From Desulfobacteraceae bacterium (GTDB lineage: Bacteria > Desulfobacterota > Desulfobacteria > Desulfobacterales > JAABTS01): DNA of 60,101 nucleotides. This document shows, piece by piece, positions 1 through 60,101 of the stretch. The translations under genes were made by a program, and so were the position numbers. Location: assembly GCA_011389735.1 (NCBI GenBank), contig JAABTS010000012.1, positions 1 through 60,101 of the forward strand, read 5' to 3'. Numbering within the stretch: position 1 is the stretch's first letter; the number at the start of each line of letters is the position of its first letter. The notes beneath the pieces were generated by a model, which saw only the letters and a program-made list of their open reading frames with translations, had not been told where the DNA came from and ran no database searches.

Positions 1-676
1 CATGGATTTTGGGGATGGTCAACTCGTTATGGGCCCGAACATACCCGCCACGTAGGGCGGGTCTACCGGGGTGTTTGATTTCGGTTTATGATGTGGCGGG
101 GCCGTTGATGGGGCATTTATAACACCGCAGGGATTTTGGGGATGGTGAGACCGTTATGGGCCCGAACTAACCTGCCCCCTGAAACCTGCCCCCTTGAGCC
201 TGCCCCCTTGAACCTGACACCTCAATTCGGCATTCAACGTTAAATTCAACAATCCCGGCCCTGCCGATTTGTGAAATTAAATTCCCGAAAAATTATATCC
301 TCGCCTTCCGAACATTATCTAAAACGGCGCTGCAACCCCCGCATTTTCCCTTGACTTTCAAAACTCGTTTGCGGTATAGCCTTCAAAGGAATTACGTTTG
401 ACTGTGTAACCGGTCAGGGATATACGAATTTAATTATGTTGAATGTTGAGCCTCGCCACATTTACCATTTAACATTTAGCATTCAACATAAAAAATTCAG
501 CATTCAACATAAAAAAACTTCGTACGATTCCTTATTACGTTCAACATTATTACGTTCAACATTGCGTTCAACGATTATCTTGTCAACCGAATCCATAAAA
601 ACGGTGCGAGATATGAATCGGCATATCGCTTTTAATTTAAGAGAACAGTATTATTCTTCACTTTCAAGGAGGCTTC
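1..676. other. Non-coding left flank with direct repeats
   Basis: No convincing gene is seen before the TRAP operon. The stretch holds two copies of a roughly 40 bp direct repeat (about 4-43 and 132-171, each with GATTTTGGGGATGGT followed by CGTTATGGGCCCGAAC). It also holds a short run of CCTGCCCCCTTGA-like units at 171-215 and tandem TTCAACAT-type units at 470-570. A right half of the dispersed palindrome family lies at 251-297. The open frame 436-852 is built largely from the repeats and overlaps dctP, so I do not call it a gene. Confidence 0.6.
251..297. repeat. Half copy of dispersed palindrome (right end)
   Basis: The stretch reads AATCCCGGCC, then TTGTGAAATTAAATTCCCG, then AAAAATTATAT. 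This matches the centre-to-right-end part of the window-wide palindrome family. The left half is not recognisable. Confidence 0.5.
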
Positions 677-1681
677 ATGAGAAAAATTTCATTATCGGTC
701 ATGTTATTGGGTTTCATTTTGGTTTGCCAATCTTTGGCCGCCGGCCCCATTCGGCTCAATTACGCCAATTTTCCACCGGCGTCGACCTTCCCGTGCGTTC
801 AAATGGAGCGATGGAAAACCGAAGTCCAAACCCGAACCGGGGGCAAGGTTGAAATAAACACCTTTCCCGGTGGAACCCTGCTTGGGGCTAAAAACATGAT
901 GGACGGCGTGATTTCGGGACAGGCCGATATCGGATGTCTTTGCATGGCCTATCAACCGGGAAGATTTGTGTTGACCAACGCTTCGGGACTCCCGCTCGGA
1001 ATACCCGACGCCCGGACCGGCAGCCTGGCGCTCTGGGATTTATACAAAAAATATTCGCCTGAAGCCTTTTCAAAAGTCAGAGTACTCACCATGTTCACCA
1101 CGGCTCCGGCCAACCTTATGTCCAGAACCCCGATTAGAACGCTTGCGGATATCAAGGGATTGGATCTCAGAGCTTCGGGAGGCGCCGCCGAAATTTTAAG
1201 GGCCTGGGGGGCGAATCAGGTCGGCATGCCCATGTCCGCCACGCCGGAGGCTCTTCAAAAGGGAGTGGTTCAGGGGTTGTTTTCGTCGCTGGAAGTTTTG
1301 AAAGATCTGGCTTTCGCGGAACAGTGCAAATACGTCACCATGACGAATACGGTCATTTATCCTTTCGCCGTGGTGATGAATATGGACCGCTGGAACGCAT
1401 TGCCGCCGGACGTTCAAAAAGTGATGGACGAACTCGCTCCCGAGCAGTCGAAATGGACCGGAGAATACATGGACGGTCATGTCCGCAACGCTATCGAGTG
1501 GTCGAAGAAAGAACATCAGGTGGAATTTATCGAGCTTTCCGCGGACGAAAGAAAAGCCTGGGATGGCAAACTGTCGCCGATCACCGAAAAATGGATCGAA
1601 AAACATGGAAAAAATTCGGATTTTCCGGCGGCCCGGATCGTAGAAGATATCAAAACTTTTATCAAAAAGCACAATTCTTGA
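677..1681 (+). CDS. dctP: TRAP transporter substrate-binding protein (DctP family)
   Basis: This is the periplasmic solute-binding component of a tripartite ATP-independent periplasmic (TRAP) transporter, which delivers an organic acid or similar solute to the DctQM membrane pair. It has 334 residues, the usual family length. A signal peptide covers residues 1-22 (hydrophobic LSVMLLGFILVC, then SLAAG), followed by the DctP fold start IRLNYANFPPASTFPCVQMERW. The start at 677 has a strong AAGGAGG ribosome site 6-7 bases upstream. It is followed on the same strand by dctQ and dctM, and then by a chemoreceptor. The ligand cannot be read from sequence; C4-dicarboxylates, other carboxylates or sulfonates are all possible. 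Confidence 0.93.
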   Translation: MRKISLSVMLLGFILVCQSLAAGPIRLNYANFPPASTFPCVQMERWKTEVQTRTGGKVEINTFPGGTLLGAKNMMDGVISGQADIGCLCMAYQPGRFVLTNASGLPLGIPDARTGSLALWDLYKKYSPEAFSKVRVLTMFTTAPANLMSRTPIRTLADIKGLDLRASGGAAEILRAWGANQVGMPMSATPEALQKGVVQGLFSSLEVLKDLAFAEQCKYVTMTNTVIYPFAVVMNMDRWNALPPDVQKVMDELAPEQSKWTGEYMDGHVRNAIEWSKKEHQVEFIELSADERKAWDGKLSPITEKWIEKHGKNSDFPAARIVEDIKTFIKKHNS

Positions 1682-1767
1682 ATTCAGACGCCCCGCCATT
1701 TTCCTCCGGGACCGGCCGAATCACGCCGGCGCGCTCCAATCGGGCGCGCCGTTGGAATTTTTAGCAC

Positions 1768-2289
1768 ATGCATCCTATATTGAAACGAATCGATCAATTG
1801 GATCTGAGGTTACAAAACATTGCGTTGTTTATAGCCGGTGTTTTTTTATTAAGCATGATTTTGTTGACCTGCGCGAACATTTTAAGCCGGGAAATCTGGA
1901 AGCCTGTCTCCGGAACTTACGAGCTGCTCGGTTTTTTCGGATCTGTGACGGCGTCCTTTTCATTGGGATACACCCAGCGAATGCGGGGTCATATTTCAGT
2001 GGACGTGTTGATAAACACCTTTCCCAAACGCTTGAAAGGGGTTCTGAACGCGGTTTCTTCCCTTGTCGGGGCTCTGTTTTTCGCTCTTATAGCCTGGCAG
2101 TTGTTTTTGGACGCTGGCGATTTAATGAGGAGCGGGGAAGTGTCTGAAACGCTCAGGATTGTTTATTATCCTTTTGTTTACGGAGCGTCCGCGGGATGCG
2201 GACTGTTAGTGTTGACATCGGTTTTTGACGCAGTTAAACAGGCGGTTGCGCCCGGACATCCGGAAACGGGGGAGGGGACGGCCCGATGA
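1768..2289 (+). CDS. dctQ: TRAP transporter small permease (DctQ)
   Basis: This is the small four-helix membrane subunit of a TRAP transporter, which links the binding protein to the large permease. It has 173 residues with hydrophobic segments at about 17-38, 49-70, 90-112 and 130-155, as expected for DctQ. An amphipathic N-terminus (IDQLDLRLQN) precedes the first helix. It lies 86 bases after dctP, and its end overlaps the start of dctM by 4 bases (ATGA), indicating translational coupling. No strong ribosome site precedes the ATG at 1768. DctQ proteins diverge quickly, so the call rests on topology and position between dctP and dctM. Confidence 0.9.
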   Translation: MHPILKRIDQLDLRLQNIALFIAGVFLLSMILLTCANILSREIWKPVSGTYELLGFFGSVTASFSLGYTQRMRGHISVDVLINTFPKRLKGVLNAVSSLVGALFFALIAWQLFLDAGDLMRSGEVSETLRIVYYPFVYGASAGCGLLVLTSVFDAVKQAVAPGHPETGEGTAR

Positions 2290-3590
2290 GTTTACTTCTG
2301 GTCGGCGTCGTGGGTGTCGTCTCCCTTTTGTTGATGTTGTTCATTCTGGGCACGCCTGTGGGCGTCGCCATGGGCGTGGTCGGTTTCCTGGGATTCAGCT
2401 ATGTAATCAATATTACGGCGGGGCTTGACATGATCGGGGCGACACTATGGGAGACCTTTTCCAAAGCCGGGCTCACAGTCATTCCGATGTTTATTTTCAT
2501 GGGCCAGATAGCGTTTTATTCAGGCGTTAATGAAAAATTGTACAATGCGGCCTATAAATGGATCGGGCATATCCGTGGCGGCATCGCCATGGCGACAATT
2601 ATGGCCTGCGCCGCTTTTTCCGCGATTTGCGGATCCAATGCCGCCACAGCCGCAACCATGACCACTGTGTCCCTGCCCCAGATGAACCGTTTCGGATATA
2701 ACCCGAAACTCAGCACCGGAGCAGTGGCGTGCGGATCGACTTTGGGCGTGGTGATCCCGCCAAGCGTCGTTCTTATCGTGATCGGCCTTTCAACTGGACT
2801 GTCCATTCCCCGGCTTTTTTACGGAGGCGTCGGCGCAGGCGCCTTACTGTGCCTGTTTCTGATTTTGACCATATTCCTTTTATGCCGTTTTTTTCCAGGC
2901 TGGGGGCCGACCGGAGGAAAAACCGGATTCCGGGAAAAAATCGAATCCCTTTCCGGCGGCGCCGAAATGCTTGCGCTTTTTCTTCTGGTCATGCTGGGCC
3001 TCTACTTTGGTGTTTTCACGCCTACTGAGGCGGGGGCGGCGGGATCGTTTCTGGCTGTGGCCCTTAGCCTGTTCCAACGCAGATTGACATTGAAAACTTT
3101 TATGTATTCCGTCAGAGACACGCTGAAGATTTCCTGTATGGTCATCGTGATTATCACCGGGGCCGTAATTTTCGGCCGATTCCTGACGATCACCCGGATT
3201 CCCTACAATATCGCCGACTGGGTCACGGCGATGCCGCTATCCGGAACATGGATCATGGCCATGATTTTCTTTATTTATATTATCGGCGGCGCTTTAATGG
3301 ATGCTTTAGCGCTTCTGCTCATAACGATTCCCATTTTTTTCCCGGTGGCGGAAAAACTGGGGTATGATCCGATCTGGTTCGGGGTCACCATTACCGTCGT
3401 TACCACGATGGGGGCCGTAACGCCTCCGGTCGGGGCCACGACATACGTTGTCGGCGGAATGGCGAAGGGCGTTCCTCTCGAAGAAGTCTTTAAAGGCGTG
3501 CTGTACTTCCTTCCGGCGTATATTGTTTGTATCGCCTTTCTCATGTTGTTCCCTGAAATAATCACCTTTCTGCCGGATTTGTTAAACTGA
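2286..3590 (+). CDS. dctM: TRAP transporter large permease (DctM)
   Basis: This is the large ion-coupled transport subunit of the TRAP system, which imports solute with a Na+ or H+ gradient. It has 434 residues with about 12 hydrophobic segments. Family-typical stretches are visible: FIFMGQIAFYSGVNEKLY near residue 80, the GSNAATAATM region near 117-126, and the second-repeat motif GAVTPPVGATTYVV near 378-391. Start overlap with dctQ (ATGA) shows operon structure. The neighbouring chemoreceptor suggests that cells may swim toward the substrate this transporter takes up, which is inference from context. Confidence 0.94.
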   Translation: MSLLLVGVVGVVSLLLMLFILGTPVGVAMGVVGFLGFSYVINITAGLDMIGATLWETFSKAGLTVIPMFIFMGQIAFYSGVNEKLYNAAYKWIGHIRGGIAMATIMACAAFSAICGSNAATAATMTTVSLPQMNRFGYNPKLSTGAVACGSTLGVVIPPSVVLIVIGLSTGLSIPRLFYGGVGAGALLCLFLILTIFLLCRFFPGWGPTGGKTGFREKIESLSGGAEMLALFLLVMLGLYFGVFTPTEAGAAGSFLAVALSLFQRRLTLKTFMYSVRDTLKISCMVIVIITGAVIFGRFLTITRIPYNIADWVTAMPLSGTWIMAMIFFIYIIGGALMDALALLLITIPIFFPVAEKLGYDPIWFGVTITVVTTMGAVTPPVGATTYVVGGMAKGVPLEEVFKGVLYFLPAYIVCIAFLMLFPEIITFLPDLLN

Positions 3591-3643
3591 GGTTTCTGTT
3601 ACACCCCCTTTAACCTCGCTGAACACAATTTGTTGGGATAGAT

Positions 3644-5002
3644 ATGAAAAATGCATCTAAATCGCGAAAATTCAGTATTCTTCTTAAAATCAACGCTATC
3701 GTCGTCGTGATGACGATTTTCATTACCGGATTATCGGCGTATATCGAATTTGAAAACCGGAAGAAAGAACTCCGTCAAGAGCTTCAGATGACATGCGAAG
3801 GGGCTGCGGAAAGGCTGTCAAAAAACCTTTATAGCCAGATATGGGATATGGACGATGAAATGGTCAAATCGTCTTTGAAGTCGGAAATGTTTCAAAAAAG
3901 CGTTTACGCAATCCTGGTCGAAGAGAATAACGCCATCACCTACGGCGTCATACGTGACTCCGCCTGGAAGCCTGTGTACGAGAGCAAACCGGTTGAAGGG
4001 GATTTTATCACTGTTTCAAAAGATATTTTGAAAAATGACCAGAAATTGGGGGTTGTCGAGGTTTATTGCGCCGACCGGTTCATGATCGAGGAACTGATTG
4101 AAAAAACGGTCCGCATTGCTGTCACATCGCTTTTGACCATTCTGGCGATTACGATCGCCATTTTCCTTGCCCTTCGCACATACCTGATCAAACCGGTCAA
4201 TCAACTGGTTAACGGGTTTACAACCTGCGCCCATACAGTCTTAGAAGCGTCCGGTGAAATGTCTTCGACCAGTGAAAGCCTGTCTCAGAGCGCATCGGAA
4301 CAGGCGGCGTCTATCGAAGAAACATCGGCGTCCCTGGAACAAATGGCCGCGATGAGCCTCGAGACCACCCAGTTGACAAAAGGCGCCGAGGATTTAATGA
4401 ACGATAACATTTCAAAATCCGGACAATCGCTGAAGAACCTGGTGCAATTGACCGAAGAAATGAGCCGGATCGAAGCGGACAGCGGAGAGATGGGCCAGAT
4501 TATCAAAACCATCGATGAAATCGCCTTTCAAACCAATCTTCTGGCCCTGAATGCAGCCGTTGAAGCTGCTCGGGCCGGTGAAGCCGGAGCCGGTTTCGCC
4601 ATTGTCGCCGATGAAGTCCGAAATCTGGCCCTGAGAGCCTCCGGAGCCGCTGAAAACACGCAGACCCTTCTTGATAAAACCGTAAAACGCGTGAGCCATG
4701 CCTCGAAATCAATCAAGGAAATAAATGAAGATTTTGAAGGCATCATAGAATCGGCCACGGTTATGGGGGAAAAAACCCAGGCGATCACGACGGCGAGCGA
4801 AGAGCAGTCCAGAGGGATTCAGCAAATCAGCGTCTCGGCCAATGAGATTGACCGGGTCACTCAACAAATCGCGGCGGGATCTGAGCAATCGGCGGCGGTG
4901 GCCCAGGATCTTCAATCCCGGTCAAAGGAACTGAAACAGTATATTCGGACACTTCTGGAGATCATCGGCGGTTCCGCCTATTCGGCAAGCAGCCGTCAGT
5001 AA
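3644..5002 (+). CDS. Methyl-accepting chemotaxis protein
   Basis: This is a transmembrane chemoreceptor that signals to CheA/CheW. It has 452 residues. TM1 is at about 12-32, a periplasmic sensor of about 120 residues follows (contains [21 protein letters not shown]), and TM2 is at about 156-177. A HAMP is short or absent: [12 protein letters not shown] leads almost directly into the signalling coil. The conserved hairpin tip is present near residues 290-312 ([20 protein letters not shown]). No C-terminal NWETF-type CheR tether is visible. It lies 53 bases after dctM on the same strand, so it is probably co-expressed with the TRAP transporter. The sensor domain looks Cache/CHASE-like but I cannot assign it. 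Confidence 0.93.
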
Positions 5003-5021
5003 TCAGCAAGGGAAAACTTTG

Positions 5022-5226
5022 TATAGTCTTTCAGAAATTTAATTTCATAAGGCGGTAGACCTTGGATTTACCCTGAATTTTAATTCGGGGAGGAAAGCAG
5101 CGATTCCGATTCCGATAGCGATCCCGATTTCAAAGTGTAAACTGACAGATGAAGGATGCCAAAAAATCGCTGTACATCATATCCCAGACCGGGGACATAA
5201 TGAAATTTAATTCCTGAAACCTATAG
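5022..5226. repeat. Interrupted full copy of dispersed palindrome
   Basis: The left end (TATAGTCTTTCAGAAATTT, then AATTTCATAAGGCGG) lies at 5022-5069. The right end (ATGAAATTTAATTCCTGAAA then CCTATAG) lies at about 5190-5226. About 110 bp of other sequence separate them, including GATTCCGATTCCGAT-like short repeats. It fills the gap between the convergent MCP and CDF genes. Confidence 0.6.
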
Positions 5227-5244
5227 CTGAGATCTGAGATCTGA

Positions 5245-6153
5245 TTACTCATCGAATAGCTCTATCGGATCGACATGAATCATCACATCCAGGACGTCCT
5301 CTTCACAGGAAATAATCCTTTCTCGAACGTCTTCCCCGATTTGATGTCCTTCGAGTACGGAAATGGATCCTTCTACGACAATATATAAATCGACCTGAAG
5401 GGCGTTGCTGACATATCGGGTTCTGATCTTGCTTACACGTTTGACGGTTTTGTTTTCCAAGGCCGCCGCCTTTATACGTTCACAGGCTTCTTCCGGGGCC
5501 CCGGCGTCAATCAATTCCATCAGACCCGGACATATAATCTTTAAAGCGGCCTGCACGATCAAAATGGCGACAATGACCGCCCCGATGGAATCCAGGAAAG
5601 TCATCGACGGGAAATAGATGGCTCCCAGAACGGCTATAAGCACCGGTATGGAGCTGATGGCGTCCAGTCGGTGATGCCAGGCGTTGGCCCTTAACGCGGA
5701 GCTTTTTACGCGCCTGCCGAGCTTGAGGGTCCATCTATAAAGGATTTCCTTGCAGACGACCGATGCGGCGGCGGCGGCGAATGCGATCCAGCCGGGTTTG
5801 ACCGGATGAATTTTATAGGCGGAAACAGCGGCGTCCCACACAATGCCGATACCTGCGCCGAGGAGGACAAGGCCGATAAATATGGTGACCAGGGTTTCAA
5901 TCCTTCGATGGCCGTAGGGATGGCTTTGATCCGGCGGTTTTGACCAGTACCTGGAGCCGATGATAACGGCCACGTCGGTTGAGCTGTCGGAAAGACTGTG
6001 AACGGCGTCGGCGACCACCGCCTGGCTGTTTCCCATCACTCCGGCGACAAATTTCAAAACCGATAATAAGATATTGATAATCAGCCCGATCCAGGTCGCC
6101 TTCCGGACGACTTTCGACGCTTCCTCACTATCTATTTTTTTCTCAATCAGCAT
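5245..6153 (-). CDS. Cation diffusion facilitator (CDF) metal exporter
   Basis: This is an inner-membrane exporter of divalent metals (Zn, Fe, Mn, Co or Cd) driven by proton exchange. It has 302 residues, the typical length. Six hydrophobic segments are followed by a cytoplasmic C-terminal domain. Metal-site residues are visible: D49, H52 and D56 in ADAVHSLSDSSTD (TM2), and the HxxxD pair in NAWHHRLDAISS (TM5). The C-terminal domain ends with DVMIHVDPIE, a usual CDF ending. It is transcribed away from the glycosyltransferase operon to its right, 43 bases from that operon's end and in the same direction. The metal specificity is unknown; FieF-like is the nearest group by pattern. Confidence 0.92.
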   Translation of the reverse strand: MLIEKKIDSEEASKVVRKATWIGLIINILLSVLKFVAGVMGNSQAVVADAVHSLSDSSTDVAVIIGSRYWSKPPDQSHPYGHRRIETLVTIFIGLVLLGAGIGIVWDAAVSAYKIHPVKPGWIAFAAAAASVVCKEILYRWTLKLGRRVKSSALRANAWHHRLDAISSIPVLIAVLGAIYFPSMTFLDSIGAVIVAILIVQAALKIICPGLMELIDAGAPEEACERIKAAALENKTVKRVSKIRTRYVSNALQVDLYIVVEGSISVLEGHQIGEDVRERIISCEEDVLDVMIHVDPIELFDE

Positions 6154-6196
6154 ATGAAACGTTCAGCCGGCTGTGTCGCGGTTTCATTTTGAAAAT

Positions 6197-7333
6197 TTAT
6201 AGATTTTCCGACAGTATGCGGTGCAAAAATTTAGCCGCCGCATCAGCTCCGGTTTGAATTCGGGGCCGTCCCGGCGGGGTCGCAAAAAAGGAATCCAACC
6301 TATTTAGCCATTGGCCGCTCACAAATTCGGATTCCGCAATCGGAGCGCCCGAAACCGAAGATCGGATAAACTCTTCCAGGGGTCCGGACTCCCTGAAACC
6401 GGGCCTCAGAATGTATCCATATACGGTTCCAGTGTTGTAAACTTCCGACAAGGTGCTGTAACCGACTTTGCCTGCAACGAGGTCGCAGGCGTTTACCAGA
6501 TCCGGGTGATAGAATTCGGAATGATGTGGGAGCATGGTGATATTCCCGGTTGTCGCCCCTCCGGGATCCAATGAATTGTCTGCGCACGGAAAAATAAAAT
6601 GAACGTTTTCCACGGCTTTCGCACTGTCAATAAACGGATAATCGGCGGGAATTCCACCCATAGACGCCATAACAAGTTTAACGCCGTCCGGGACACCGAG
6701 ACGTCGCCTGACTTCGTGCGCCGGCGTTCGCGGTTTTCGGCTAACCGGTTGTATTGTCAGATCGGCGTTCACGCTTCGGCACACCGGTTCGGCCTGAATA
6801 TGATAATCCGCGCGGCTGAACAGATTTTCGAGGTATTTTATGTGGGGAATAAATCCCGGAACCCTATCGGCGTAGGCTGCATAAATCCAGTCCCATGTGA
6901 AATTTTCGATCAGGACCGAAGGCACGCCCGATAATTGGGCGGCCGCAATACCCAATGGAGCGATATCGCATACTATCAGCCGGCAGTTCGATTCCATAAT
7001 TGTTTCGGCCGTATCTGCGAGCAAGTTTCCGGCCGGCGGGAAAAACCGGTTCAACCTTTCCACTGTGGCTTCAAGATCGATATGCAAGGGATCGTGTTGA
7101 ACAAGGCCGATATCGGTTTCAAGAGGGCGGCGCGTAAAACGGCGGGTGAGCGAGGTTTCAAAAAACCATTGCGGAACGGACGTGAAAATTTCTATTCGAA
7201 TATGTTTATCGAGAGTCGCCAGGGCTTCGGCGACGGCCGAAGCACGTGCGGCGTGGCCGAATCCGTGCGGTGAGACAAAAAAAGCCACGGCGGGAACGGA
7301 ATTTGAGCTATTCGATGCGTATTCATGGTTCAT
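6197..7333 (-). CDS. Glycosyltransferase-like protein (GT28/MurG-like fold)
   Basis: This probably transfers a sugar from a nucleotide donor. It has 378 residues from the ATG at 7333, whose ATGA overlaps the ispD stop; a TTG start at 7351 is possible but less likely. The N-terminus VAFFVSPHGFGHAARASAVAEAL matches the glycine/histidine loop (GHGHxxR-like) found in UDP-glycosyltransferases of the GT-B fold. The C-terminal half carries KVGYSTLSEVYNTGTVYGYILR, a typical donor-binding stretch. The acceptor is not predictable. It is the last gene of the suf-HPr-ispD run, so it may act on an isoprenoid-linked or cell-envelope substrate, which is speculation from position only. Confidence 0.65.
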   Translation of the reverse strand: MNHEYASNSSNSVPAVAFFVSPHGFGHAARASAVAEALATLDKHIRIEIFTSVPQWFFETSLTRRFTRRPLETDIGLVQHDPLHIDLEATVERLNRFFPPAGNLLADTAETIMESNCRLIVCDIAPLGIAAAQLSGVPSVLIENFTWDWIYAAYADRVPGFIPHIKYLENLFSRADYHIQAEPVCRSVNADLTIQPVSRKPRTPAHEVRRRLGVPDGVKLVMASMGGIPADYPFIDSAKAVENVHFIFPCADNSLDPGGATTGNITMLPHHSEFYHPDLVNACDLVAGKVGYSTLSEVYNTGTVYGYILRPGFRESGPLEEFIRSSVSGAPIAESEFVSGQWLNRLDSFFATPPGRPRIQTGADAAAKFLHRILSENL

Positions 7334-8034
7334 GGCGTGGTGACTCGCCAACCCTTTTCGGCGGCCAGGACAGCCTCCGCAAGCGCCAGCTCAGCCTGTA
7401 TGGTGATTTTGATATTTCCTGGATCACCGGGAATAATTTTGACCTGTTTTCCGATTCGCTCCACAAGACCGGCGTCGTCGGTTCCGCGATAGCCGTCCCG
7501 TCTGGCGGCTTCGTGTGCGTCACGAATCGTTCGATACAAAAAAGCCTGGGGGGTTTGAGCCATCCAGAGGTTTTTTCGTTCGACGGTCTCCCGGATCATT
7601 CCCGAGCTTTCGGCCCGTTTCAATGTATCCGTTACCGGTGTAGCGATAATGCAGGCGCCGGAACGACGGGCCTCCCGGATACATGAGGTTATTTGTTCGG
7701 GAGTGATAAAAGGCCGCACGCCGTCATGAACTGTTACGATCCGCGGGGAGTTCTCGACCGCCAGCAATCCGTTGTAGACCGATTCCTGCCGTTCAGCGCC
7801 GCCCGCAACCAAAGTCACCCTTTTTCGACAACAGGAAATAATTTCCGCCCGGCAAAAGGCCATATCAGCCTCCGGCGCCGCCAGAACAATTTCCTGAACC
7901 GCTTCACAGGCGTCGAATTTCAAAAGGGTTCGTGAAAGAATGGGGATTCCGGCCAGCGGCAGGTATTGTTTTTTTATAGCGCCCCCCATCCGTGATCCCT
8001 TGCCTCCTGCAACAATGATCGCTGCGGCGCACAT
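7330..8034 (-). CDS. ispD: 2-C-methyl-D-erythritol 4-phosphate cytidylyltransferase
   Basis: This is the cytidylyltransferase that joins CTP and MEP in the non-mevalonate isoprenoid pathway. It has 234 residues, as usual. The nucleotide-binding loop IIVAGGKGSRMGGAIKKQYLPL is at the N-terminus. The HDGVRPFI motif lies near residue 104, and RGTDDAGLVERIG near the C-terminus supplies the usual (T)DD(A/E) region. The start is directly adjacent to the stop of the upstream HPr-domain gene, and the stop overlaps the following gene as ATGA, so these genes are one transcription unit. ispF is not next to it, unlike many bacteria. Confidence 0.95.
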   Translation of the reverse strand: MCAAAIIVAGGKGSRMGGAIKKQYLPLAGIPILSRTLLKFDACEAVQEIVLAAPEADMAFCRAEIISCCRKRVTLVAGGAERQESVYNGLLAVENSPRIVTVHDGVRPFITPEQITSCIREARRSGACIIATPVTDTLKRAESSGMIRETVERKNLWMAQTPQAFLYRTIRDAHEAARRDGYRGTDDAGLVERIGKQVKIIPGDPGNIKITIQAELALAEAVLAAEKGWRVTTP

Positions 8035-9369
8035 CTAATTTTGCCGTAAATATTTCAAATCGTCAGGCAATGGGACGCCTTTGCCCACGGAATCTTCTCC
8101 ATAATTGGAGGCGGCGAGCTTCTCGATATCGTTTAACGCCCGCACATCCCCTCGAAATTCCACTTCAGTGATTTTTTCATGCTGAATCATGCCGCCTGCG
8201 TACTGAATATCCAGTACACTGCCGGCATCGAATTTTTCATCGCCGACGCAAAGATCCACACGCCCGCCGAAATGCTGGACAATTTTAGCCACCAGAAGGC
8301 TTGGTCGGCTGTGGAATCCCCGAGTGACGGGAACATTGACCCGGATGGAAGCCTGTTCGATATTTTCGTTTAAAATTTCCTTGACCGGTTCTTTTCCGGT
8401 GGAAAGAAAATGACACACATAATACAATCCGTAATTGACCGTATACCGGATCAGCTTATTCGGGTCAATGATCGACGCCAGCCTTTCCCGAACCTGTTTG
8501 TTGATATCTCTGAATCCGACATCCAGAAGATGCCGTTCATAAAAATGGAGAAGCCTCCCCATCATTTTCAGCAAATGGAATACTACCGAAAACAGGCTTC
8601 TGAACTGCTTCAGCTTTTTCTCTCTGGATCCGTATCCGCCATGCACGACATAGGTGTCGAAGTAAGATTGGAGATTATGAACGAGCATCTGGTATTTCCG
8701 GATTTCAACTTCGTTGATCGTATCCGGAACAATTTTGATAATTTCTTCGATACTGTAGGGTTCGAAAAAGGCGTGCCGGTCGAAATACCTGGCGATTCCC
8801 AGAAATTCACTTGCCAGCTTGACAATATTCCGTTTCTGCCGCTCCCTTTCCTCCTGTCCGAAATCGTCCGCCATATCGTATTCAAGGAGCTTGTTACTTG
8901 ATATGCCGGGAAATTCCGATGAAAAAAAAGTTCCGTCGGGAACCGGAATTTCCAGCCGGTTGGCTTCCTCGAGAATAGCAGGCGCAAGCTTTTGCAATGT
9001 TTGCACCAGAAATAAAAAGGCGTCATCCCCGTCGGCTTCGAAATTTTCAGTGTCGCCAAGTTCGTAAAAGCCCAACCGGATTGCAATATGCTTCAAGGAA
9101 TTGGCGGCGAGACTGATATGCCGAACCGCTGCGGACAATTCCCGATAATAGTACCAGTTTTTGTTATTCTTGGCCCCGTTGAAATCGAGAAAATCCTCCA
9201 GAGCATGTGCGCTGGAAATCAATTTGGAAAAGACCATCCGGGTGAACACATGCCTGGGATCATCGTTGCTCCGTTCGATATAGGTCATGCACATGAGGTA
9301 ATTGGCTGAAAAAATCTTCACTTTCTCAGCATACGAAATATCGCACACATTGTTTTGCATGGGTTTCAC
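8035..9369 (-). CDS. HPr-domain protein with long uncharacterised N-terminal region
   Basis: It has 444 residues. About residues 1-330 are mainly helical and unrecognised. The last 100 residues are an HPr (PTS phosphocarrier) domain with the phospho-histidine site GFHSRPS near residue 351 and AGSVLDIQYAGGM at the position of the HPr regulatory serine segment. The start is a GTG overlapping the sufB stop (GTGA), so it is translated with the Suf genes. HPr normally carries phosphate between EI and EII or acts on regulators; here no PTS enzyme is in view, so the domain may be regulatory. The N-terminal part could be a sensor or a binding platform. I do not recognise the whole protein. Confidence 0.8.
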   Translation of the reverse strand: MKPMQNNVCDISYAEKVKIFSANYLMCMTYIERSNDDPRHVFTRMVFSKLISSAHALEDFLDFNGAKNNKNWYYYRELSAAVRHISLAANSLKHIAIRLGFYELGDTENFEADGDDAFLFLVQTLQKLAPAILEEANRLEIPVPDGTFFSSEFPGISSNKLLEYDMADDFGQEERERQKRNIVKLASEFLGIARYFDRHAFFEPYSIEEIIKIVPDTINEVEIRKYQMLVHNLQSYFDTYVVHGGYGSREKKLKQFRSLFSVVFHLLKMMGRLLHFYERHLLDVGFRDINKQVRERLASIIDPNKLIRYTVNYGLYYVCHFLSTGKEPVKEILNENIEQASIRVNVPVTRGFHSRPSLLVAKIVQHFGGRVDLCVGDEKFDAGSVLDIQYAGGMIQHEKITEVEFRGDVRALNDIEKLAASNYGEDSVGKGVPLPDDLKYLRQN

Positions 9370-10541
9370 ATCATATCTTTGCGGGTTTCGGTCACGACGC
9401 TGTCCAATTTTTCCTGCAATCCCGGCGGCAATCCCTCGATATCGACATTTAAAAATCCCCGGACAATAGTCGATACCGCCTCTTCCTCATCGAGTCCCCG
9501 GGACATCAAATATTCGATCTCCCGCTGATCGATCTTGCCGACCGCGGCTTCATGGGACATTTCAACACCGGGCTCATATCCCGACAATTCAGGGACGGCC
9601 TTCATCAGTCCTTTGTTCAAAATCAATCCTTTGCATTCCAGGTGAGCCTTGATTCCCGCGGTTTTACCCACAAGATCCCCGCGGGCCACAATGGTTCCGC
9701 CATAGGTAATTCCCCGCGATATAATTTCGGCTCTGGCCCCCGGCGCCTCCAGCACGATCCTGGAACCGACATCCAATTCGGATGTGTGGCCGGCGACCAT
9801 GATGCTGTTGGATCTCGCCACAGAATCCTTGCCGGCCAGAATCACCGTCGGAAACATCTGAAGCGATCCCACGGGTTTCATGCAAATAAAATTGGAAATA
9901 AAAACGCCCCCCTCTTCGACTCGCACCATAGACCGGGGACGGACAAAAATCTCTTCGCCCCAGTCATGAATCATGGTGAAAGTAAGGCGGGCGCCTTTTT
10001 TTACGTAAAATTCCGAAACTCCGATGTGAAGGCCCGAAACCACATGTTTGGCGGACGTGCATCCGGTGATGACATGCAATTCGGAATTCTCTTCGGCGAT
10101 CACGAGATTGTGTACGTTCTGGGAAAATCCGTTCTTTGCCATGTATAAACAGGATTGGACCGGTTTGGAACTTTTTACGCCGGGATGGGCACGGATGTAA
10201 TAACCTTCATGAGGCGTTTTTTCAGCGCTTTGGGTGAACTTGTCGGTTTCCGGGGAAATACTTTTCCATAAATAAGATTTTACATGCCCGTCCTTTTTGA
10301 TCGCGTCGGAAATACTGCTGACTTCGATCCCTTCCTGAGCAGACCGGCAATGGACAATCGATTTGTCTTTTTGCAGAAAAGTTCCGGTGCGGTCTTTTTC
10401 GTTCGTATCCACGCCGACGTTTATAAACCGCTCAGCGTCTTCTGAATCGAGCCTGCCAAGGGTTTCCACGTATTCATGGGGTTCGGCGTCGACTTCGTAC
10501 CGACCGGGATCTACATCTTTTAAATTTTTTAAATCGTACAT
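9366..10541 (-). CDS. sufB: SufB/SufD-family Fe-S cluster scaffold protein
   Basis: This is a beta-helix scaffold that assembles iron-sulfur clusters together with the SufC ATPase. It has 391 residues from the ATG at 10541 (MYDLKNLKDVDPGR), which has AGGAG about 8 bases upstream; a longer frame to 10610 would overlap sufC by 82 bases. The core shows the SufBD pattern, for example DVGSRIVLEAPGARAEIISR and HLECKGLILNKG, with SHEAAVGKIDQREIEYLMSRG near the C-terminus. That stretch contains the conserved glutamate/histidine region of SufB/SufD. Only one SufB/D paralogue is present next to sufC, and no SufS, SufU or SufE. This resembles the minimal two-gene SMS-type organisation described for anaerobes. 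Confidence 0.93.
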   Translation of the reverse strand: MYDLKNLKDVDPGRYEVDAEPHEYVETLGRLDSEDAERFINVGVDTNEKDRTGTFLQKDKSIVHCRSAQEGIEVSSISDAIKKDGHVKSYLWKSISPETDKFTQSAEKTPHEGYYIRAHPGVKSSKPVQSCLYMAKNGFSQNVHNLVIAEENSELHVITGCTSAKHVVSGLHIGVSEFYVKKGARLTFTMIHDWGEEIFVRPRSMVRVEEGGVFISNFICMKPVGSLQMFPTVILAGKDSVARSNSIMVAGHTSELDVGSRIVLEAPGARAEIISRGITYGGTIVARGDLVGKTAGIKAHLECKGLILNKGLMKAVPELSGYEPGVEMSHEAAVGKIDQREIEYLMSRGLDEEEAVSTIVRGFLNVDIEGLPPGLQEKLDSVVTETRKDMM

Positions 10542-11287
10542 CGTACACACTCCTGATAGCCGTATTCTCTGATCCATTTCAGGATTTCCCTGGCGTTCCT
10601 GGAACAACAAAGCACTCCGTCGTAAAGAACCTGGCCTTTATCCGCGGTAATGAAATCCAAGATATGACCGGTGTGGGTAATCACCAGAGCCGATTTGTGG
10701 CCGGCCTCATCGGCCTGTTTGTGGGTTCTGCCTTTCAGATATTTCACGCCTCGGTTCAATAAACTGTTGATCGTATCGCCCACCAGCATGATACTTTCCA
10801 TGTCCACGCCGGATTCCGGTTCGTCGAGAAGAATCAAATCCGGCTTTTGAGCGCTGAGTTGAAGGAGTTCGGATCGCTTGATCTCACCCCCTGAAAAATT
10901 ATGGTTTACGTCCCTGTCCAGAAAATCGGTGAATTCGAGGCGTTCGGCCAGTTTCTTCACGTCCGCGGTTCCAGATCGGTCACAAATTTTAACCAAACTT
11001 CCGGTCTTCAATCCGTTGATGGTCGGAGGTCGCTGGAAAGACACCCCGATTCCCAGCCTTGACCGTTCATGGATCGGCATATAGGTGATGTCTTCCCCTT
11101 TGAAGGTGATCTTCCCGTGAGTCACTTCATACCCTGAAAAGCCCATGATCGTCATCATCAGGCTGGTTTTCCCGGACCCGTTCGGCCCGAAAAGTATATG
11201 GGTTTCGCCGTCCGGAATTTCCATATTGACGTTTTGCAAAATTTCTTTATCGCCGACCTTGACTTTTAATTCTTCAATGAGAAGCAT
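10529..11287 (-). CDS. sufC: SufC ATPase of Fe-S cluster assembly
   Basis: This is a soluble ABC-type ATPase that works with SufB in cluster assembly. It has 252 residues. Walker A is LFGPNGSGKTSL (near 33-44), the signature is FSGGEIKRSELLQL, and Walker B is LILLDEPESGVD. The switch histidine lies in ITHTGHIL. An insertion rich in charged residues (KYLKGRTHKQADEAGHK) sits between Walker B and the switch. Its 3' end overlaps the sufB start by 13 bases. A gap of about 65 bases separates its start from the 3' end of RNase P RNA upstream. Confidence 0.95.
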   Translation of the reverse strand: MLLIEELKVKVGDKEILQNVNMEIPDGETHILFGPNGSGKTSLMMTIMGFSGYEVTHGKITFKGEDITYMPIHERSRLGIGVSFQRPPTINGLKTGSLVKICDRSGTADVKKLAERLEFTDFLDRDVNHNFSGGEIKRSELLQLSAQKPDLILLDEPESGVDMESIMLVGDTINSLLNRGVKYLKGRTHKQADEAGHKSALVITHTGHILDFITADKGQVLYDGVLCCSRNAREILKWIREYGYQECVRCTI

Positions 11288-11343
11288 GTTTCACTCCATA
11301 TTATCTTTAATAAGCTGCTGAAGATATTGAATCATATCCGGTG

Positions 11344-11370
11344 AATCAAAAAAACCGGTCGAAGCGGTCC
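11344..11370 (-). terminator. Terminator formed by rnpB P1 end and T run
   Basis: After the 3' strand of P1 the minus strand reads seven T (11354-11348), consistent with factor-independent termination of rnpB just before sufC. Confidence 0.55.
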
Positions 11371-11740
11371 ATAAGCCGAATTCTGTTCCCGTAACGGATT
11401 ACGCCGTTACAGGCGACGACCATTCAACTAAGAACCTCCGTTACCGGACGTTTCCTGCGATCTACCCCGGAACTCGGACGGGCTATCCTCAATCGTTCCT
11501 GTATTTGATCTTGCACCGGGCGGGGTTTACATGGCTTCCCCGGTCGCCCGGGGAACCGGTGCGCTCTTACCGCACCATTTCACCCTTACCTATATCGGTT
11601 TCCCGAAAAAGGCGGTATCCTTTCTGTTGCACTTTCCTTCACGTTTCCGCGACTCCGCGTTACGGAGCGCCCTGCCCTGTGGTGTTCGGACTTTCCTCCA
11701 GGCTTTTTGCCCGGCGGCCGTCCAGACCGCATCGACCGGT
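11354..11740 (-). ncRNA. rnpB: RNase P RNA (bacterial class A)
   Basis: This is the catalytic RNA of RNase P, which matures tRNA 5' ends. On the minus strand the conserved GAGGAAAGTCCGA is at 11698-11686, GTGCAACAGAAAGGA at about 11634-11620, and the 3' segment AATTCGGCTTAT at 11382-11371. The ends pair as helix P1: ACCGGTCGATGCGGTC at the 5' end against GACCGCTTCGACCGGT at the 3' end, with one mismatch. A run of T follows the 3' end and should act as the terminator. The length of 387 nt is normal. Confidence 0.97.
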
Positions 11741-11762
11741 TTTTTTCAAATCCTGTCGAATA

Positions 11763-12485
11763 TCATTCGGGTTTTTCCCAATAAATCATCCGCTGGCAAT
11801 GTGGACAAATTTCAACCCCTTCGACTTGTTGCAGCTCGTTGAACATTTGAGGCGGGATATTCATATTGCAGCCGGTGCATACGCAATCTCTGACCGGAGC
11901 AATCGCCACATCCTTGATCCGGGCCCTCACCCGGCTGTATAAATTCATCAAACGGGGATCAATAGCCTCGGCGACCTTGTTCACTTTTCCGTCAATCTCG
12001 GACAAAATTTTACGCCCATCAGCTTCTTCTTTTAAAATCCCCTTTTTTTCAGCTTCAACGTTTGCTTTAAGCGTTTCAAGTTCCTCTCGCAATTTTTCGA
12101 CCTGGGATTCTTTTGCATCGATGGCCTCGAGCTGTTCGAGCATCCTCTCCTCGATTTCCGAATTCCGCTCCTTCATCTCATCGATACCCTTCAACAAAGC
12201 CTGATATTCCTTGTTGGTCTTGACGGCCTTCATCTTGTCACGGTTCCGCTCGATAAGGGCGACATTGTCCTTGACATCGGATTCAGAATCCCGATACGCT
12301 TTTTTCAGAGCCTCCAACTCTTCGGATTCTTTAATTACGGCGTTTTCAGCTCTCTTGAGCTGCTTATCGAGCGCCTTTGTTTTTCCTTCGATCCCCTTCA
12401 ATACCGATTTCACTCGTATGCCTTCAACCTCGATCGCCTGAAGATCAACAAGTATATCAATCTGTTCTTTTGGAATTTTGCGCAT
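11763..12485 (-). CDS. C4-type zinc-ribbon coiled-coil protein
   Basis: It has 240 residues. A long coiled coil (about 10-180, rich in E/K/L) is followed by a zinc ribbon with CTGC at about 203-206 and CPHC at about 227-230. The architecture matches the C4-type zinc-ribbon family (zf-RING_7 in Pfam), a widely conserved bacterial protein usually encoded beside a Nif3-like gene and close to rnpB, as here. The molecular role is poorly known; binding to nucleic acid or to the ribosome has been suggested for relatives. It lies 22 bases upstream of rnpB on the same strand, so readthrough into rnpB is possible. Confidence 0.85.
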   Translation of the reverse strand: MRKIPKEQIDILVDLQAIEVEGIRVKSVLKGIEGKTKALDKQLKRAENAVIKESEELEALKKAYRDSESDVKDNVALIERNRDKMKAVKTNKEYQALLKGIDEMKERNSEIEERMLEQLEAIDAKESQVEKLREELETLKANVEAEKKGILKEEADGRKILSEIDGKVNKVAEAIDPRLMNLYSRVRARIKDVAIAPVRDCVCTGCNMNIPPQMFNELQQVEGVEICPHCQRMIYWEKPE

Positions 12486-12588
12486 ACCCCTCGCCCTAAC
12501 TTATTAATTCAATTCGTCGGCGTCCATCCGAATCACGAAAACGCCTCGCCATAAACAAAATCAGCATGTCATATTTGGACGCCGTTTC

Positions 12589-12694
12589 TATAGATCTTCA
12601 GATAATTAATTTCACTGCGTTGTCGGCCTGGAATATACGAATAGTATTATCCCGGGCCCGCCGCCTTGTGAAATTTAATTCCTGAAATCTATAT
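12589..12694. repeat. Full copy of dispersed palindrome (106 bp)
   Basis: The left end is TATAGATCTTCAGATAATT. The centre is TCGGCCTGGAATATACGAA then TAGTATTATCCCGGGCCC, with GCCGCCTTGTG. The right end is AAATTTAATTCCTGAAATC then TATAT. It fills the gap between the zinc-ribbon gene and the Nif3-like gene. Confidence 0.75.
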
Positions 12695-12765
12695 TTTATT
12701 TCTCCACCTTTATTTCGCCTTATACAAATTTTCAAACAGGTTTTCAGATATTCAAATTGAATTTC

Positions 12766-13896
12766 TCATACATACACAAACGGATCGGACTCGCCGTCAT
12801 ACGCTGCGACGTCGATATCCATCCCCAGTTTCAAAACGATCTCCTTGAGCCGCTGCGTCAGAGATTCCACCACGATATGCTCGGAATGAAAATGCCCGAT
12901 ATCGATCAGCCCTTTTCCGATATTTTCCGCGTCCCTGGCGTCATGATAACGCAAATCACCGCTGATATAGGCCTGGGCGTCGGATGAAAAGAAAACCTGC
13001 GTCAGGCTAGATCCGGATCCGCTGCAAAGCGCCGCACGATTGACCATTAAATCCGGTTTTCCGGCGGTTTTCGCATACTTTACGCCAATCCGATCCTTGA
13101 TACGTTCGGCAAGCTTATATAAAGGAAGAGGTTCCGGCAGATCGCCGATACGCCCAATTCCCTGATCGGGAAAAGGATCTCCCGGCCCCGCGTCTACCGG
13201 AAACACGTCGTAAGCCATTGTTTCATAAGGATGCGCAGCCCTCGCTTTGGACAATACAAGGCCAAGATCCTTGCGGCGTACCCGCGTTTCGATCCTGACT
13301 TCGGAGGCGTGGGAAACTTCCCCGATTGTTCCGGAAAACGGCGCGGATTCGGCTCCGGGAAGAAACGAACCGGTTCCGGAATGCCGAAATGAACAGCCGG
13401 AGTAATTACCGATCGTTCCGGCCGGCGTCTCAAAAAGGGCGCTCAGAACTGCATCTTCGTGATTTTTTGGAACAAATACGGCGAGCTTCACCATATCCGG
13501 ACGAACTCCGGGATCGAGCGGCGCGGTGTTTGAAATCCCGATGATATCGGCCAGAACGTCGTTGACGCCTCCGGCCGAGCTGTCCAGATTGGTGTGCATG
13601 GCAATGATGGAAAGGCCGTTTAAAAACGCCTGTTTAACGATTCCGCCGACGGCGGTTCCTGAATCCAGAGATTTCAACGGCCCAAAAATGAGCGGGTGGT
13701 GTGTGACGAGAAGATCCACCTTGTTTTCGCAGGCGGAAGAAACGGCTTGAGGGAGCGGATCCAGGGCGACCCAAATTTTTTTGACCTCCTGGTCTCGATT
13801 TCCCGCTTGAAGCCCCGAATTATCCCATTTTTCAGCAATATTAAAAGGGGCGACACCGTCCAAGACGTTTAATATGTCGGCGACAGTTACTTTCAT
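12766..13896 (-). CDS. Nif3-like dinuclear metal centre protein
   Basis: This is a member of the Nif3/YbgI/YqfO family, hexameric proteins with two metal ions per subunit and uncertain enzymatic function (a GTP cyclohydrolase-like role has been suggested for some). It has 376 residues, the long form with a central inserted PII/CutA-like domain (about 130-230, for example VKLAVFVPKNHEDAVLSALF). Metal-site histidines are visible in LLVTHHPLIFGP near residues 63-74 and in IDIGHFHSEHIVVESL near the C-terminus. It lies upstream of the zinc-ribbon gene on the same strand, separated by a palindromic repeat. Confidence 0.92.
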   Translation of the reverse strand: MKVTVADILNVLDGVAPFNIAEKWDNSGLQAGNRDQEVKKIWVALDPLPQAVSSACENKVDLLVTHHPLIFGPLKSLDSGTAVGGIVKQAFLNGLSIIAMHTNLDSSAGGVNDVLADIIGISNTAPLDPGVRPDMVKLAVFVPKNHEDAVLSALFETPAGTIGNYSGCSFRHSGTGSFLPGAESAPFSGTIGEVSHASEVRIETRVRRKDLGLVLSKARAAHPYETMAYDVFPVDAGPGDPFPDQGIGRIGDLPEPLPLYKLAERIKDRIGVKYAKTAGKPDLMVNRAALCSGSGSSLTQVFFSSDAQAYISGDLRYHDARDAENIGKGLIDIGHFHSEHIVVESLTQRLKEIVLKLGMDIDVAAYDGESDPFVYV

Positions 13897-13928
13897 AAAA
13901 AAAAACCCGGTCGATCACCTTAAACGAT

Positions 13929-13961
13929 AAAAAAGGCGTGGTTCAAAATTGACCACGCCTG
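13929..13961 (-). terminator. Rho-independent terminator after rpoD/tRNA unit
   Basis: On the minus strand AGGCGTGGT pairs with ACCACGCCT around a short loop, and is followed by TTTTTT. It lies downstream of the CAT tRNA and upstream of the Nif3-like start, so it should end the dnaG-rpoD-tRNA transcript. Confidence 0.8.
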
Positions 13962-14052
13962 ATGTAATGGATCATTCAAGATGTGTGAAAATCTTTGTTA
14001 TCTCCTTCAATAGCGATTCTCCGCGATATTTCTCCTTCAACAGGTTTGGTGA

Positions 14053-14125
14053 TGGGCCCACCTGGATTCGAACCAGGGACCTACCGGTTATGAGCCGGTG
14101 GCTCTACCAACTGAGCTATAGGCCC
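14053..14125 (-). tRNA. tRNA with CAT anticodon (Met or Ile2)
   Basis: The 73-nt cloverleaf reads GGGCCTATAGCTCAGTTGG at the 5' end. The anticodon stem is CCGG with the loop CTCATAA, and the T arm is CCTGGTTCGAATCCAGG. Acceptor GGGCCTA pairs with TGGGCCC and the discriminator base is A; CCA is not encoded. A CAT anticodon can belong to elongator tRNA-Met or to tRNA-Ile2 with a lysidine-modified C34. I cannot decide between them by eye, but the acceptor does not look like an initiator. Confidence 0.93.
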
Positions 14126-14179
14126 GCTTTCGCGAATAGAATAGAACAGACTATCGTTTGAAAATAATTTTGTCAACCC

Positions 14180-15994
14180 TTACGTTTCGATAAAACTTTT
14201 TAGCTTTCGGCTTCTGGTCGGATGACGCAATTTTCTCAAGGCCTTTGCTTCGATCTGGCGAATCCGTTCACGGGTTACGGCGAAATCCTGGCCCACTTCT
14301 TCAAGAGTGTGGTCCGCCTTTTCACCGATTCCGAACCGCATACGCAACACCTTTTCTTCCCTGGGCGTCAGGGTGGCCAGAACCTTGCGGGTTTGTTCGG
14401 CCAGGTTGAGGCTGACCGCGGCGTCCGACGGCAGCATGAACTTTTTGTCTTCAATGAAATCTCCGAGATGCGAATCTTCTTCCTCCCCGATTGGAGTTTC
14501 CAAAGAAATGGGTTCCCTTGCGATCTTAAGCACCTTACGAACCTTATCGAGAGGAATTTCCATTTTTTCGGCGATTTCTTCCGGACTGGGTTCCCTGCCC
14601 ATTTCCTGAACCAGGTATCTGGAGGTGCGGATCAGCTTGTTGATGGTCTCGATCATATGAACCGGAATTCGAATGGTTCTTGCCTGATCCGCGATCGCGC
14701 GGGTAATGGCCTGGCGAATCCACCAGGTGGCGTAGGTGCTGAACTTATATCCCCTGCGATATTCGAATTTATCGACGGCCTTCATTAGCCCGATATTGCC
14801 TTCCTGAATCAAGTCCAGGAATTGAAGCCCCCGGTTCGTATATTTCTTGGCGATACTGACCACCAGCCTCAAGTTGGCCTGGATCAACTCGCTCTTGGCG
14901 TTTTTAGCCCTGTTCCGCCCTTCTTCGACTCCTGAAATGACCCGTTTCAATGTTCGGGATCTGGCTTTCAAAACATCTTCCCGATCTTCAATCTGCTTTT
15001 TCAAATTGTAAACCAGCCAGTATAATTCTTCGAGTTCGGTTTCAGACATCTCGAATCCGCAAAGCGCCCATTCCATGAATGTGTTTCGTTCGATCACCCT
15101 GACACACAAATCATTCACGGAGGTGTTCATTCGTTCGGCTAGTGTGGCCAATTTTTTGTTCATGCTGTCAAACCATTCGATCTGGGTGCGGATCTTTTTT
15201 TCGATCCGGTCGATCACTCCGGCCTCGAATCGCCAGTCTTTAAGAAGCATGAAAACCTTGTTGTTCCGCCTGCTGATCGACCGTCTGTACCGCCGCTGTT
15301 CCTCCGGGCTCAAATCCTCTCCGGAAAACAATTTTTCCCGGTATTCCATGCTTTCCTTGTAAAGCTTGCGAATGCTGCGGATGGTTTCCAGGAAAGATTC
15401 AATCTGAATCGTCTCATCGACATAAGTGTCGCCTTCGTCAACATCCCGCAAAACATGCTTGGGCCTAAGAGCGCCTTCTTCAATATGCCGGCCGAGATCC
15501 AGAAGATACTCGACGCCGGTCATCGTATCCAGGAGCGATTTCAACACTTCCTGCTCGCCGGTTTCAATCTTTTTGGCGATTTCAACCTCTTCTTCCCGGC
15601 TTAACAGCGTCACCATGCCCATCTCTCTGAGATACATCTTGACAGGATCCGTGACGGTTCCAAACTCCTGGGCGGCCTCGATGTCTGAAAATCTATCGTC
15701 GATTTTTTTCATTTTACGTTTTGATTTTTGCTTTTTTTCATCGACAATTTCAATGTCAAGATCATCAAAAATAACGATCGTTTCATCAATCTCCTCGGCT
15801 GATAGGCGACTTTTGTCCGGAATCAGCGAATTGATATCCTCGTAGGTGAGGAATCCCTGCTCTTTTCCCTTGGAAATCAAAACATTCAATTCCCGCTTGT
15901 TGAACTTTTTTTTACCCTCTGCTTTTTTTCCTCTTTTAGCCGATGCCGCAGCGATTTTTTTTTCCATACACACATGCCTCCTTGAGGAATTCAT
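14180..15994 (-). CDS. rpoD: Primary sigma factor (sigma-70)
   Basis: This is the housekeeping sigma subunit of RNA polymerase. It has 604 residues. The order is an N-terminal lysine-rich region 1.1, region 1.2 ([11 protein letters not shown]), a non-conserved insert, and region 2 ([20 protein letters not shown] and [20 protein letters not shown]). Region 3 follows ([14 protein letters not shown]), then region 4 ([20 protein letters not shown]). Its start overlaps the dnaG stop by 4 bases, the classic macromolecular-synthesis pairing dnaG-rpoD. A good ribosome site (GAGG) precedes the start within dnaG. Confidence 0.98.
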
Positions 15995-17763
15995 ATAATT
16001 GATTGCCGTTCTCTCGCCTGCATCAGAATCCGATTCGACGCTTCGAGCAGCAGATCCTGGTCGTCTTTGACCGCAATTTTTTTCTTTTTGAACAAGCGGC
16101 TCATTGTCGCGGATTCAAACTGATCGAGCAGTCTGAGACACCCCTCTCTGTTCCAGGTATCTTCTCCCATGTTCAGACAAGCGGTAACACTTTGTTTTTT
16201 TTCATTGTCCAGGGCGTTCAAAAGATCAGGTAAGCAAAAACCATTTTGACGCCACAGCTTGATGATCGTCTCTCCGATCGATTTCAGGTTCGGGGCGCTG
16301 AAATAGTTCATGATTCCCCTGGAACCGACATCTTCTATTATTTCCGGAAACTGAAGCATCATGGAAATCACTTTTTTTTCGATACCTGATCCTTCCCGCC
16401 CGTTAATCGATCGACCGGCCGGCTGGACCGGTTTTCGTATTTCATACGCCGGCCGATGGACCACTTTTTCGCCCGATTCGCCATATTGAGCGCGCACAAT
16501 GGATTCATCCACGCCCAAACGTTCCGATAATTCCTTGATATAAAGGGACTTTGCAATTTGGTCCCGAATCGACAGAACAGGTTCTTTCATGTCCGCGACA
16601 ATACGGGATTTGCCTTCAATGGACAGCCCGTTGCGCTTGACGGAGAGATCCAGTAAAAAAGAAACGGTTGACATGGCGTTATCCGCAGCCCGCTTGAAAG
16701 AATCCGGCCCAAAAGCGTCGAGGTATGTATCCGGATCATGTCCCTCGGGAAGTATCAAAATTCGAACATCCATTTGCTCCTTGTTGAACAGGCTTATACT
16801 TCTCTGAGCCGCTTTGACGCCGGCCTGATCCGAATCGAACACGAGAACGGCGCTTTTCGCGTAGGTTTTTAACAATTTCAGATGGTCCGGAGTCATCGCC
16901 GTCCCCAGCGTCGCCGCGACATTCTGAATTCCGCTCCGATACAACGCCAGACAGTCAAAGTATCCCTCCACGATAAAAACCGTTCCGCTTTCCCGGATAT
17001 ATCGAACGGTTTTATGAAGCCCATAGAGCGACCGGCCTTTTTGGTAAACCGGCGTTTCCGGTGAATTCAAATATTTGGGCAATGTATTGTCCATTACCCG
17101 GCCTCCGAACCCAACAACCTGCATCCGCGTATTGATGATAGGAAAAATGATCCGGTTCCGAAACCGGTCATAAAATCCGTTGCCGTTTTTCCGGGGAATG
17201 ATGAGCCCGGCCTTTTCAAGGAGCTTCGGATCGACTCGCTCACGTTCCAAATGATCCTGCAAAAGGTTCCAGGCGTCCGGAGCGAACCCCAACTGAAAGT
17301 CTTTTCGCATTAGCCCGGTCATTCCCCGTTTGTTCAGATAATCCAATCCGCGTCCGTTCTCGGGACGCTCCAGCATTTCATGAAAATAGGCCATAGCGCG
17401 CCGATTCACAGCGTACAAAGCCTCTCTTTCCCGGTTTCGCCGGTCTTCTTCCGGACTGACGGGCGTGTCGGGCAATTCGATTCCGTAACGGTCGGCAAGC
17501 ATTTTGAGCGTTTCAGGATAGGAAAGGCCGTATTGTTTCCTGACAAAGGCGACCACATCGCCCCCGGCTCCGCACCCAAAACAATAAAACATTTGTTTGA
17601 CCGTGCTTACGGTGAAAGAAGGCGTCTTTTCGGAATGGAAAGGGCACAGGCCAACGTAATCCTTCCCCGCCTTTTTCAATGCAACGGTTTCCGATACAAC
17701 ATCCAGGATATCGGCGGCCTGTTGAATATCCGCAGCCTTATTTTCGGAAATACGAAGCCCCAA
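15991..17763 (-). CDS. dnaG: DNA primase
   Basis: This is the replication primase. It has 590 residues. The CHC2 zinc finger ([13 protein letters not shown] and [10 protein letters not shown]) is near residues 38-68. The TOPRIM core includes [17 protein letters not shown] and [15 protein letters not shown] DnaB-interacting C-terminal region follows. The start is a TTG at 17763 with AAAGGAGG about 8 bases upstream, and no ATG near fits the family N-terminus ([22 protein letters not shown]) as well. Overlaps rpoD by 4 bases. Confidence 0.97.
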
Positions 17764-18020
17764 ACGTGAAACCTCCTTTACTCAATCTTTTTGATGAACT
17801 CGGGATTTTAATGGAAGGAATTGAAAAATGGGACAATATTTTTCCGCTCAATCGAATTCTCATTGACACCAATATGGAAAAGACAGGGTGAAGAACCCCA
17901 CTTTATTGAAAATTACGAACTATGCAGCTTAAAAATATAAGTGAACATTTATGACATGTCAAGGCGCGCCCCCCCTGAAAAAAAAATAATTGCAAAAAAA
18001 CCTGATTTAACGAAAAAAGA

Positions 18021-18758
18021 TTAAGCCCGGCCTTCTTGCAAAAACCGGACGGCCTCTACAAGATCAAGGGAGCCGGAATAAAGCGCGCGCCCGGCGATAA
18101 CGCCGGTTACCCCGTATTTCTCGATCCTGGCCAGGTTACGAATGTCATCAATGACGGACACTCCGCCCGATGCTATGACCGGGATCATTACCGATTCGGC
18201 CAGCTTACGCGTTTCTTCGATATTGGGGCCCGTCTGCATGCCGTCCCGATGAATATCGGTAAAATTTACGGCGGATACGCCGCTTTGTTCATAGGACCTC
18301 GCCAGGTCGACAGCTTCGATCTCCGTGGTCTCAGTCCACCCTTCAACAGCGACCTTCCCGTTTCTGGCGTCGATCCCAAGGATAATCCGTCCCGGAAATT
18401 CCTTGCACGCCTGTTTCGCAAATTCCGGATTCCGGATAGCCTCTGTGCCGATAATCACCTTTCGGACCCCGGATTCAAGATACATGCGGACCGTCTCCAG
18501 ATCACGGACGCCGCCGCCGATGTGAACAGAGGCGGCGGTCAAGGATTCCACAATCTTTCGAACGCTGTCCTGATTAACGGGCTTCTTGGAAATCGCGCCG
18601 TCAAGATCAACGACATGAATGGTTTTTGCGCCCTGTTTTTCCCATTTCACGGCCATCGAAGCCGGATCATCGGAAAAAACAGTCTCAGCGTCCATACGCC
18701 CCTGTAAAAGGCGCACACACTTACCGTTTTTTATATCAACCGCGGGAATGATTTCCAT
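18021..18758 (-). CDS. hisA: Phosphoribosylformimino-5-aminoimidazole carboxamide ribotide isomerase
   Basis: This catalyses the fourth step of histidine synthesis, the isomerisation of ProFAR to PRFAR, in a TIM barrel. It has 245 residues. The catalytic aspartate lies in PAVDIKNGKCVRLLQG (D8). The second catalytic aspartate lies in FTDIHRDGMQTGPN, and the phosphate loops are IGGGVRD and ASGGVS. No other his gene is adjacent, so it is a lone his gene here. A palindromic repeat lies 12 bases upstream of its start. Confidence 0.96.
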   Translation of the reverse strand: MEIIPAVDIKNGKCVRLLQGRMDAETVFSDDPASMAVKWEKQGAKTIHVVDLDGAISKKPVNQDSVRKIVESLTAASVHIGGGVRDLETVRMYLESGVRKVIIGTEAIRNPEFAKQACKEFPGRIILGIDARNGKVAVEGWTETTEIEAVDLARSYEQSGVSAVNFTDIHRDGMQTGPNIEETRKLAESVMIPVIASGGVSVIDDIRNLARIEKYGVTGVIAGRALYSGSLDLVEAVRFLQEGRA

Positions 18759-18770
18759 TGTTATTTGTAA

Positions 18771-18886
18771 CTATAGGGTTTCAGGAATTAAATTGCACAG
18801 GGCGGCGGCCCCTGGACATAATATTCGTATATTCCGAGTATTTCGAGCCTACAACACAGTGTAATTTGATTTCTGGAAGACTATAT
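18771..18886. repeat. Full copy of dispersed palindrome (116 bp)
   Basis: The left end is CTATAGGGTTTCAGGAATT, then AAATTGCACAGGGCGGCGGCC. The centre is GGACATAATATTCGTATATTCC, in the opposite orientation to the copy at 12589. The right end is GTGTAATTTGATTTCTGGAA then GACTATAT. It lies just upstream of hisA. Confidence 0.75.
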
Positions 18887-19063
18887 CCGAGAATATAAAG
18901 CAGATCCGCCGTAAAATCCGGTTTGAACGAAGCACCGGCGTCAAGAAGATTTGTTTCGGTTCCGTGGGATATCATTGGAGTTCGTTTGGTCTTTCGTAAA
19001 TCGCCAATCTATCGAATCGTTCCATAATTTGACGGGAAACCAACCTCTTGTCAGGGTGAATGG

Positions 19064-19136
19064 TGGAGATGAGGGGGATCGAACCCCTGACCTCGGCATT
19101 GCGAACGCCGCGCTCTCCCATCTGAGCTACATCCCC
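19064..19136 (-). tRNA. tRNA-Ala (CGC)
   Basis: The 73-nt cloverleaf starts GGGGATGTAGCTCAGATGG. The anticodon loop is TTCGCAA, giving anticodon CGC for alanine. The T arm is AGGGGTTCGATCCCCCT. Acceptor GGGGATG pairs with CATCTCC and the discriminator base is A. It shares the strand with the proline tRNA 98 bases upstream. Confidence 0.95.
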
Positions 19137-19234
19137 ACGTGTAAACCGGCGGGCGATATTGAATTTAACCTATTCCGTCGATTTAAAAGAAACATCGTCC
19201 GGAGCCGAAACATCGTTCGCCGTCATAAAAAAAA

Positions 19235-19308
19235 TCGGGGCGAGAGGATTTGAACCTCCGACCCCTTGAACCCCATTCAAGTGCGCTTCCAGTCTGCGCC
19301 ACGCCCCG
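19235..19308 (-). tRNA. tRNA-Pro (GGG)
   Basis: The 74-nt cloverleaf starts CGGGGCGTGGCGCAGACTGG, with the C1 typical of proline tRNAs. The anticodon stem CTTGA/TCAAG encloses loop ATGGGGT, giving anticodon GGG. The T arm is GGAGGTTCAAATCCTCT. The discriminator base is A; CCA is not encoded. Confidence 0.95.
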
Positions 19309-19449
19309 ATAACCTGCAAAAAATAACATCTTGTTATACGGATGTCAACAGATAAAACGCTCCGCTGTATAAAAAGTTGGTTTTATCCGGCTTTTTGAGC
19401 GCATATCGGTTTTGGCCGCCGGTTCGGCGAAAAACCGCCTTGTCGGCTC

Positions 19450-19516
19450 AAAGTTGTAAGAATGTTATGATCCCCGGCCCGCCGCCTTGTGAAATTGAAT
19501 TTTTGAAAAGCTATAT
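19450..19516. repeat. Half copy of dispersed palindrome
   Basis: GTTATGATCCCCGGCCCG, then CCGCCTTGTGAAATTGAATT, then TTTGAAAAGCTATAT. This matches the centre and right end of the family. Confidence 0.6.
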
Positions 19517-19605
19517 GCTATATATCGGAGGCCGCACATTTTTCTTTTTTTTTCTTTTTGTTTATGTTAGATTCTAATTTATATGCCGTCATTGACGATG
19601 AAGAG

Positions 19606-19677
19606 ATATACTCTTTCAGAAATTAAATTTTAAGATTTGTCGGCTTTATACAAATTAATTTCTGAAAATCCGTATTA
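19606..19677. repeat. Shortened copy of dispersed palindrome (72 bp)
   Basis: Left end ATACTCTTTCAGAAATTAAA, a reduced centre containing TTGTCGGC, and right end AATTAATTTCTGAAAATC. About 35 bp of the usual centre are missing. Confidence 0.6.
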
Positions 19678-19731
19678 ACCTTGGACCGAATCCGGCCGCC
19701 CGCGGCCGCCGATTGAGAATTGGAGATGCAT

Positions 19732-20364
19732 ATGGATTTCAAAGATGTTATGATTCAACGAAGATCCGTCAATTTTTTCGATCCGGAAAAAGACGTTCCT
19801 GATCCATTGCTGCGTGAGATGATTGAACTCGGTTCAAAAGCGCCGTCCGGATTCAATCTTCAGCCCTGGAGCCTGATGGTGCTCAAAGATAGAGCGAGCA
19901 AGGAAAAGCTTCTGAAACTTGCATGGAATCAGACAAAAATAGTTGAAGCGCCCGTAGTTATGATCGTGCTTGCGGATCGGGAAAACTGGATGGAGGGTCA
20001 TCCAACCGTTGAACGAAATTTTAAGGAAATGGCGGCCTCCGGAGCAGAGATCGAAGAACAGCGCAGTTGGATTTTGGAAGCTGCGAAAAAATTATACGGA
20101 AGCAGCGAAGAACGAAAAATTGCGTTTGCGTGCAAGAACACGGGTTTTTTCGCCATGAGTCTGATGCTGGCGGCAAAAAGCTTGGGACTGGACACGCATC
20201 CCATGGACGGTTTCGATATTGACGGAACCAAAGAGGCGTTCAACATTCCCGACCGGTTCTGGATTCCTCTACTGCTGGCCGTCGGATATTTCAATCCGGA
20301 GGCTGTTTTGGAAGCGCCGAAATGGCGTAAATCATATGACGATATTGTTGTTTCATTTCCCTGA
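19732..20364 (+). CDS. Nitroreductase-family flavoprotein
   Basis: This is an FMN-dependent oxidoreductase of the nitroreductase fold, which reduces nitro compounds or quinones with NAD(P)H; the physiological substrate is unknown. It has 210 residues from the ATG at 19732, placed 6 bases after GGAG; in-frame starts at 19720 and 19726 are weaker. The FMN phosphate motif MIQRRSVNFFDPEKDVP is at the N-terminus. SKAPSGFNLQPW (residues about 38-49) is the classic S-x-x-N-x-QPW flavin loop. AAKSLGLDTHPMDGFD is the second flavin-side segment. It stands 110 bases upstream of the glutaredoxin gene on the same strand. Confidence 0.93.
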   Translation: MDFKDVMIQRRSVNFFDPEKDVPDPLLREMIELGSKAPSGFNLQPWSLMVLKDRASKEKLLKLAWNQTKIVEAPVVMIVLADRENWMEGHPTVERNFKEMAASGAEIEEQRSWILEAAKKLYGSSEERKIAFACKNTGFFAMSLMLAAKSLGLDTHPMDGFDIDGTKEAFNIPDRFWIPLLLAVGYFNPEAVLEAPKWRKSYDDIVVSFP

Positions 20365-20474
20365 AACATCCTTCCGGCTTTCGGGAAATGTCCTTCGTAT
20401 CTTCACGCCGTTTCGCCTTGGCATGAACTCCCGGAAGGCCATATCTTAACCAATAAAGTGAATTCAAGGATAAA

Positions 20475-20735
20475 ATGAGAATGAACGAAACAAACGTGTT
20501 TATTTATACATTGAGTACATGCAGCCATTGCAAAGCGACTAAAAAGTTATTGTCTGAATGCACAGTCCCTTACGATTATGTTGACGTGGATCTTCTAAAG
20601 GGCGAAGAACGAAAAGCGACGCTCGACAATGTCCGCAAAGTGAATCCTAAATGCTCTTTTCCGACTATCGTTATCGGAGAGACCGTTATCGTGGGGCACA
20701 AGGAAGACCAGATCAAGGAGGCGCTAGGCATATAA
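20475..20735 (+). CDS. Glutaredoxin-like protein
   Basis: This is a thiol-disulfide oxidoreductase of the glutaredoxin/NrdH type. It has 86 residues, with the redox motif CSHC in YTLSTCSHCKATKKLL near residue 16. The cis-proline segment is CSFPTIVIGETVIVGH. The stop overlaps the start of the next gene (TAATG), which encodes a ferredoxin:thioredoxin-reductase-like catalytic protein. The two may therefore form an electron route from ferredoxin to a small thiol protein, which is inference from coupling. The alternative start at 20481 (second ATG) cannot be excluded. Confidence 0.92.
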   Translation: MRMNETNVFIYTLSTCSHCKATKKLLSECTVPYDYVDVDLLKGEERKATLDNVRKVNPKCSFPTIVIGETVIVGHKEDQIKEALGI

Positions 20736-21067
20736 TGGATACACAAAGTCTTTACGAAATGCTTAAAAAGTCGCAGGAGCCGAAGGGATATTTTTTTAAC
20801 GACGACAAAGAACGGGTGCTGGAACTTTTGAACGCTTTGCTCGAAAACAAGGAACGATACGGATACATGGTCTGTCCGTGCAGGCTGGCGTCGGAAGACC
20901 GGGAACAGGACAGGGACATTATCTGTCCGTGTGTTTACAGGGAGGCGGACGTCGCTGAATTCGGAAGTTGCTATTGCAACCTGTATGTTTCCAGGCAATG
21001 GAATGAAGGTAAAATTCCCAGGGAATATGTTCCGGAAAGACGGCCCCCTGAAAAAATGGGATTTTAG
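20735..21067 (+). CDS. Ferredoxin:thioredoxin reductase catalytic-subunit-like protein
   Basis: This is a [4Fe-4S] enzyme that passes electrons from ferredoxin to a disulfide. It has 110 residues from the ATG at 20735, which overlaps the glutaredoxin stop. The three cysteine pairs typical of the FTR beta subunit are visible: CPCRLAS, CPCVYREAD and CYCNLYVSRQW, with 14 and 12 residues between them. The last pair is CYC where plant FTR has CHC, so the active-site histidine is replaced by tyrosine. No variable FTR alpha subunit is nearby, as is usual in non-photosynthetic anaerobes. Confidence 0.9.
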   Translation: MDTQSLYEMLKKSQEPKGYFFNDDKERVLELLNALLENKERYGYMVCPCRLASEDREQDRDIICPCVYREADVAEFGSCYCNLYVSRQWNEGKIPREYVPERRPPEKMGF

Positions 21068-21071
21068 GTAT

Positions 21072-21500
21072 ATGCCCCGACCTGATCGAAGCGCGATATT
21101 AAAATCGGTCAAAAAAAAAGAACTTTGTTCAAGCGCCGAGACTATCGGCAAAGATCTGATTAAAAATTTTGTCGACGATTTTTTATCGGATTTACTAAAA
21201 GAAGATATCTATCACTCGCGTCTCCACAGGGTCGATGAAGCGCTCTTCCGGGTGGTTCAAAATATCTCCAATTGCCTTGACCACGGAGCCGGCCCTGAAA
21301 TCCGGATAGAAGCCGTGATAATGCATTTTTCGATCTCTTTCAGGGTGTTTGATCCGGGGGAAACGTTCGATCCGGAAAATCCACCCTTTCTCAAGAACCT
21401 GGACGACGCCGAATACAAGCTGGTAAAAAGCTGTTTCAACCACATCAAGTATTCGAGAACCGGAGACTTGAACCGTTCTGAATTCATTGTCCGGCTATAG
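21072..21500 (+). CDS. Degenerate HATPase/RsbW-like protein, unassigned
   Basis: It has 142 residues from the ATG at 21072, 4 bases after the FTR-like stop. The middle reads DEALFRVVQNISNCLDHG, followed by IRIEAVIMHFSISFRVFDPG and ETFDPEN, ending KYSRTGDLNRSEFIVRL. The order 'E-A-x-x-N..HG', 'V-x-D-x-G..F-D-P' and a final 'Y..' strand resembles the anti-sigma kinase (RsbW) ATP-binding fold. The conserved glycine loops are not clear, so it may have lost ATP binding. The assignment is tentative. Its place in the glutaredoxin-FTR unit suggests a shared redox or stress role. Confidence 0.6.
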   Translation: MPRPDRSAILKSVKKKELCSSAETIGKDLIKNFVDDFLSDLLKEDIYHSRLHRVDEALFRVVQNISNCLDHGAGPEIRIEAVIMHFSISFRVFDPGETFDPENPPFLKNLDDAEYKLVKSCFNHIKYSRTGDLNRSEFIVRL

Positions 21501-21600
21501 CCTTCCGAAAATTGAATTTCAATAAGTTGTCGGCCGTGGATATACGCTTAGGATTATCCCGGGCCGCCGCCTTGTGAAAGCTAATTTCCGAAACCTGTAG
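21495..21600. repeat. Full copy of dispersed palindrome (106 bp)
   Basis: Left end CTATAGCCTTCCGAAAATTG. Centre TTGTCGGCCGTGGATATACG then GATTATCCCGGGCC. Right end GCTAATTTCCGAAACCTGTAG. It overlaps the last codons of the upstream gene and sits between two convergent genes. Confidence 0.75.
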
Positions 21601-21604
21601 AAAG

Positions 21605-23851
21605 TCATGTGTTTTCCCCCAGGTATGTGAACAGCGTATCCCGGATTTCTTTAATCCGGTAAGCCAAAACCAGTTTACGGATTTTATCGACAAACACGCA
21701 ATACTCTTCCCCCAAGGATTCAACTCCATCCAAAGCGTTTCGAATTCCCATGATATCCCCGCGTCGGGCCATGTTGTATAAATTCCGGAGTTCATTGTTC
21801 GGAGGCGGTACGACTTCCAGCTTTTCTGTTTCCGGTTGTTCGTTCCCCGTATCGTTCGAGCCGGTCTTATAAATCCATTCAACGCCCAAGGTTTTTTCAA
21901 TAGCCCCGGTTATCTCTTGAAGGTTGACCGGTTTGGAAATAAAATCATCGAGTCCGCTTTCGGATATGATTTCACCCGGGGATTGGGTGACGCTGGCCGA
22001 AACGGCGACCAGTTTAAGATCTTTGAACTCCGGATCGTTCCGAAGGATTCTGGCCACGGCGAATCCGTCCATGCGCGGCATAACAATATCGAGAAAAATC
22101 AGATCCGGATTGAACGTTTTTACTTTTTCCAGGCAATCCTCCCCGTCGACGGATTCCATTGTTTCAAAACCGATCGACGCCAGAAAGTTCATCAATACGA
22201 TCCGATTTTCCCATCGATCATCCGCCACCAGGATTTTTCGTTTTTCTCCTTGATATCCCTTGATCAGTTTCCCTGACTGCGATCTGGCGTCGATGTCATC
22301 ATCGACGACGGCCAGATTCAGATCAAACCAGAACCGACTTCCCCTGTTTAACTCACTTTTAACGTGAATATCCTCGCCGCCCATCAGATGAACCAGCTTT
22401 CTGCTGATGGACAGTCCCAGGCCCGTGCCCTCGATCTTTCGGCTGTGATCGCCAGCCTGCTTGAACGGAGAAAAAATGTCCTCCAACTGATCACGGGGAA
22501 TACCGACACCGGTGTCCTCGACCATAAAACGCACCGGAGCGACTCCAACGGTTTCGGCTTTATCTTCAGATTCGTCTTCAATCCGGAGAACCCGAAACGT
22601 GACCTCGCCTTTTTCGGTAAACTTGACGGCGTTGCTCAACAAATTCAACAAAATTTGACTTAACCGTTTTTCATCACAACCCACGGCCGCAGGAAGATCA
22701 CCCGCAATATCCGATACAAAGGCGACGCCTTTTTGTTCGGCTCGGATCTTGATGATTCTGGAGATTCCAATCAGATATTCGCTGAACCGGAAAAAAGACG
22801 CTTCAAGTTCCATCTTCCGGGCCTCGATCTTGGACAGATCGAGAATTTCATTGATCAGGTTCAACAAATGTTCACCGCTTCGCTCAATAACGTCCAAACC
22901 CGCCGTTTGCGATTTGCTCATTGATTCATCGCGCTTAAGAATCTGGGCGTATCCCAGAACGCCGTTCAACGGAGTCCTCAACTCGTGGCTCATGTTCGCC
23001 AGAAATTCACTCTTGGCGCGGTTCGCCACATCAGCGGCCTCTTTGGCCTGTTGAAGATGTTCTTCCTTTTGGACCAGTTCGCGAAAAATAATATCATAAG
23101 GCTTTGCGATACCGGTTTCGATAATGGCTTTGTAAATCAACAAAAATGAAAAAATCTTGAAATAATGGCCGATCAGATTGGATACGCCGTAATTGTCGAT
23201 ATAGAAGGTGAAGGCCAGCTCGGCGACAATAGTGCAGGCCAGCGACCACAGGAGGTAGTGAAACACCGATGTGTCGAACCGGCGCTTGAATCTATGGAGC
23301 AAAACAATGTCTACGACCAGAATCCCGCAAATGATATATTCACTCACTTTTTTAAACGGAGTCAGCCCCTTTCCTTCGATGAAGCAGACGGGGAAAATTT
23401 TCCAGTAAAATATACTCGCCGTTAAAACAGCGAAAACCGTCAAATACATCATAAACAGGTAATAGGGATTGACCGGCCTGTCCGCCTTTAAATATAGAAA
23501 GGCGATTAAAAGCGTGACGCTTTCCAGATACCGCGCCGCGATCCAGAGCTGATTGGCGTAAAAATCGTAGTCCGTAAAAATGGCCATGCCTTTGTACGAC
23601 AAGGTGTGCAACAAATCCAGGCCGCCGATAAACAAATACGCCGTTGAAATAAACACCAGATAGGGATTTTCAATATATTTTTTGGAATTCCAGGCGATTA
23701 CAAAAATGGACCACGCCACCACAATACTGAATATTTCAGCCAGTGAATGAAACAGGAGATAACTATAAAGGCTGGTCAAATAAAGCCCTATAAGGCTTGC
23801 TGCGCCTAACGCCCAGGGAATCCAACGGTTTTTTTCCATTTGAGCCTCCAT
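21605..23851 (-). CDS. MASE3 hybrid sensor histidine kinase with receiver
   Basis: This is a membrane sensor kinase of 748 residues. Residues 1-255 form about seven hydrophobic helices of MASE3 type ([20 protein letters not shown] and [14 protein letters not shown]). A short coil is followed by HisKA with phospho-histidine in [12 protein letters not shown] near residue 289. HATPase_c follows, with [14 protein letters not shown] (N box) and VEDTGVGIP plus [12 protein letters not shown] (G boxes). A receiver domain spans about 545-660, with the aspartate in [13 protein letters not shown] and the lysine in FISKPVNLQ. The last 80 residues are charged and helical. No output regulator is adjacent, so the partner is encoded elsewhere. 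Confidence 0.94.
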
Positions 23852-23861
23852 AACTCTTTTT

Positions 23862-23956
23862 GCAGCCTTTCAGGCGTTAAATTTCAGTACGTTATTGATC
23901 GGAGACATAAGACTTGTATTACAGGTTTTCAGAAATTGCACTTCTGAAAGACCATA
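23862..23956. repeat. Left-end remnant plus collapsed 38 bp palindrome
   Basis: A left-end-like piece (GCCTTTCAGGCGTTAAATTT) is followed at 23919-23956 by TTACAGGTTTTCAGAAATTG joined directly to CACTTCTGAAAGACCATA. The second part is a palindrome made of the two family ends without the GC-rich centre. Confidence 0.6.
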
Positions 23957-24001
23957 CCTGAAAAGTTATAGAAACAACCAGGCCTGGTTCTAAGATCGGC
24001 C

Positions 24002-24111
24002 GGAGCGCCAGGTAAGCCGGGGGTTGCAAACCCCCTCTGAGCGGGTCTCTTGCTCTGAGCGGGTTTGCAACCTGCGACTTACGAAGCGCCAGTCCCCGGC
24101 TTTGGCGCTCC
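24002..24111. repeat. GC-rich palindromic element with GGAGCGCCA ends
   Basis: The 9-bp inverted ends GGAGCGCCA and TGGCGCTCC enclose about 110 bp. Inside are AAGCCGGGGGTTGCAAACCC, two CTGAGCGGGT units and GGTTTGCAACCTGCG. A related part recurs at about 24329-24395 (CTGAGCGGGTTTGTAACCC and GGGATTGCAAATCCCC). It is distinct from the TATAGGTTTTCAG family. Confidence 0.5.
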
Positions 24112-24253
24112 AGAGCAACCCGAGTAACTTTGGCCGCAATTAGAATCAAGCCCGAACAACCTCTTTGATTTGCATACATCATATTCAATTGAATGAAAAG
24201 CATATTTCTTTCCCGGCGTTTCCATTGCCGTCGCGGTATTTCGAAGAACCGGA

Positions 24254-24293
24254 CTATATAGCCTTCTGAAATGTAGTATCTGAAAACCCATAG
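24254..24293. repeat. Collapsed short palindrome
   Basis: CTATATAGCCTTCTGAAATG joined to TAGTATCTGAAAACCCATAG: the two family ends placed back to back with no centre. Confidence 0.55.
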
Positions 24294-24668
24294 ATAGCCC
24301 CTGAACGAAAAGTTACAAAAGACGGCTCTGAGCGGGTTTGTAACCCGCGTGTCCTCGTTCGTGGCCAACGGGGATTGCAAATCCCCTTAGACCGTGAGGA
24401 GGTTTTAGTTCAGCCTATAGCTATCGAAAAAACTTGAGCATCAAGCACAATACTGTTCATGTTGAACCGCGATTTACAAAATCGCGTTACATTCAAAAGG
24501 GTCGATTCATAAGCCGGAAATGGAAAATGGGAATTCGTCCATAGCGCGTATCCGGTTTTGTGTTCAACAACCGCAAAAAAAGTTCAGATTCGATTGAGTT
24601 TTTTCGATTAACCGGTGTCATACTCTATAGATTTTAGAAATTAATGTAACTTATTCAGGAGACCGGAT

Positions 24669-25133
24669 ATGAATTCTTTAAAATGCGACCAAATGCTTTT
24701 AATGCAATATTATGACGGTGAACTGGGTTCCGAAGAGGAAGGCCGGGTGAAGGCGCATGTTGCTGAATGCGGATCATGCAGCGCCTTTATACGGGAGGCA
24801 AAGGCGTTGTCAACGCTTTTCAGGGACGGATTTCAGCCGAACATCGCCGAAGGCCGGGCTCTGAATTCGCTTCCAGGGAATCGAGAGCCTGTTGAAAGCC
24901 CGGCTTTATGGAACCGGATCATGGATTTATTCCGGATCAGACGGGCGTTGATTCCGGCTCTGGCCTTAACCGCCATGCTGATAGCGGTGTTTTCGTTCGA
25001 TACGGATGTTCGAAGCCCGGCAATGGCGGGAGAGCCCAGCGCCATCATCAACTCTTTTTCGGGGGACGTGTCCACGGTCATGTTTCTGGAAACTCCGGAA
25101 ACGCATCAAACAATTATTTGGTACGAAGAGTAA
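24669..25133 (+). CDS. Zinc-finger anti-sigma factor-like membrane protein
   Basis: It has 154 residues. The N-terminal anti-sigma zinc domain carries the H-x3-C-x2-C motif (H30, C34, C37 in VKAHVAECGSC), with C6 and the acidic MQYYDGELG helix before it. A single membrane helix lies at about 83-101 (ALIPALALTAMLIAVFSF), followed by a short periplasmic tail. Such proteins normally hold an ECF sigma factor inactive at the membrane. Here no sigma gene is adjacent, so the partner is elsewhere or the protein has another role. The start at 24669 follows CAGGAG at a good distance. It may form an operon with the small secreted protein 98 bases downstream. Confidence 0.85.
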   Translation: MNSLKCDQMLLMQYYDGELGSEEEGRVKAHVAECGSCSAFIREAKALSTLFRDGFQPNIAEGRALNSLPGNREPVESPALWNRIMDLFRIRRALIPALALTAMLIAVFSFDTDVRSPAMAGEPSAIINSFSGDVSTVMFLETPETHQTIIWYEE

Positions 25134-25231
25134 AAAAGAATGAGCTTTTTTCTCATTCGGGAATCTAACTATTAAAAGGCTTGAAACTTGAAAGCAAAAA
25201 ATTTGAAAAAAACAGCGAGGAGGATATTACA

Positions 25232-25717
25232 ATGAAAAAATTAGGAATCGTTTTTATCGGATTGTTCGTAAGTTTGACGCTCGTAGTTCCGTCGGCCATG
25301 GCCGGTTCAAAGCAGAGGCACCGCTGGGAAGGAGTGGCGATCGGAGTCGGGGCGTCTGTTCTGGGAGGAGCGCTTCTGGGAATACCCCCGGTGGTCGCGC
25401 CTTCGCATGGCCGGGTTTCCGTTCATGTAAACACCGACCGGCCGAGATATAAACATGCGCGGCCGCGTTACGGCAAAGTCGATCGTCATAGCAGGTATGA
25501 TCGTTATGAAGGCCGACGCGGACATGGAAGTTCCTGCCGCACAAACTGCTGCGGTCATTGGGAAGTCAGAAAAGTATGGGTTCCGCCGGTGTATGAACGT
25601 GTATGGAATCCGGGGCATTTTAATCGAAGAAACGAATGGGTCGCCGGCAAATGGATTCGAATCGAGCAGGATCCCGGATACTACAGAACCGAACGAGTCT
25701 GGGTGTCCTCCCGTTGA
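25232..25717 (+). CDS. Small secreted glycine-zipper/aromatic-repeat protein
   Basis: It has 161 residues from the ATG at 25232, with GAGGAGG about 9 bases upstream; a longer frame from 25181 lacks this site. A signal peptide covers residues 1-24 (LGIVFIGLFVSLTLVVPSAMAG). A glycine-rich hydrophobic stretch follows (VAIGVGASVLGGALLG), then an Arg/Tyr/His-rich segment. The C-terminal half has tryptophan-rich units (VRKVWVPPVYERVWNPGHFN and WVAGKWIRIEQDPGYY) like envelope YXWGXW-type proteins. A strong terminator follows. Its function is unknown; an outer-membrane or periplasmic structural role is likely. Confidence 0.75.
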   Translation: MKKLGIVFIGLFVSLTLVVPSAMAGSKQRHRWEGVAIGVGASVLGGALLGIPPVVAPSHGRVSVHVNTDRPRYKHARPRYGKVDRHSRYDRYEGRRGHGSSCRTNCCGHWEVRKVWVPPVYERVWNPGHFNRRNEWVAGKWIRIEQDPGYYRTERVWVSSR

Positions 25718-25752
25718 CGCCCGTCTCTCCTTATCTCCATTTCACTCCTGAA

Positions 25753-25785
25753 CAAGGGCCGGATTTTCCGGCCCTTTTGTTTTTG
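25753..25785 (+). terminator. Rho-independent terminator
   Basis: The hairpin AAGGGCCGGA, loop TT, TCCGGCCCTT is followed by TTGTTTTT. It lies 36 bases after the stop of the small secreted protein. Confidence 0.9.
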
Positions 25786-25846
25786 AATCCAAACTTGACA
25801 TCATTCTGCTTTTAGCATAGTTCCATTGGGATCGTTTGAATCCCGA

Positions 25847-25882
25847 TATATAGCCTTCCGGAAATTGAATTCCGGAAAATCT
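25847..25882. repeat. Collapsed short palindrome
   Basis: ATATATAGCCTTCCGGAAAT joined to TGAATTCCGGAAAATCTT. It sits directly before the helicase start and could overlap its leader. Confidence 0.55.
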
Positions 25883-25889
25883 TCAGGAG

Positions 25890-27770
25890 ATGGAATATTC
25901 AAATATGGAACTCAATTTACAGCAAAAAGCCGCCGCGGAATATAGCGGTGAAAATCACATTCTTGTGCTGGCCGGCGCCGGTACGGGCAAAACTCGAACC
26001 ATAATCGGAAGAGTGGCGTATCTGCTCGAAACCGGAGTAAAGCCGTGGCGTATTTTATTGATGACGTTTACGCGGCGGGCCGCGGGGGAAATGATCGAAC
26101 GGCTCAGCGGTCTGGTCGGAGATGCGTCCCGGAGCATTTCGGCCGGAACTTTTCACCATTTCAGCCTGTACACCATGCGGCGGATGCCCAACGATTTCAA
26201 TATCGGCAAGGCGACTGTGATCGACCGGGACGACCAGGTGCAGTTGGTTCGTTTAATCCGGGACGGATACAAGCGGAAAAAAGGAGTCGTTCCGCGCGCG
26301 GCGGAAGTGGTCAATTTGTATTCTTACGCCCGGAACACTGTCCAGCCTCTAGACGCTTATCTGGACAAACATTCCGACTATGACGACGAAACCATAAAAA
26401 TGATTTGCGATATGGCCCGGGAGTATGAACGTCGAAAGCAATTGAATCTTTACCTCGATTACGACGACATTTTGTTCCGGTTCGCCGATGTGCTACAGGA
26501 GAACCGGGAAGTCCGGGAACGGCTGAAGGGCGGTTACGATCATATCCTCGTCGATGAAATGCAGGACACCAATCCGCTTCAGTGGCGGATACTCGAACTG
26601 CTCAAAGATCCCCCTCGTCTTTTTTGCGTCGGCGATGACGCTCAAAGTATATACGCATTTCGCGGAGCCGATTTCCGGAACGTGCATTCGTTTACGGAAC
26701 GCGTGGCTCAATCCGAGGTTCTGCGGCTGGAAGAAAATTACCGTTCCGTTCAAGGCGTACTCGATTTTTCCAACCAGCTTCTGGAAAATTCTTCGATCCG
26801 ATACGGTAAAAAGCTCCGAGCTTACCGGAAAGATCCCGGAAAACCCCGGTTTATGATTTTTTACAGCGACATGGCCGAAGCCCGCTATATTGCATCGGAT
26901 CTGGTTCAAAGACACAAAAACGGCGCCCGCTGGAGCGACCATATGATCCTGACGCGAACCGGATACGCGGCCAGAACCCTGGAATCGTTCATGGTCGAAA
27001 AAAAAATCCCGTACCGGTTTATCGGCGGGGCGAGCCTGTTGCAGGCCGCACACGTAAAAGATCTTATCTGTCTCCTCAGGTCCGCCATGAACCATCGGGA
27101 TGAACTGGCGTGGACCCGCTATCTGAAGATGTTTCCCAAAATCGGCGACGTCACGGCGGGGAAAATGATCGCCGCCATGAAAGATTGTGAAACTACCGCC
27201 GCCGCATTGGAAACGTTGTCGAAAGCGAATCCGTCCCGTAAAGAATTGATCGGCAACGTCAATTCTGTGGCGGGCGCGCTGGAAAGTCCAGCCGAGGCGA
27301 TCAAGATCGCGTCCGACGTTCTGACGCCGCTGCTGAAAAACCGTTATGACAATTGGAAGCGGCGCAGCAACGATTTTAAATTGTTGAAGCGCATGGCCGA
27401 AGGCCATGAAAGCATGGCCGGCTTTATAGAAGCTTACACATTGGAGCCTATTTCCACATCCATGGCGGAACGAGACGGCGATGAGGACGCCGTCACCCTG
27501 ATCACCGTCCACAGCGCAAAGGGAACCGAGGCTAAGGTGTGTTATTTGATCCGGGTGGAGCCTGGGATGTATCCTCACTCCCGGAGCATTGGATCGATAG
27601 ATGACGAAGAGGAGGAACGGCGGATTCTTTATGTCGCCATGACGAGAGCCATGGATGATTTGATCTTGACGCGCACCATGGGAAAATGGGATGTTGACGA
27701 CAGTTCATTTTTTTTCAATGAACTGGATGAAACCATGGTGGACGTTCATTCCACGCCTCATTTATATTGA
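25890..27770 (+). CDS. UvrD/Rep-family ATP-dependent DNA helicase
   Basis: This is a superfamily 1 3'-5' DNA helicase for repair or replication restart. It has 626 residues, somewhat shorter than UvrD or PcrA. Motif I is LAGAGTGKTRT near residue 30, motif Ia is LLMTFTRRAAGEMIER, and motif II is ILVDEMQDTNPLQW near 220. Motif III is CVGDDAQSIYAFRGA, motif IV is LRLEENYRSVQGVLDFS, and motif V is VTLITVHSAKGTEAK. Motif VI is YVAMTRAMDDLIL. The AGGAG at 25885 lies too close to the ATG at 25890 and rather far from the in-frame ATG at 25905, so the start is uncertain by 5 residues. It stands alone. Confidence 0.95.
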   Translation: MEYSNMELNLQQKAAAEYSGENHILVLAGAGTGKTRTIIGRVAYLLETGVKPWRILLMTFTRRAAGEMIERLSGLVGDASRSISAGTFHHFSLYTMRRMPNDFNIGKATVIDRDDQVQLVRLIRDGYKRKKGVVPRAAEVVNLYSYARNTVQPLDAYLDKHSDYDDETIKMICDMAREYERRKQLNLYLDYDDILFRFADVLQENREVRERLKGGYDHILVDEMQDTNPLQWRILELLKDPPRLFCVGDDAQSIYAFRGADFRNVHSFTERVAQSEVLRLEENYRSVQGVLDFSNQLLENSSIRYGKKLRAYRKDPGKPRFMIFYSDMAEARYIASDLVQRHKNGARWSDHMILTRTGYAARTLESFMVEKKIPYRFIGGASLLQAAHVKDLICLLRSAMNHRDELAWTRYLKMFPKIGDVTAGKMIAAMKDCETTAAALETLSKANPSRKELIGNVNSVAGALESPAEAIKIASDVLTPLLKNRYDNWKRRSNDFKLLKRMAEGHESMAGFIEAYTLEPISTSMAERDGDEDAVTLITVHSAKGTEAKVCYLIRVEPGMYPHSRSIGSIDDEEEERRILYVAMTRAMDDLILTRTMGKWDVDDSSFFFNELDETMVDVHSTPHLY

Positions 27771-27879
27771 TTGTGAATTGAAAACCCCGTTCCGGTCCTT
27801 TTCCCTGAACGGCGGCCTTTCCGCCCGGCGTGAAAAACCTGTTGATGTTTTGGGGGATATGCAATAAGATGAACTCGTT

Positions 27880-27970
27880 TATAGCGTTTCAGAAAGGAAT
27901 TTCAAAATGCGGCAGGCCCCGAATCATGCTATTACAGGTTTTCAGAAATTGAATTTCCGGAAGACGATAT
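27880..27970. repeat. Left half plus collapsed palindrome
   Basis: TATAGCGTTTCAGAAAGGAA and AATGCGGCAGGCCCC form a left half. TTACAGGTTTTCAGAAATTG followed by AATTTCCGGAAGACGATAT forms a 38 bp collapsed copy. Confidence 0.65.
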
Positions 27971-28047
27971 ATCGGAGACGCCCGTGATCGGAAGCGCCAT
28001 TTTTTTAAACCGGGAAATTTTTCCCCCCAACTCCTTTATAAATTTTT

Positions 28048-28599
28048 ATGATGACATCAGACACGTTAAGTTCGGATGAAAAGACTTTTTTGATGGAAAC
28101 GGTACGGCGGACAAAGGGCGATTGTAAAACGCAGGCGTCCATGTATGATATCGGCAACGATTTGGGAATGGATAAGGCTGATGCGTCCGGAATCGCCGAA
28201 GCGCTGATGGGATACGGGTGTCTCGAGATACGAACGCTTTCGGGCGGGATCGCCGTTACGGAGGCCGGTCTGGATCTGGCGGTCGAGTTGGGCGCGGAGA
28301 TAGGCGGCCGGAAGCGGGACGACAGCCGCGCGCTGAATGACCGTCCTGTCCTGGACGAAGCCATGAGGGCCGCCGTTGAAACATTAATGACGGATATAAA
28401 ATCCATGGCCGGCGGATTGAACCTTGATTATGACGCGATAGACGAACTGACGGCCGACCTGCGCACCGTGGATGCGCAATTAATGTCGCCCAAACCGAAA
28501 ACCAGCATCCTCGCCGCCTGTTTAAACTCTATCCGGAATACGTTGAAAGCCTCGGGCGTTGAGCCTATTGAAAAGCGTTTGGAAATCCTGTTGAGGTAA
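28048..28599 (+). CDS. Hypothetical protein with N-terminal winged-helix-like region
   Basis: It has 183 residues and is not recognised. Residues 10-90 read like a winged helix: helices in DEKTFLMETVRRT and KADASGIAEALMGYG, then a two-strand wing LEIRTLSGGIAVTEAGLDL. The second half is helical and negatively charged, with a segment (ILAACLNSIRNTLKA) that could be a dimer helix. No signal peptide or membrane segment is seen. It is followed 40 bases later by the PilZ gene on the same strand and may be co-transcribed with it. Confidence 0.6.
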   Translation: MMTSDTLSSDEKTFLMETVRRTKGDCKTQASMYDIGNDLGMDKADASGIAEALMGYGCLEIRTLSGGIAVTEAGLDLAVELGAEIGGRKRDDSRALNDRPVLDEAMRAAVETLMTDIKSMAGGLNLDYDAIDELTADLRTVDAQLMSPKPKTSILAACLNSIRNTLKASGVEPIEKRLEILLR

Positions 28600-28639
28600 T
28601 AAGGGGAGGCGCCGGGTATTTCAATTTTGGACGGTAACC

Positions 28640-29134
28640 ATGAAATTGCACAAGGTATATGTTCATAACGATAATATTGCTTCGTTTCTTTGCCCGTGCT
28701 GCGAAGAGGCGAAAGATTTTGATATCGGCGAATACCGGGAAGCCGATGATCCGCTTCATATCGAACACACCTGTAAATGCGGAAAGAAATATAAGATTCG
28801 TGTTGAAAGAAGACGGTTTTTTCGTAAATACGTAAACCTCGAAGGGTTTTATTCATGGGGCGACGAGAAGGTCAAAAGGCCGATGCTAGTCCGGGATCTG
28901 TCCAGATCCGGGATGAAAATCGAAATCCTGGATGACATGGAGATTTCAGTGGACGACAGGCTTTTTGTGGATTTCAAGCTAGATAGCGAACAGAAAATGA
29001 AAATCCGAAGAGAAGTGATAGTTCGAACCGTATACGGCAAAAAACTGGGCACGGAATTCGCATCCAGAGATCCCAACAACCCCTTTGACAAGGTGTTTGA
29101 TATGGCGATCGGAAACTATACCTTTCATCGATAA
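28640..29134 (+). CDS. Zinc-ribbon plus PilZ-domain protein
   Basis: It has 164 residues. Residues 1-58 carry two cysteine pairs, CPCC near residue 14 and CKCG near residue 50, which could form a zinc ribbon. The C-terminal PilZ domain has the RxxxR cyclic-di-GMP motif (RRRFFRKYV) near residue 56 and the second motif DLSRSGMKIEI (DxSxxG) near 90. PilZ proteins transmit cyclic-di-GMP levels to motility, adhesion or polysaccharide systems. The zinc-ribbon fusion suggests a soluble adaptor. No kinase or cyclase is adjacent. Confidence 0.85.
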   Translation: MKLHKVYVHNDNIASFLCPCCEEAKDFDIGEYREADDPLHIEHTCKCGKKYKIRVERRRFFRKYVNLEGFYSWGDEKVKRPMLVRDLSRSGMKIEILDDMEISVDDRLFVDFKLDSEQKMKIRREVIVRTVYGKKLGTEFASRDPNNPFDKVFDMAIGNYTFHR

Positions 29135-29169
29135 CCCGAATCCGGTTTCCGTCGTTTCAAGAATTACCC

Positions 29170-30027
29170 CTATATCGATGTTCGGACGATCACCCCGTCC
29201 CGTACACAGCATCCGATACGCCGGGCTATCACCGGGCATTTGGCTTTGAGCAGAAAGAAAACAGGCCTGTCCGTATCCGAAAGGGTTTCGTAGTTGCCCT
29301 GGCCTTTGGCGATAATCAGATCCGCTTTATCGAATACCCGCCTGAAACGATCCGAACATTCGGGCAGGATAACTCCGGGCGCGTTCACCCCTGAATCAAT
29401 CACCCGCGCGAGATTCGCGACTCCGGTCTGATCGGCGTCTTCAAGCAGAGCGTCGTTAATGACCGGACCGCCCCGGACTGCGAAGGTGATCCCGTCCGGC
29501 CGGGGCAGATGTTCGATCAAAAGGCGGTCGAAAACGATTTCTCCCGCATTGTCGCCCAGGTATAGAATGGTTTGCGCCGATTGAACGGCGTCGTAAAACG
29601 CCTCCGCATCCCCGAACAGCGGATCGGTCAGCGAAGACTTGACCGTATTCAGCACCTGTTCTTCGTTCATGTCCGAATATACGCCGAAATCGATCACGTT
29701 TCCCGCAATCGCCATGCGCACGGCGGTTTCAAAACGGTTTTCGGCGCAGGCGATCATGTCCCGCAATTCAGGGAGCAAATCGAGGACGAACTGATTGCAC
29801 CGCTTTTTTACATCCCGGTAAGGATCATCCGAATCTGAGGCCTTCCGGATGAACCGGTGAATATGCCGCGCCATCGCCGGGGGAGATTGTCGTAGATCCA
29901 TCCGGCTCGTTTCGGTCAAAACATATCGAAGCGCCTTTTCATGAACGGTTACATCCGGAGTCGCAAAGCGGACCGCGTCGAGCGCCTGACGAATTAAACA
30001 CGGAATACAGTCAAAGCTGGTTTGCAA
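29170..30027 (-). CDS. DUF89/ARMT1-like metal-dependent phosphatase family protein
   Basis: It has 285 residues. The N-terminus MQTSFDCIPCLIRQALDAVR with C7 and C10 is typical of the prokaryotic DUF89 group. ILYLGDNAGEIVFDRLLIEHL (near residue 150) carries the conserved D-N-x-G-E-x-x-x-D metal site, and LIIAKGQGNYETL carries the conserved KGQGNxE motif. Related proteins hydrolyse damaged phosphometabolites. The natural substrate here is unknown. It lies 11 bases downstream of metF on the same strand, so it is probably in one transcript. Confidence 0.92.
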   Translation of the reverse strand: MQTSFDCIPCLIRQALDAVRFATPDVTVHEKALRYVLTETSRMDLRQSPPAMARHIHRFIRKASDSDDPYRDVKKRCNQFVLDLLPELRDMIACAENRFETAVRMAIAGNVIDFGVYSDMNEEQVLNTVKSSLTDPLFGDAEAFYDAVQSAQTILYLGDNAGEIVFDRLLIEHLPRPDGITFAVRGGPVINDALLEDADQTGVANLARVIDSGVNAPGVILPECSDRFRRVFDKADLIIAKGQGNYETLSDTDRPVFFLLKAKCPVIARRIGCCVRDGVIVRTSI

Positions 30028-30038
30028 AGCGCACTTTC

Positions 30039-30914
30039 CTATAAAAGACCGTCCGGCCTGAGCCGCCGGATAATCTCGGTCGTGGATTTAGCCCGGTCCA
30101 TGGTGTAAAAATGAAGGCCGGGAACACCGGTTTCCAAAAGACCTTTGCATTGATCGACGGCGAAATCGATCCCCAGATTCAGAACGGCGCCCTTGTCGTC
30201 GGGGTCGACGGCCTCGATTTTTTCCCGGAGCGCGTCCGTAATCGTCGAACCGCAGACATCGGACAGCATCCGGGTCAATTTAATCGTATAAACCGGCATG
30301 ACGCCCGGTACGATCGGTACATCCACGCCGGCGGCCCTGCATTTCCCCACATAGTCAAAATAATACGCATTATCATAAAAATACTGAGTCACCACGTATT
30401 CGGCGCCCTTATCGACTTTCAATTTCAAATATTCGATATCTTTTTCCAGGCTGGGGGCCTCGATATGGCCTTCAGGATATCCGGCGCATCCCAGAGTGAA
30501 ATCGTATCGTTTTTTAATGAATTCAATCATATCCGACGCATAAGGCAGGCTTTCCGGGTGTCCCTTGAAATCGGCGTCCCTGGGCCTGTCTCCGCGAATG
30601 ACGAAAATGGTTTCCACTCCCAGCGCCTTATATTTGTCCAGAACTTCGATGATTTCGTCCGGTCCCAAACCAAAACCGGCGATATACGCCACAGTGGGCA
30701 AATTTTTATCGATCATGATCTGTTTGACTGTTTGATACGACCCGTCCCGAGTCGATCCGCCGGCGCCGAAGGTCACCGCCATGTAATCAGGGTTGGATTC
30801 CGCCAGCGTATCCACCACGCCCCCGAATGATGCTTCCGCTTTTTCCGTTCTCGGGGGGAAAAACTCCATTGAAATGACCGGTTTCTTTTTTTCATATAAC
30901 TCTGTAACCCGCAT
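30039..30914 (-). CDS. metF: Methylenetetrahydrofolate reductase
   Basis: This reduces methylene-THF to methyl-THF in one-carbon metabolism; in acetogenic or Wood-Ljungdahl organisms it also serves the methyl branch. It has 291 residues and a TIM-barrel pattern. ISMEFFPPRTEKAE carries the catalytic glutamate region, VTFGAGGSTRDGS is present, and GCAGYPEGHIEAPSLEKDIEYL and TQYFYDNAYYFDYV are FAD-side family segments. The ribosome site GGAGGAGAG precedes the ATG. It is coupled with the DUF89 gene downstream. No MetV-type partner is visible next to it. Confidence 0.96.
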   Translation of the reverse strand: MRVTELYEKKKPVISMEFFPPRTEKAEASFGGVVDTLAESNPDYMAVTFGAGGSTRDGSYQTVKQIMIDKNLPTVAYIAGFGLGPDEIIEVLDKYKALGVETIFVIRGDRPRDADFKGHPESLPYASDMIEFIKKRYDFTLGCAGYPEGHIEAPSLEKDIEYLKLKVDKGAEYVVTQYFYDNAYYFDYVGKCRAAGVDVPIVPGVMPVYTIKLTRMLSDVCGSTITDALREKIEAVDPDDKGAVLNLGIDFAVDQCKGLLETGVPGLHFYTMDRAKSTTEIIRRLRPDGLL

Positions 30915-31014
30915 AAATACTCTCCTCCAATTTGTTTTCAGTGTTTCACCCGGTTTGTTGGATGATTCGGTTCAACGAATAAAACCATTATGTTTATGCA
31001 ATCGGCGTGCCATG

Positions 31015-31122
31015 ATATACAGGTTTCGGAAATTCAATTTTACAAAGCCGTGCGCCCGGGATCAAACTGCTCGTATGATCAAAAACCCGCCGCCTTGTGC
31101 AATTTTAATTTCCAAAACCTGT
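31015..31122. repeat. Full copy of dispersed palindrome (108 bp)
   Basis: Left end ATACAGGTTTCGGAAATTCA. GC-rich centre CCCGGGATCAAACTGCTCG then AACCCGCCGCCTTGTG. Right end ATTTTAATTTCCAAAACC then TGTA. It sits between the mpl end and the metF start. A further left-end fragment is at 31301-31320. Confidence 0.75.
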
Positions 31123-31319
31123 AATAACACCGAACGATTAGGAAAAAAGCGAAAATGAAACGTTACAGTATCGTAATTGCGACTTTGTTTGCCGCCAAAT
31201 ACATACCGGAACGAAATCCGAACTTCTTTTTTCCATACCGCATCATCATTGTAAAAAATTCGAAAACTTAAGCATCCGTGAACAAATTCGGTCGAATTGA
31301 TATAGCTTTCCGGAAAGCT

Positions 31320-32762
31320 TCATAATGAGTCGAGCAAGCGTTCGTGGATGTTGTCAAAGCCGCCGTTGGACATGATCAGGATTACATCGCCTGGTTTGGC
31401 GTTATTGGTTAGAAAATGAATGATGGTGTCCGTATCCGAAAAATGAAACGCCGATTTACCTTGACGTTTCAAGTCTTCGACCAGTTTTTCCGATGAAAAC
31501 CGTTCGTCTTCCGGGATTTTGTCCAACCGCGACGGTTTGCGGATTATAACCAGATCGGCGGGGTCGAAACATTCGGGGTAGGCGTCTTGAAACACCTTTC
31601 TCATGCTGGTGTTGGTTCTGGGTTCAAACACGGCTATGAGGCGTCCGTCCGCCGGGAGCTGCTTCATGGCGCTCACGGTTTCCCGGACGGCGGTGGGGTG
31701 GTGGGCGAAATCGTCGATCACGGTGATTTCGTTTTCCACCCCCCGGATTTCCTGCCTGCGCTTTACGCCTTGAAATGTTTGAAGCGCTTTCGCCGTTCGA
31801 TCTTTGGGAACGCCGATATCATCGGCTGCGGCGATCACGGCGAGGGCGTTCATGAGGTTGTATTCGCCGGCCATCCTGGTTGTAAAAGAGCCGTAGAGCT
31901 TGCCGGATTTCAATACTTCGAATCGGGTAAGCGGCGGTTCCGAACGGATATCGCCCAGCCGCCAGTATGAATCGGGACGCCGGCCGTACCTGACTATCCG
32001 GCAAAGCGGCGTGTGGAGGATATCGTCAATGGCGTCCGAATCGGCTGCTACGAGCAGGCTGTTTTCAGGCAGACCTTTGACCAGCAGTTCGAAAGCCTGT
32101 TTCATATGATCGAGATCCCGGTATATATCCGCATGGTCGAATTCGACTCCGGTCATAATTGTGGCGCGGGGTGCGAAGTGAAGGAATTTCGGCCCTTTGT
32201 CGAAAAACGCGGTGTCATATTCATCGCCTTCGATTGCAATGTACGGGCCGTCGCCGATTCGATAATTGCTGTTGAAATTGTTTAAAATTCCGCCCACGAA
32301 GAACGACGGCGACAGACCCGCCTCATGGAGCGTCCATGCCAGAATCGACGAGGTAGTTGTTTTTCCGTGAGTTCCCGTGACCAGCAGCGATTGCTTGCCT
32401 TCGGCCGCGAAACGGTTCAGGGCCTGAGGCATGGAACAGAACGGAATATCCGAATCGGCGAGGGCTTCGGCTTCAGGGTTTTGGCGGACGACCGCGTTTC
32501 CGACGACTACGAGATCCGGTCCGTAAGCCAGGTTGGCGGGATCGAACCGTTCAAACACGCGAATCCCTTTCTCAGCCAGAAAATCGCTCATTGGCGGATA
32601 TACGCCGCTGTCCGATCCGGTGACGGCGTATCCAAGATCTTTCAACATTCCCGCCAGCGCGCCCATGCCGGTCCCGCATACGGCGATCAGGTGGACGGAA
32701 TTCACGGAATCGGGAATCCGGTTCCGTTCGGTCATGGCATTGAGCTTCAGGTCGTCGATCAT
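31320..32762 (-). CDS. mpl: UDP-MurNAc:L-alanyl-gamma-D-glutamyl-meso-DAP ligase
   Basis: This is a cytoplasmic ligase that reattaches recycled murein tripeptide to UDP-MurNAc. It has 480 residues. The N-terminal Rossmann motif [21 protein letters not shown] has the Mpl-type GTGM. The ATP loop is [13 protein letters not shown] near 128-140, and the conserved [20 protein letters not shown] lies near 349. The third domain starts with [14 protein letters not shown]. It could be called a MurC-like ligase, but GTGMGALAG and the [10 protein letters not shown] segment favour Mpl. Its start overlaps the hemL stop by 4 bases. Confidence 0.93.
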
Positions 32763-34048
32763 GATACGATCCCTTTGAATACCTCGGCGGCCGCACGGAT
32801 CGTTTTTTCGATATGATCCGGTTCATGGGCGAGGGACATGAAGAAAGCTTCAAACTGGCTCGGCGCCAGGTAAATTCCCCTTTCCCTCATGCCGGTGTAA
32901 TAAGCCTTGAAGCGGTCGAGGTCGCTGGTTTTGGCGTCCGCGAAATTCTTGACCTGCGCATCGGTGAAGAACATGCCGAGCATCGATCCTACACGTGCGG
33001 CGGATACAGGGATTGAGGCATCCTGAGCCGCTTTTAGGAGGCCGGCCAGCAGGGATTCCGATTTTTGATCCAGTTGCGAATACACTCCGGCGCCGGACAA
33101 AATTTCCAGAGTGGCCTTACCGGCGGCCATGGCTGTGGGATTACCGGAAAGGGTGCCCGCCTGATACACGGGACCGACCGGCGCCATGTGGTTCATGATG
33201 CTCTGCTTTCCGCCGTAGGCTCCCACCGGAAGACCGCCGCCGATGATTTTGCCCATGCAGGTCAGATCCGGTTTGATCCCATACAGGGATTGCGCTCCGC
33301 CGAAGGCGACCCGAAATCCGGTCATGACTTCGTCGAAAATCAGAAGTGCGCCGTGTTTTTGGGTAAGTTCACGGAGCGTTTCCAGAAATCCGTCCTCGGG
33401 CGGAACCAGGCCCATGTTTCCCGCCACCGGCTCCACGATCACGCAGGCGATCTCAGCCCCCCTTTTTTCCATCATGTCAGTGACCGTTTCCATGTCGTTA
33501 TACGGCAAGGATATAGTACTCTCGACAAAAGATTTGGGGACGCCGGGACTTCCGGGAATTCCGAGCGTCGCAACTCCTGATCCGGCTTCGACCAGAAGCG
33601 TGTCCGCATGTCCGTGGTAGCAACCGTCAAACTTGATGATCGCCTCCCGGCCGGTTACGGCCCGGGCCAGACGGATAGCGCTCATGGTTGCTTCAGTCCC
33701 GGAATTTACCATCCGCACCATTTCCACCGACGGCACAGCGTCTATAATCAATTCCGCCAGTTGATTTTCCAGTTCCGTGGGCGCTCCGAACCCGGTTCCC
33801 TTGTCGAGCGCTTCGGAGACGGCCTCAATCACCTTCGGATGGCGGTGTCCCAAAATCATTGGGCCCCAGGAACCCACATAATCAATATAGCGGTTTCCAT
33901 CCACATCGATAATTTCACATCCCCGGCCGGAATCGATAAACAGGGGTATCAGCCCCACGGATCGACCCGCCCGCACCGGACTGTTGACGCCTCCCGGAAT
34001 CAATCGTTGCGCTGTTTCATTCAATCGCCTTGATTTTTCGTGGTTCAT
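32759..34048 (-). CDS. hemL: Glutamate-1-semialdehyde 2,1-aminomutase
   Basis: This is a PLP enzyme that makes 5-aminolevulinate for tetrapyrrole synthesis by the C5 pathway. It has 429 residues, the usual length. [14 protein letters not shown] is near the N-terminus, and [16 protein letters not shown] carries the phosphate cup. [19 protein letters not shown] is the PLP aspartate region. [17 protein letters not shown] holds the Schiff-base lysine near residue 268. It overlaps mpl by 4 bases. No other heme gene is adjacent. Confidence 0.97.
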
Positions 34049-34121
34049 ATCTAAACATCCTTTCTTTTCGATATTTCATGGAGCTAAATCTATTGACTTT
34101 TTACCCGTTCAATGAATATGG

Positions 34122-34232
34122 TTTATGGCCTTGTGGAAATCAATTTTCACCGTGGCGCAGGCCCCCGAGATACGCCATAATAGTAGATCCCGAGCCGGCG
34201 CATTGTGAAATCGAATTTATGAAAACCTATAG
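34122..34232. repeat. Full copy of dispersed palindrome (111 bp)
   Basis: Left end TTATGGCCTTGTGGAAATCA. Centre GGCGCAGGCCCCCGAG and TAGTAGATCCCGAGCCGG. Right end TTGTGAAATCGAATTTATG then AAAACCTATAG. It lies between divergent hemL and the Tpt1-like gene. Its end is 46 bases from the latter's start. Confidence 0.7.
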
Positions 34233-34278
34233 ATACACTGAATTTAATTGGATTTCAACAGCAGATTGGGTGTTCAAC

Positions 34279-35058
34279 ATGGGACTTAAAAAAGATCCGA
34301 AACAACTGGCGAAATTTTTAGCATACCTCCTAGGGCGGAGGCCCGATGAGTTCGGGCTCGTTCCGGACAGGGACGGCTACGTCAAAATAAAAGATTTATT
34401 AAAGAGTTTGAGCGAAGAAGACGGATGGAAATATGTCCGCAGATCGAATCTCGATGAAATCCTGCTTACGCTGGATGACAGGCCGTTCGAGATTGACGAT
34501 AACCGTATACGAGCGGCGGATCGCAGCGCCTTGCCTCAAAGCGCTCCTGCTGACGTGGAAAACATGCCCCCGCTGCTTTATACCTGCATTCGGAAAAAAG
34601 CCTATCCGGCCGTGGCGGGAAAACCGGTCCGGCCGTCCAATGTTCATGGCGTCCTGCTGACGCCGGATCAGGATATGGCCTTGCGGATCGGCCGCCGGAT
34701 CGACAGCAATCCGGTCATGTTGACGATTCATGTGCAGACCTGTATCGATTCGGGAACTTTGTTCATGCAATCGGGGGAACAATTGTATACGGCTCCGGAA
34801 ATCCCGGCGGAAGGTTACACCGGGCCGTCTTTGCTCAAAGAGAAAAAGGAAGCGTTGAAAAACGATAAACGGAAACAAGATAAGGAAAAGGAGAATTCCA
34901 AACCGTTTACTCCCGGCGGTTTTTTCCTGGATTTGGACAAAACCAAAGAAGAAAAAGAGTATGAAGGGCGAAAACGCCGGAAAAAGGATATCGAGCGCGA
35001 AAAGGATCGAAAATTGAATCGAAGGCGCAAAGAACGTTTGCGGGGCGAGGAATTTTAA
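34279..35058 (+). CDS. Tpt1/KptA (RNA 2'-phosphotransferase)-like protein, catalytic residues lost
   Basis: It has 259 residues from the ATG at 34279; an in-frame ATG at 34219 lies inside a palindromic repeat and is less likely. Residues 7-35 align with the KptA N-terminus (KQLAKFLAYLLGRRPDEFGL). The family Arg-His-Lys after LL is here Gly-Arg-Arg. RIRA is kept but the following QGHS is ADRS. The family LYHGT is LYTCI. The C-terminal half fits the KptA second lobe (VHGVLLTPDQDMALRIGRR, GEQLYTAPEIPAEGY). About 80 residues of very charged K/E/R helix follow. So the fold is probably retained without NAD-dependent 2'-phosphate removal. An RNA-binding role is a guess. Confidence 0.7.
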   Translation: MGLKKDPKQLAKFLAYLLGRRPDEFGLVPDRDGYVKIKDLLKSLSEEDGWKYVRRSNLDEILLTLDDRPFEIDDNRIRAADRSALPQSAPADVENMPPLLYTCIRKKAYPAVAGKPVRPSNVHGVLLTPDQDMALRIGRRIDSNPVMLTIHVQTCIDSGTLFMQSGEQLYTAPEIPAEGYTGPSLLKEKKEALKNDKRKQDKEKENSKPFTPGGFFLDLDKTKEEKEYEGRKRRKKDIEREKDRKLNRRRKERLRGEEF

Positions 35059-35165
35059 TGGAATGACGTAAAAAACGGTTTCGGCCGAACGACGAATGAA
35101 AACCTTTTTCCATCATTTCCAGGCTTGATCAAACTCAAAAAATACACTATAAACTATACAATAAA

Positions 35166-35202
35166 GATATCGGTTTTCAAACATTCAATATCTGAAAGAC
35201 GA
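35166..35202. repeat. Collapsed short palindrome
   Basis: GATATCGGTTTTCAAACATT joined to CAATATCTGAAAGACGAC: a degenerate back-to-back version of the family ends. Confidence 0.45.
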
Positions 35203-35284
35203 CCCCGTGAAATCAGGCAAGGCTTTTTTCCTGAATCTTTGAAGGCGGTCTTGTCAAAACCCTTTCTTTAAAGGGAGATCCCTC

Positions 35285-38200
35285 ATGAAAAACATATCGC
35301 GTTTTATTCTTCTTTTTCGGCCTGTTTATCATACAATGCTTTTTTTCGGTCTGTTTTTATGGGCTTTCCCGGCTCCGGCTCAGGAATCCCATGTGTACCA
35401 TCACATGTGGCCGTCGCTATCCCAGCCCTGGTATTTTTCCTATCCTAGTGACGTGGCGGTGGACGGCAAGGGGTATGTGTATGTGGTGGATACGGACAAC
35501 GCCGCGGTGCAAAAATTCACCCGGGACGGCCGGTTTGTGACCAGGTGGGGAAAACCGGGGGGCGTAGACGGCCGGTTTTTGTATCCCACGGCTATTTCAG
35601 TGGATAGCAACGGGTATGTGTATGTGGCGGACAGTATCGGAATTCAAAAATTCACGTCAAACGGGGGATTTGTAAAATCGTTTAAGGGCCTGGGGATCGA
35701 CGCCGCTTCTTTCAGGCCTTCCTGCCTGCATGTGGATGGCAGGGGGTATCTGTTTACCGTGAATCTGGACGGGGACAGGATTCTCAAGCTGACGACCGAT
35801 CTGGAATTTGTTTTAGATTGGGGAGGGAGCGGAACCGGGGAAGGGGAATTCAACGCGCCGTACGGCATTGTGTCGGACGGCGGCGGGTTTGTTTATGTAT
35901 CGGACACGAACAACCATCGTATTCAAAAATTCGATTCCCAGGGAAACTATATCGCTCGATGGGGATCTTCGGGGCAGGCGGACGGGCTGTTCAATTATCC
36001 GACGGGAATCACGATCACAGCCGACGGCTATGTCGTGGTTTCGGACTTTAACAATAGAATTCAGATTTTCAATTCAAACGGGGATTTTTTGAGCAAGCTG
36101 AAAATTTGGGAATTGACGCCCATGGGTCTTGCGTCGAACGACGGCGGCGATATTTACATTGCGGATCCCGGCAATCAGTTGGTGCTGCGCACTCCGGCTT
36201 CCGGGCCGGTAATGTCTGTTTGGGACAGCCGGGGAGATAGGCCGGGAGAGTTTCAAAGTCCGGAAGGTATCGCCTTGAATTCCGACGGCGACGTTTTCGT
36301 TGTCGATAAGGTAAATTATCGTATTCAGAAATTTACACCGGCGGGGGAATTTTTGCTTGAATGGGGAGAAGCCGGAAGCGGAGACGGTCAATTCAACGAG
36401 CCGCACGGGATAGCAGCGGATGAATCGGGATTCGTTTATGTGGCGGATATGTGGAACCATCGGATCCAGAAATTCGATTCGACCGGCGAATTTGTCGATC
36501 AATGGGGAACGGCCGGCGACGGAGACGGACAATTCAATTCCCCTCAGGGCGTTGCGGTAGGAGACGACGGCTATGTGTATGTGGCGGATACGGACAATCA
36601 CAGAATTCAAAAGTTTGACCGGAGCGGGACGTTCGTTTTGAAATGGGGAGTCCTTGATGATTCAAGCGGCGACGGCCTTTATAAACCCCGAGGCGTGGCT
36701 GTCGGAAACGGATTCGTATATGTCACGGATCAGCTCGACCGCGTCAAGAAATTCGACGCTTCGGGCGTTTTTATCGACGCCTGGGGAAGCACGGGATTGG
36801 CGAACGGCCGGTTCAATTATCCGTGCGGAATCGCTGTCGATTCCGAAAACCGCGTGTATGTCGTCGATGAAGAAAACAACCGGATTCAGAAATTTTCGGA
36901 TCAGGGGGATTTTATCGCGAATATAGGAAGCGCCGGAACGGGGCCGGGCTTATTGAATTCCCCGAAATATTTGTGTATCGGCTCCGACGGTGCGATTTAT
37001 GTCACGGACAAGGACAACAACCGGGTTCAGGTCTTCAAGAAAAAGAGTCTTGCAACGGGCGTGTCAAAGGCCGTCGTTATCGCCGGCGGCGGCCCGTATC
37101 CGGGCAACAACCTCTGGGACGCCACACGAATGTGCGCCGCATTTGCTTATCGCACCCTGACGAATCAGGGATACGCAGAAGAAAATATCCGCTATATGAC
37201 CTTTGACACGGATCTAGATCCGGACGGCGACGGTGAATCGGACGACGTGTTCTCCGCGCCCTCTAATTCCTTGCTGGAATCATCGGCCACAAGCTGGGCG
37301 TCGGACGCGGACCGCCTGCTGATATACATGGCTGGCCACGGCGGAGACGGAACATTCAGGATCAATGAAACCGAATTGCTGTCTGCATCGGATTTGGACG
37401 CATGGCTGGACGCCTTGCAGCGTCAAAAGCCATGTGAAATCATCGTCATTTATGACGCCTGCCGTTCGGGCGGCTTTTTGCAGGCCATGGCGCCGCCCGT
37501 CGGGTCGAAACGAATTCTGATCACCGGAACGGCGGGAAACGAAGAGGCTTATTTCATCAATCAGGGGGCTACGTCGTTTTCATATCATTTCTGGTCGGCG
37601 GTGTTCACCGGCCGGAGCGTCCTGGACAGTTTCGAATACGCCGACAATACGCTTAACAAGGACAACCGGCTTCAAACCCCTCTGGCGGACGCCGACGGCG
37701 ACGGCGTTCCAAATGAACCGACCGGGGATTTTTCAGAGCTGGAACTTTTGTACATTGGGAACGGAACGGGGGCCCGGAGCGCGGGGCCTTTAATTCAGGG
37801 AGTTTCCGTGACCAAAAGCGGTGACGACGCCATTATTATCGCTGATTCAATAACGGACGCCGACGGTGTGGACAGCGTCTGGGCTGTAATCACCCCCCCC
37901 GGTTTCACAACGGAATCGTCCACTGATACGGTGACTGAATTTCCAAGAATCAATCTCCTTCCCAATATCGACGATACTTACGGCGCCAGGTATACCAATA
38001 TATATAGAAGCGGTGAGTATCAATTTGCAATTTACGCCGTGGACGGCCGTGGAAACACTTCCGGGCCTGTCACGGTTTCCGTATCGTTTGACAATCCTTT
38101 GACTCGAAAAGCTATCATCGTTGCGGGCGCCGGTCTGTCCGGCGATTCCGACCCGGTTCACAGAACCGGCGCCCAGGCGGCCTATCGCGCATTGACGCGG

Positions 38201-41200
38201 CAGGGATATAAACCGTTCGGCGCGGGAGACACCCTCTATTATCTCAGCCCGGCAAGCGATCCCGGCGTAGCCGCGGCCCCGTCGTACAATTCATTGAACT
38301 ACGCCGTAACTGATTGGGCGTCCGAAAACACCCTGGATGTGATCATATATCTGATTGGTGAAAACGATAATGGACGATTTCGGATCAACGCCGACGAAAC
38401 TCTGGACCCAGCCACCCTGGGCGACTGGCTGGATACGCTTCAATCGGCTGTTTCCGGAACGATTTCCGTGATCATGGACATGGATTCCGCCGGTGGTTTT
38501 TTCCCCGATTCGGCGCCGTCATCGGGACAGGAACGTATTTTAGCAGCCGGGGCGGCGGCCGGTTTTCAGGCCCCGTTTTATTCGGATGGTCTGGTGTCTT
38601 TTTCCACGCTTTTCTGGGCCGGGGCGGGCGCCGGAGAAAGCGTGGGCCGGTCGTTTCTGAACGCTCTGGAAGGATTAAAGTTTTTCAGCGGAGCCTCTTC
38701 GGACCAACTCCCGCAACTGGACGATTCCGGAAACGGAATCGGCAATGAACGGGAAGACGGCGCCCTGGCGATGGATTTTTTTATCGGGGACGGGGTTCGG
38801 TTTGCGTCGGGTTTTCCGATTATCGGAAACAGCCCTCCGGAAATAGTCCTGAGCGGGTCCGAAACGACTCTGTGGGTTGATCACGTGACAACGATCGGAG
38901 AATTCTCACATGTTACGGGCGTTGTGGTTCCGCCGGATTATGGGATTGACCCGATATCGGGCGATTCTCTCGATTATCCGTCGTTCCGGTTTCACGACGC
39001 GGGAAGCGGCCGGTTCGAGGCGGTTTACGACGATTTTCCGTATTACGGAACCTACCGGGCCGTGATTTACGCCGTCGATACGAACGGAGATATGTCGCCG
39101 GCCAAAACATTGTCGATTTTCAAGCCCGACGGTCCGGATATTTATGAAGAAGACGACGGCGCAGATAGATCTTCCTGGATCGATATCAACGATGAAACGC
39201 CTCAGCGCCATAATTTCCATGACGCCGGGGACACCGATTGGATTCGTTTTTTGGGCGTTTCCGAAAAAGTTTACACGATTCGCGCCGACAATCTGGAATC
39301 CGACTGCAACCCGGTGCTTGAATTATACGATGAAACCGGCGCGTTTATCGACTCCTGGGACTCCCCGCTCGATCCAACCGCCGACGAGATTTGGGATTGG
39401 CGCTGTGACGCCGATGGGATTTATTATGTGGCCGTCCGCCATGCAGATCCGTCAGTTTTCGGGGCCGGAACTGGATACGATTTTCAGATTTTTCCGCCCA
39501 TATCGCCGTTTGTCGGTTATATCAAAGGAACGATCACCGACGCATCCACGGGACAGCCGATTCAGACAGCACGGGTCAGCACGGATAAAAACGCATCGGC
39601 CTTGAGCCGTCCCGGAGGGGCGTTCCGTATCATCCAGGAACCTGGCTCCGGCGATATTACGATCCGGATGGACGGTTATCAGCCTTTGACATTGACCGGT
39701 GTGGAAGTGAGCGAAGGGGGAACCACGATTCGGGATATTGCGTTGACGCCGCTAATTCAGGACGCCGACGGAGACGGAATCGCCGACCGCCTCGATAATT
39801 GCGTCAACACTTCCAACCCTGATCAGAGCGATCAGGATGGAGACGGGGTTGGAGACGCCTGTGACGGATGCCCGGCCGATCCGTTGAAAATTACGCCGGG
39901 GGTTTGCGGTTGCGGCGCGCCGGATACGGACGCCGACGGCGACGGTGTCCCGGACTGTAATGACGTGGCGGATCGAGACGGAGACGGGGTTGAAGACAGT
40001 GAAGACGGCTGTCCGGATGATCCTCAAAAAACCGAACCCGGCGTTTGCGGGTGCGGAGTATCCGATACGGATCGGAACGGGGACGGCGTCCCCGATTGTC
40101 TCGACAATTGCCCGAATGATCCGAATAAATCGGAACCCGGCGTCTGCGGATGCGGAATCCCGGATACCGATACGGACATGGACGGAGTAGCGGATTGCAA
40201 AGACGGGTGTCCGAACGATTCGCAAAAGATTGAACCGCTTCAATGCGGCTGCGGCGAACCTGAAACCGACGCTGATAACGACGGGATTCCGGATTGCCTG
40301 GATCAATGTCCTGAAGATCCCGAAAAAACGGAACCGGGAATTTGCGGATGCGGAATAGCCGATACGGATTTGGACGGAGACGGTGTTTATGATTGCACCG
40401 CAACACTTCCCGGACGTCCTGTTCCCGTGTTCCCTTTGAACGGCGAAACCGGCATGATCCTGACGCCGTTACTTCAATTGCTCCCGTTCTCGATCCCGGG
40501 CGATGAACGCCGGCATGCGGAAACCCGATGGGCAATCAGCCTCGATCCGGAATTTAATGATATGGTGTTCGATCTGACCACCAATCTTTACCTCACATCT
40601 TTGCCGATTCCCCATTTGATTCTCCGGGAAGGTGAAATCTATTACTGGCGGGCTATGTTTATCGACGACGAGGGCTCCCAATCGATCTGGTCGGAATCCA
40701 ATTCTTTTTCGACCGCCTATTTTTCAGGGGAAGACGCGGATTCGGACGGCGTTCCCGACGATCAGACAACCAGCGCGGACACGGATTTCGACGGCGACGG
40801 CGAACCGGATCGTTATCAGACGGATATGCTCTGCGTTCAGACTGTTGCAGGAAATTCAACGGTCTGTGTAAAAGGCGGGGAAGGCGTCGCTACGATAGCC
40901 GGTCTACGTTCGGATGACGCAGGCGCCGCAGGCGTTATCGGCGGTATGCCCGAACCGGCGCCGCTGGGGCTGATATCCGTTCGGGCAGTGTTGTCTCCCA
41001 ACAATGACATGGCGAATTTGATCGTGTATTTCTCCAAATCCGCGCCTGAAAACACGAAAATCTATACCTTCCATCCGTCGAGCGGCCGGCTGATGGATTC
41101 GGGTAACGCCTTATTCGGCGAGGATCGCACGAATGCGGCGATTTCGGTCGAGGACGGCGGCGAATCGGACGCGGACGGAGTTCGCAACGGCGTTGTCGTC

Positions 41201-41308
41201 GTTTATACCGCAACCGGCCCCCCTTTCAAAACAAGTTCATTCTCATTCGCGCCGCCGTCGGATGATGTCGAAGGGATCGGATGTTTTATAGGCGGTTTAT
41301 CGGACTGA
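35285..41308 (+). CDS. Giant secreted NHL-propeller / caspase-like / TSP3-repeat protein
   Basis: It has 2007 residues. A signal peptide covers about 1-36. Twelve NHL repeats (about 50-590, units such as YVADTDNHRIQKFD) probably fold as two six-blade propellers. A caspase-like domain (about 594-780) has histidine in YMAGHGGDG and cysteine in YDACRSGGF. A second copy (about 941-1110) lacks both: GEND replaces GHGG and DMDSAGGF replaces DACRSGGF. A PPC-like domain (about 1282-1405), a carboxypeptidase-regulatory-like domain (about 1412-1490) and calcium-binding thrombospondin-3 repeats (about 1491-1700, GVCGCGxPDTDxDGDGVPDC) follow. After these come an Ig-like segment and a choice-of-anchor-like end with GCFI near the terminus. 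It is likely cell-surface; substrate unknown. It overlaps pbpC by 28 bases. Confidence 0.85.
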   Translation: MKNISRFILLFRPVYHTMLFFGLFLWAFPAPAQESHVYHHMWPSLSQPWYFSYPSDVAVDGKGYVYVVDTDNAAVQKFTRDGRFVTRWGKPGGVDGRFLYPTAISVDSNGYVYVADSIGIQKFTSNGGFVKSFKGLGIDAASFRPSCLHVDGRGYLFTVNLDGDRILKLTTDLEFVLDWGGSGTGEGEFNAPYGIVSDGGGFVYVSDTNNHRIQKFDSQGNYIARWGSSGQADGLFNYPTGITITADGYVVVSDFNNRIQIFNSNGDFLSKLKIWELTPMGLASNDGGDIYIADPGNQLVLRTPASGPVMSVWDSRGDRPGEFQSPEGIALNSDGDVFVVDKVNYRIQKFTPAGEFLLEWGEAGSGDGQFNEPHGIAADESGFVYVADMWNHRIQKFDSTGEFVDQWGTAGDGDGQFNSPQGVAVGDDGYVYVADTDNHRIQKFDRSGTFVLKWGVLDDSSGDGLYKPRGVAVGNGFVYVTDQLDRVKKFDASGVFIDAWGSTGLANGRFNYPCGIAVDSENRVYVVDEENNRIQKFSDQGDFIANIGSAGTGPGLLNSPKYLCIGSDGAIYVTDKDNNRVQVFKKKSLATGVSKAVVIAGGGPYPGNNLWDATRMCAAFAYRTLTNQGYAEENIRYMTFDTDLDPDGDGESDDVFSAPSNSLLESSATSWASDADRLLIYMAGHGGDGTFRINETELLSASDLDAWLDALQRQKPCEIIVIYDACRSGGFLQAMAPPVGSKRILITGTAGNEEAYFINQGATSFSYHFWSAVFTGRSVLDSFEYADNTLNKDNRLQTPLADADGDGVPNEPTGDFSELELLYIGNGTGARSAGPLIQGVSVTKSGDDAIIIADSITDADGVDSVWAVITPPGFTTESSTDTVTEFPRINLLPNIDDTYGARYTNIYRSGEYQFAIYAVDGRGNTSGPVTVSVSFDNPLTRKAIIVAGAGLSGDSDPVHRTGAQAAYRALTRQGYKPFGAGDTLYYLSPASDPGVAAAPSYNSLNYAVTDWASENTLDVIIYLIGENDNGRFRINADETLDPATLGDWLDTLQSAVSGTISVIMDMDSAGGFFPDSAPSSGQERILAAGAAAGFQAPFYSDGLVSFSTLFWAGAGAGESVGRSFLNALEGLKFFSGASSDQLPQLDDSGNGIGNEREDGALAMDFFIGDGVRFASGFPIIGNSPPEIVLSGSETTLWVDHVTTIGEFSHVTGVVVPPDYGIDPISGDSLDYPSFRFHDAGSGRFEAVYDDFPYYGTYRAVIYAVDTNGDMSPAKTLSIFKPDGPDIYEEDDGADRSSWIDINDETPQRHNFHDAGDTDWIRFLGVSEKVYTIRADNLESDCNPVLELYDETGAFIDSWDSPLDPTADEIWDWRCDADGIYYVAVRHADPSVFGAGTGYDFQIFPPISPFVGYIKGTITDASTGQPIQTARVSTDKNASALSRPGGAFRIIQEPGSGDITIRMDGYQPLTLTGVEVSEGGTTIRDIALTPLIQDADGDGIADRLDNCVNTSNPDQSDQDGDGVGDACDGCPADPLKITPGVCGCGAPDTDADGDGVPDCNDVADRDGDGVEDSEDGCPDDPQKTEPGVCGCGVSDTDRNGDGVPDCLDNCPNDPNKSEPGVCGCGIPDTDTDMDGVADCKDGCPNDSQKIEPLQCGCGEPETDADNDGIPDCLDQCPEDPEKTEPGICGCGIADTDLDGDGVYDCTATLPGRPVPVFPLNGETGMILTPLLQLLPFSIPGDERRHAETRWAISLDPEFNDMVFDLTTNLYLTSLPIPHLILREGEIYYWRAMFIDDEGSQSIWSESNSFSTAYFSGEDADSDGVPDDQTTSADTDFDGDGEPDRYQTDMLCVQTVAGNSTVCVKGGEGVATIAGLRSDDAGAAGVIGGMPEPAPLGLISVRAVLSPNNDMANLIVYFSKSAPENTKIYTFHPSSGRLMDSGNALFGEDRTNAAISVEDGGESDADGVRNGVVVVYTATGPPFKTSSFSFAPPSDDVEGIGCFIGGLSD

Positions 41309-43707
41309 ATCTCATGGCGGATTTGAATTTGCGTCCGGCGTCGAGCAATATTCGCCGGTTCACGGTTTTTTCGATTGGCCATGGATTTGTAGGCGCTGTC
41401 GTTTTGGCGATCACTCTGATGTGGGGTTTTTTATTGCTGAACGACCTTTTTCCTTTTCCCCTGCCGGATACGGAAAACAAGTTCGCCACGGCGGTCCTGG
41501 CCGGGGACGGAACGCCTATGCGGACTTTTCCCGACGATAAAGGCGTGTGGCGGTATCCGGTGGACGTGGATGATGTGTCGCCCTTGTATCTGGAGGCGTT
41601 AATACATTATGAAGACCGTTTGTTCCGGCTTCATCCCGGAATCAATCCGTGGGCGATCGGCCGGGCGTTCGTTCAATATCTCGCCAGCGGGGAACCGGTT
41701 TCGGGCGGATCTACATTGACCATGCAGGTGGCCCGGATTTTCGATCCTCATTCGAAAACCATCGCTGGAAAACTACGGCAAATGTTTCGGGCTCTTCAGC
41801 TAGAATGCGATTTCACCAAATCGGAAATCCTGACCTTTTATCTTAATTTCGCGCCGTTCGGGGGGACGGTTGAAGGGGTTCAGGCGGCGAGCTACACCTA
41901 TCTCGGGAAGCCGGCCGATGAATTGAGCCATGCCGAAGCGGCGCTTCTGGCGGTGCTCCCCCAGGCGCCCACCCGCCTTCGGCCCGATCTGCATCCGGAA
42001 CGTGCGGAAAAAGCCCGGAACAAAGTTTTAAAGCGGCTAAACAAATTCGATGTCTGGAATTCGACCGTCGTGTCCGAAGCCATGATGGAACGTGTGGCCT
42101 TTCGGGCGCATCATCGGCCCATGACGGCGCCGCTCCTCGCCAGACGCTTGAAAGACAGGGCCGCGTTCGATAAGCCCGTCCGGACGGCCGTGGATTTATC
42201 TCTTCAGCGTGTGATCGAAGACATGCTGAAATCCTACGCGGCGTCCATGCCGGATCGAACATCGGCGGCGGCGTTGGTGGTGGAAAACGAAACCATGCTG
42301 GTGAAAGCCTACGCCGGATCAGCCGATTTTACGGATGATTCCCGGTTCGGCCATGTGGATATGATTCGTGCGAGCCGATCTCCTGGATCGACCTTGAAGC
42401 CGTTTTTGTATGGGTTTGCTATCGAGGAAGGGCTGATTCATTCGGAAAGCCTTTTGGTGGACGCGCCATATTCCTTCGGAGGCTACCGGCCTTCCAATTT
42501 TACGCGGATGTACGCCGGACCGGTGAGCGTTAGCGAAGCGCTTCAGCGGTCCTTGAATCTGCCGGCGGTGGACATTCTCGACAGACTGGGGCCCCGATTT
42601 TTTTGCGCCCGGATGCGGCAGGGCGGATGCCGGTTGGAACTGCCGACACATGAAGAACCGAGTCTGGCGGTTATTTTGGGCGGCGTGGGAATCCGTCTGG
42701 AAGATTTGACAGCGTCCTTTGCGGCCTTCGGGCGTGAGGGAATACGGGGCGAATTGCGTTTTTGCCCGGACGATCCAATGATTGAACGGCGCTTGATAGA
42801 TCCGGGCGCGGCGTTTATCATTCGTGACATTCTAAAAGAACTCCGCAGGCCGGATCTTCCGTTAGGGCGTTTGCATATCAGCAGTTCGCGGGAGGCGGCT
42901 TGGAAAACGGGAACCAGCTACGGGGCTCGGGACGCATGGTGTATCGGGGTCGCCGGTAGCCACACCATCGGTGTATGGGTGGGCCGTCCCGACGGCACGT
43001 CGTCGCCCGGCCAATACGGTAGGGCCGCCGCGGCGCCGCTCCTGTTTCGGATCTTGGACAGCCTGCCCCGCAGACATCATCCGCCGCCCGATATTCCTGA
43101 AAACGTCAAGCGCGTGGAAATCTGTCGGCCTTTGGGAACCCGACCCCGGGGCGATGACGATCCTCTTTGCCATCAACGCATGACCGCCTGGGTGTTAAAC
43201 GATGTCGTGCCGCCGACTCCGCCCGACCGGATGGATCAGGACTGGCAGGGGAATACGGTCACTATTCGGATCGATCCAAAAACCGGACTTCGTGTCGAAG
43301 CGGACTGCCCCGCGACTGAAACGATATCCAGGGAAATCGCCCTCTGGCCAAAAGCGGCCCGGCCCTGGCTGCCGCCTCGATTCAAAGACGCTTCCCGTAT
43401 TCCCAAGCTTCACCCGAATTGCGGAAGACCAGCGGCTTCACGGCCCGAAAGCGTTCACATCCTGGGCCTGGAATCGGACATGGTAATCAGGCCCCCCGGC
43501 GCAGGTAGTGAATTTCCCACAATTACTCTGGAAGCCGCCGGGGGAACCGGAAAATTGTTCTGGCTGCTAGACGGAGAATTAATCCGGGAATCGGATATCG
43601 CCGAACCGGCATTGTACCGGTTCAGTCGGAGCGGACGGCGCAGGCTGACAGTGATGGATCTGGCGGGCAATTTTGATTCCATGGAATTCATTGTCATGGC
43701 GCCCTGA
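41281..43707 (+). CDS. pbpC: Penicillin-binding protein 1C
   Basis: This is a bifunctional inner-membrane peptidoglycan synthase. It has 808 residues from 41281 (GAAGGGA just upstream); an in-frame ATG at 41314 is possible. A membrane helix covers about 35-58. The GT51 glycosyltransferase motifs are HYEDRLFRLHPG near 110 and GGSTLTMQVAR near 142. The transpeptidase serine lies in SPGSTLKPFLYG near 367, SLN lies in QRSLNLPAVD, and KTGTS lies near 541. The BiPBP_C domain at the end (GKLFWLLDGELI and LTVMDLAGNFDS) is specific to PBP1C. In many bacteria pbpC follows an alpha-2-macroglobulin gene; here it overlaps the caspase-like surface protein instead. Confidence 0.95.
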   Translation: MFYRRFIGLNLMADLNLRPASSNIRRFTVFSIGHGFVGAVVLAITLMWGFLLLNDLFPFPLPDTENKFATAVLAGDGTPMRTFPDDKGVWRYPVDVDDVSPLYLEALIHYEDRLFRLHPGINPWAIGRAFVQYLASGEPVSGGSTLTMQVARIFDPHSKTIAGKLRQMFRALQLECDFTKSEILTFYLNFAPFGGTVEGVQAASYTYLGKPADELSHAEAALLAVLPQAPTRLRPDLHPERAEKARNKVLKRLNKFDVWNSTVVSEAMMERVAFRAHHRPMTAPLLARRLKDRAAFDKPVRTAVDLSLQRVIEDMLKSYAASMPDRTSAAALVVENETMLVKAYAGSADFTDDSRFGHVDMIRASRSPGSTLKPFLYGFAIEEGLIHSESLLVDAPYSFGGYRPSNFTRMYAGPVSVSEALQRSLNLPAVDILDRLGPRFFCARMRQGGCRLELPTHEEPSLAVILGGVGIRLEDLTASFAAFGREGIRGELRFCPDDPMIERRLIDPGAAFIIRDILKELRRPDLPLGRLHISSSREAAWKTGTSYGARDAWCIGVAGSHTIGVWVGRPDGTSSPGQYGRAAAAPLLFRILDSLPRRHHPPPDIPENVKRVEICRPLGTRPRGDDDPLCHQRMTAWVLNDVVPPTPPDRMDQDWQGNTVTIRIDPKTGLRVEADCPATETISREIALWPKAARPWLPPRFKDASRIPKLHPNCGRPAASRPESVHILGLESDMVIRPPGAGSEFPTITLEAAGGTGKLFWLLDGELIRESDIAEPALYRFSRSGRRRLTVMDLAGNFDSMEFIVMAP

Positions 43708-43752
43708 TTCAGGTTCCCCAGCCTGGTGAAATTGAATTTCCGAAAACCGATC
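43707..43752. repeat. Half copy of dispersed palindrome
   Basis: CAGGTTCCCCAGCCTGGTG, then AAATTGAATTTCCGAAAACC. This is the right end with a short residual centre, lying between pbpC and the glycosyltransferase operon. Confidence 0.5.
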
Positions 43753-43801
43753 ACAAATTAACGCTCTCATCCGTATTGACATAAAAGTTTATTCGGATAA
43801 A

Positions 43802-45547
43802 ATGCGCCGGGAATCAATGATGATATATTTCAAACCGTGCATATTTCTGGCGGCGCTTGCCGCGTCTCTGGGACTGGGGCTGGCGGTCCCCGGATCCTGG
43901 GCGAAAACCGCTTTTCGGTATTCCGGATATTATTTTATTTTCGCGGCTTTTTTTATCTGGGCCGCGTTAGTTGTCCGGCGTTACGGGAGTCGCTTAAAAA
44001 GCCGGTGGAAGACGTATACGCCGGTTCTGGGCCTTTCCGTTCTGCTGATTACGGTCATTTTTGCGGCTTCGCCTCCGAAATTCAAAATCCTTTCGGATGA
44101 AACCAATTTGCTGGGCGTTTCCATGCAAATGCACCGAAATAAAACCGCCGATATGCCAATGGAAGGCTTCATGAGGGATTATGCGCCGAACGATCTGGTT
44201 TCGGTCATTGATAAAAGGCCTTTGCTGTATCCGCTATTGACCTCTTTTGTTCACGGGCTTTCCGGGTATCGTTCTGAAAACGCATTTTCGGTCAATTTCA
44301 TCTGCGGCGTATTCATATTGTTTTTTATGTATTTGCTGGTAAACCGGCTGATTGATAATAAATGGGGGATCGCCGCTGCTTTTATCATCGCCTCCACGCC
44401 GAATTTCGGAATCTGGATTACATCGGGCGGATTTGAAGCGGCGAACCTGCTGTTTCTCATTCTTGTCCTTTTGACCGCGCATACCTTTTTCGTTCGCCGT
44501 GAGATCGAGGACGCTGAAATATGGTTGATGACATTGATTCTGTTTTTTCAGTGCAGATATGAATCCGTAGCGGCGGGGATCGCATTTTTATTGTGGCTTC
44601 CTTTCTGGATCAACAAACGGTTGGTCAGGGAAGCGTCCATCGTGACACTGATCAGCCCGCTGTTGATACTCCCGGTGCTGTGGCAGCGGAAAATTTTTCT
44701 CCATTCCACCGAACCCGTAAAGGCGGCGATTGATTTGATGGAAACCGTGGGACGCCCCTTTTCATTTGATTATTTTCTGGCCAATACTCCGAAAAATCTG
44801 TTTGTGTTTATGGGGCTCGATCCCAACGCAGGTTTTACCCTGCCGGTGTTTTGTCTCGCTGTTTTCGGCCTTTACTTCATTTTCAAGGACGGGATAATTC
44901 GAAAAGAACCGGCCGTGGCGGAAAACAAATTGTTTTATGGTTTTGCGGGAACGGTGCTGCTTTTGCCGGGCGTGGTCATATTCGCCTACTTCTGGGGGGA
45001 TCTGGCGCAGGCGGCGTCAAACCGGTTCGCTGTCGTGTTTATTCCGTTTCTGTGTTTTCCGGCCTGCTATGCATTGTCAACATTTCACCCTCGAAAGACG
45101 GCTGTGTCAAAAAACATATTGTATTGTTCCGGACTTTTCTATTTCCTGTTTCATCTTTCATTTATACAGCACCCTCCGATGATCAGCCGATTGTCCTTGC
45201 AATACGAATATAACAAATCGATTTCAGTTTTAGAATCGCATAGTTCAAAGAACTCCGAAACCATTTTGATTATCTGCGAACAGCCCAATTTGTTTATTGT
45301 GCGGGGATATGGCGCGATCACCTTTTATAGCGCGAATCAACGATGGGAAGAAACATCGAGTACGATAAAGGACTATTTTGACCGGGCGATCGTACTCCAG
45401 CGATGCGACCCTGAGACGGGCCGTCCGTTGAAAAATAATTGGTTAAGCCGGAGATATCCATTGGCGCCGCCTTTTGCGTCCGTTAAAGTGAAGCCTGAAA
45501 TGATTCTGAAAATATCTGAAATAAAACTTGCCAATTACGGATCATGA
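43802..45547 (+). CDS. GT-C family membrane glycosyltransferase (PMT/ArnT-like)
   Basis: This is a polytopic inner-membrane enzyme that would transfer a sugar from a polyprenyl-phosphate donor. It has 581 residues and about 11-12 hydrophobic segments. The first extracytoplasmic loop carries an acidic pair (KILSDETNLLGVSMQM, near residue 95), as expected for the catalytic aspartate/glutamate of GT-C enzymes. The last 130 residues form a soluble periplasmic domain. The start is 43802 or the in-frame ATG at 43820-43823. It is the first of three consecutive GT-C genes. The acceptor, O-antigen or protein, is unknown. Confidence 0.8.
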   Translation: MRRESMMIYFKPCIFLAALAASLGLGLAVPGSWAKTAFRYSGYYFIFAAFFIWAALVVRRYGSRLKSRWKTYTPVLGLSVLLITVIFAASPPKFKILSDETNLLGVSMQMHRNKTADMPMEGFMRDYAPNDLVSVIDKRPLLYPLLTSFVHGLSGYRSENAFSVNFICGVFILFFMYLLVNRLIDNKWGIAAAFIIASTPNFGIWITSGGFEAANLLFLILVLLTAHTFFVRREIEDAEIWLMTLILFFQCRYESVAAGIAFLLWLPFWINKRLVREASIVTLISPLLILPVLWQRKIFLHSTEPVKAAIDLMETVGRPFSFDYFLANTPKNLFVFMGLDPNAGFTLPVFCLAVFGLYFIFKDGIIRKEPAVAENKLFYGFAGTVLLLPGVVIFAYFWGDLAQAASNRFAVVFIPFLCFPACYALSTFHPRKTAVSKNILYCSGLFYFLFHLSFIQHPPMISRLSLQYEYNKSISVLESHSSKNSETILIICEQPNLFIVRGYGAITFYSANQRWEETSSTIKDYFDRAIVLQRCDPETGRPLKNNWLSRRYPLAPPFASVKVKPEMILKISEIKLANYGS

Positions 45548-45571
45548 TAGTCTGACGAGGTTTTTTATACG

Positions 45572-47461
45572 ATGCTGGTTGCATTGCCGCTGTTTGCATT
45601 TTTACCAATCTGCTTGAAATTCTATTTGACTAATAGGGATTTCAGGATCGCATTTATGCTTGCCGGTCTGACCTGGAGCGTTCTTCTGACCGTGTTCACC
45701 GAATGTTTGAGTCTTTTCGGCATGTTAACCCGGACGTCCGTTGCCCTGTGCTGGGGAACCGTCCTCGCCTCCGTTGTCGCACTGGTTTTTTATCGGATAC
45801 GGAAAAGCGATCTCGATGTTGAACCGGAGATCAGCGTTTTTACTAAATTCGACTGGTTCATGGTGTTCTGTATCGGATTTTATCTGTCGTGCGTAGGCGT
45901 TATCGCTCTGACCGCGCCGCCGAACACTTATGATTCCATGACGTATCACATGAGCCGCGTGATGCACTGGATTCAGAATCAAAGCCTTGATTTTTATCCG
46001 ACTCATATTCAACGCCAGTTGCACCTGAATCCCTTTGCGGAAACAGTGATTATGCACTTTCAAATCCTTTCGGGAGGCGACCGGTTCGCCAATCTGGCTC
46101 AGTTTTTCGCCATGATTGGATGCGCAATCGGAGTTTCATGCATTGCCAGGGAACTCGGCGCCGGTTTCCGGGGACAATTGTTTTCATCCGTGGTTTCCGT
46201 GACCATTCCCATGGGAATTCTCCAGGGTTCAAGCACCCAGAACGACTATGTGACGGCTTTCTGGATAACGGGGTTTGTTCTGTTTTTCATGCGCCTTCGA
46301 TCCGATCAGCGGTTTTCAAATACTTTTGGAACGGGCGGTTGCTTCGGCCTGGCGCTCCTAACAAAAGCGACTGCATTGATTTATGCATTTCCGTTTTTTA
46401 TCTGGCTGGGGCTTCCAAGCTTGTTCAAGGGGCGTTTACGATATTGGAAAACAGCGGGGCTGGTTCTGGTGATCGCTTTGAGTCTCAATCTCGGGCATTT
46501 TACCCGCAATTACACCCATTACGGCCATCCTCTGGGAGATACGTCCCATCAAGGCCAAACTTTCGCCAATAATGTTTTTACCCCCCCGGCGATTGTGTCC
46601 AACATCATAAGAAATATGTCTCTGCATCTGGCCACCAATTCCATTAAAGTAAACGCAGTATTGCAAAAATGGGTATATGCGATTCATGATAAAATAGGGA
46701 TTGATGCGAGCGATCCTCGCACAACGATGTTCGATATTCAATTCCGCTTTTCCAAATTATCCACGTATGAGGACAGCGCCGGCAATCTTCATCATTTTAT
46801 TTTGATTTTGGCGCTGTTAGCGGCTTGCGCCGTTTGGGGGAAATCCGGACGGAAAAAGTGGCTGATTTATGCAGGGACGGTTTTTGCGGCATCCCTGTTA
46901 TTCTGTATTGTTCTTAAATGGCAGCCCTGGCACAGCCGTCTTCATTTAACGCTTTTTGTTCTTGCTGCGCCTTTCTGCGGCGTAGTCCTGTCCGAGGTAA
47001 TGAATGAAAAACCAGCCCGAATATTCATCCTCATTGTGATCGTTTTGTCGATTCCCTATGTCTTATTCAATCCCATGCGGCCCATGACCGGAACAAAAAC
47101 AATTTTCAACACGTCCAGGATTGACCAGTATTTCGTGATGAACCCCGAAGCTCGTGAACCTTATATAAGCGGGGCGGTGTTTGCCGGCAGGCGATTGGGA
47201 TGTAAAAAGATCGGCCTGATCACTGAAATGAACGATTGGGAATATCCGCTCTGGCCTCTTATAAAAAAGGAACAAAAGGATGTTTGTATCCAGCATGTAG
47301 GGGTCAACAACCCCAGCCGTAAATTCAAGCCTGAAACCCATGAAGCGCCATGCGCGATCATATCCACATTGCCGGTGAACCAATCCGAAATCGATGTGGC
47401 CGGGAAAAAATACTCAAAGATCGCCTGTTTTGACGAATTATGCGTCTGGATGAGCAGGTAG
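45572..47461 (+). CDS. GT-C family membrane glycosyltransferase (GT39-like)
   Basis: It has 629 residues with about 12-13 hydrophobic segments. After the second or third helix the loop ALTAPPNTYDSMTYHMSRVMHW carries the D-x-x-x-Y-H pattern seen in dolichyl- or polyprenyl-phosphate sugar transferases of the PMT_2 type, with NPFAETVIMHFQILSGGDRF following. A C-terminal periplasmic domain of about 110 residues ends CFDELCVWMSR. It begins 24 bases after the previous gene and its end overlaps the annotated frame of the next, so these are translated from one transcript. Substrates are unknown. Confidence 0.82.
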   Translation: MLVALPLFAFLPICLKFYLTNRDFRIAFMLAGLTWSVLLTVFTECLSLFGMLTRTSVALCWGTVLASVVALVFYRIRKSDLDVEPEISVFTKFDWFMVFCIGFYLSCVGVIALTAPPNTYDSMTYHMSRVMHWIQNQSLDFYPTHIQRQLHLNPFAETVIMHFQILSGGDRFANLAQFFAMIGCAIGVSCIARELGAGFRGQLFSSVVSVTIPMGILQGSSTQNDYVTAFWITGFVLFFMRLRSDQRFSNTFGTGGCFGLALLTKATALIYAFPFFIWLGLPSLFKGRLRYWKTAGLVLVIALSLNLGHFTRNYTHYGHPLGDTSHQGQTFANNVFTPPAIVSNIIRNMSLHLATNSIKVNAVLQKWVYAIHDKIGIDASDPRTTMFDIQFRFSKLSTYEDSAGNLHHFILILALLAACAVWGKSGRKKWLIYAGTVFAASLLFCIVLKWQPWHSRLHLTLFVLAAPFCGVVLSEVMNEKPARIFILIVIVLSIPYVLFNPMRPMTGTKTIFNTSRIDQYFVMNPEAREPYISGAVFAGRRLGCKKIGLITEMNDWEYPLWPLIKKEQKDVCIQHVGVNNPSRKFKPETHEAPCAIISTLPVNQSEIDVAGKKYSKIACFDELCVWMSR

Positions 47462-47475
47462 CGAAGGAGTACCGA

Positions 47476-48777
47476 TTGAACAGCATCACTGATAAAAACC
47501 GCCTGAAAACGTCTCTTCTTCTGGCCGCCGTTGTATTCGTCATTGTTATCATCCTTTTCAAGTATAATTTATGGTTACAATGGGGCGTTCCGCATTTTGA
47601 ACCAACCTTTTTGGATACGCATGCGCTATTATCCGCGTCCGACTGCAATCTCAAAGGCTACGATGTTTACAAAGAAAATCCCTGCGATGCGCTCAAAAGG
47701 CCCCATGTATATTCAAGAATATGGCTTTCCATAGGGTATATCGGGCTTGGCCGGGAACATCTTCCGATTATCGGCGCCATTCTGGTCGTTCTCTTTTATG
47801 TCTGCGCAATATGGATATTAAAGCCAGGAAATTTCACCGAATTTTTCGTGTCGCTGGCTTTTCTGGTTTCACCGCCGTTCATGCTCTGTGTGGAACGGGC
47901 TAACAATGATATCATTGTTTTTATTCTGTTGAGCGTGGCGGGCGCTTTTATGATCAGCAACAAAGCGACCTTGCAATGGTTTTCTCACGTCCTGATATAT
48001 CTGGCGACGTTTTTAAAATTCTATCCGGCTATTTCGTTCGGGGCGTTTGTGTATTATTTACGAAATAATAAGGTGTTTTGGGCTGTCGTGTTAATCTCCA
48101 TCGGCGTCATCGGATGTTTTGTTTGGGCGACTTACGATGATTTTATCGCTATCGCCACGGTCGTTCCAAGACCGGACAGTCTCAGGTTCACCTTTGGATC
48201 GAAATTTGTATTCGATTGTCTGGGCTATAGCGATTATTCAGATATCCTCAAAATAGTCTTCACCGTATTCGTTTTTTTGATAACGGGTCTGAGCGCCAAT
48301 CAATATAAAATTCCTAAAAATCAGGTTTCATCAAACAGGCGGGTCGTTTTTTTTCTTATCGGGTCGTTTAATCTGATCTTTTGTTTCTTTCTGAATACAA
48401 ACTTTTATTATCGTTACATATTTATGGTGATGACGCTTCCGTTTTTGTTTGACCTGATACGGCGGTTTCCCGCCGGTTCCGTTTTCAGGCGTCTTGTCCG
48501 AGCCTTTTTTATATTTTCGGTTCTGGCGCTATGGAACGAACTTTTTATTAATCTAATCATGTCAACAATACAAAAAGCATTACAATGGCCTGAACCTGTT
48601 CTGTATACCATTTATCTTTGCATTCTGACATTGGGTCATCTCAGCGCCTGGGGAATTATCGTGATTCTTTTGTTTTTTACATATAGTTTATGCCTGGACC
48701 CTGGGATGGAAAAACTACGATGGCTCACAGTCAATATCGTCCGCCGTTCATCTGGAAAATCGCAAAAAGGTTCTTGA
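47476..48777 (+). CDS. GT87-like (DUF2029) membrane glycosyltransferase
   Basis: It has 433 residues from a TTG at 47476 with GAAGGAG 7-8 bases upstream; an ATG frame from 47440 would overlap the upstream gene by 22 bases and has no good ribosome site. It has about 10 hydrophobic segments. ERANNDIIVFILLSVAGAF (near residue 140) matches the (E/D)R-G/A-N-x-D motif of GT87 mannosyltransferase-like proteins, and CNLKGYDVYKENPCDAL is the preceding catalytic loop. It closes a three-gene GT-C operon, probably for a surface glycan. Confidence 0.8.
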   Translation: MNSITDKNRLKTSLLLAAVVFVIVIILFKYNLWLQWGVPHFEPTFLDTHALLSASDCNLKGYDVYKENPCDALKRPHVYSRIWLSIGYIGLGREHLPIIGAILVVLFYVCAIWILKPGNFTEFFVSLAFLVSPPFMLCVERANNDIIVFILLSVAGAFMISNKATLQWFSHVLIYLATFLKFYPAISFGAFVYYLRNNKVFWAVVLISIGVIGCFVWATYDDFIAIATVVPRPDSLRFTFGSKFVFDCLGYSDYSDILKIVFTVFVFLITGLSANQYKIPKNQVSSNRRVVFFLIGSFNLIFCFFLNTNFYYRYIFMVMTLPFLFDLIRRFPAGSVFRRLVRAFFIFSVLALWNELFINLIMSTIQKALQWPEPVLYTIYLCILTLGHLSAWGIIVILLFFTYSLCLDPGMEKLRWLTVNIVRRSSGKSQKGS

Positions 48778-48780
48778 TGA

Positions 48781-49707
48781 TCAAGCCACCAGCCAGACAG
48801 CTTTGTTATCGGCGTATTGAATGATGTGCCGTGAAACGCTTCCCATAAAGGCGGATTTTTTAATATTCCTTCTACCAACTACGATTGTCGCGTAACCGGA
48901 TTTTACAGCTTCGTCAATGACCGCCTTACCGGGATTTTTTTGAGGCGGAAGTTCTTTGAGATGCACACGTTCTTTCGGCACCTCCGCGTCCATAAATTTT
49001 TGCATGGCGGCCACGTAAAAATCCTTTATTTTTTTTTGACGGCCCGATTTGATGATTTCTTCGAGGTCGATTCCCGCATCGCCCGATAAATTCTTGATAT
49101 CTTCTGTTTTAGGGACCACATGAACCATGACGATGTTCGTGTTTGTATTTTTGGAAAACATGAAGGCGACATGATCGACGGCTCTAAGGGAACTTTCGGA
49201 TCCGTCGACAGCCACCAAAATGTCCGACGGCCGGACATTGCCGTCAACGGCCCATATCGGAACGCCTCCCCCGTGTTCGAGCAGATTGGCCGTAACGCTC
49301 CCGGCGAAAATTTGTTCCAGTTTGGATAGCCCTCTTCGCCCTATGACAACAGCGTCATACATTCCATCCATCGCGGTTTCCAGAATGTCTTCGGCGGTTC
49401 CTAATTGCTTGACGGTCGTTTTTGTGTTGATCCGGTCTTCGGAAAGACCTGTTTGGCACATTTCGGATTTGTGTCCGTCAAGTATTTTCTGAGCTTTTTC
49501 CCGGTTTTGCCGAACCATTTTATCCAGAGCGAATTTGGCTTTCAGGTTGGTTTTGGCCTCGTCCAGAATATACGGAGATACGCCTGGTTGTACTGTAAAC
49601 AGTGTATACGATAAATCCGTTATACATTTCGACATTGCTGTTGCATAGCTCACCGCGCATTTAGCGCTCATTGAATCATCCACGGCCATTAAGATTTTTT
49701 TTTGCAT
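48781..49707 (-). CDS. Tandem universal stress protein (UspA family)
   Basis: It has 308 residues and two Usp domains. The first (1-145) keeps the ATP-binding motif G-x2-G-x9-G-S in VIGRRGLSKLEQIFAGSVT. The second (about 160-308) starts ILVAVDGSESSLRAVDH and has a shorter variant, VVGRRNIKKSAFMGSVS, in which the second glycine is asparagine. ATP binding may therefore be unequal between the halves. It is a soluble stress protein. It is transcribed convergently with the glycosyltransferase operon, ending 3 bases from its stop. Confidence 0.93.
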   Translation of the reverse strand: MQKKILMAVDDSMSAKCAVSYATAMSKCITDLSYTLFTVQPGVSPYILDEAKTNLKAKFALDKMVRQNREKAQKILDGHKSEMCQTGLSEDRINTKTTVKQLGTAEDILETAMDGMYDAVVIGRRGLSKLEQIFAGSVTANLLEHGGGVPIWAVDGNVRPSDILVAVDGSESSLRAVDHVAFMFSKNTNTNIVMVHVVPKTEDIKNLSGDAGIDLEEIIKSGRQKKIKDFYVAAMQKFMDAEVPKERVHLKELPPQKNPGKAVIDEAVKSGYATIVVGRRNIKKSAFMGSVSRHIIQYADNKAVWLVA

Positions 49708-49762
49708 TTAGTCACTCCTGTCTTTGGGATTGATGATTTATGGAAGGCAATAATTTCAGGCG

Positions 49763-50206
49763 TCAGCTTTTCAGAGGCGATTTCGCCTTCAATTTCTGGT
49801 CGTCTGAAACTACGCCGTCAAAAACATACACGGTATAGCCTTCGTCTGTGATATGCGCCTGCCCCACCCCTCTTATGCATAATTGCTCCAGCGCGTTTTT
49901 TGCCTCGTCGAAACTGAAATCGCTTTCGCTAGCCAGTTCAAACGGCGTAATTCGTCCCGATTTTTTCCGGATAATGTTCAGAAGCTTTCTTTCCTTTTTT
50001 TCTTCAATTTTCCGTTTTACGCCGATTCGCGTTTTAAACACATATCGGCCTGAAGCTATCCCGGTCAGACCGAAAAAGACGACAAGTCCCATCAGTATTC
50101 CGGATGACGTATCCGATCCCTGAACGAGATCCCCGATCGCCGAAACGACAATAAGCCCGCTGAAAGCGGCAATTAGCGTGCATAAGCCGCTGAACAACCG
50201 ATACAT
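49763..50206 (-). CDS. Small membrane protein with C-terminal winged-helix-like domain
   Basis: It has 147 residues and is not recognised by name. Two membrane helices at about 3-25 and 35-55 (LIAAFSGLIVVSAIGDLV and GILMGLVVFFGLTGIASG) precede a basic linker (KRKIEEKKERK). A soluble domain follows with RITPFELASESDFSFDEAKNALEQL, and GQAHITDEGYTVYVF. The domain resembles a winged helix of the type found in DUF-type sensor or scaffold proteins. It shares the strand with the UspA gene, 56 bases upstream of it, and may be co-transcribed. Confidence 0.65.
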   Translation of the reverse strand: MYRLFSGLCTLIAAFSGLIVVSAIGDLVQGSDTSSGILMGLVVFFGLTGIASGRYVFKTRIGVKRKIEEKKERKLLNIIRKKSGRITPFELASESDFSFDEAKNALEQLCIRGVGQAHITDEGYTVYVFDGVVSDDQKLKAKSPLKS

Positions 50207-50288
50207 CCGTTAAGTCCTTTCCATTGATTCTTAATTATGAAAAAAGTACGGCTTTGCCATCGCACAACACACACCACCTTGACTGCAT

Positions 50289-50327
50289 ATATAGGTTTTC
50301 AGAAATATAATTTCTGGAAGACTATAG
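50289..50327. repeat. Collapsed short palindrome (best example)
   Basis: ATATAGGTTTTCAGAAATAT joined to AATTTCTGGAAGACTATAG. The two ends of the full-length family abut as a nearly perfect 38 bp palindrome with no centre. Confidence 0.65.
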
Positions 50328-50334
50328 AATACCT

Positions 50335-50517
50335 TCATGAAAGATGTTCAGGCTTATGAGGCTTTTCAGGCTTTTCCATGCGCATGACGATTCGAAACGG
50401 AAGCTCCATCAGAAATTCGACAATCAAACCGAATACGGCTACAATGACCACAACCGGCGGTCTGAAAAACCTTACGACCGGTTTCCATACGGCATAAATG
50501 ATCGTCGCCTTTTCCAT
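50335..50517 (-). CDS. Small single-pass membrane protein
   Basis: It has 60 residues from the ATG at 50517, which follows AAAAAGGAGATC, a strong ribosome site; the longer frame from 50556 lacks one. A hydrophobic segment covers about 15-38 (FFRPPVVVIVAVFGLIVEFLM), followed by a basic, proline- and lysine-rich tail (MRMEKPEKPHKPEH). It is not similar to a family I know. It sits between a collapsed palindrome (downstream) and a full-length palindrome (upstream), whose right border is 41 bases from the start. Confidence 0.55.
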   Translation of the reverse strand: MEKATIIYAVWKPVVRFFRPPVVVIVAVFGLIVEFLMELPFRIVMRMEKPEKPHKPEHLS

Positions 50518-50557
50518 GATCTCCTTTTTTATCGAAATTGAAAACTTTTGCGCCACT

Positions 50558-50666
50558 CTACAGGTTTTCAGAAATTAAATTTAACGAGGCGGCGGTCTGG
50601 GAACGTACTATTTTCGTTTATCCCATGCCGATAACCCGGTGAATTTGAATTTCTGGAAAACGATAA
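50558..50666. repeat. Full copy of dispersed palindrome (109 bp)
   Basis: Left end CTACAGGTTTTCAGAAATTA. Centre GGCGGCGGTCTGGGAACG and TTCGTTTATCCC. Right end GTGAATTTGAATTTCTGGAA then AACGATA. Orientation is opposite to the copies at 12589 and 21495. Confidence 0.75.
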
Positions 50667-51107
50667 CGAAGAATTTTATTATAAGAGCGTTAACCGGATC
50701 TAAAAATAATATTTAACAGATTTTTCAGGTTTCGGAAAGGATATTTTGGTTACGTTCTAAAAATTGATTCCAGACCAAAATTTGAACAACATGGCCTGGA
50801 AGCGGTTTAAGGGGTTTGGACAACAAAATCAGGGTTTCCCCGATGGCGTTTATTGTTAGATTTGGGAATTATGTGATCAGCGTACTGGTTCAATAACATT
50901 GTTTAGAGCAAACAAATTTTATTTCTGAAAACCTGATAGATGGCTTAAGCTGATAAATCGTTTCCTCACTGAAAATGCAAACCAAAAGAGTAATGTAAAC
51001 GGAGATGATTTATTATTGCATTTTAAATTATACCCTGATATCTTGCCGAACCATAATTTATGAGGGCAGGCGTAAAAAACAATTGATAGCACCAGAATCC
51101 TTGATCA

Positions 51108-51215
51108 TATACAGGTTTTCAGAAAATAATTCCACAAGACGGCAGGCATGGGACAATACTGTTCTTATATCCCTGGTCGAAAACGCGGTGAAATTTGGTT
51201 TTTGGAAGACTATAC
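51108..51215. repeat. Full copy of dispersed palindrome (108 bp)
   Basis: Left end TATACAGGTTTTCAGAAAAT. Centre GACGGCAGGCATGGGAC and CTTATATCCCTGG. Right end GGTGAAATTTGGTTTTTGGA then AGACTATAC. It lies 68 bases upstream of the acyltransferase start. Confidence 0.75.
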
Positions 51216-51283
51216 AAAATTTTTAGAGGATGCTGCGTAAATGAGAATTAATAAAAATATAAAAAAGGAGTGAGAGGTAAACT

Positions 51284-52963
51284 ATGACTGAAACAATGTC
51301 AAACGTTGACAACTTTTGGTTGTGCATGGACGATCCGACCAATCTTATGATGATTACCGGATTTATGGAATTCGCCGAACCACTGGATTATGACAGATTG
51401 TGCGCCACTTTGGAGCATCGTATTTGTTGTTTTGACAGGTTCAGGCAACGTGTCGTAAAGCCGATTTCCGGAGTGGGAGTTCCTACTTGGGAATTTGATC
51501 CCCACTTTGACATTCGATCCCATGTGCATCGAATCGCGCTTCCGGAACCGGGAAACAAGGAATCGCTTCAGAGCTTGATCAGTGATTATACCGGTATGCC
51601 GCTGGACAGCACAAAGCCGTTGTGGCAGGTGCATTTGATCGAAAATTACGGAGATGGTTGTGTTGTTCTGGTGCGCCTTCATCACTGTATCGCGGACGGC
51701 ATCGCCTTGATTTTTGTTTTGTTGGCGACGACCGACGAAGATGAAGACGCTCCCTGGCCGCAGCCCAGAGAAGCCGAGAAAAGGCGGCGGAATTCTTTTC
51801 TGCCTGCGCCGGTGAGGACAGCTATTAAAAGCGTTCATGAATCCATTGTGTCTACCCAGGTGTTTAGCCGTAAATTGCTCAAGGGAGTGTTCGATTCCAT
51901 CGCCAATCCCATGCATTTTATCGAGCAGGCCAGAAATTACACCGGTCTTGCGGCGGACGCCGCATCCGTATTGACCAAACTGGTGCTGATGCCGCCTCAT
52001 CCCCATAACAGCTTCCGTGGTGAATTAGGGGTCAGAAAGTGTGTGGCGTGGACGGAACCGATCGAAATCGGTAATATCAAGATTGTCGGAAAAGCAATGG
52101 AGGCGACGCTTAATGATGTTCTGATCGCCACAGTGACGGGAGCGCTCCGGCGTTATCTGAACAAACGGGAGGATAAAGTAAACGAGCTTGATCTGGCTGT
52201 CGCGGTGCCGGTGAACATTCGAAAGCCCGGCACTGAATTTGAGCTTGGAAATAAATTCAGTTTGGTGTTCCTGTCCCTTCCTGTTCATATCGAAGACCCT
52301 GTCCTTCGTCTCAAGGAAGTCAAGCGCCGAATGGATGATTTGAAAAGGTCTCCGGATGCGTTTGTCGGCTTTACACTCCTGAACACCCTCGGTATGTCGC
52401 CTTCAAAGGTGGCCAAAAGAGCGGCTCAAATATTCGCCAATAAAACCACCGGCGTATTGACCAATGTCCCCGGTCCGCGACAGCCCTTGTTTTTCGCCGG
52501 GAAACAGATTCGGAACATCATGTTCTGGGTTCCGAGATCCGGAAGAGTCGGTCTGGGGATCAGTATTTTCAGTTACAACGGAACGGTTATGATCGGTCTG
52601 GCGTCTGATGAAAAGCTGGTTCCCGATCCGGAAGCGATTCTGGACGGTTTTGAAGATGATTTTCGTTACATGCTCGAGCTTGTCGAATCCGGAAAAATCA
52701 ACGAAGGCCCGTTGGTGCTCCATGACCGGTATCAGGAGGCTAAAAAGGCGAAGCAAAAAAAGATTTCGGATGATCAAGACATTGAAGACAGGGCGGCTAT
52801 GATCAAAGCTGATAATCCGGGTAATCCGGGTAATGAGGAAAATGCGCCCGGGAAATGCAAAGCGCTGACCAAGCTCGGAAAGCCCTGTAAAAACATGGCC
52901 CTTCCGGATTCGGATTATTGCAATATACATAAATCGAAGGAAGCCGTTTCCAGGGTGGCGTAA
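51284..52963 (+). CDS. Wax ester synthase / diacylglycerol acyltransferase with cysteine-rich tail
   Basis: This is an acyltransferase that makes wax esters or triacylglycerol from acyl-CoA. It has 559 residues. The catalytic motif HHxxxDG is RLHHCIADG at about 132-140, and PLW lies in STKPLWQVHL. The downstream family motif is NDVLIATVTGALRRYL, and SNVPGP-like TNVPGPRQPL lies near 395. After about residue 485 a charged linker leads to KCKALTKLGKPCKNMALPD and YCNIHK, a C-x9-C-x10-C-x2-H knuckle like the small DUF5763-type motif. This tail is not part of ordinary WS/DGAT proteins. GGAG and GAGAGG precede the start. Neutral-lipid storage is the likely role. Confidence 0.9.
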   Translation: MTETMSNVDNFWLCMDDPTNLMMITGFMEFAEPLDYDRLCATLEHRICCFDRFRQRVVKPISGVGVPTWEFDPHFDIRSHVHRIALPEPGNKESLQSLISDYTGMPLDSTKPLWQVHLIENYGDGCVVLVRLHHCIADGIALIFVLLATTDEDEDAPWPQPREAEKRRRNSFLPAPVRTAIKSVHESIVSTQVFSRKLLKGVFDSIANPMHFIEQARNYTGLAADAASVLTKLVLMPPHPHNSFRGELGVRKCVAWTEPIEIGNIKIVGKAMEATLNDVLIATVTGALRRYLNKREDKVNELDLAVAVPVNIRKPGTEFELGNKFSLVFLSLPVHIEDPVLRLKEVKRRMDDLKRSPDAFVGFTLLNTLGMSPSKVAKRAAQIFANKTTGVLTNVPGPRQPLFFAGKQIRNIMFWVPRSGRVGLGISIFSYNGTVMIGLASDEKLVPDPEAILDGFEDDFRYMLELVESGKINEGPLVLHDRYQEAKKAKQKKISDDQDIEDRAAMIKADNPGNPGNEENAPGKCKALTKLGKPCKNMALPDSDYCNIHKSKEAVSRVA

Positions 52964-52968
52964 TAAAC

Positions 52969-53082
52969 TGATATCCTTTTTCGGAAATTTATTAATGGCG
53001 TTGCGTTGTCGGCCCGGGATATACGAACAGTATTATCCCGGGGCTGGCCGGCTCGTGAAATTTAATTTCTGAAAATCCGTAG
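52969..53082. repeat. Full copy of dispersed palindrome (114 bp)
   Basis: Left end TGATATCCTTTTTCGGAAAT. Centre GTTGTCGGCCCGGGATATAC then AACAGTATTATCCCGGGG. Right end GTGAAATTTAATTTCTGAAA then ATCCGTA. It closely matches the centre of the copy at 12589. Confidence 0.75.
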
Positions 53083-53124
53083 TTACTGAAAATCGATATA
53101 TAAAAAAATCAATCGGAGAAGAGA

Positions 53125-53634
53125 ATGACACTCGAGGAAGCCATTCAAAAAGCGATCGAATATGAAACGAAAATCCGGGATTTATATCGACAAGCTGAAT
53201 CCGGAACCCGTGATCCTAAAGGGAAAAAGCTGTTTAAAGCATTAGGAGACGATGAACAATATCATCTGGATTATCTCCTTGACGCGCTCAAAGCCTGGCG
53301 TGAAGCAGGCATATTGTCCTTTTCCGAATTGACTACTGTAGTTCCTTCCGCTGATGAAATCTATTCAAGCATCGATAAAATCGAATCCCACTTAGGGGGA
53401 GATGATCTTCGGGATGAAAAACAAATGCTCGGCAAGGCGCTACATGCGGAAATAGAAACCAGTAATTTCTATAAATCCATGAGAGACGCTTTCCCTCTGG
53501 AAGGTCAGGATTTTTTTGCAGAATTTTTAAAAATTGAAAACCGGCATATAGACGCAGTTCAGGCGGAGCTTGATTATTTGAGCAAAACAGGTTATTGGTT
53601 CGATTTTAAAGAATTTGATATGGAAGGGTATTGA
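53125..53634 (+). CDS. Rubrerythrin-like ferritin-superfamily protein
   Basis: This is a four-helix di-iron protein likely to reduce peroxide or store iron. It has 169 residues. Metal-binding glutamates and histidines sit in AIEYETKIRDLY (helix 1), GDDEQYHLDYL (helix 2, ExxH-type), LHAEIETSNFY (helix 3) and KIENRHIDAVQAEL (helix 4). No C-terminal rubredoxin domain is present; it ends with GYWFDFKEFDMEGY. GGAGAAGAG precedes the ATG. It is followed 25 bases later by a small protein with a CGEGCCGAH tail and then a ferredoxin-type protein, so this is probably an oxidative-stress or electron-transfer unit. Confidence 0.9.
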   Translation: MTLEEAIQKAIEYETKIRDLYRQAESGTRDPKGKKLFKALGDDEQYHLDYLLDALKAWREAGILSFSELTTVVPSADEIYSSIDKIESHLGGDDLRDEKQMLGKALHAEIETSNFYKSMRDAFPLEGQDFFAEFLKIENRHIDAVQAELDYLSKTGYWFDFKEFDMEGY

Positions 53635-53659
53635 TTCGATTGTCGAAAAGGAGTTCTAT

Positions 53660-54052
53660 ATGACCGGGAAAGAAGGGCCGCTTAAAACGGAAATCAAGAA
53701 AATAAAAGCTAAAATCGGCGTGTCAGGCGCGCCTAAGCTTGAAACCGCGTCGTTTGAGTTCCGAGACGTTGAATTCATATACGGCGTCGGCGTCGAAGGA
53801 TTGACGCCGTTTGAAGTCATGATCGCGAACCTTTCCAAAGGCGATGATATCCAATTTTCCGTCAAACCTGAAAACGTGCCCGAAACTTTCGGCCGTCTGG
53901 CGGGTCGTCTGGAGCCCTTGAATTTTATTTCACTGTCGGATATTCATTTCCGCGTTTTGATTGCCGACATCCTCTCCGTAAGCGACCGTGATATCGTCAA
54001 GGCGATGGCGGCAGGCGCGGCCTGCGGCGAAGGATGCTGCGGCGCTCATTAG
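53660..54052 (+). CDS. Unrecognised protein with C-terminal cysteine motif
   Basis: It has 130 residues from the ATG at 53660, preceded by AAAAGGAG; the longer frame from 53615 would run into the rubrerythrin gene. No membrane segment is seen. The middle alternates strands and helices (FEFRDVEFIYGVGVEGLTPF, LSKGDDIQFSVKPENVPETF). It ends AACGEGCCGAH, a possible metal ligand set of three cysteines and a histidine. I do not recognise the family. It is sandwiched between a rubrerythrin-like gene and a ferredoxin-type gene, so a redox or metal-handling role is likely but unproven. Confidence 0.65.
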   Translation: MTGKEGPLKTEIKKIKAKIGVSGAPKLETASFEFRDVEFIYGVGVEGLTPFEVMIANLSKGDDIQFSVKPENVPETFGRLAGRLEPLNFISLSDIHFRVLIADILSVSDRDIVKAMAAGAACGEGCCGAH

Positions 54053-54926
54053 CGGTCGAAGTTCGCCGGGTTCCTTTGAATTAAAGATCCGCCCCTTTAC
54101 GGAGACTATCATTTCAAGCCCTTACTCGATAAAGCTGCTGATCAATAAATCATTCGGCGCAAGGTATTTTTTGTCCCGCCTTACCCGTTTGCCGGTTATC
54201 GGGAAATTGACCGATAAACTTTTTTTCGAAGGAGATCGGGTTTTTTATCTTCCGAGGGACCGATCCGTTCTGATCGACCGCCCTGTTTCCGAGAGCGAAT
54301 ATATTGTCGCTCCTTCGGAAATCGTAACGCATTTTATCCATGCGGCTTGCTATATTTTTAAAATGGATTTTTGTCTTTGCCGGGAATCGGCGGGATGTCT
54401 TGAATATCCCCATGATTTGGGATGTCTGTTCATGGGCCGGGCCGCTGAGGGGATCAATCCGCGTTTCGGCCGTCCGGTAAGTCGTCAAGAGGCTCTGGAC
54501 CATGCCGAACATTGCCGGAAACGCGGTCTCGTCCACATGATAGGCCGTAATAAAATAGATTCTATTTGGTTAAACACCGGTCCTGCAAACAGTTTGCTGA
54601 CTGTGTGCAATTGCTGTCCGTGCTGTTGTTTGTATAAGGTATTGCCGGTCTTATCTCCGATTATCGGATCAAAAATTCGGCGGATGCCCGGAATCCAAAT
54701 GGAAGTTACGGATCGTTGCGCCGGTTGCGGTCTTTGTTCCGAAAATGTCTGCTTTGTCGACGCCATAACCCTTAAAAACGGCCGCGCCCTGATATCGGAT
54801 GCTTGCCGGGGATGCGGACGTTGTATGGAAATATGCCCCCATAATGCGATTCGGATGGAAATATCCGAAAGCGACGTGGTTCGTTTGGCGATTGCAAAGA
54901 TTTCCGAAAAAGTTGACATAACGTGA
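53988..54926 (+). CDS. 4Fe-4S ferredoxin-type protein with extra cysteine clusters
   Basis: It has up to 312 residues. The start is uncertain: ATG 53988 overlaps the previous gene by 65 bases, while TTG 54171 is a shorter option. The C-terminal 2[4Fe-4S] domain has CAGCGLCSENVC, with one extra residue before the fourth cysteine, and the regular CRGCGRCMEICPHNAI. The middle carries CLCRESAGCLEYPHDLGC and the dense LLTVCNCCPCCCLYK, which could bind another cluster. No signal peptide is seen. It could be an electron carrier for the rubrerythrin or for an unidentified reductase. The family is known to me only as 4Fe-4S binding protein. Confidence 0.75.
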   Translation: MISSRRWRQARPAAKDAAALISGRSSPGSFELKIRPFTETIISSPYSIKLLINKSFGARYFLSRLTRLPVIGKLTDKLFFEGDRVFYLPRDRSVLIDRPVSESEYIVAPSEIVTHFIHAACYIFKMDFCLCRESAGCLEYPHDLGCLFMGRAAEGINPRFGRPVSRQEALDHAEHCRKRGLVHMIGRNKIDSIWLNTGPANSLLTVCNCCPCCCLYKVLPVLSPIIGSKIRRMPGIQMEVTDRCAGCGLCSENVCFVDAITLKNGRALISDACRGCGRCMEICPHNAIRMEISESDVVRLAIAKISEKVDIT

Positions 54927-55493
54927 ATCTTCGCCGATTTGTAATCACGGGGCCGCCCATTTTTTTTCCGATGGCCGCAGTTCATTTGGGTGCATTCCCA
55001 AAAAGTAGATCATGCAACATAAAAATCATCTAACGAATTAGCCATATTTTTTAATAAGTTCCATCTACCGGATTTATAGTATGAGCACAAAAACAAGATT
55101 GCCTCGGCATTTTTGTTTTTCCAAAATATGCCTGGTCCTTTCAACCGCAGATTGACCACCACGCGAACTGCGCTTTCAATAGCGCCACTGCCTAACCCAA
55201 CTTGCGCGGTTAAAAAACACGTATATTCAATTAGTTACGGCGACAGCCCTGTAGCGCTCAGAAAAACCGACCCGCCTTCGCTCAGATAGATTGACCCCCG
55301 TAAAAGTAAATCAGTTTACTCTCTATTCAAGACCACCGCCTTTACAAAAAGATAGATTTTTTTGATACACCATCGAATGTCCTATTTAAATTATCGATTT
55401 GACTTCATATTCACCGCATTATAGTTAAACCTCCTTTGAACCTGATTTTCAATTTATCCGGGATATTGGTTTCCGGTCATCGAGGAGGGAATT
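54927..55493. other. Intergenic junction holding a transposase relic
   Basis: No intact gene is seen in this 567-base gap. It contains a minus-strand transposase remnant (55010-55230). The rest, 55231-55480, is AT-rich without recognisable genes, and no member of the palindrome family is found here. It marks the border between the redox gene cluster and the double-cubane/ABC-transporter genes. Confidence 0.6.
55010..55230 (-). pseudogene. C-terminal fragment of a transposase (ISKra4-like)
   Basis: Translating the minus strand from about 55227 to the stop at 55012-55010 gives 70 or so codons without a start. They contain VGLGSGAIESAVRVVVNLRL, then KGPGIFWKNKNAEAILFL and YYKSGRW. The sequence GSGAIESA.RR.VNLRLKGP.IFW..NAEA..LR....SGRW is, from memory, the C-terminal signature of ISKra4-type DDE transposases. 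A stop codon precedes the fragment. The N-terminal part and the element's ends are missing, so it is a dead relic. Confidence 0.75.
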
Positions 55494-56771
55494 ATGAGTG
55501 AAGACTACCGTTCAATGTGGAAAAATCTTGGGCTTGATCTTGAAGGACACGACGCATTACTCGGCGTGTTGGGTAAAGCTTACCAGGATATTTATCTATC
55601 TCAAAAAAACCGGCCCGAAGGCATGGGGTATTTTGATTTTGTCATGAGCGAGGTGCATGGCCTGCGAATCAAGGAGCTTCTGGATGAAAAAGCGGCCGGT
55701 CGCAGAATTATCGGGTCGTACTGTGTGTTCGTACCCGAAGAAATTGTTTTGGCCGCCAACGCAACTTTGGTGGGACTTTGTTCCGGCGCGGATTTCGCTA
55801 TGGAAGAAGTTGAAAAACTCCTGCCGCGAAACACCTGCGCTCTGATCAAGTCATCTTTCGGGTTCAAGCTCGGCAAGGTCTGCCCTTATCTTGAAAGCGC
55901 CGACATGATCGTTGGAGAAAACACCTGCGACGGCAAAAAGAAAGCCTATGAATCCATGAATGATCTGGTTGAGAATCTCTATGTCATGGATTTGCCCCAG
56001 GTCAAGTCTGAAAACGGCAAGTCCCTTCTCAGGTCGGAATACATTCGTTTCAAGGCGGCGGTGGAAAATCTCACAGGTGTTTCAGTTACTGCGGAATCCC
56101 TGAAAGAAGCCATCAGAACCGTAAACGCCAAACGTTCAGCCATTCATAGACTCTCATCTCTTCGAAAAGCCGATCCGGCGCCGATCTCAGGGCTGGACGC
56201 CCTGCTGGCCAACCAGGTTTTCTTTTACGACAACCCCGCCCGATTTACGGAATCCGTGAACAAGATCTGCGATGAACTGGAACAGCGGATTGCAGACAAA
56301 AAAGGCGTTTTCCCGGAAAAAGCACCCCGTATTCTTGTTTCCGGCTGCCCTCAAGCAGTGCCCAATTGGAAGCTGCCCATGATCGTGGAAGCAGCCGGCG
56401 CCGTAATCGTAGGCGAGGAATCCTGCGTGGGCGAACGCGGGACTCGCAACCTGACCGATGATTCGGGGGAAACGGTGGAACAAATGCTGGACGCCATTGT
56501 TGACCGCTATTTTCAGGTGGACTGCGCCATTTTTACGCCTAATCCGGACCGCCTGGACCATATCCGGGAAATGATCGCCGCATACAAGGCCGACGGCGTA
56601 ATCCATTACGGTCTGCAGTTCTGCCAGCCTTACCTGATGGAATCCATACCGGTTGAAAAAGCGCTGGAAGAAAAAAACATTCCTTGTTTGCGCATTGAAA
56701 CCGATTACGGCGCGGAGGACGCCGGCCAGTTGAAAACACGCATTGAAGCGTTTGTCGAACAACTTCGCTAA
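55494..56771 (+). CDS. Double-cubane-cluster / 2-hydroxyacyl-CoA dehydratase D-component-like protein
   Basis: It has 425 residues and a strong ribosome site (GAGGAGGG). It belongs to the HgdB/BcrB/FldB superfamily of Fe-S proteins that perform ATP-driven low-potential reductions with an activator. The pattern resembles the YjiM/double-cubane group: GSYCVFVPEEIVLAANATLV, GKVCPYLESADMIVGENTCD, ILVSGCPQAVPNWK (near residue 280), VGEESCVGERGTRNL (near 306), DCAIFTPNPDRLDHI and YGLQFCQPYLME. At least ten cysteines are available as cluster ligands. The activator (HgdC-type ATPase) is not adjacent and intact. A NitT/TauT-type ABC transporter follows 45 bases later, which suggests the imported compound is its substrate. 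Confidence 0.88.
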   Translation: MSEDYRSMWKNLGLDLEGHDALLGVLGKAYQDIYLSQKNRPEGMGYFDFVMSEVHGLRIKELLDEKAAGRRIIGSYCVFVPEEIVLAANATLVGLCSGADFAMEEVEKLLPRNTCALIKSSFGFKLGKVCPYLESADMIVGENTCDGKKKAYESMNDLVENLYVMDLPQVKSENGKSLLRSEYIRFKAAVENLTGVSVTAESLKEAIRTVNAKRSAIHRLSSLRKADPAPISGLDALLANQVFFYDNPARFTESVNKICDELEQRIADKKGVFPEKAPRILVSGCPQAVPNWKLPMIVEAAGAVIVGEESCVGERGTRNLTDDSGETVEQMLDAIVDRYFQVDCAIFTPNPDRLDHIREMIAAYKADGVIHYGLQFCQPYLMESIPVEKALEEKNIPCLRIETDYGAEDAGQLKTRIEAFVEQLR

Positions 56772-56816
56772 CAAAAATAAAACCAGATAGGAAATATTAT
56801 GCAAGGAGAATCAATT

Positions 56817-57980
56817 ATGCATCCCAGGAATTTCAACCTGTTTCAAAAAGCCACATCTCGATTCTTGATTAATATAAGTATCGTTCTATTCATTTTCTTT
56901 TTCATTTTTGTTTCCGGATCAGGGGCTTACGATAAGCACACTCCGCGACTTTATCTTGGATATGTTTTTACTACGCATCATACCCCGCTGATGGCGGCTA
57001 TTGACCAGGGGGAGGCGTTTAAGCCGAGCGGCGCATGGCTCAAACCCATGGTAGACCGGCAAAAATATGAGTTGCTGGATAAATCCGGAAATTCCCTGGC
57101 AGTCATCAATTTGATTGTATCTAAAAGCGGCTCGGAAACCTCCACGCTGTTCGCTCAGGGCCGGATGGATATCGGACTATCCTCCAGTACAGCCTTTATC
57201 AGTGGTATCGATAAGGGAACAGCGATGAAAATACTCTGCCCCCTCCACGTCGACGGCATGGGCATGGTATTTCCCAAGGATAGCCAGCTTTCCGGATGGA
57301 AAGATGTCCACGACTATATAAAAAAATCGAAAAATCCGGTCAAAATTGGCTATCATTCACCGACCAGCGCTCCTCGTATCGTTTTTGAAGGAGCTCTTAA
57401 CAAGGCCGGTCTGAGCATTACCGAAGACGCCGCTAACCTGGATGCTGACATTTTGTTGGTCGATCTTAAATCGACCGCTAATCTGATACCAGCATTAGTC
57501 AGTAATCAAGTGGATTGCTGGGTCGGTCCGGCACCGCATCCGTCAGTGGCTGAATATAAAGGCGTGGGACATGTCGCCCTCGATTCCCGCGACTTGCCGC
57601 CGCAAGGTGAATGGCATGATTTCCCCTGTTGCGTCATGGGCGCCAGTGAAGCGTTGATTCAAGAAAGTCCCCAGGTTGTCCAGGCGATGACCGACCTGAT
57701 GACCGCCGCCGGCAACTGGTGTAATATGAATAAGGCCCAGGCTGCGGAAATCACCGGCAAATGGATCGGCGCGCCCACCGCGGCCATCGCAAAATCAACG
57801 ATTATCTATACGACCAACCCAAGCTCTAACTGGATGCGGGGCGAAGCGATTTTCATGGAGATTTTGAACAGTATGAAAAAGCTGAAAGGCCGTTTCCAGG
57901 GAAAAACACTCAAAGAGGTTGAAAACGATATTTATGATTTCCGGTTTATCCGCGCCTCTTTGAAAAACCAGGGGCTTTAG
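56817..57980 (+). CDS. ABC transporter substrate-binding protein (NitT/TauT type)
   Basis: This is the periplasmic binding protein of a nitrate/sulfonate/taurine-type ABC importer. It has 387 residues from the ATG at 56817, preceded by AAGGAG 8 bases upstream; an ATG at 56799 is less well placed. A signal or membrane anchor lies at residues 18-40 (FLINISIVLFIFFFIFVSGSG). The mature part begins PRLYLGYVFTTHHTPLMAAI and continues with SETSTLFAQGRMDIGLSSST, a family ligand-loop stretch. The ligand is unknown. Genes for the permease and ATPase follow. Confidence 0.88.
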   Translation: MHPRNFNLFQKATSRFLINISIVLFIFFFIFVSGSGAYDKHTPRLYLGYVFTTHHTPLMAAIDQGEAFKPSGAWLKPMVDRQKYELLDKSGNSLAVINLIVSKSGSETSTLFAQGRMDIGLSSSTAFISGIDKGTAMKILCPLHVDGMGMVFPKDSQLSGWKDVHDYIKKSKNPVKIGYHSPTSAPRIVFEGALNKAGLSITEDAANLDADILLVDLKSTANLIPALVSNQVDCWVGPAPHPSVAEYKGVGHVALDSRDLPPQGEWHDFPCCVMGASEALIQESPQVVQAMTDLMTAAGNWCNMNKAQAAEITGKWIGAPTAAIAKSTIIYTTNPSSNWMRGEAIFMEILNSMKKLKGRFQGKTLKEVENDIYDFRFIRASLKNQGL

Positions 57981-58007
57981 GCCCTAATAAACGACGAAGC
58001 GCTGTTC

Positions 58008-58862
58008 ATGCTATCCGATTCGACCATGAAATCTCAAGTCACTTCTATACTAATACCGGTCATTGTGCCCGTTCTGTTGATAATTGTATGGATTTACGCC
58101 GCCTTGAAGATCGGCAACCAGGTCATTCTGCCGCCGATCGACAATGTTTTGAACCTGCTGGCAAACCCCACGGAAAATCTTATCAGCATGGGATCATTGG
58201 CAAGCAACATTACCGTGAGTCTGGTACGGGTGCTGATGGGATATTTGTTGGCGGCTTCAGTTGGAATCCCCTTGGGCGTGATCATGGGTTATTACGCCCT
58301 GGTTTTTCGGCTGATGAATACGTTTCTCAACTTATTTCGTCCGATTCCACCACTGGCTTGGGTTCCTCTGGTAATGGCCTGGTTCGGCGTGGCAAGCATG
58401 GCCACCGCTTTCGGAGTCGAAACCGGTAAGCTATACATTTATTTGAACAATTTGAAGTTTTCGATGATTTTCATTATTTTTATCGGCGGTTTTTACCCGA
58501 TCCTGACCAGTTCCATCCATGGCGTGGCCGGCGTCAACCGTACCTTGATCGACTCAGCCAGGGTATTGGGAGCCAGTGAATTGCAGGTGTTTCGCAAAGT
58601 GTTGCTGCCGGCGGCCATGCCGTCCATTATCAATGGTCTGCGGATCGGTCTCGGGATTTCTTGGATGTGCTTGGTGTCGGCGGAAATGCTGCCGGGGAGT
58701 ATTTCCGGAGTTGGTTATCTGATTACGCATGCTTATACATTGGCGTCCATCGACATCGTCATCGCGGGTATGATCAGCATCGGCATAGTGGGAATGACGA
58801 TGGACAGAATTTTTCATCACATCGAAAACAGGAGGTATGCCTGGCAGAGGCTGACACGGTAA
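58008..58862 (+). CDS. ABC transporter permease (SsuC/TauC-like)
   Basis: This is the inner-membrane channel of the NitT/TauT-type importer. It has 284 residues and about six hydrophobic segments. The EAA-loop that contacts the ATPase is DSARVLGASELQVFRKVLLP, with AAMPSIINGLRIGLG after it, near residues 183-217. The start is 58008 or the in-frame ATG at 58026; neither has a good ribosome site, so translation is probably coupled to the upstream gene 27 bases away. Confidence 0.92.
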   Translation: MLSDSTMKSQVTSILIPVIVPVLLIIVWIYAALKIGNQVILPPIDNVLNLLANPTENLISMGSLASNITVSLVRVLMGYLLAASVGIPLGVIMGYYALVFRLMNTFLNLFRPIPPLAWVPLVMAWFGVASMATAFGVETGKLYIYLNNLKFSMIFIIFIGGFYPILTSSIHGVAGVNRTLIDSARVLGASELQVFRKVLLPAAMPSIINGLRIGLGISWMCLVSAEMLPGSISGVGYLITHAYTLASIDIVIAGMISIGIVGMTMDRIFHHIENRRYAWQRLTR

Positions 58863-58865
58863 CCG

Positions 58866-59657
58866 ATGTCCCGGGGCAGTATTGATATGACGGTGATTTT
58901 AAGCGCCAATCAAGTTTGCAAGATCTTTTGGACCAATAACGGCGACCGGATCAGGGCCGTTGACACAGTATGTCTTTCCGTTATGGAAAACGATTTTGTT
59001 TGTATCGTGGGGCCGTCAGGGTGCGGCAAATCGACCTTTTTGCGGATCACCGCGGGTTTGGAACCAGCCAGCTCGGGAGATGTTCGATTTCGTGGATTGG
59101 AAATCAAAAAACCTCTCCCGCAGATCGGCCTGGTCTTTCAGGAATATTCGCTTTTCCCATGGTTGCCTGTCATTGACAATGTCGCCTCCGGGCCTGAGTT
59201 CGCAGGAATGAAGAAGGCGAAGCGTTTGGATCTCGCCCGGCATTATCTCGATGTCGTGGGAATGACGGAATTCGCTGCCGCCTTTCCCCACGAGCTTTCC
59301 GGCGGCATGCGCCAGAGGGTGGCCATTGCCAGGGCGTTTGCCAATGACCCCGAGATTCTGTTGATGGATGAACCCTTCGGTTCCCTGGATGCGCATACCC
59401 GGATTCTGATGCAGAAAGAGCTGCTGAGGATCTGGGAAACCCATCGAAAAACCATACTATTTGTGACACACAGCGTGGATGAAGCTGTGTATCTGGCGGA
59501 TCGTGTGGTCGTCATGTCGGCTCGGCCAGGCAAAATTAAAGAAATCCATAAAATTGATATGGGGCGCCCCAGAAGCAGGGCGAATCCATCTTATGGAGAG
59601 CTTACTGACCGGATTTTACAACAGTTGGAGCAGGAAGTCATGGGATTGAAAAACTGA
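58866..59657 (+). CDS. ABC transporter ATP-binding protein (SsuB/TauB-like)
   Basis: This is the ATPase driving the importer. It has 263 residues, or 256 from the in-frame ATG at 58887. Walker A is IVGPSGCGKSTFLRI near residue 49, the Q-loop is GLVFQEYSLFPW, the signature is LSGGMRQRVAIARA, Walker B is ILLMDEPFGSLDAHT, and the switch histidine lies in LFVTHSVDEAVYLAD. It begins 3 bases after the permease stop. Just after its stop lies the activator/dehydratase scar. Confidence 0.95.
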   Translation: MSRGSIDMTVILSANQVCKIFWTNNGDRIRAVDTVCLSVMENDFVCIVGPSGCGKSTFLRITAGLEPASSGDVRFRGLEIKKPLPQIGLVFQEYSLFPWLPVIDNVASGPEFAGMKKAKRLDLARHYLDVVGMTEFAAAFPHELSGGMRQRVAIARAFANDPEILLMDEPFGSLDAHTRILMQKELLRIWETHRKTILFVTHSVDEAVYLADRVVVMSARPGKIKEIHKIDMGRPRSRANPSYGELTDRILQQLEQEVMGLKN

Positions 59658-59676
59658 ATAATATTGAACAGATTGG

Positions 59677-59818
59677 ATGCAATTTGCCGGAATCGATATC
59701 GGGCAACGCACCATCGAACATTCCCTGCATGCGCCTGCATATCGAAATCGATTACGGCGTGGAAGACACAGGACAGTTGAAAACAAGCATCGAAGCTTTT
59801 ATAGAACAGGTAAGATAA
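59677..59818 (+). pseudogene. Fused remnant: activator N-terminus joined to dehydratase C-terminus
   Basis: The ATG at 59677 starts MQFAGIDIGQRTIE, which looks like the first residues of a 2-hydroxyacyl-CoA dehydratase activator (ASKHA ATPase phosphate loop, GIDxGxxT). After about 14 codons a different frame becomes homologous to the end of the double-cubane gene. IPCMRLHIEIDYGVEDTGQL, then KTSIEAFIEQVR and TAA at 59818, resembles IPCLRIETDYGAEDAGQL then KTRIEAFVEQLR at 56682-56771. The junction is near 59710-59720. The simplest reading is a deletion that removed the rest of an activator and nearly all of a dehydratase gene. Confidence 0.7.
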
Positions 59819-59892
59819 AAACCTCATGACCGGGCCGCTCACCCCCGGCCATGAAAATGTATTTTCACGATAAAAATGAAGGAATTGTTTCC

Positions 59893-60101
59893 ATGTTACA
59901 TTATTTTAACAATCCTGCGCATGGTTTAAATCTATCCCGGCAGTGTATGCACTGGTTCGGAATAAAGGCGGCTGTGTCGGCAGCATGGCGCCATGGCCCT
60001 GAGCGTCTGGATTGGATCGAGGAAAACTGCATGGCCTGCGCTTTTACACCGAATCCGGATCGGCTGGATGAGATATCAATGTGGCTGATTCCATATATTA
60101 A
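59893..60101 (+). CDS. Partial ORF with dehydratase-like motif, runs off the window
   Basis: An ATG at 59893, preceded by GAAGGAATTG, opens at least 69 codons to the window edge: MLHYFNNPAHGLNLSRQCMH and so on. Residues 44-69 include LDWIEENCMACAFTPNPDRL then DEISMWL. The CA.FTPNPDRLDxI part matches DCAIFTPNPDRLDHI in the double-cubane gene, where it stands near residue 350 rather than 55. So it is either another dehydratase-family fragment or the start of a gene sharing this motif. The start codon and continuity need the sequence beyond the window. Confidence 0.45.
   Translation, partial: MLHYFNNPAHGLNLSRQCMHWFGIKAAVSAAWRHGPERLDWIEENCMACAFTPNPDRLDEISMWLIPYI

Follow-up and report, generated by a model that had tools for sequence, protein, structure and literature searches.

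Behind the ATPase gene of an ABC transporter operon, the start of an activator gene runs directly into the end of a reductase gene read in another frame, which raises the question of what this short segment is and how it came about. The window analysed here is the entire contig C13 (G000:C13), a stretch of 60,101 nt in a 6.5-Mb draft genome of 477 contigs, and the tail of the segment ends 283 bases before the contig end. We are confident that the segment at 59677-59818 is some form of gene relic, and a single deletion of an activator-reductase pair appears to be its probable, though by no means certain, origin.

Material and methods

Orthologues of the substrate-binding protein (SBP) of the transporter were taken from strain NaphS2, one Desulfovibrio MAG, one Desulfatitalea MAG and genomes drawn from the class and the phylum of the window organism. 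The SBP query gave only weak matches in 58 genomes drawn as relatives, and the orthologues came from other searches. None of the relatives searched for the module belongs to the genus or family of the window organism, and the immediate ancestor thus lies outside the sample. The start of the segment was assessed with an activator N-terminal profile of 18 positions, built from five intact activators of relatives and scanned in six frames over the full 60 kb. The region behind the ATPase gene was checked for a fused open reading frame (ORF) at 19 relative loci. A search of the available literature for a cluster of ABC transporter and double-cubane-cluster protein (DCCP) genes found none.

Results

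The last 5 kb of the window carry an intact operon for DCCP1 and the three transporter subunits (Table 1). The preliminary description had taken the reductase for a 2-hydroxyacyl-CoA dehydratase, an assignment that has to be replaced: DCCP1 scores above the curated cut-off of NF040772, and its nearest solved relatives are the chains 7yyl and 6eno of the Carboxydothermus hydrogenoformans DCCP, which it matches over its full length (residues 4-424, E ~1e-140), whereas the HadC model of the dehydratase HadBC reaches 107 bits against a cut-off of 700. Judged by eye in the alignment, the cysteine motifs of 7yyl are kept (CVxVPEE, GLC, RNxC, CPY, TCDGKKK, CxGER, DC/NCAxFTPN and QFCQPY). The transporter stays below the cut-offs of the SAO family, the permease scoring 165 bits with SaoP (cut-off 295) and the ATPase 237.2 bits with SaoA (cut-off 360), in line with the low SaoX score of the SBP. 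Upstream of DCCP1, the DNA at 55193-55248 is 85% identical to positions 5400-5460 of contig C33. This stretch may be a mobile-element remnant, but Pfam gave no match for the nearby 55010-55159.

Table 1. Genes, relics and repeat at the end of the window (positions in contig C13).
Feature	Position	Strand	Evidence
DCCP1, intact double-cubane-cluster protein, 425 aa	55494..56771	+	NF040772 476.9 bits, cut-off 350
ABC substrate-binding protein, NMT1/SsuA-like, distantly SaoX-like	56799..57980	+	PF13379 E 1e-46; SaoX 30.9 bits, cut-off 300
ABC permease	58008..58862	+	PF00528; top NCBIfam model SaoP, under cut-off
ABC ATPase	58866..59657	+	PF00005; top NCBIfam model SaoA, under cut-off
Relic A1, start (14 codons) of a DCCP-type activator gene	59677..59718	+	Profile E 8.4e-6; 29-33 of 42 bases shared with three intact activators
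Junction AAC, readable as activator GAAC(TGG) or DCCP AAC(ATT)	59717..59719	+	Comparison with intact orthologues, not parental copies
Relic A2, DCCP1-like last 32 codons, stop and 6-bp insertion	59717..59818	+	NF040772 E 6.4e-7; 71% identity to DCCP1 C-terminus
Palindromic REP-like repeat, dispersed between genes, ~62 bp, ~10 genome copies	59813..59878	+	DNA similarity; RNA fold z-score -3.4
Relic B, internal DCCP fragment ACAFTPNPDRLDEI	60034..60075	+	Ungapped score 59; 80% DNA identity over 40 bp to 56518-56557

The segment behind the ATPase stop codon consists of two halves. Relic A1 encodes MQFAGIDIGQRTIE and is the sole significant match of the activator profile in the window, the runner-up of the six-frame scan lying at E ~10. 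Its DNA shares 33 of 42 bases with the intact activator of genome G143 and 29 each with those of NaphS2 and G195, and it carries a Q in place of the S of the intact activators (GIDIGQRT vs GIDIGSRT), which may reflect decay or lineage variation. Relic A2, one frame over, encodes NIPCMRLHIEIDYGVEDTGQLKTSIEAFIEQVR followed by a stop codon; it covers profile positions 343-372 of 372 in NF040772, matches Pfam HGD-D (E 1.7e-5) and aligns with DCCP1 residues 394-425 (E 4e-9). A 6-bp insertion, CTGCAT at 59735-59740, duplicates the neighbouring CTGCAT at 59725-59730. The differences between relic A2 and DCCP1 number six at first, two at second and twelve at third codon positions, and this third-position excess suggests that the parent of relic A2 was probably a working paralogue before it was lost. 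The preliminary description had recognised 14 activator-like codons followed by about 30 codons from the C-terminus of the upstream gene in another frame, and both observations are borne out here. The segment thus shows what is expected of a pseudogene scar, namely two gene parts that are out of frame with each other and intact in relatives, and a fusion that is not conserved.

Two further elements beyond the scar had been missed in the preliminary description. A REP-like repeat begins at the stop codon of relic A2 and contains two palindromes; its copies sit between genes, and its 23-bp core occurs at nine genome sites with up to two mismatches, while the reversed control occurs at none. An Rfam search with the scar and the repeat gave no match. 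Closer to the contig end lies relic B, which aligns with DCCP1 residues about 342-355 and whose ungapped score compares with a maximum of 43 among 60 pieces of 283 bp drawn at random from the window. Since relic B stands 3' of relic A2 and yet matches more N-terminal residues, it points to another DCCP copy or to a rearrangement.

That no activator is visible, as described before, is true within the window but not for the genome. Contig C200 (L023, 1-5417) opens inside a DCCP-type activator, of which the last 98 residues are present and 68-70% identical to the NaphS2 activator; the gene is truncated by the contig end, with its N-terminal part off the contig, and has no visible mutation. It is followed by a 73-aa ORF, a 102-codon half-relic of a DCCP gene (NF040772 E 1.4e-38), a second DCCP gene that is intact (DCCP2), selenium-type genes (YedE-type selenium transporter, TusA-like and Se_S_carrier) and a YjeF-like gene. 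In G143 and G195, too, a relative of the 73-aa ORF comes after the activator. With this activator in the same assembly, the intact DCCP1 is probably not orphaned. A comparison of shared k-mers found no overlap between the end of C13 and C200. Elsewhere in the genome, C33 holds a separate locus with two HGD-D genes and two activator-type genes, which are probably of the benzoyl-CoA reductase type, and contigs C27 and C430 each encode one large fused activase. The full-length activator matches of the genome belong to types that are only 26-40% identical.

The same module was found intact in several relatives, in varying order. The arrangement of transporter, activator and reductase that the preliminary description had proposed to look for is present in G616 (SBP-permease-ATPase-activator-DCCP), but there the activator is more distant (39% identical) and the reductase is DCCP2-like; the exact order ABC-activator-DCCP1 was absent among the relatives examined. 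In G223 the order is DCCP-SBP-permease-ATPase-DCCP1-activator, the activator thus standing after DCCP1, and NaphS2 carries DCCP1-activator-DCCP2 divergent from the ABC genes. The intact NaphS2 activator has 250 aa with the N-terminus MRHAGIDIGSRTIELV and matches 7yyl_E, the ATP-dependent partner chain of the C. hydrogenoformans DCCP. In G143 and G195, DCCP1-DCCP2-ABC is followed by a corrinoid-methyltransferase-like gene (URO-D and B12 domains), the activator and a protein of 66-67 aa, so that the activator follows the ABC genes at a distance of a few kb. Several other relatives have DCCP and ABC genes without an activator inside the stretch examined. A methyltransferase-like gene with URO-D and B12-binding domains adjoins the ABC-DCCP module in a second locus subfamily (L088 3246-4886, L089 10017-11618, L090 and L091).

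Irregular copies of the module were encountered as well. In G125 (L087 5624-8787) the DCCP of the module is disrupted and the substrate-binding gene shortened, and G147 (L081 6048-7176) has a frameshift in the DCCP. In the Desulfatitalea MAG (L056 8001-9363) the operon lacks its permease gene and the substrate-binding gene is fused to that of the ATPase, which may reflect an independent deletion or a misassembly. Both the G147 frameshift and the Desulfatitalea joint may be assembly or sequencing errors.

Discussion

The history that we favour starts from an ancestor in which an activator gene and then a DCCP1-like gene, both on the plus strand, would have stood immediately downstream of the gene for the ABC ATPase. 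A single deletion, about 1.9 kb long as estimated from intact gene lengths, would have removed the activator from codon 15 onward and the DCCP gene except for its last 32 codons. The breakpoints would lie at activator codon 14 and at the asparagine codon of the DCCP motif NIPC, perhaps at the 3-bp overlap AAC. A 4-bp microhomology GAAC was also considered and set aside, since the DCCP orthologues support AAC only. The significance of both halves and the intact orders in G616, G223, G143, G195 and NaphS2 argue for this history, and relic B, the DCCP half-relic on C200 and the disrupted copies of the module in other genomes (G125 and UBA4791) also count in its favour. The earlier proposal that the locus lost an activator and a dehydratase behind the transporter therefore stands as far as the loss is concerned, given the scar and the relatives with both genes beside the same ABC transporter, while the lost enzyme has to be named a DCCP.

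The deleted pair was presumably a redundant paralogous copy. By homology, ATP hydrolysis by its activator would have driven electron transfer to the [8Fe-9S] cluster of the DCCP, and the DCCP would then have reduced a small substrate, perhaps one imported by the neighbouring ABC transporter. The remnant is without the conserved cysteine motifs and retains almost nothing of the activator, and should thus have no function. The genome probably tolerated the deletion of the pair since a further DCCP-type activator persists on C200.

Instead of one deletion, the segment might record the rearrangement or collapse of a tandem array, such as DCCP-activator-DCCP, and C13 may then run across an assembly gap into C200. 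We regard this course of events as possible but rather unlikely. An array of this kind exists in NaphS2, the position of relic B is incompatible with an origin from the same DCCP copy as relic A2, and C200 carries an activator, the 73-aa ORF, a DCCP relic and DCCP2, with the pair of activator and 73-aa-type ORF following the ABC genes in G143 and G195; the lack of overlap between the two contigs speaks against it.

A misjoining of an activator start and a DCCP end during assembly has little probability. In its favour are the fragmented draft, the nearness of the relic to a contig end, the presence of several DCCP copies and the start of C200 in the middle of an activator. However, the other DNA matches of the segment in the assembly are confined to the dispersed repeat and to the intact DCCP1 at only 77%, none of the full-length activator matches of the genome is of a closely similar type, and relic A2 contains a 6-bp insertion of its own and is followed by another relic. 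That the segment is a short functional gene of 50 or 44 codons containing both motifs by chance can practically be dismissed: frames are open from an ATG at 59677 to 59829 and from a TTG at 59684 to 59818, but the homology of each half ends sharply at the junction, the halves lie in different frames and none of the 19 relative loci has a fused or homologous short ORF behind the ATPase gene, which identifies a scar rather than a small gene and removes the case for a conserved gene that the preliminary description had allowed for.

The single deletion preferred here would be an ordinary erosion of a probably redundant gene pair and in itself matters little, although it shows that an activator gene formerly followed the transporter genes in this ABC-linked reductase cluster. 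A 2025 paper describes the biological function of DCCPs as unknown (PMC11971306). For this reason the conserved neighbourhood of ABC, DCCP and activator genes is a more useful lead than the scar, and an importer gene beside the reductase offers a direct way of searching for the DCCP substrate. In the phylum sample, a DCCP above the cut-off was present in nine of the ten genomes with a clear SBP relative (that of the window included) compared to 132 of 395 genomes overall, and in six of those ten the SBP and DCCP genes were adjacent or no more than about 1.2 kb apart (raw count). We consider this co-occurrence and proximity a lead and not a demonstration. Selenium- or sulfur-carrier genes were found nearby in 4 of 19 loci (C200, G223, G195 and G611). 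Our tentative suggestion, made with low confidence, is that the phylum has a conserved module for uptake and reduction, made up of the transporter, one or two DCCPs and the activator and sometimes located beside SelD, YedE, YedF/TusA, Se_S_carrier or a corrinoid methyltransferase-like gene. In that case the physiological DCCP substrate might be a small organosulfur, organoselenium or methylated compound that the transporter imports, and the scar would mark the loss of a redundant activator-DCCP pair from such a module.

Among known systems, the SAO (selenocysteine-assisted organometallic) transporter SaoXPA resembles the transporter of the window, whose permease and ATPase have SaoP and SaoA as their top NCBIfam models, but all three subunits remain under the family cut-offs. 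The 2-hydroxyacyl-CoA dehydratases with their activator and the class I benzoyl-CoA reductases share the superfamily (HGD-D; BcrAD_BadFG), whereas the window scores far under their curated cut-offs. The closest likeness is to the DCCP of C. hydrogenoformans and its ATP-dependent reductase (6eno, 7yyl), with respect to the full-length match of DCCP1, the cysteine motifs and the match of the NaphS2 activator to 7yyl_E. In contrast to that system, the DCCP gene of the window neighbours the genes of an ABC importer, and a scar is all that is left of one activator-DCCP pair.
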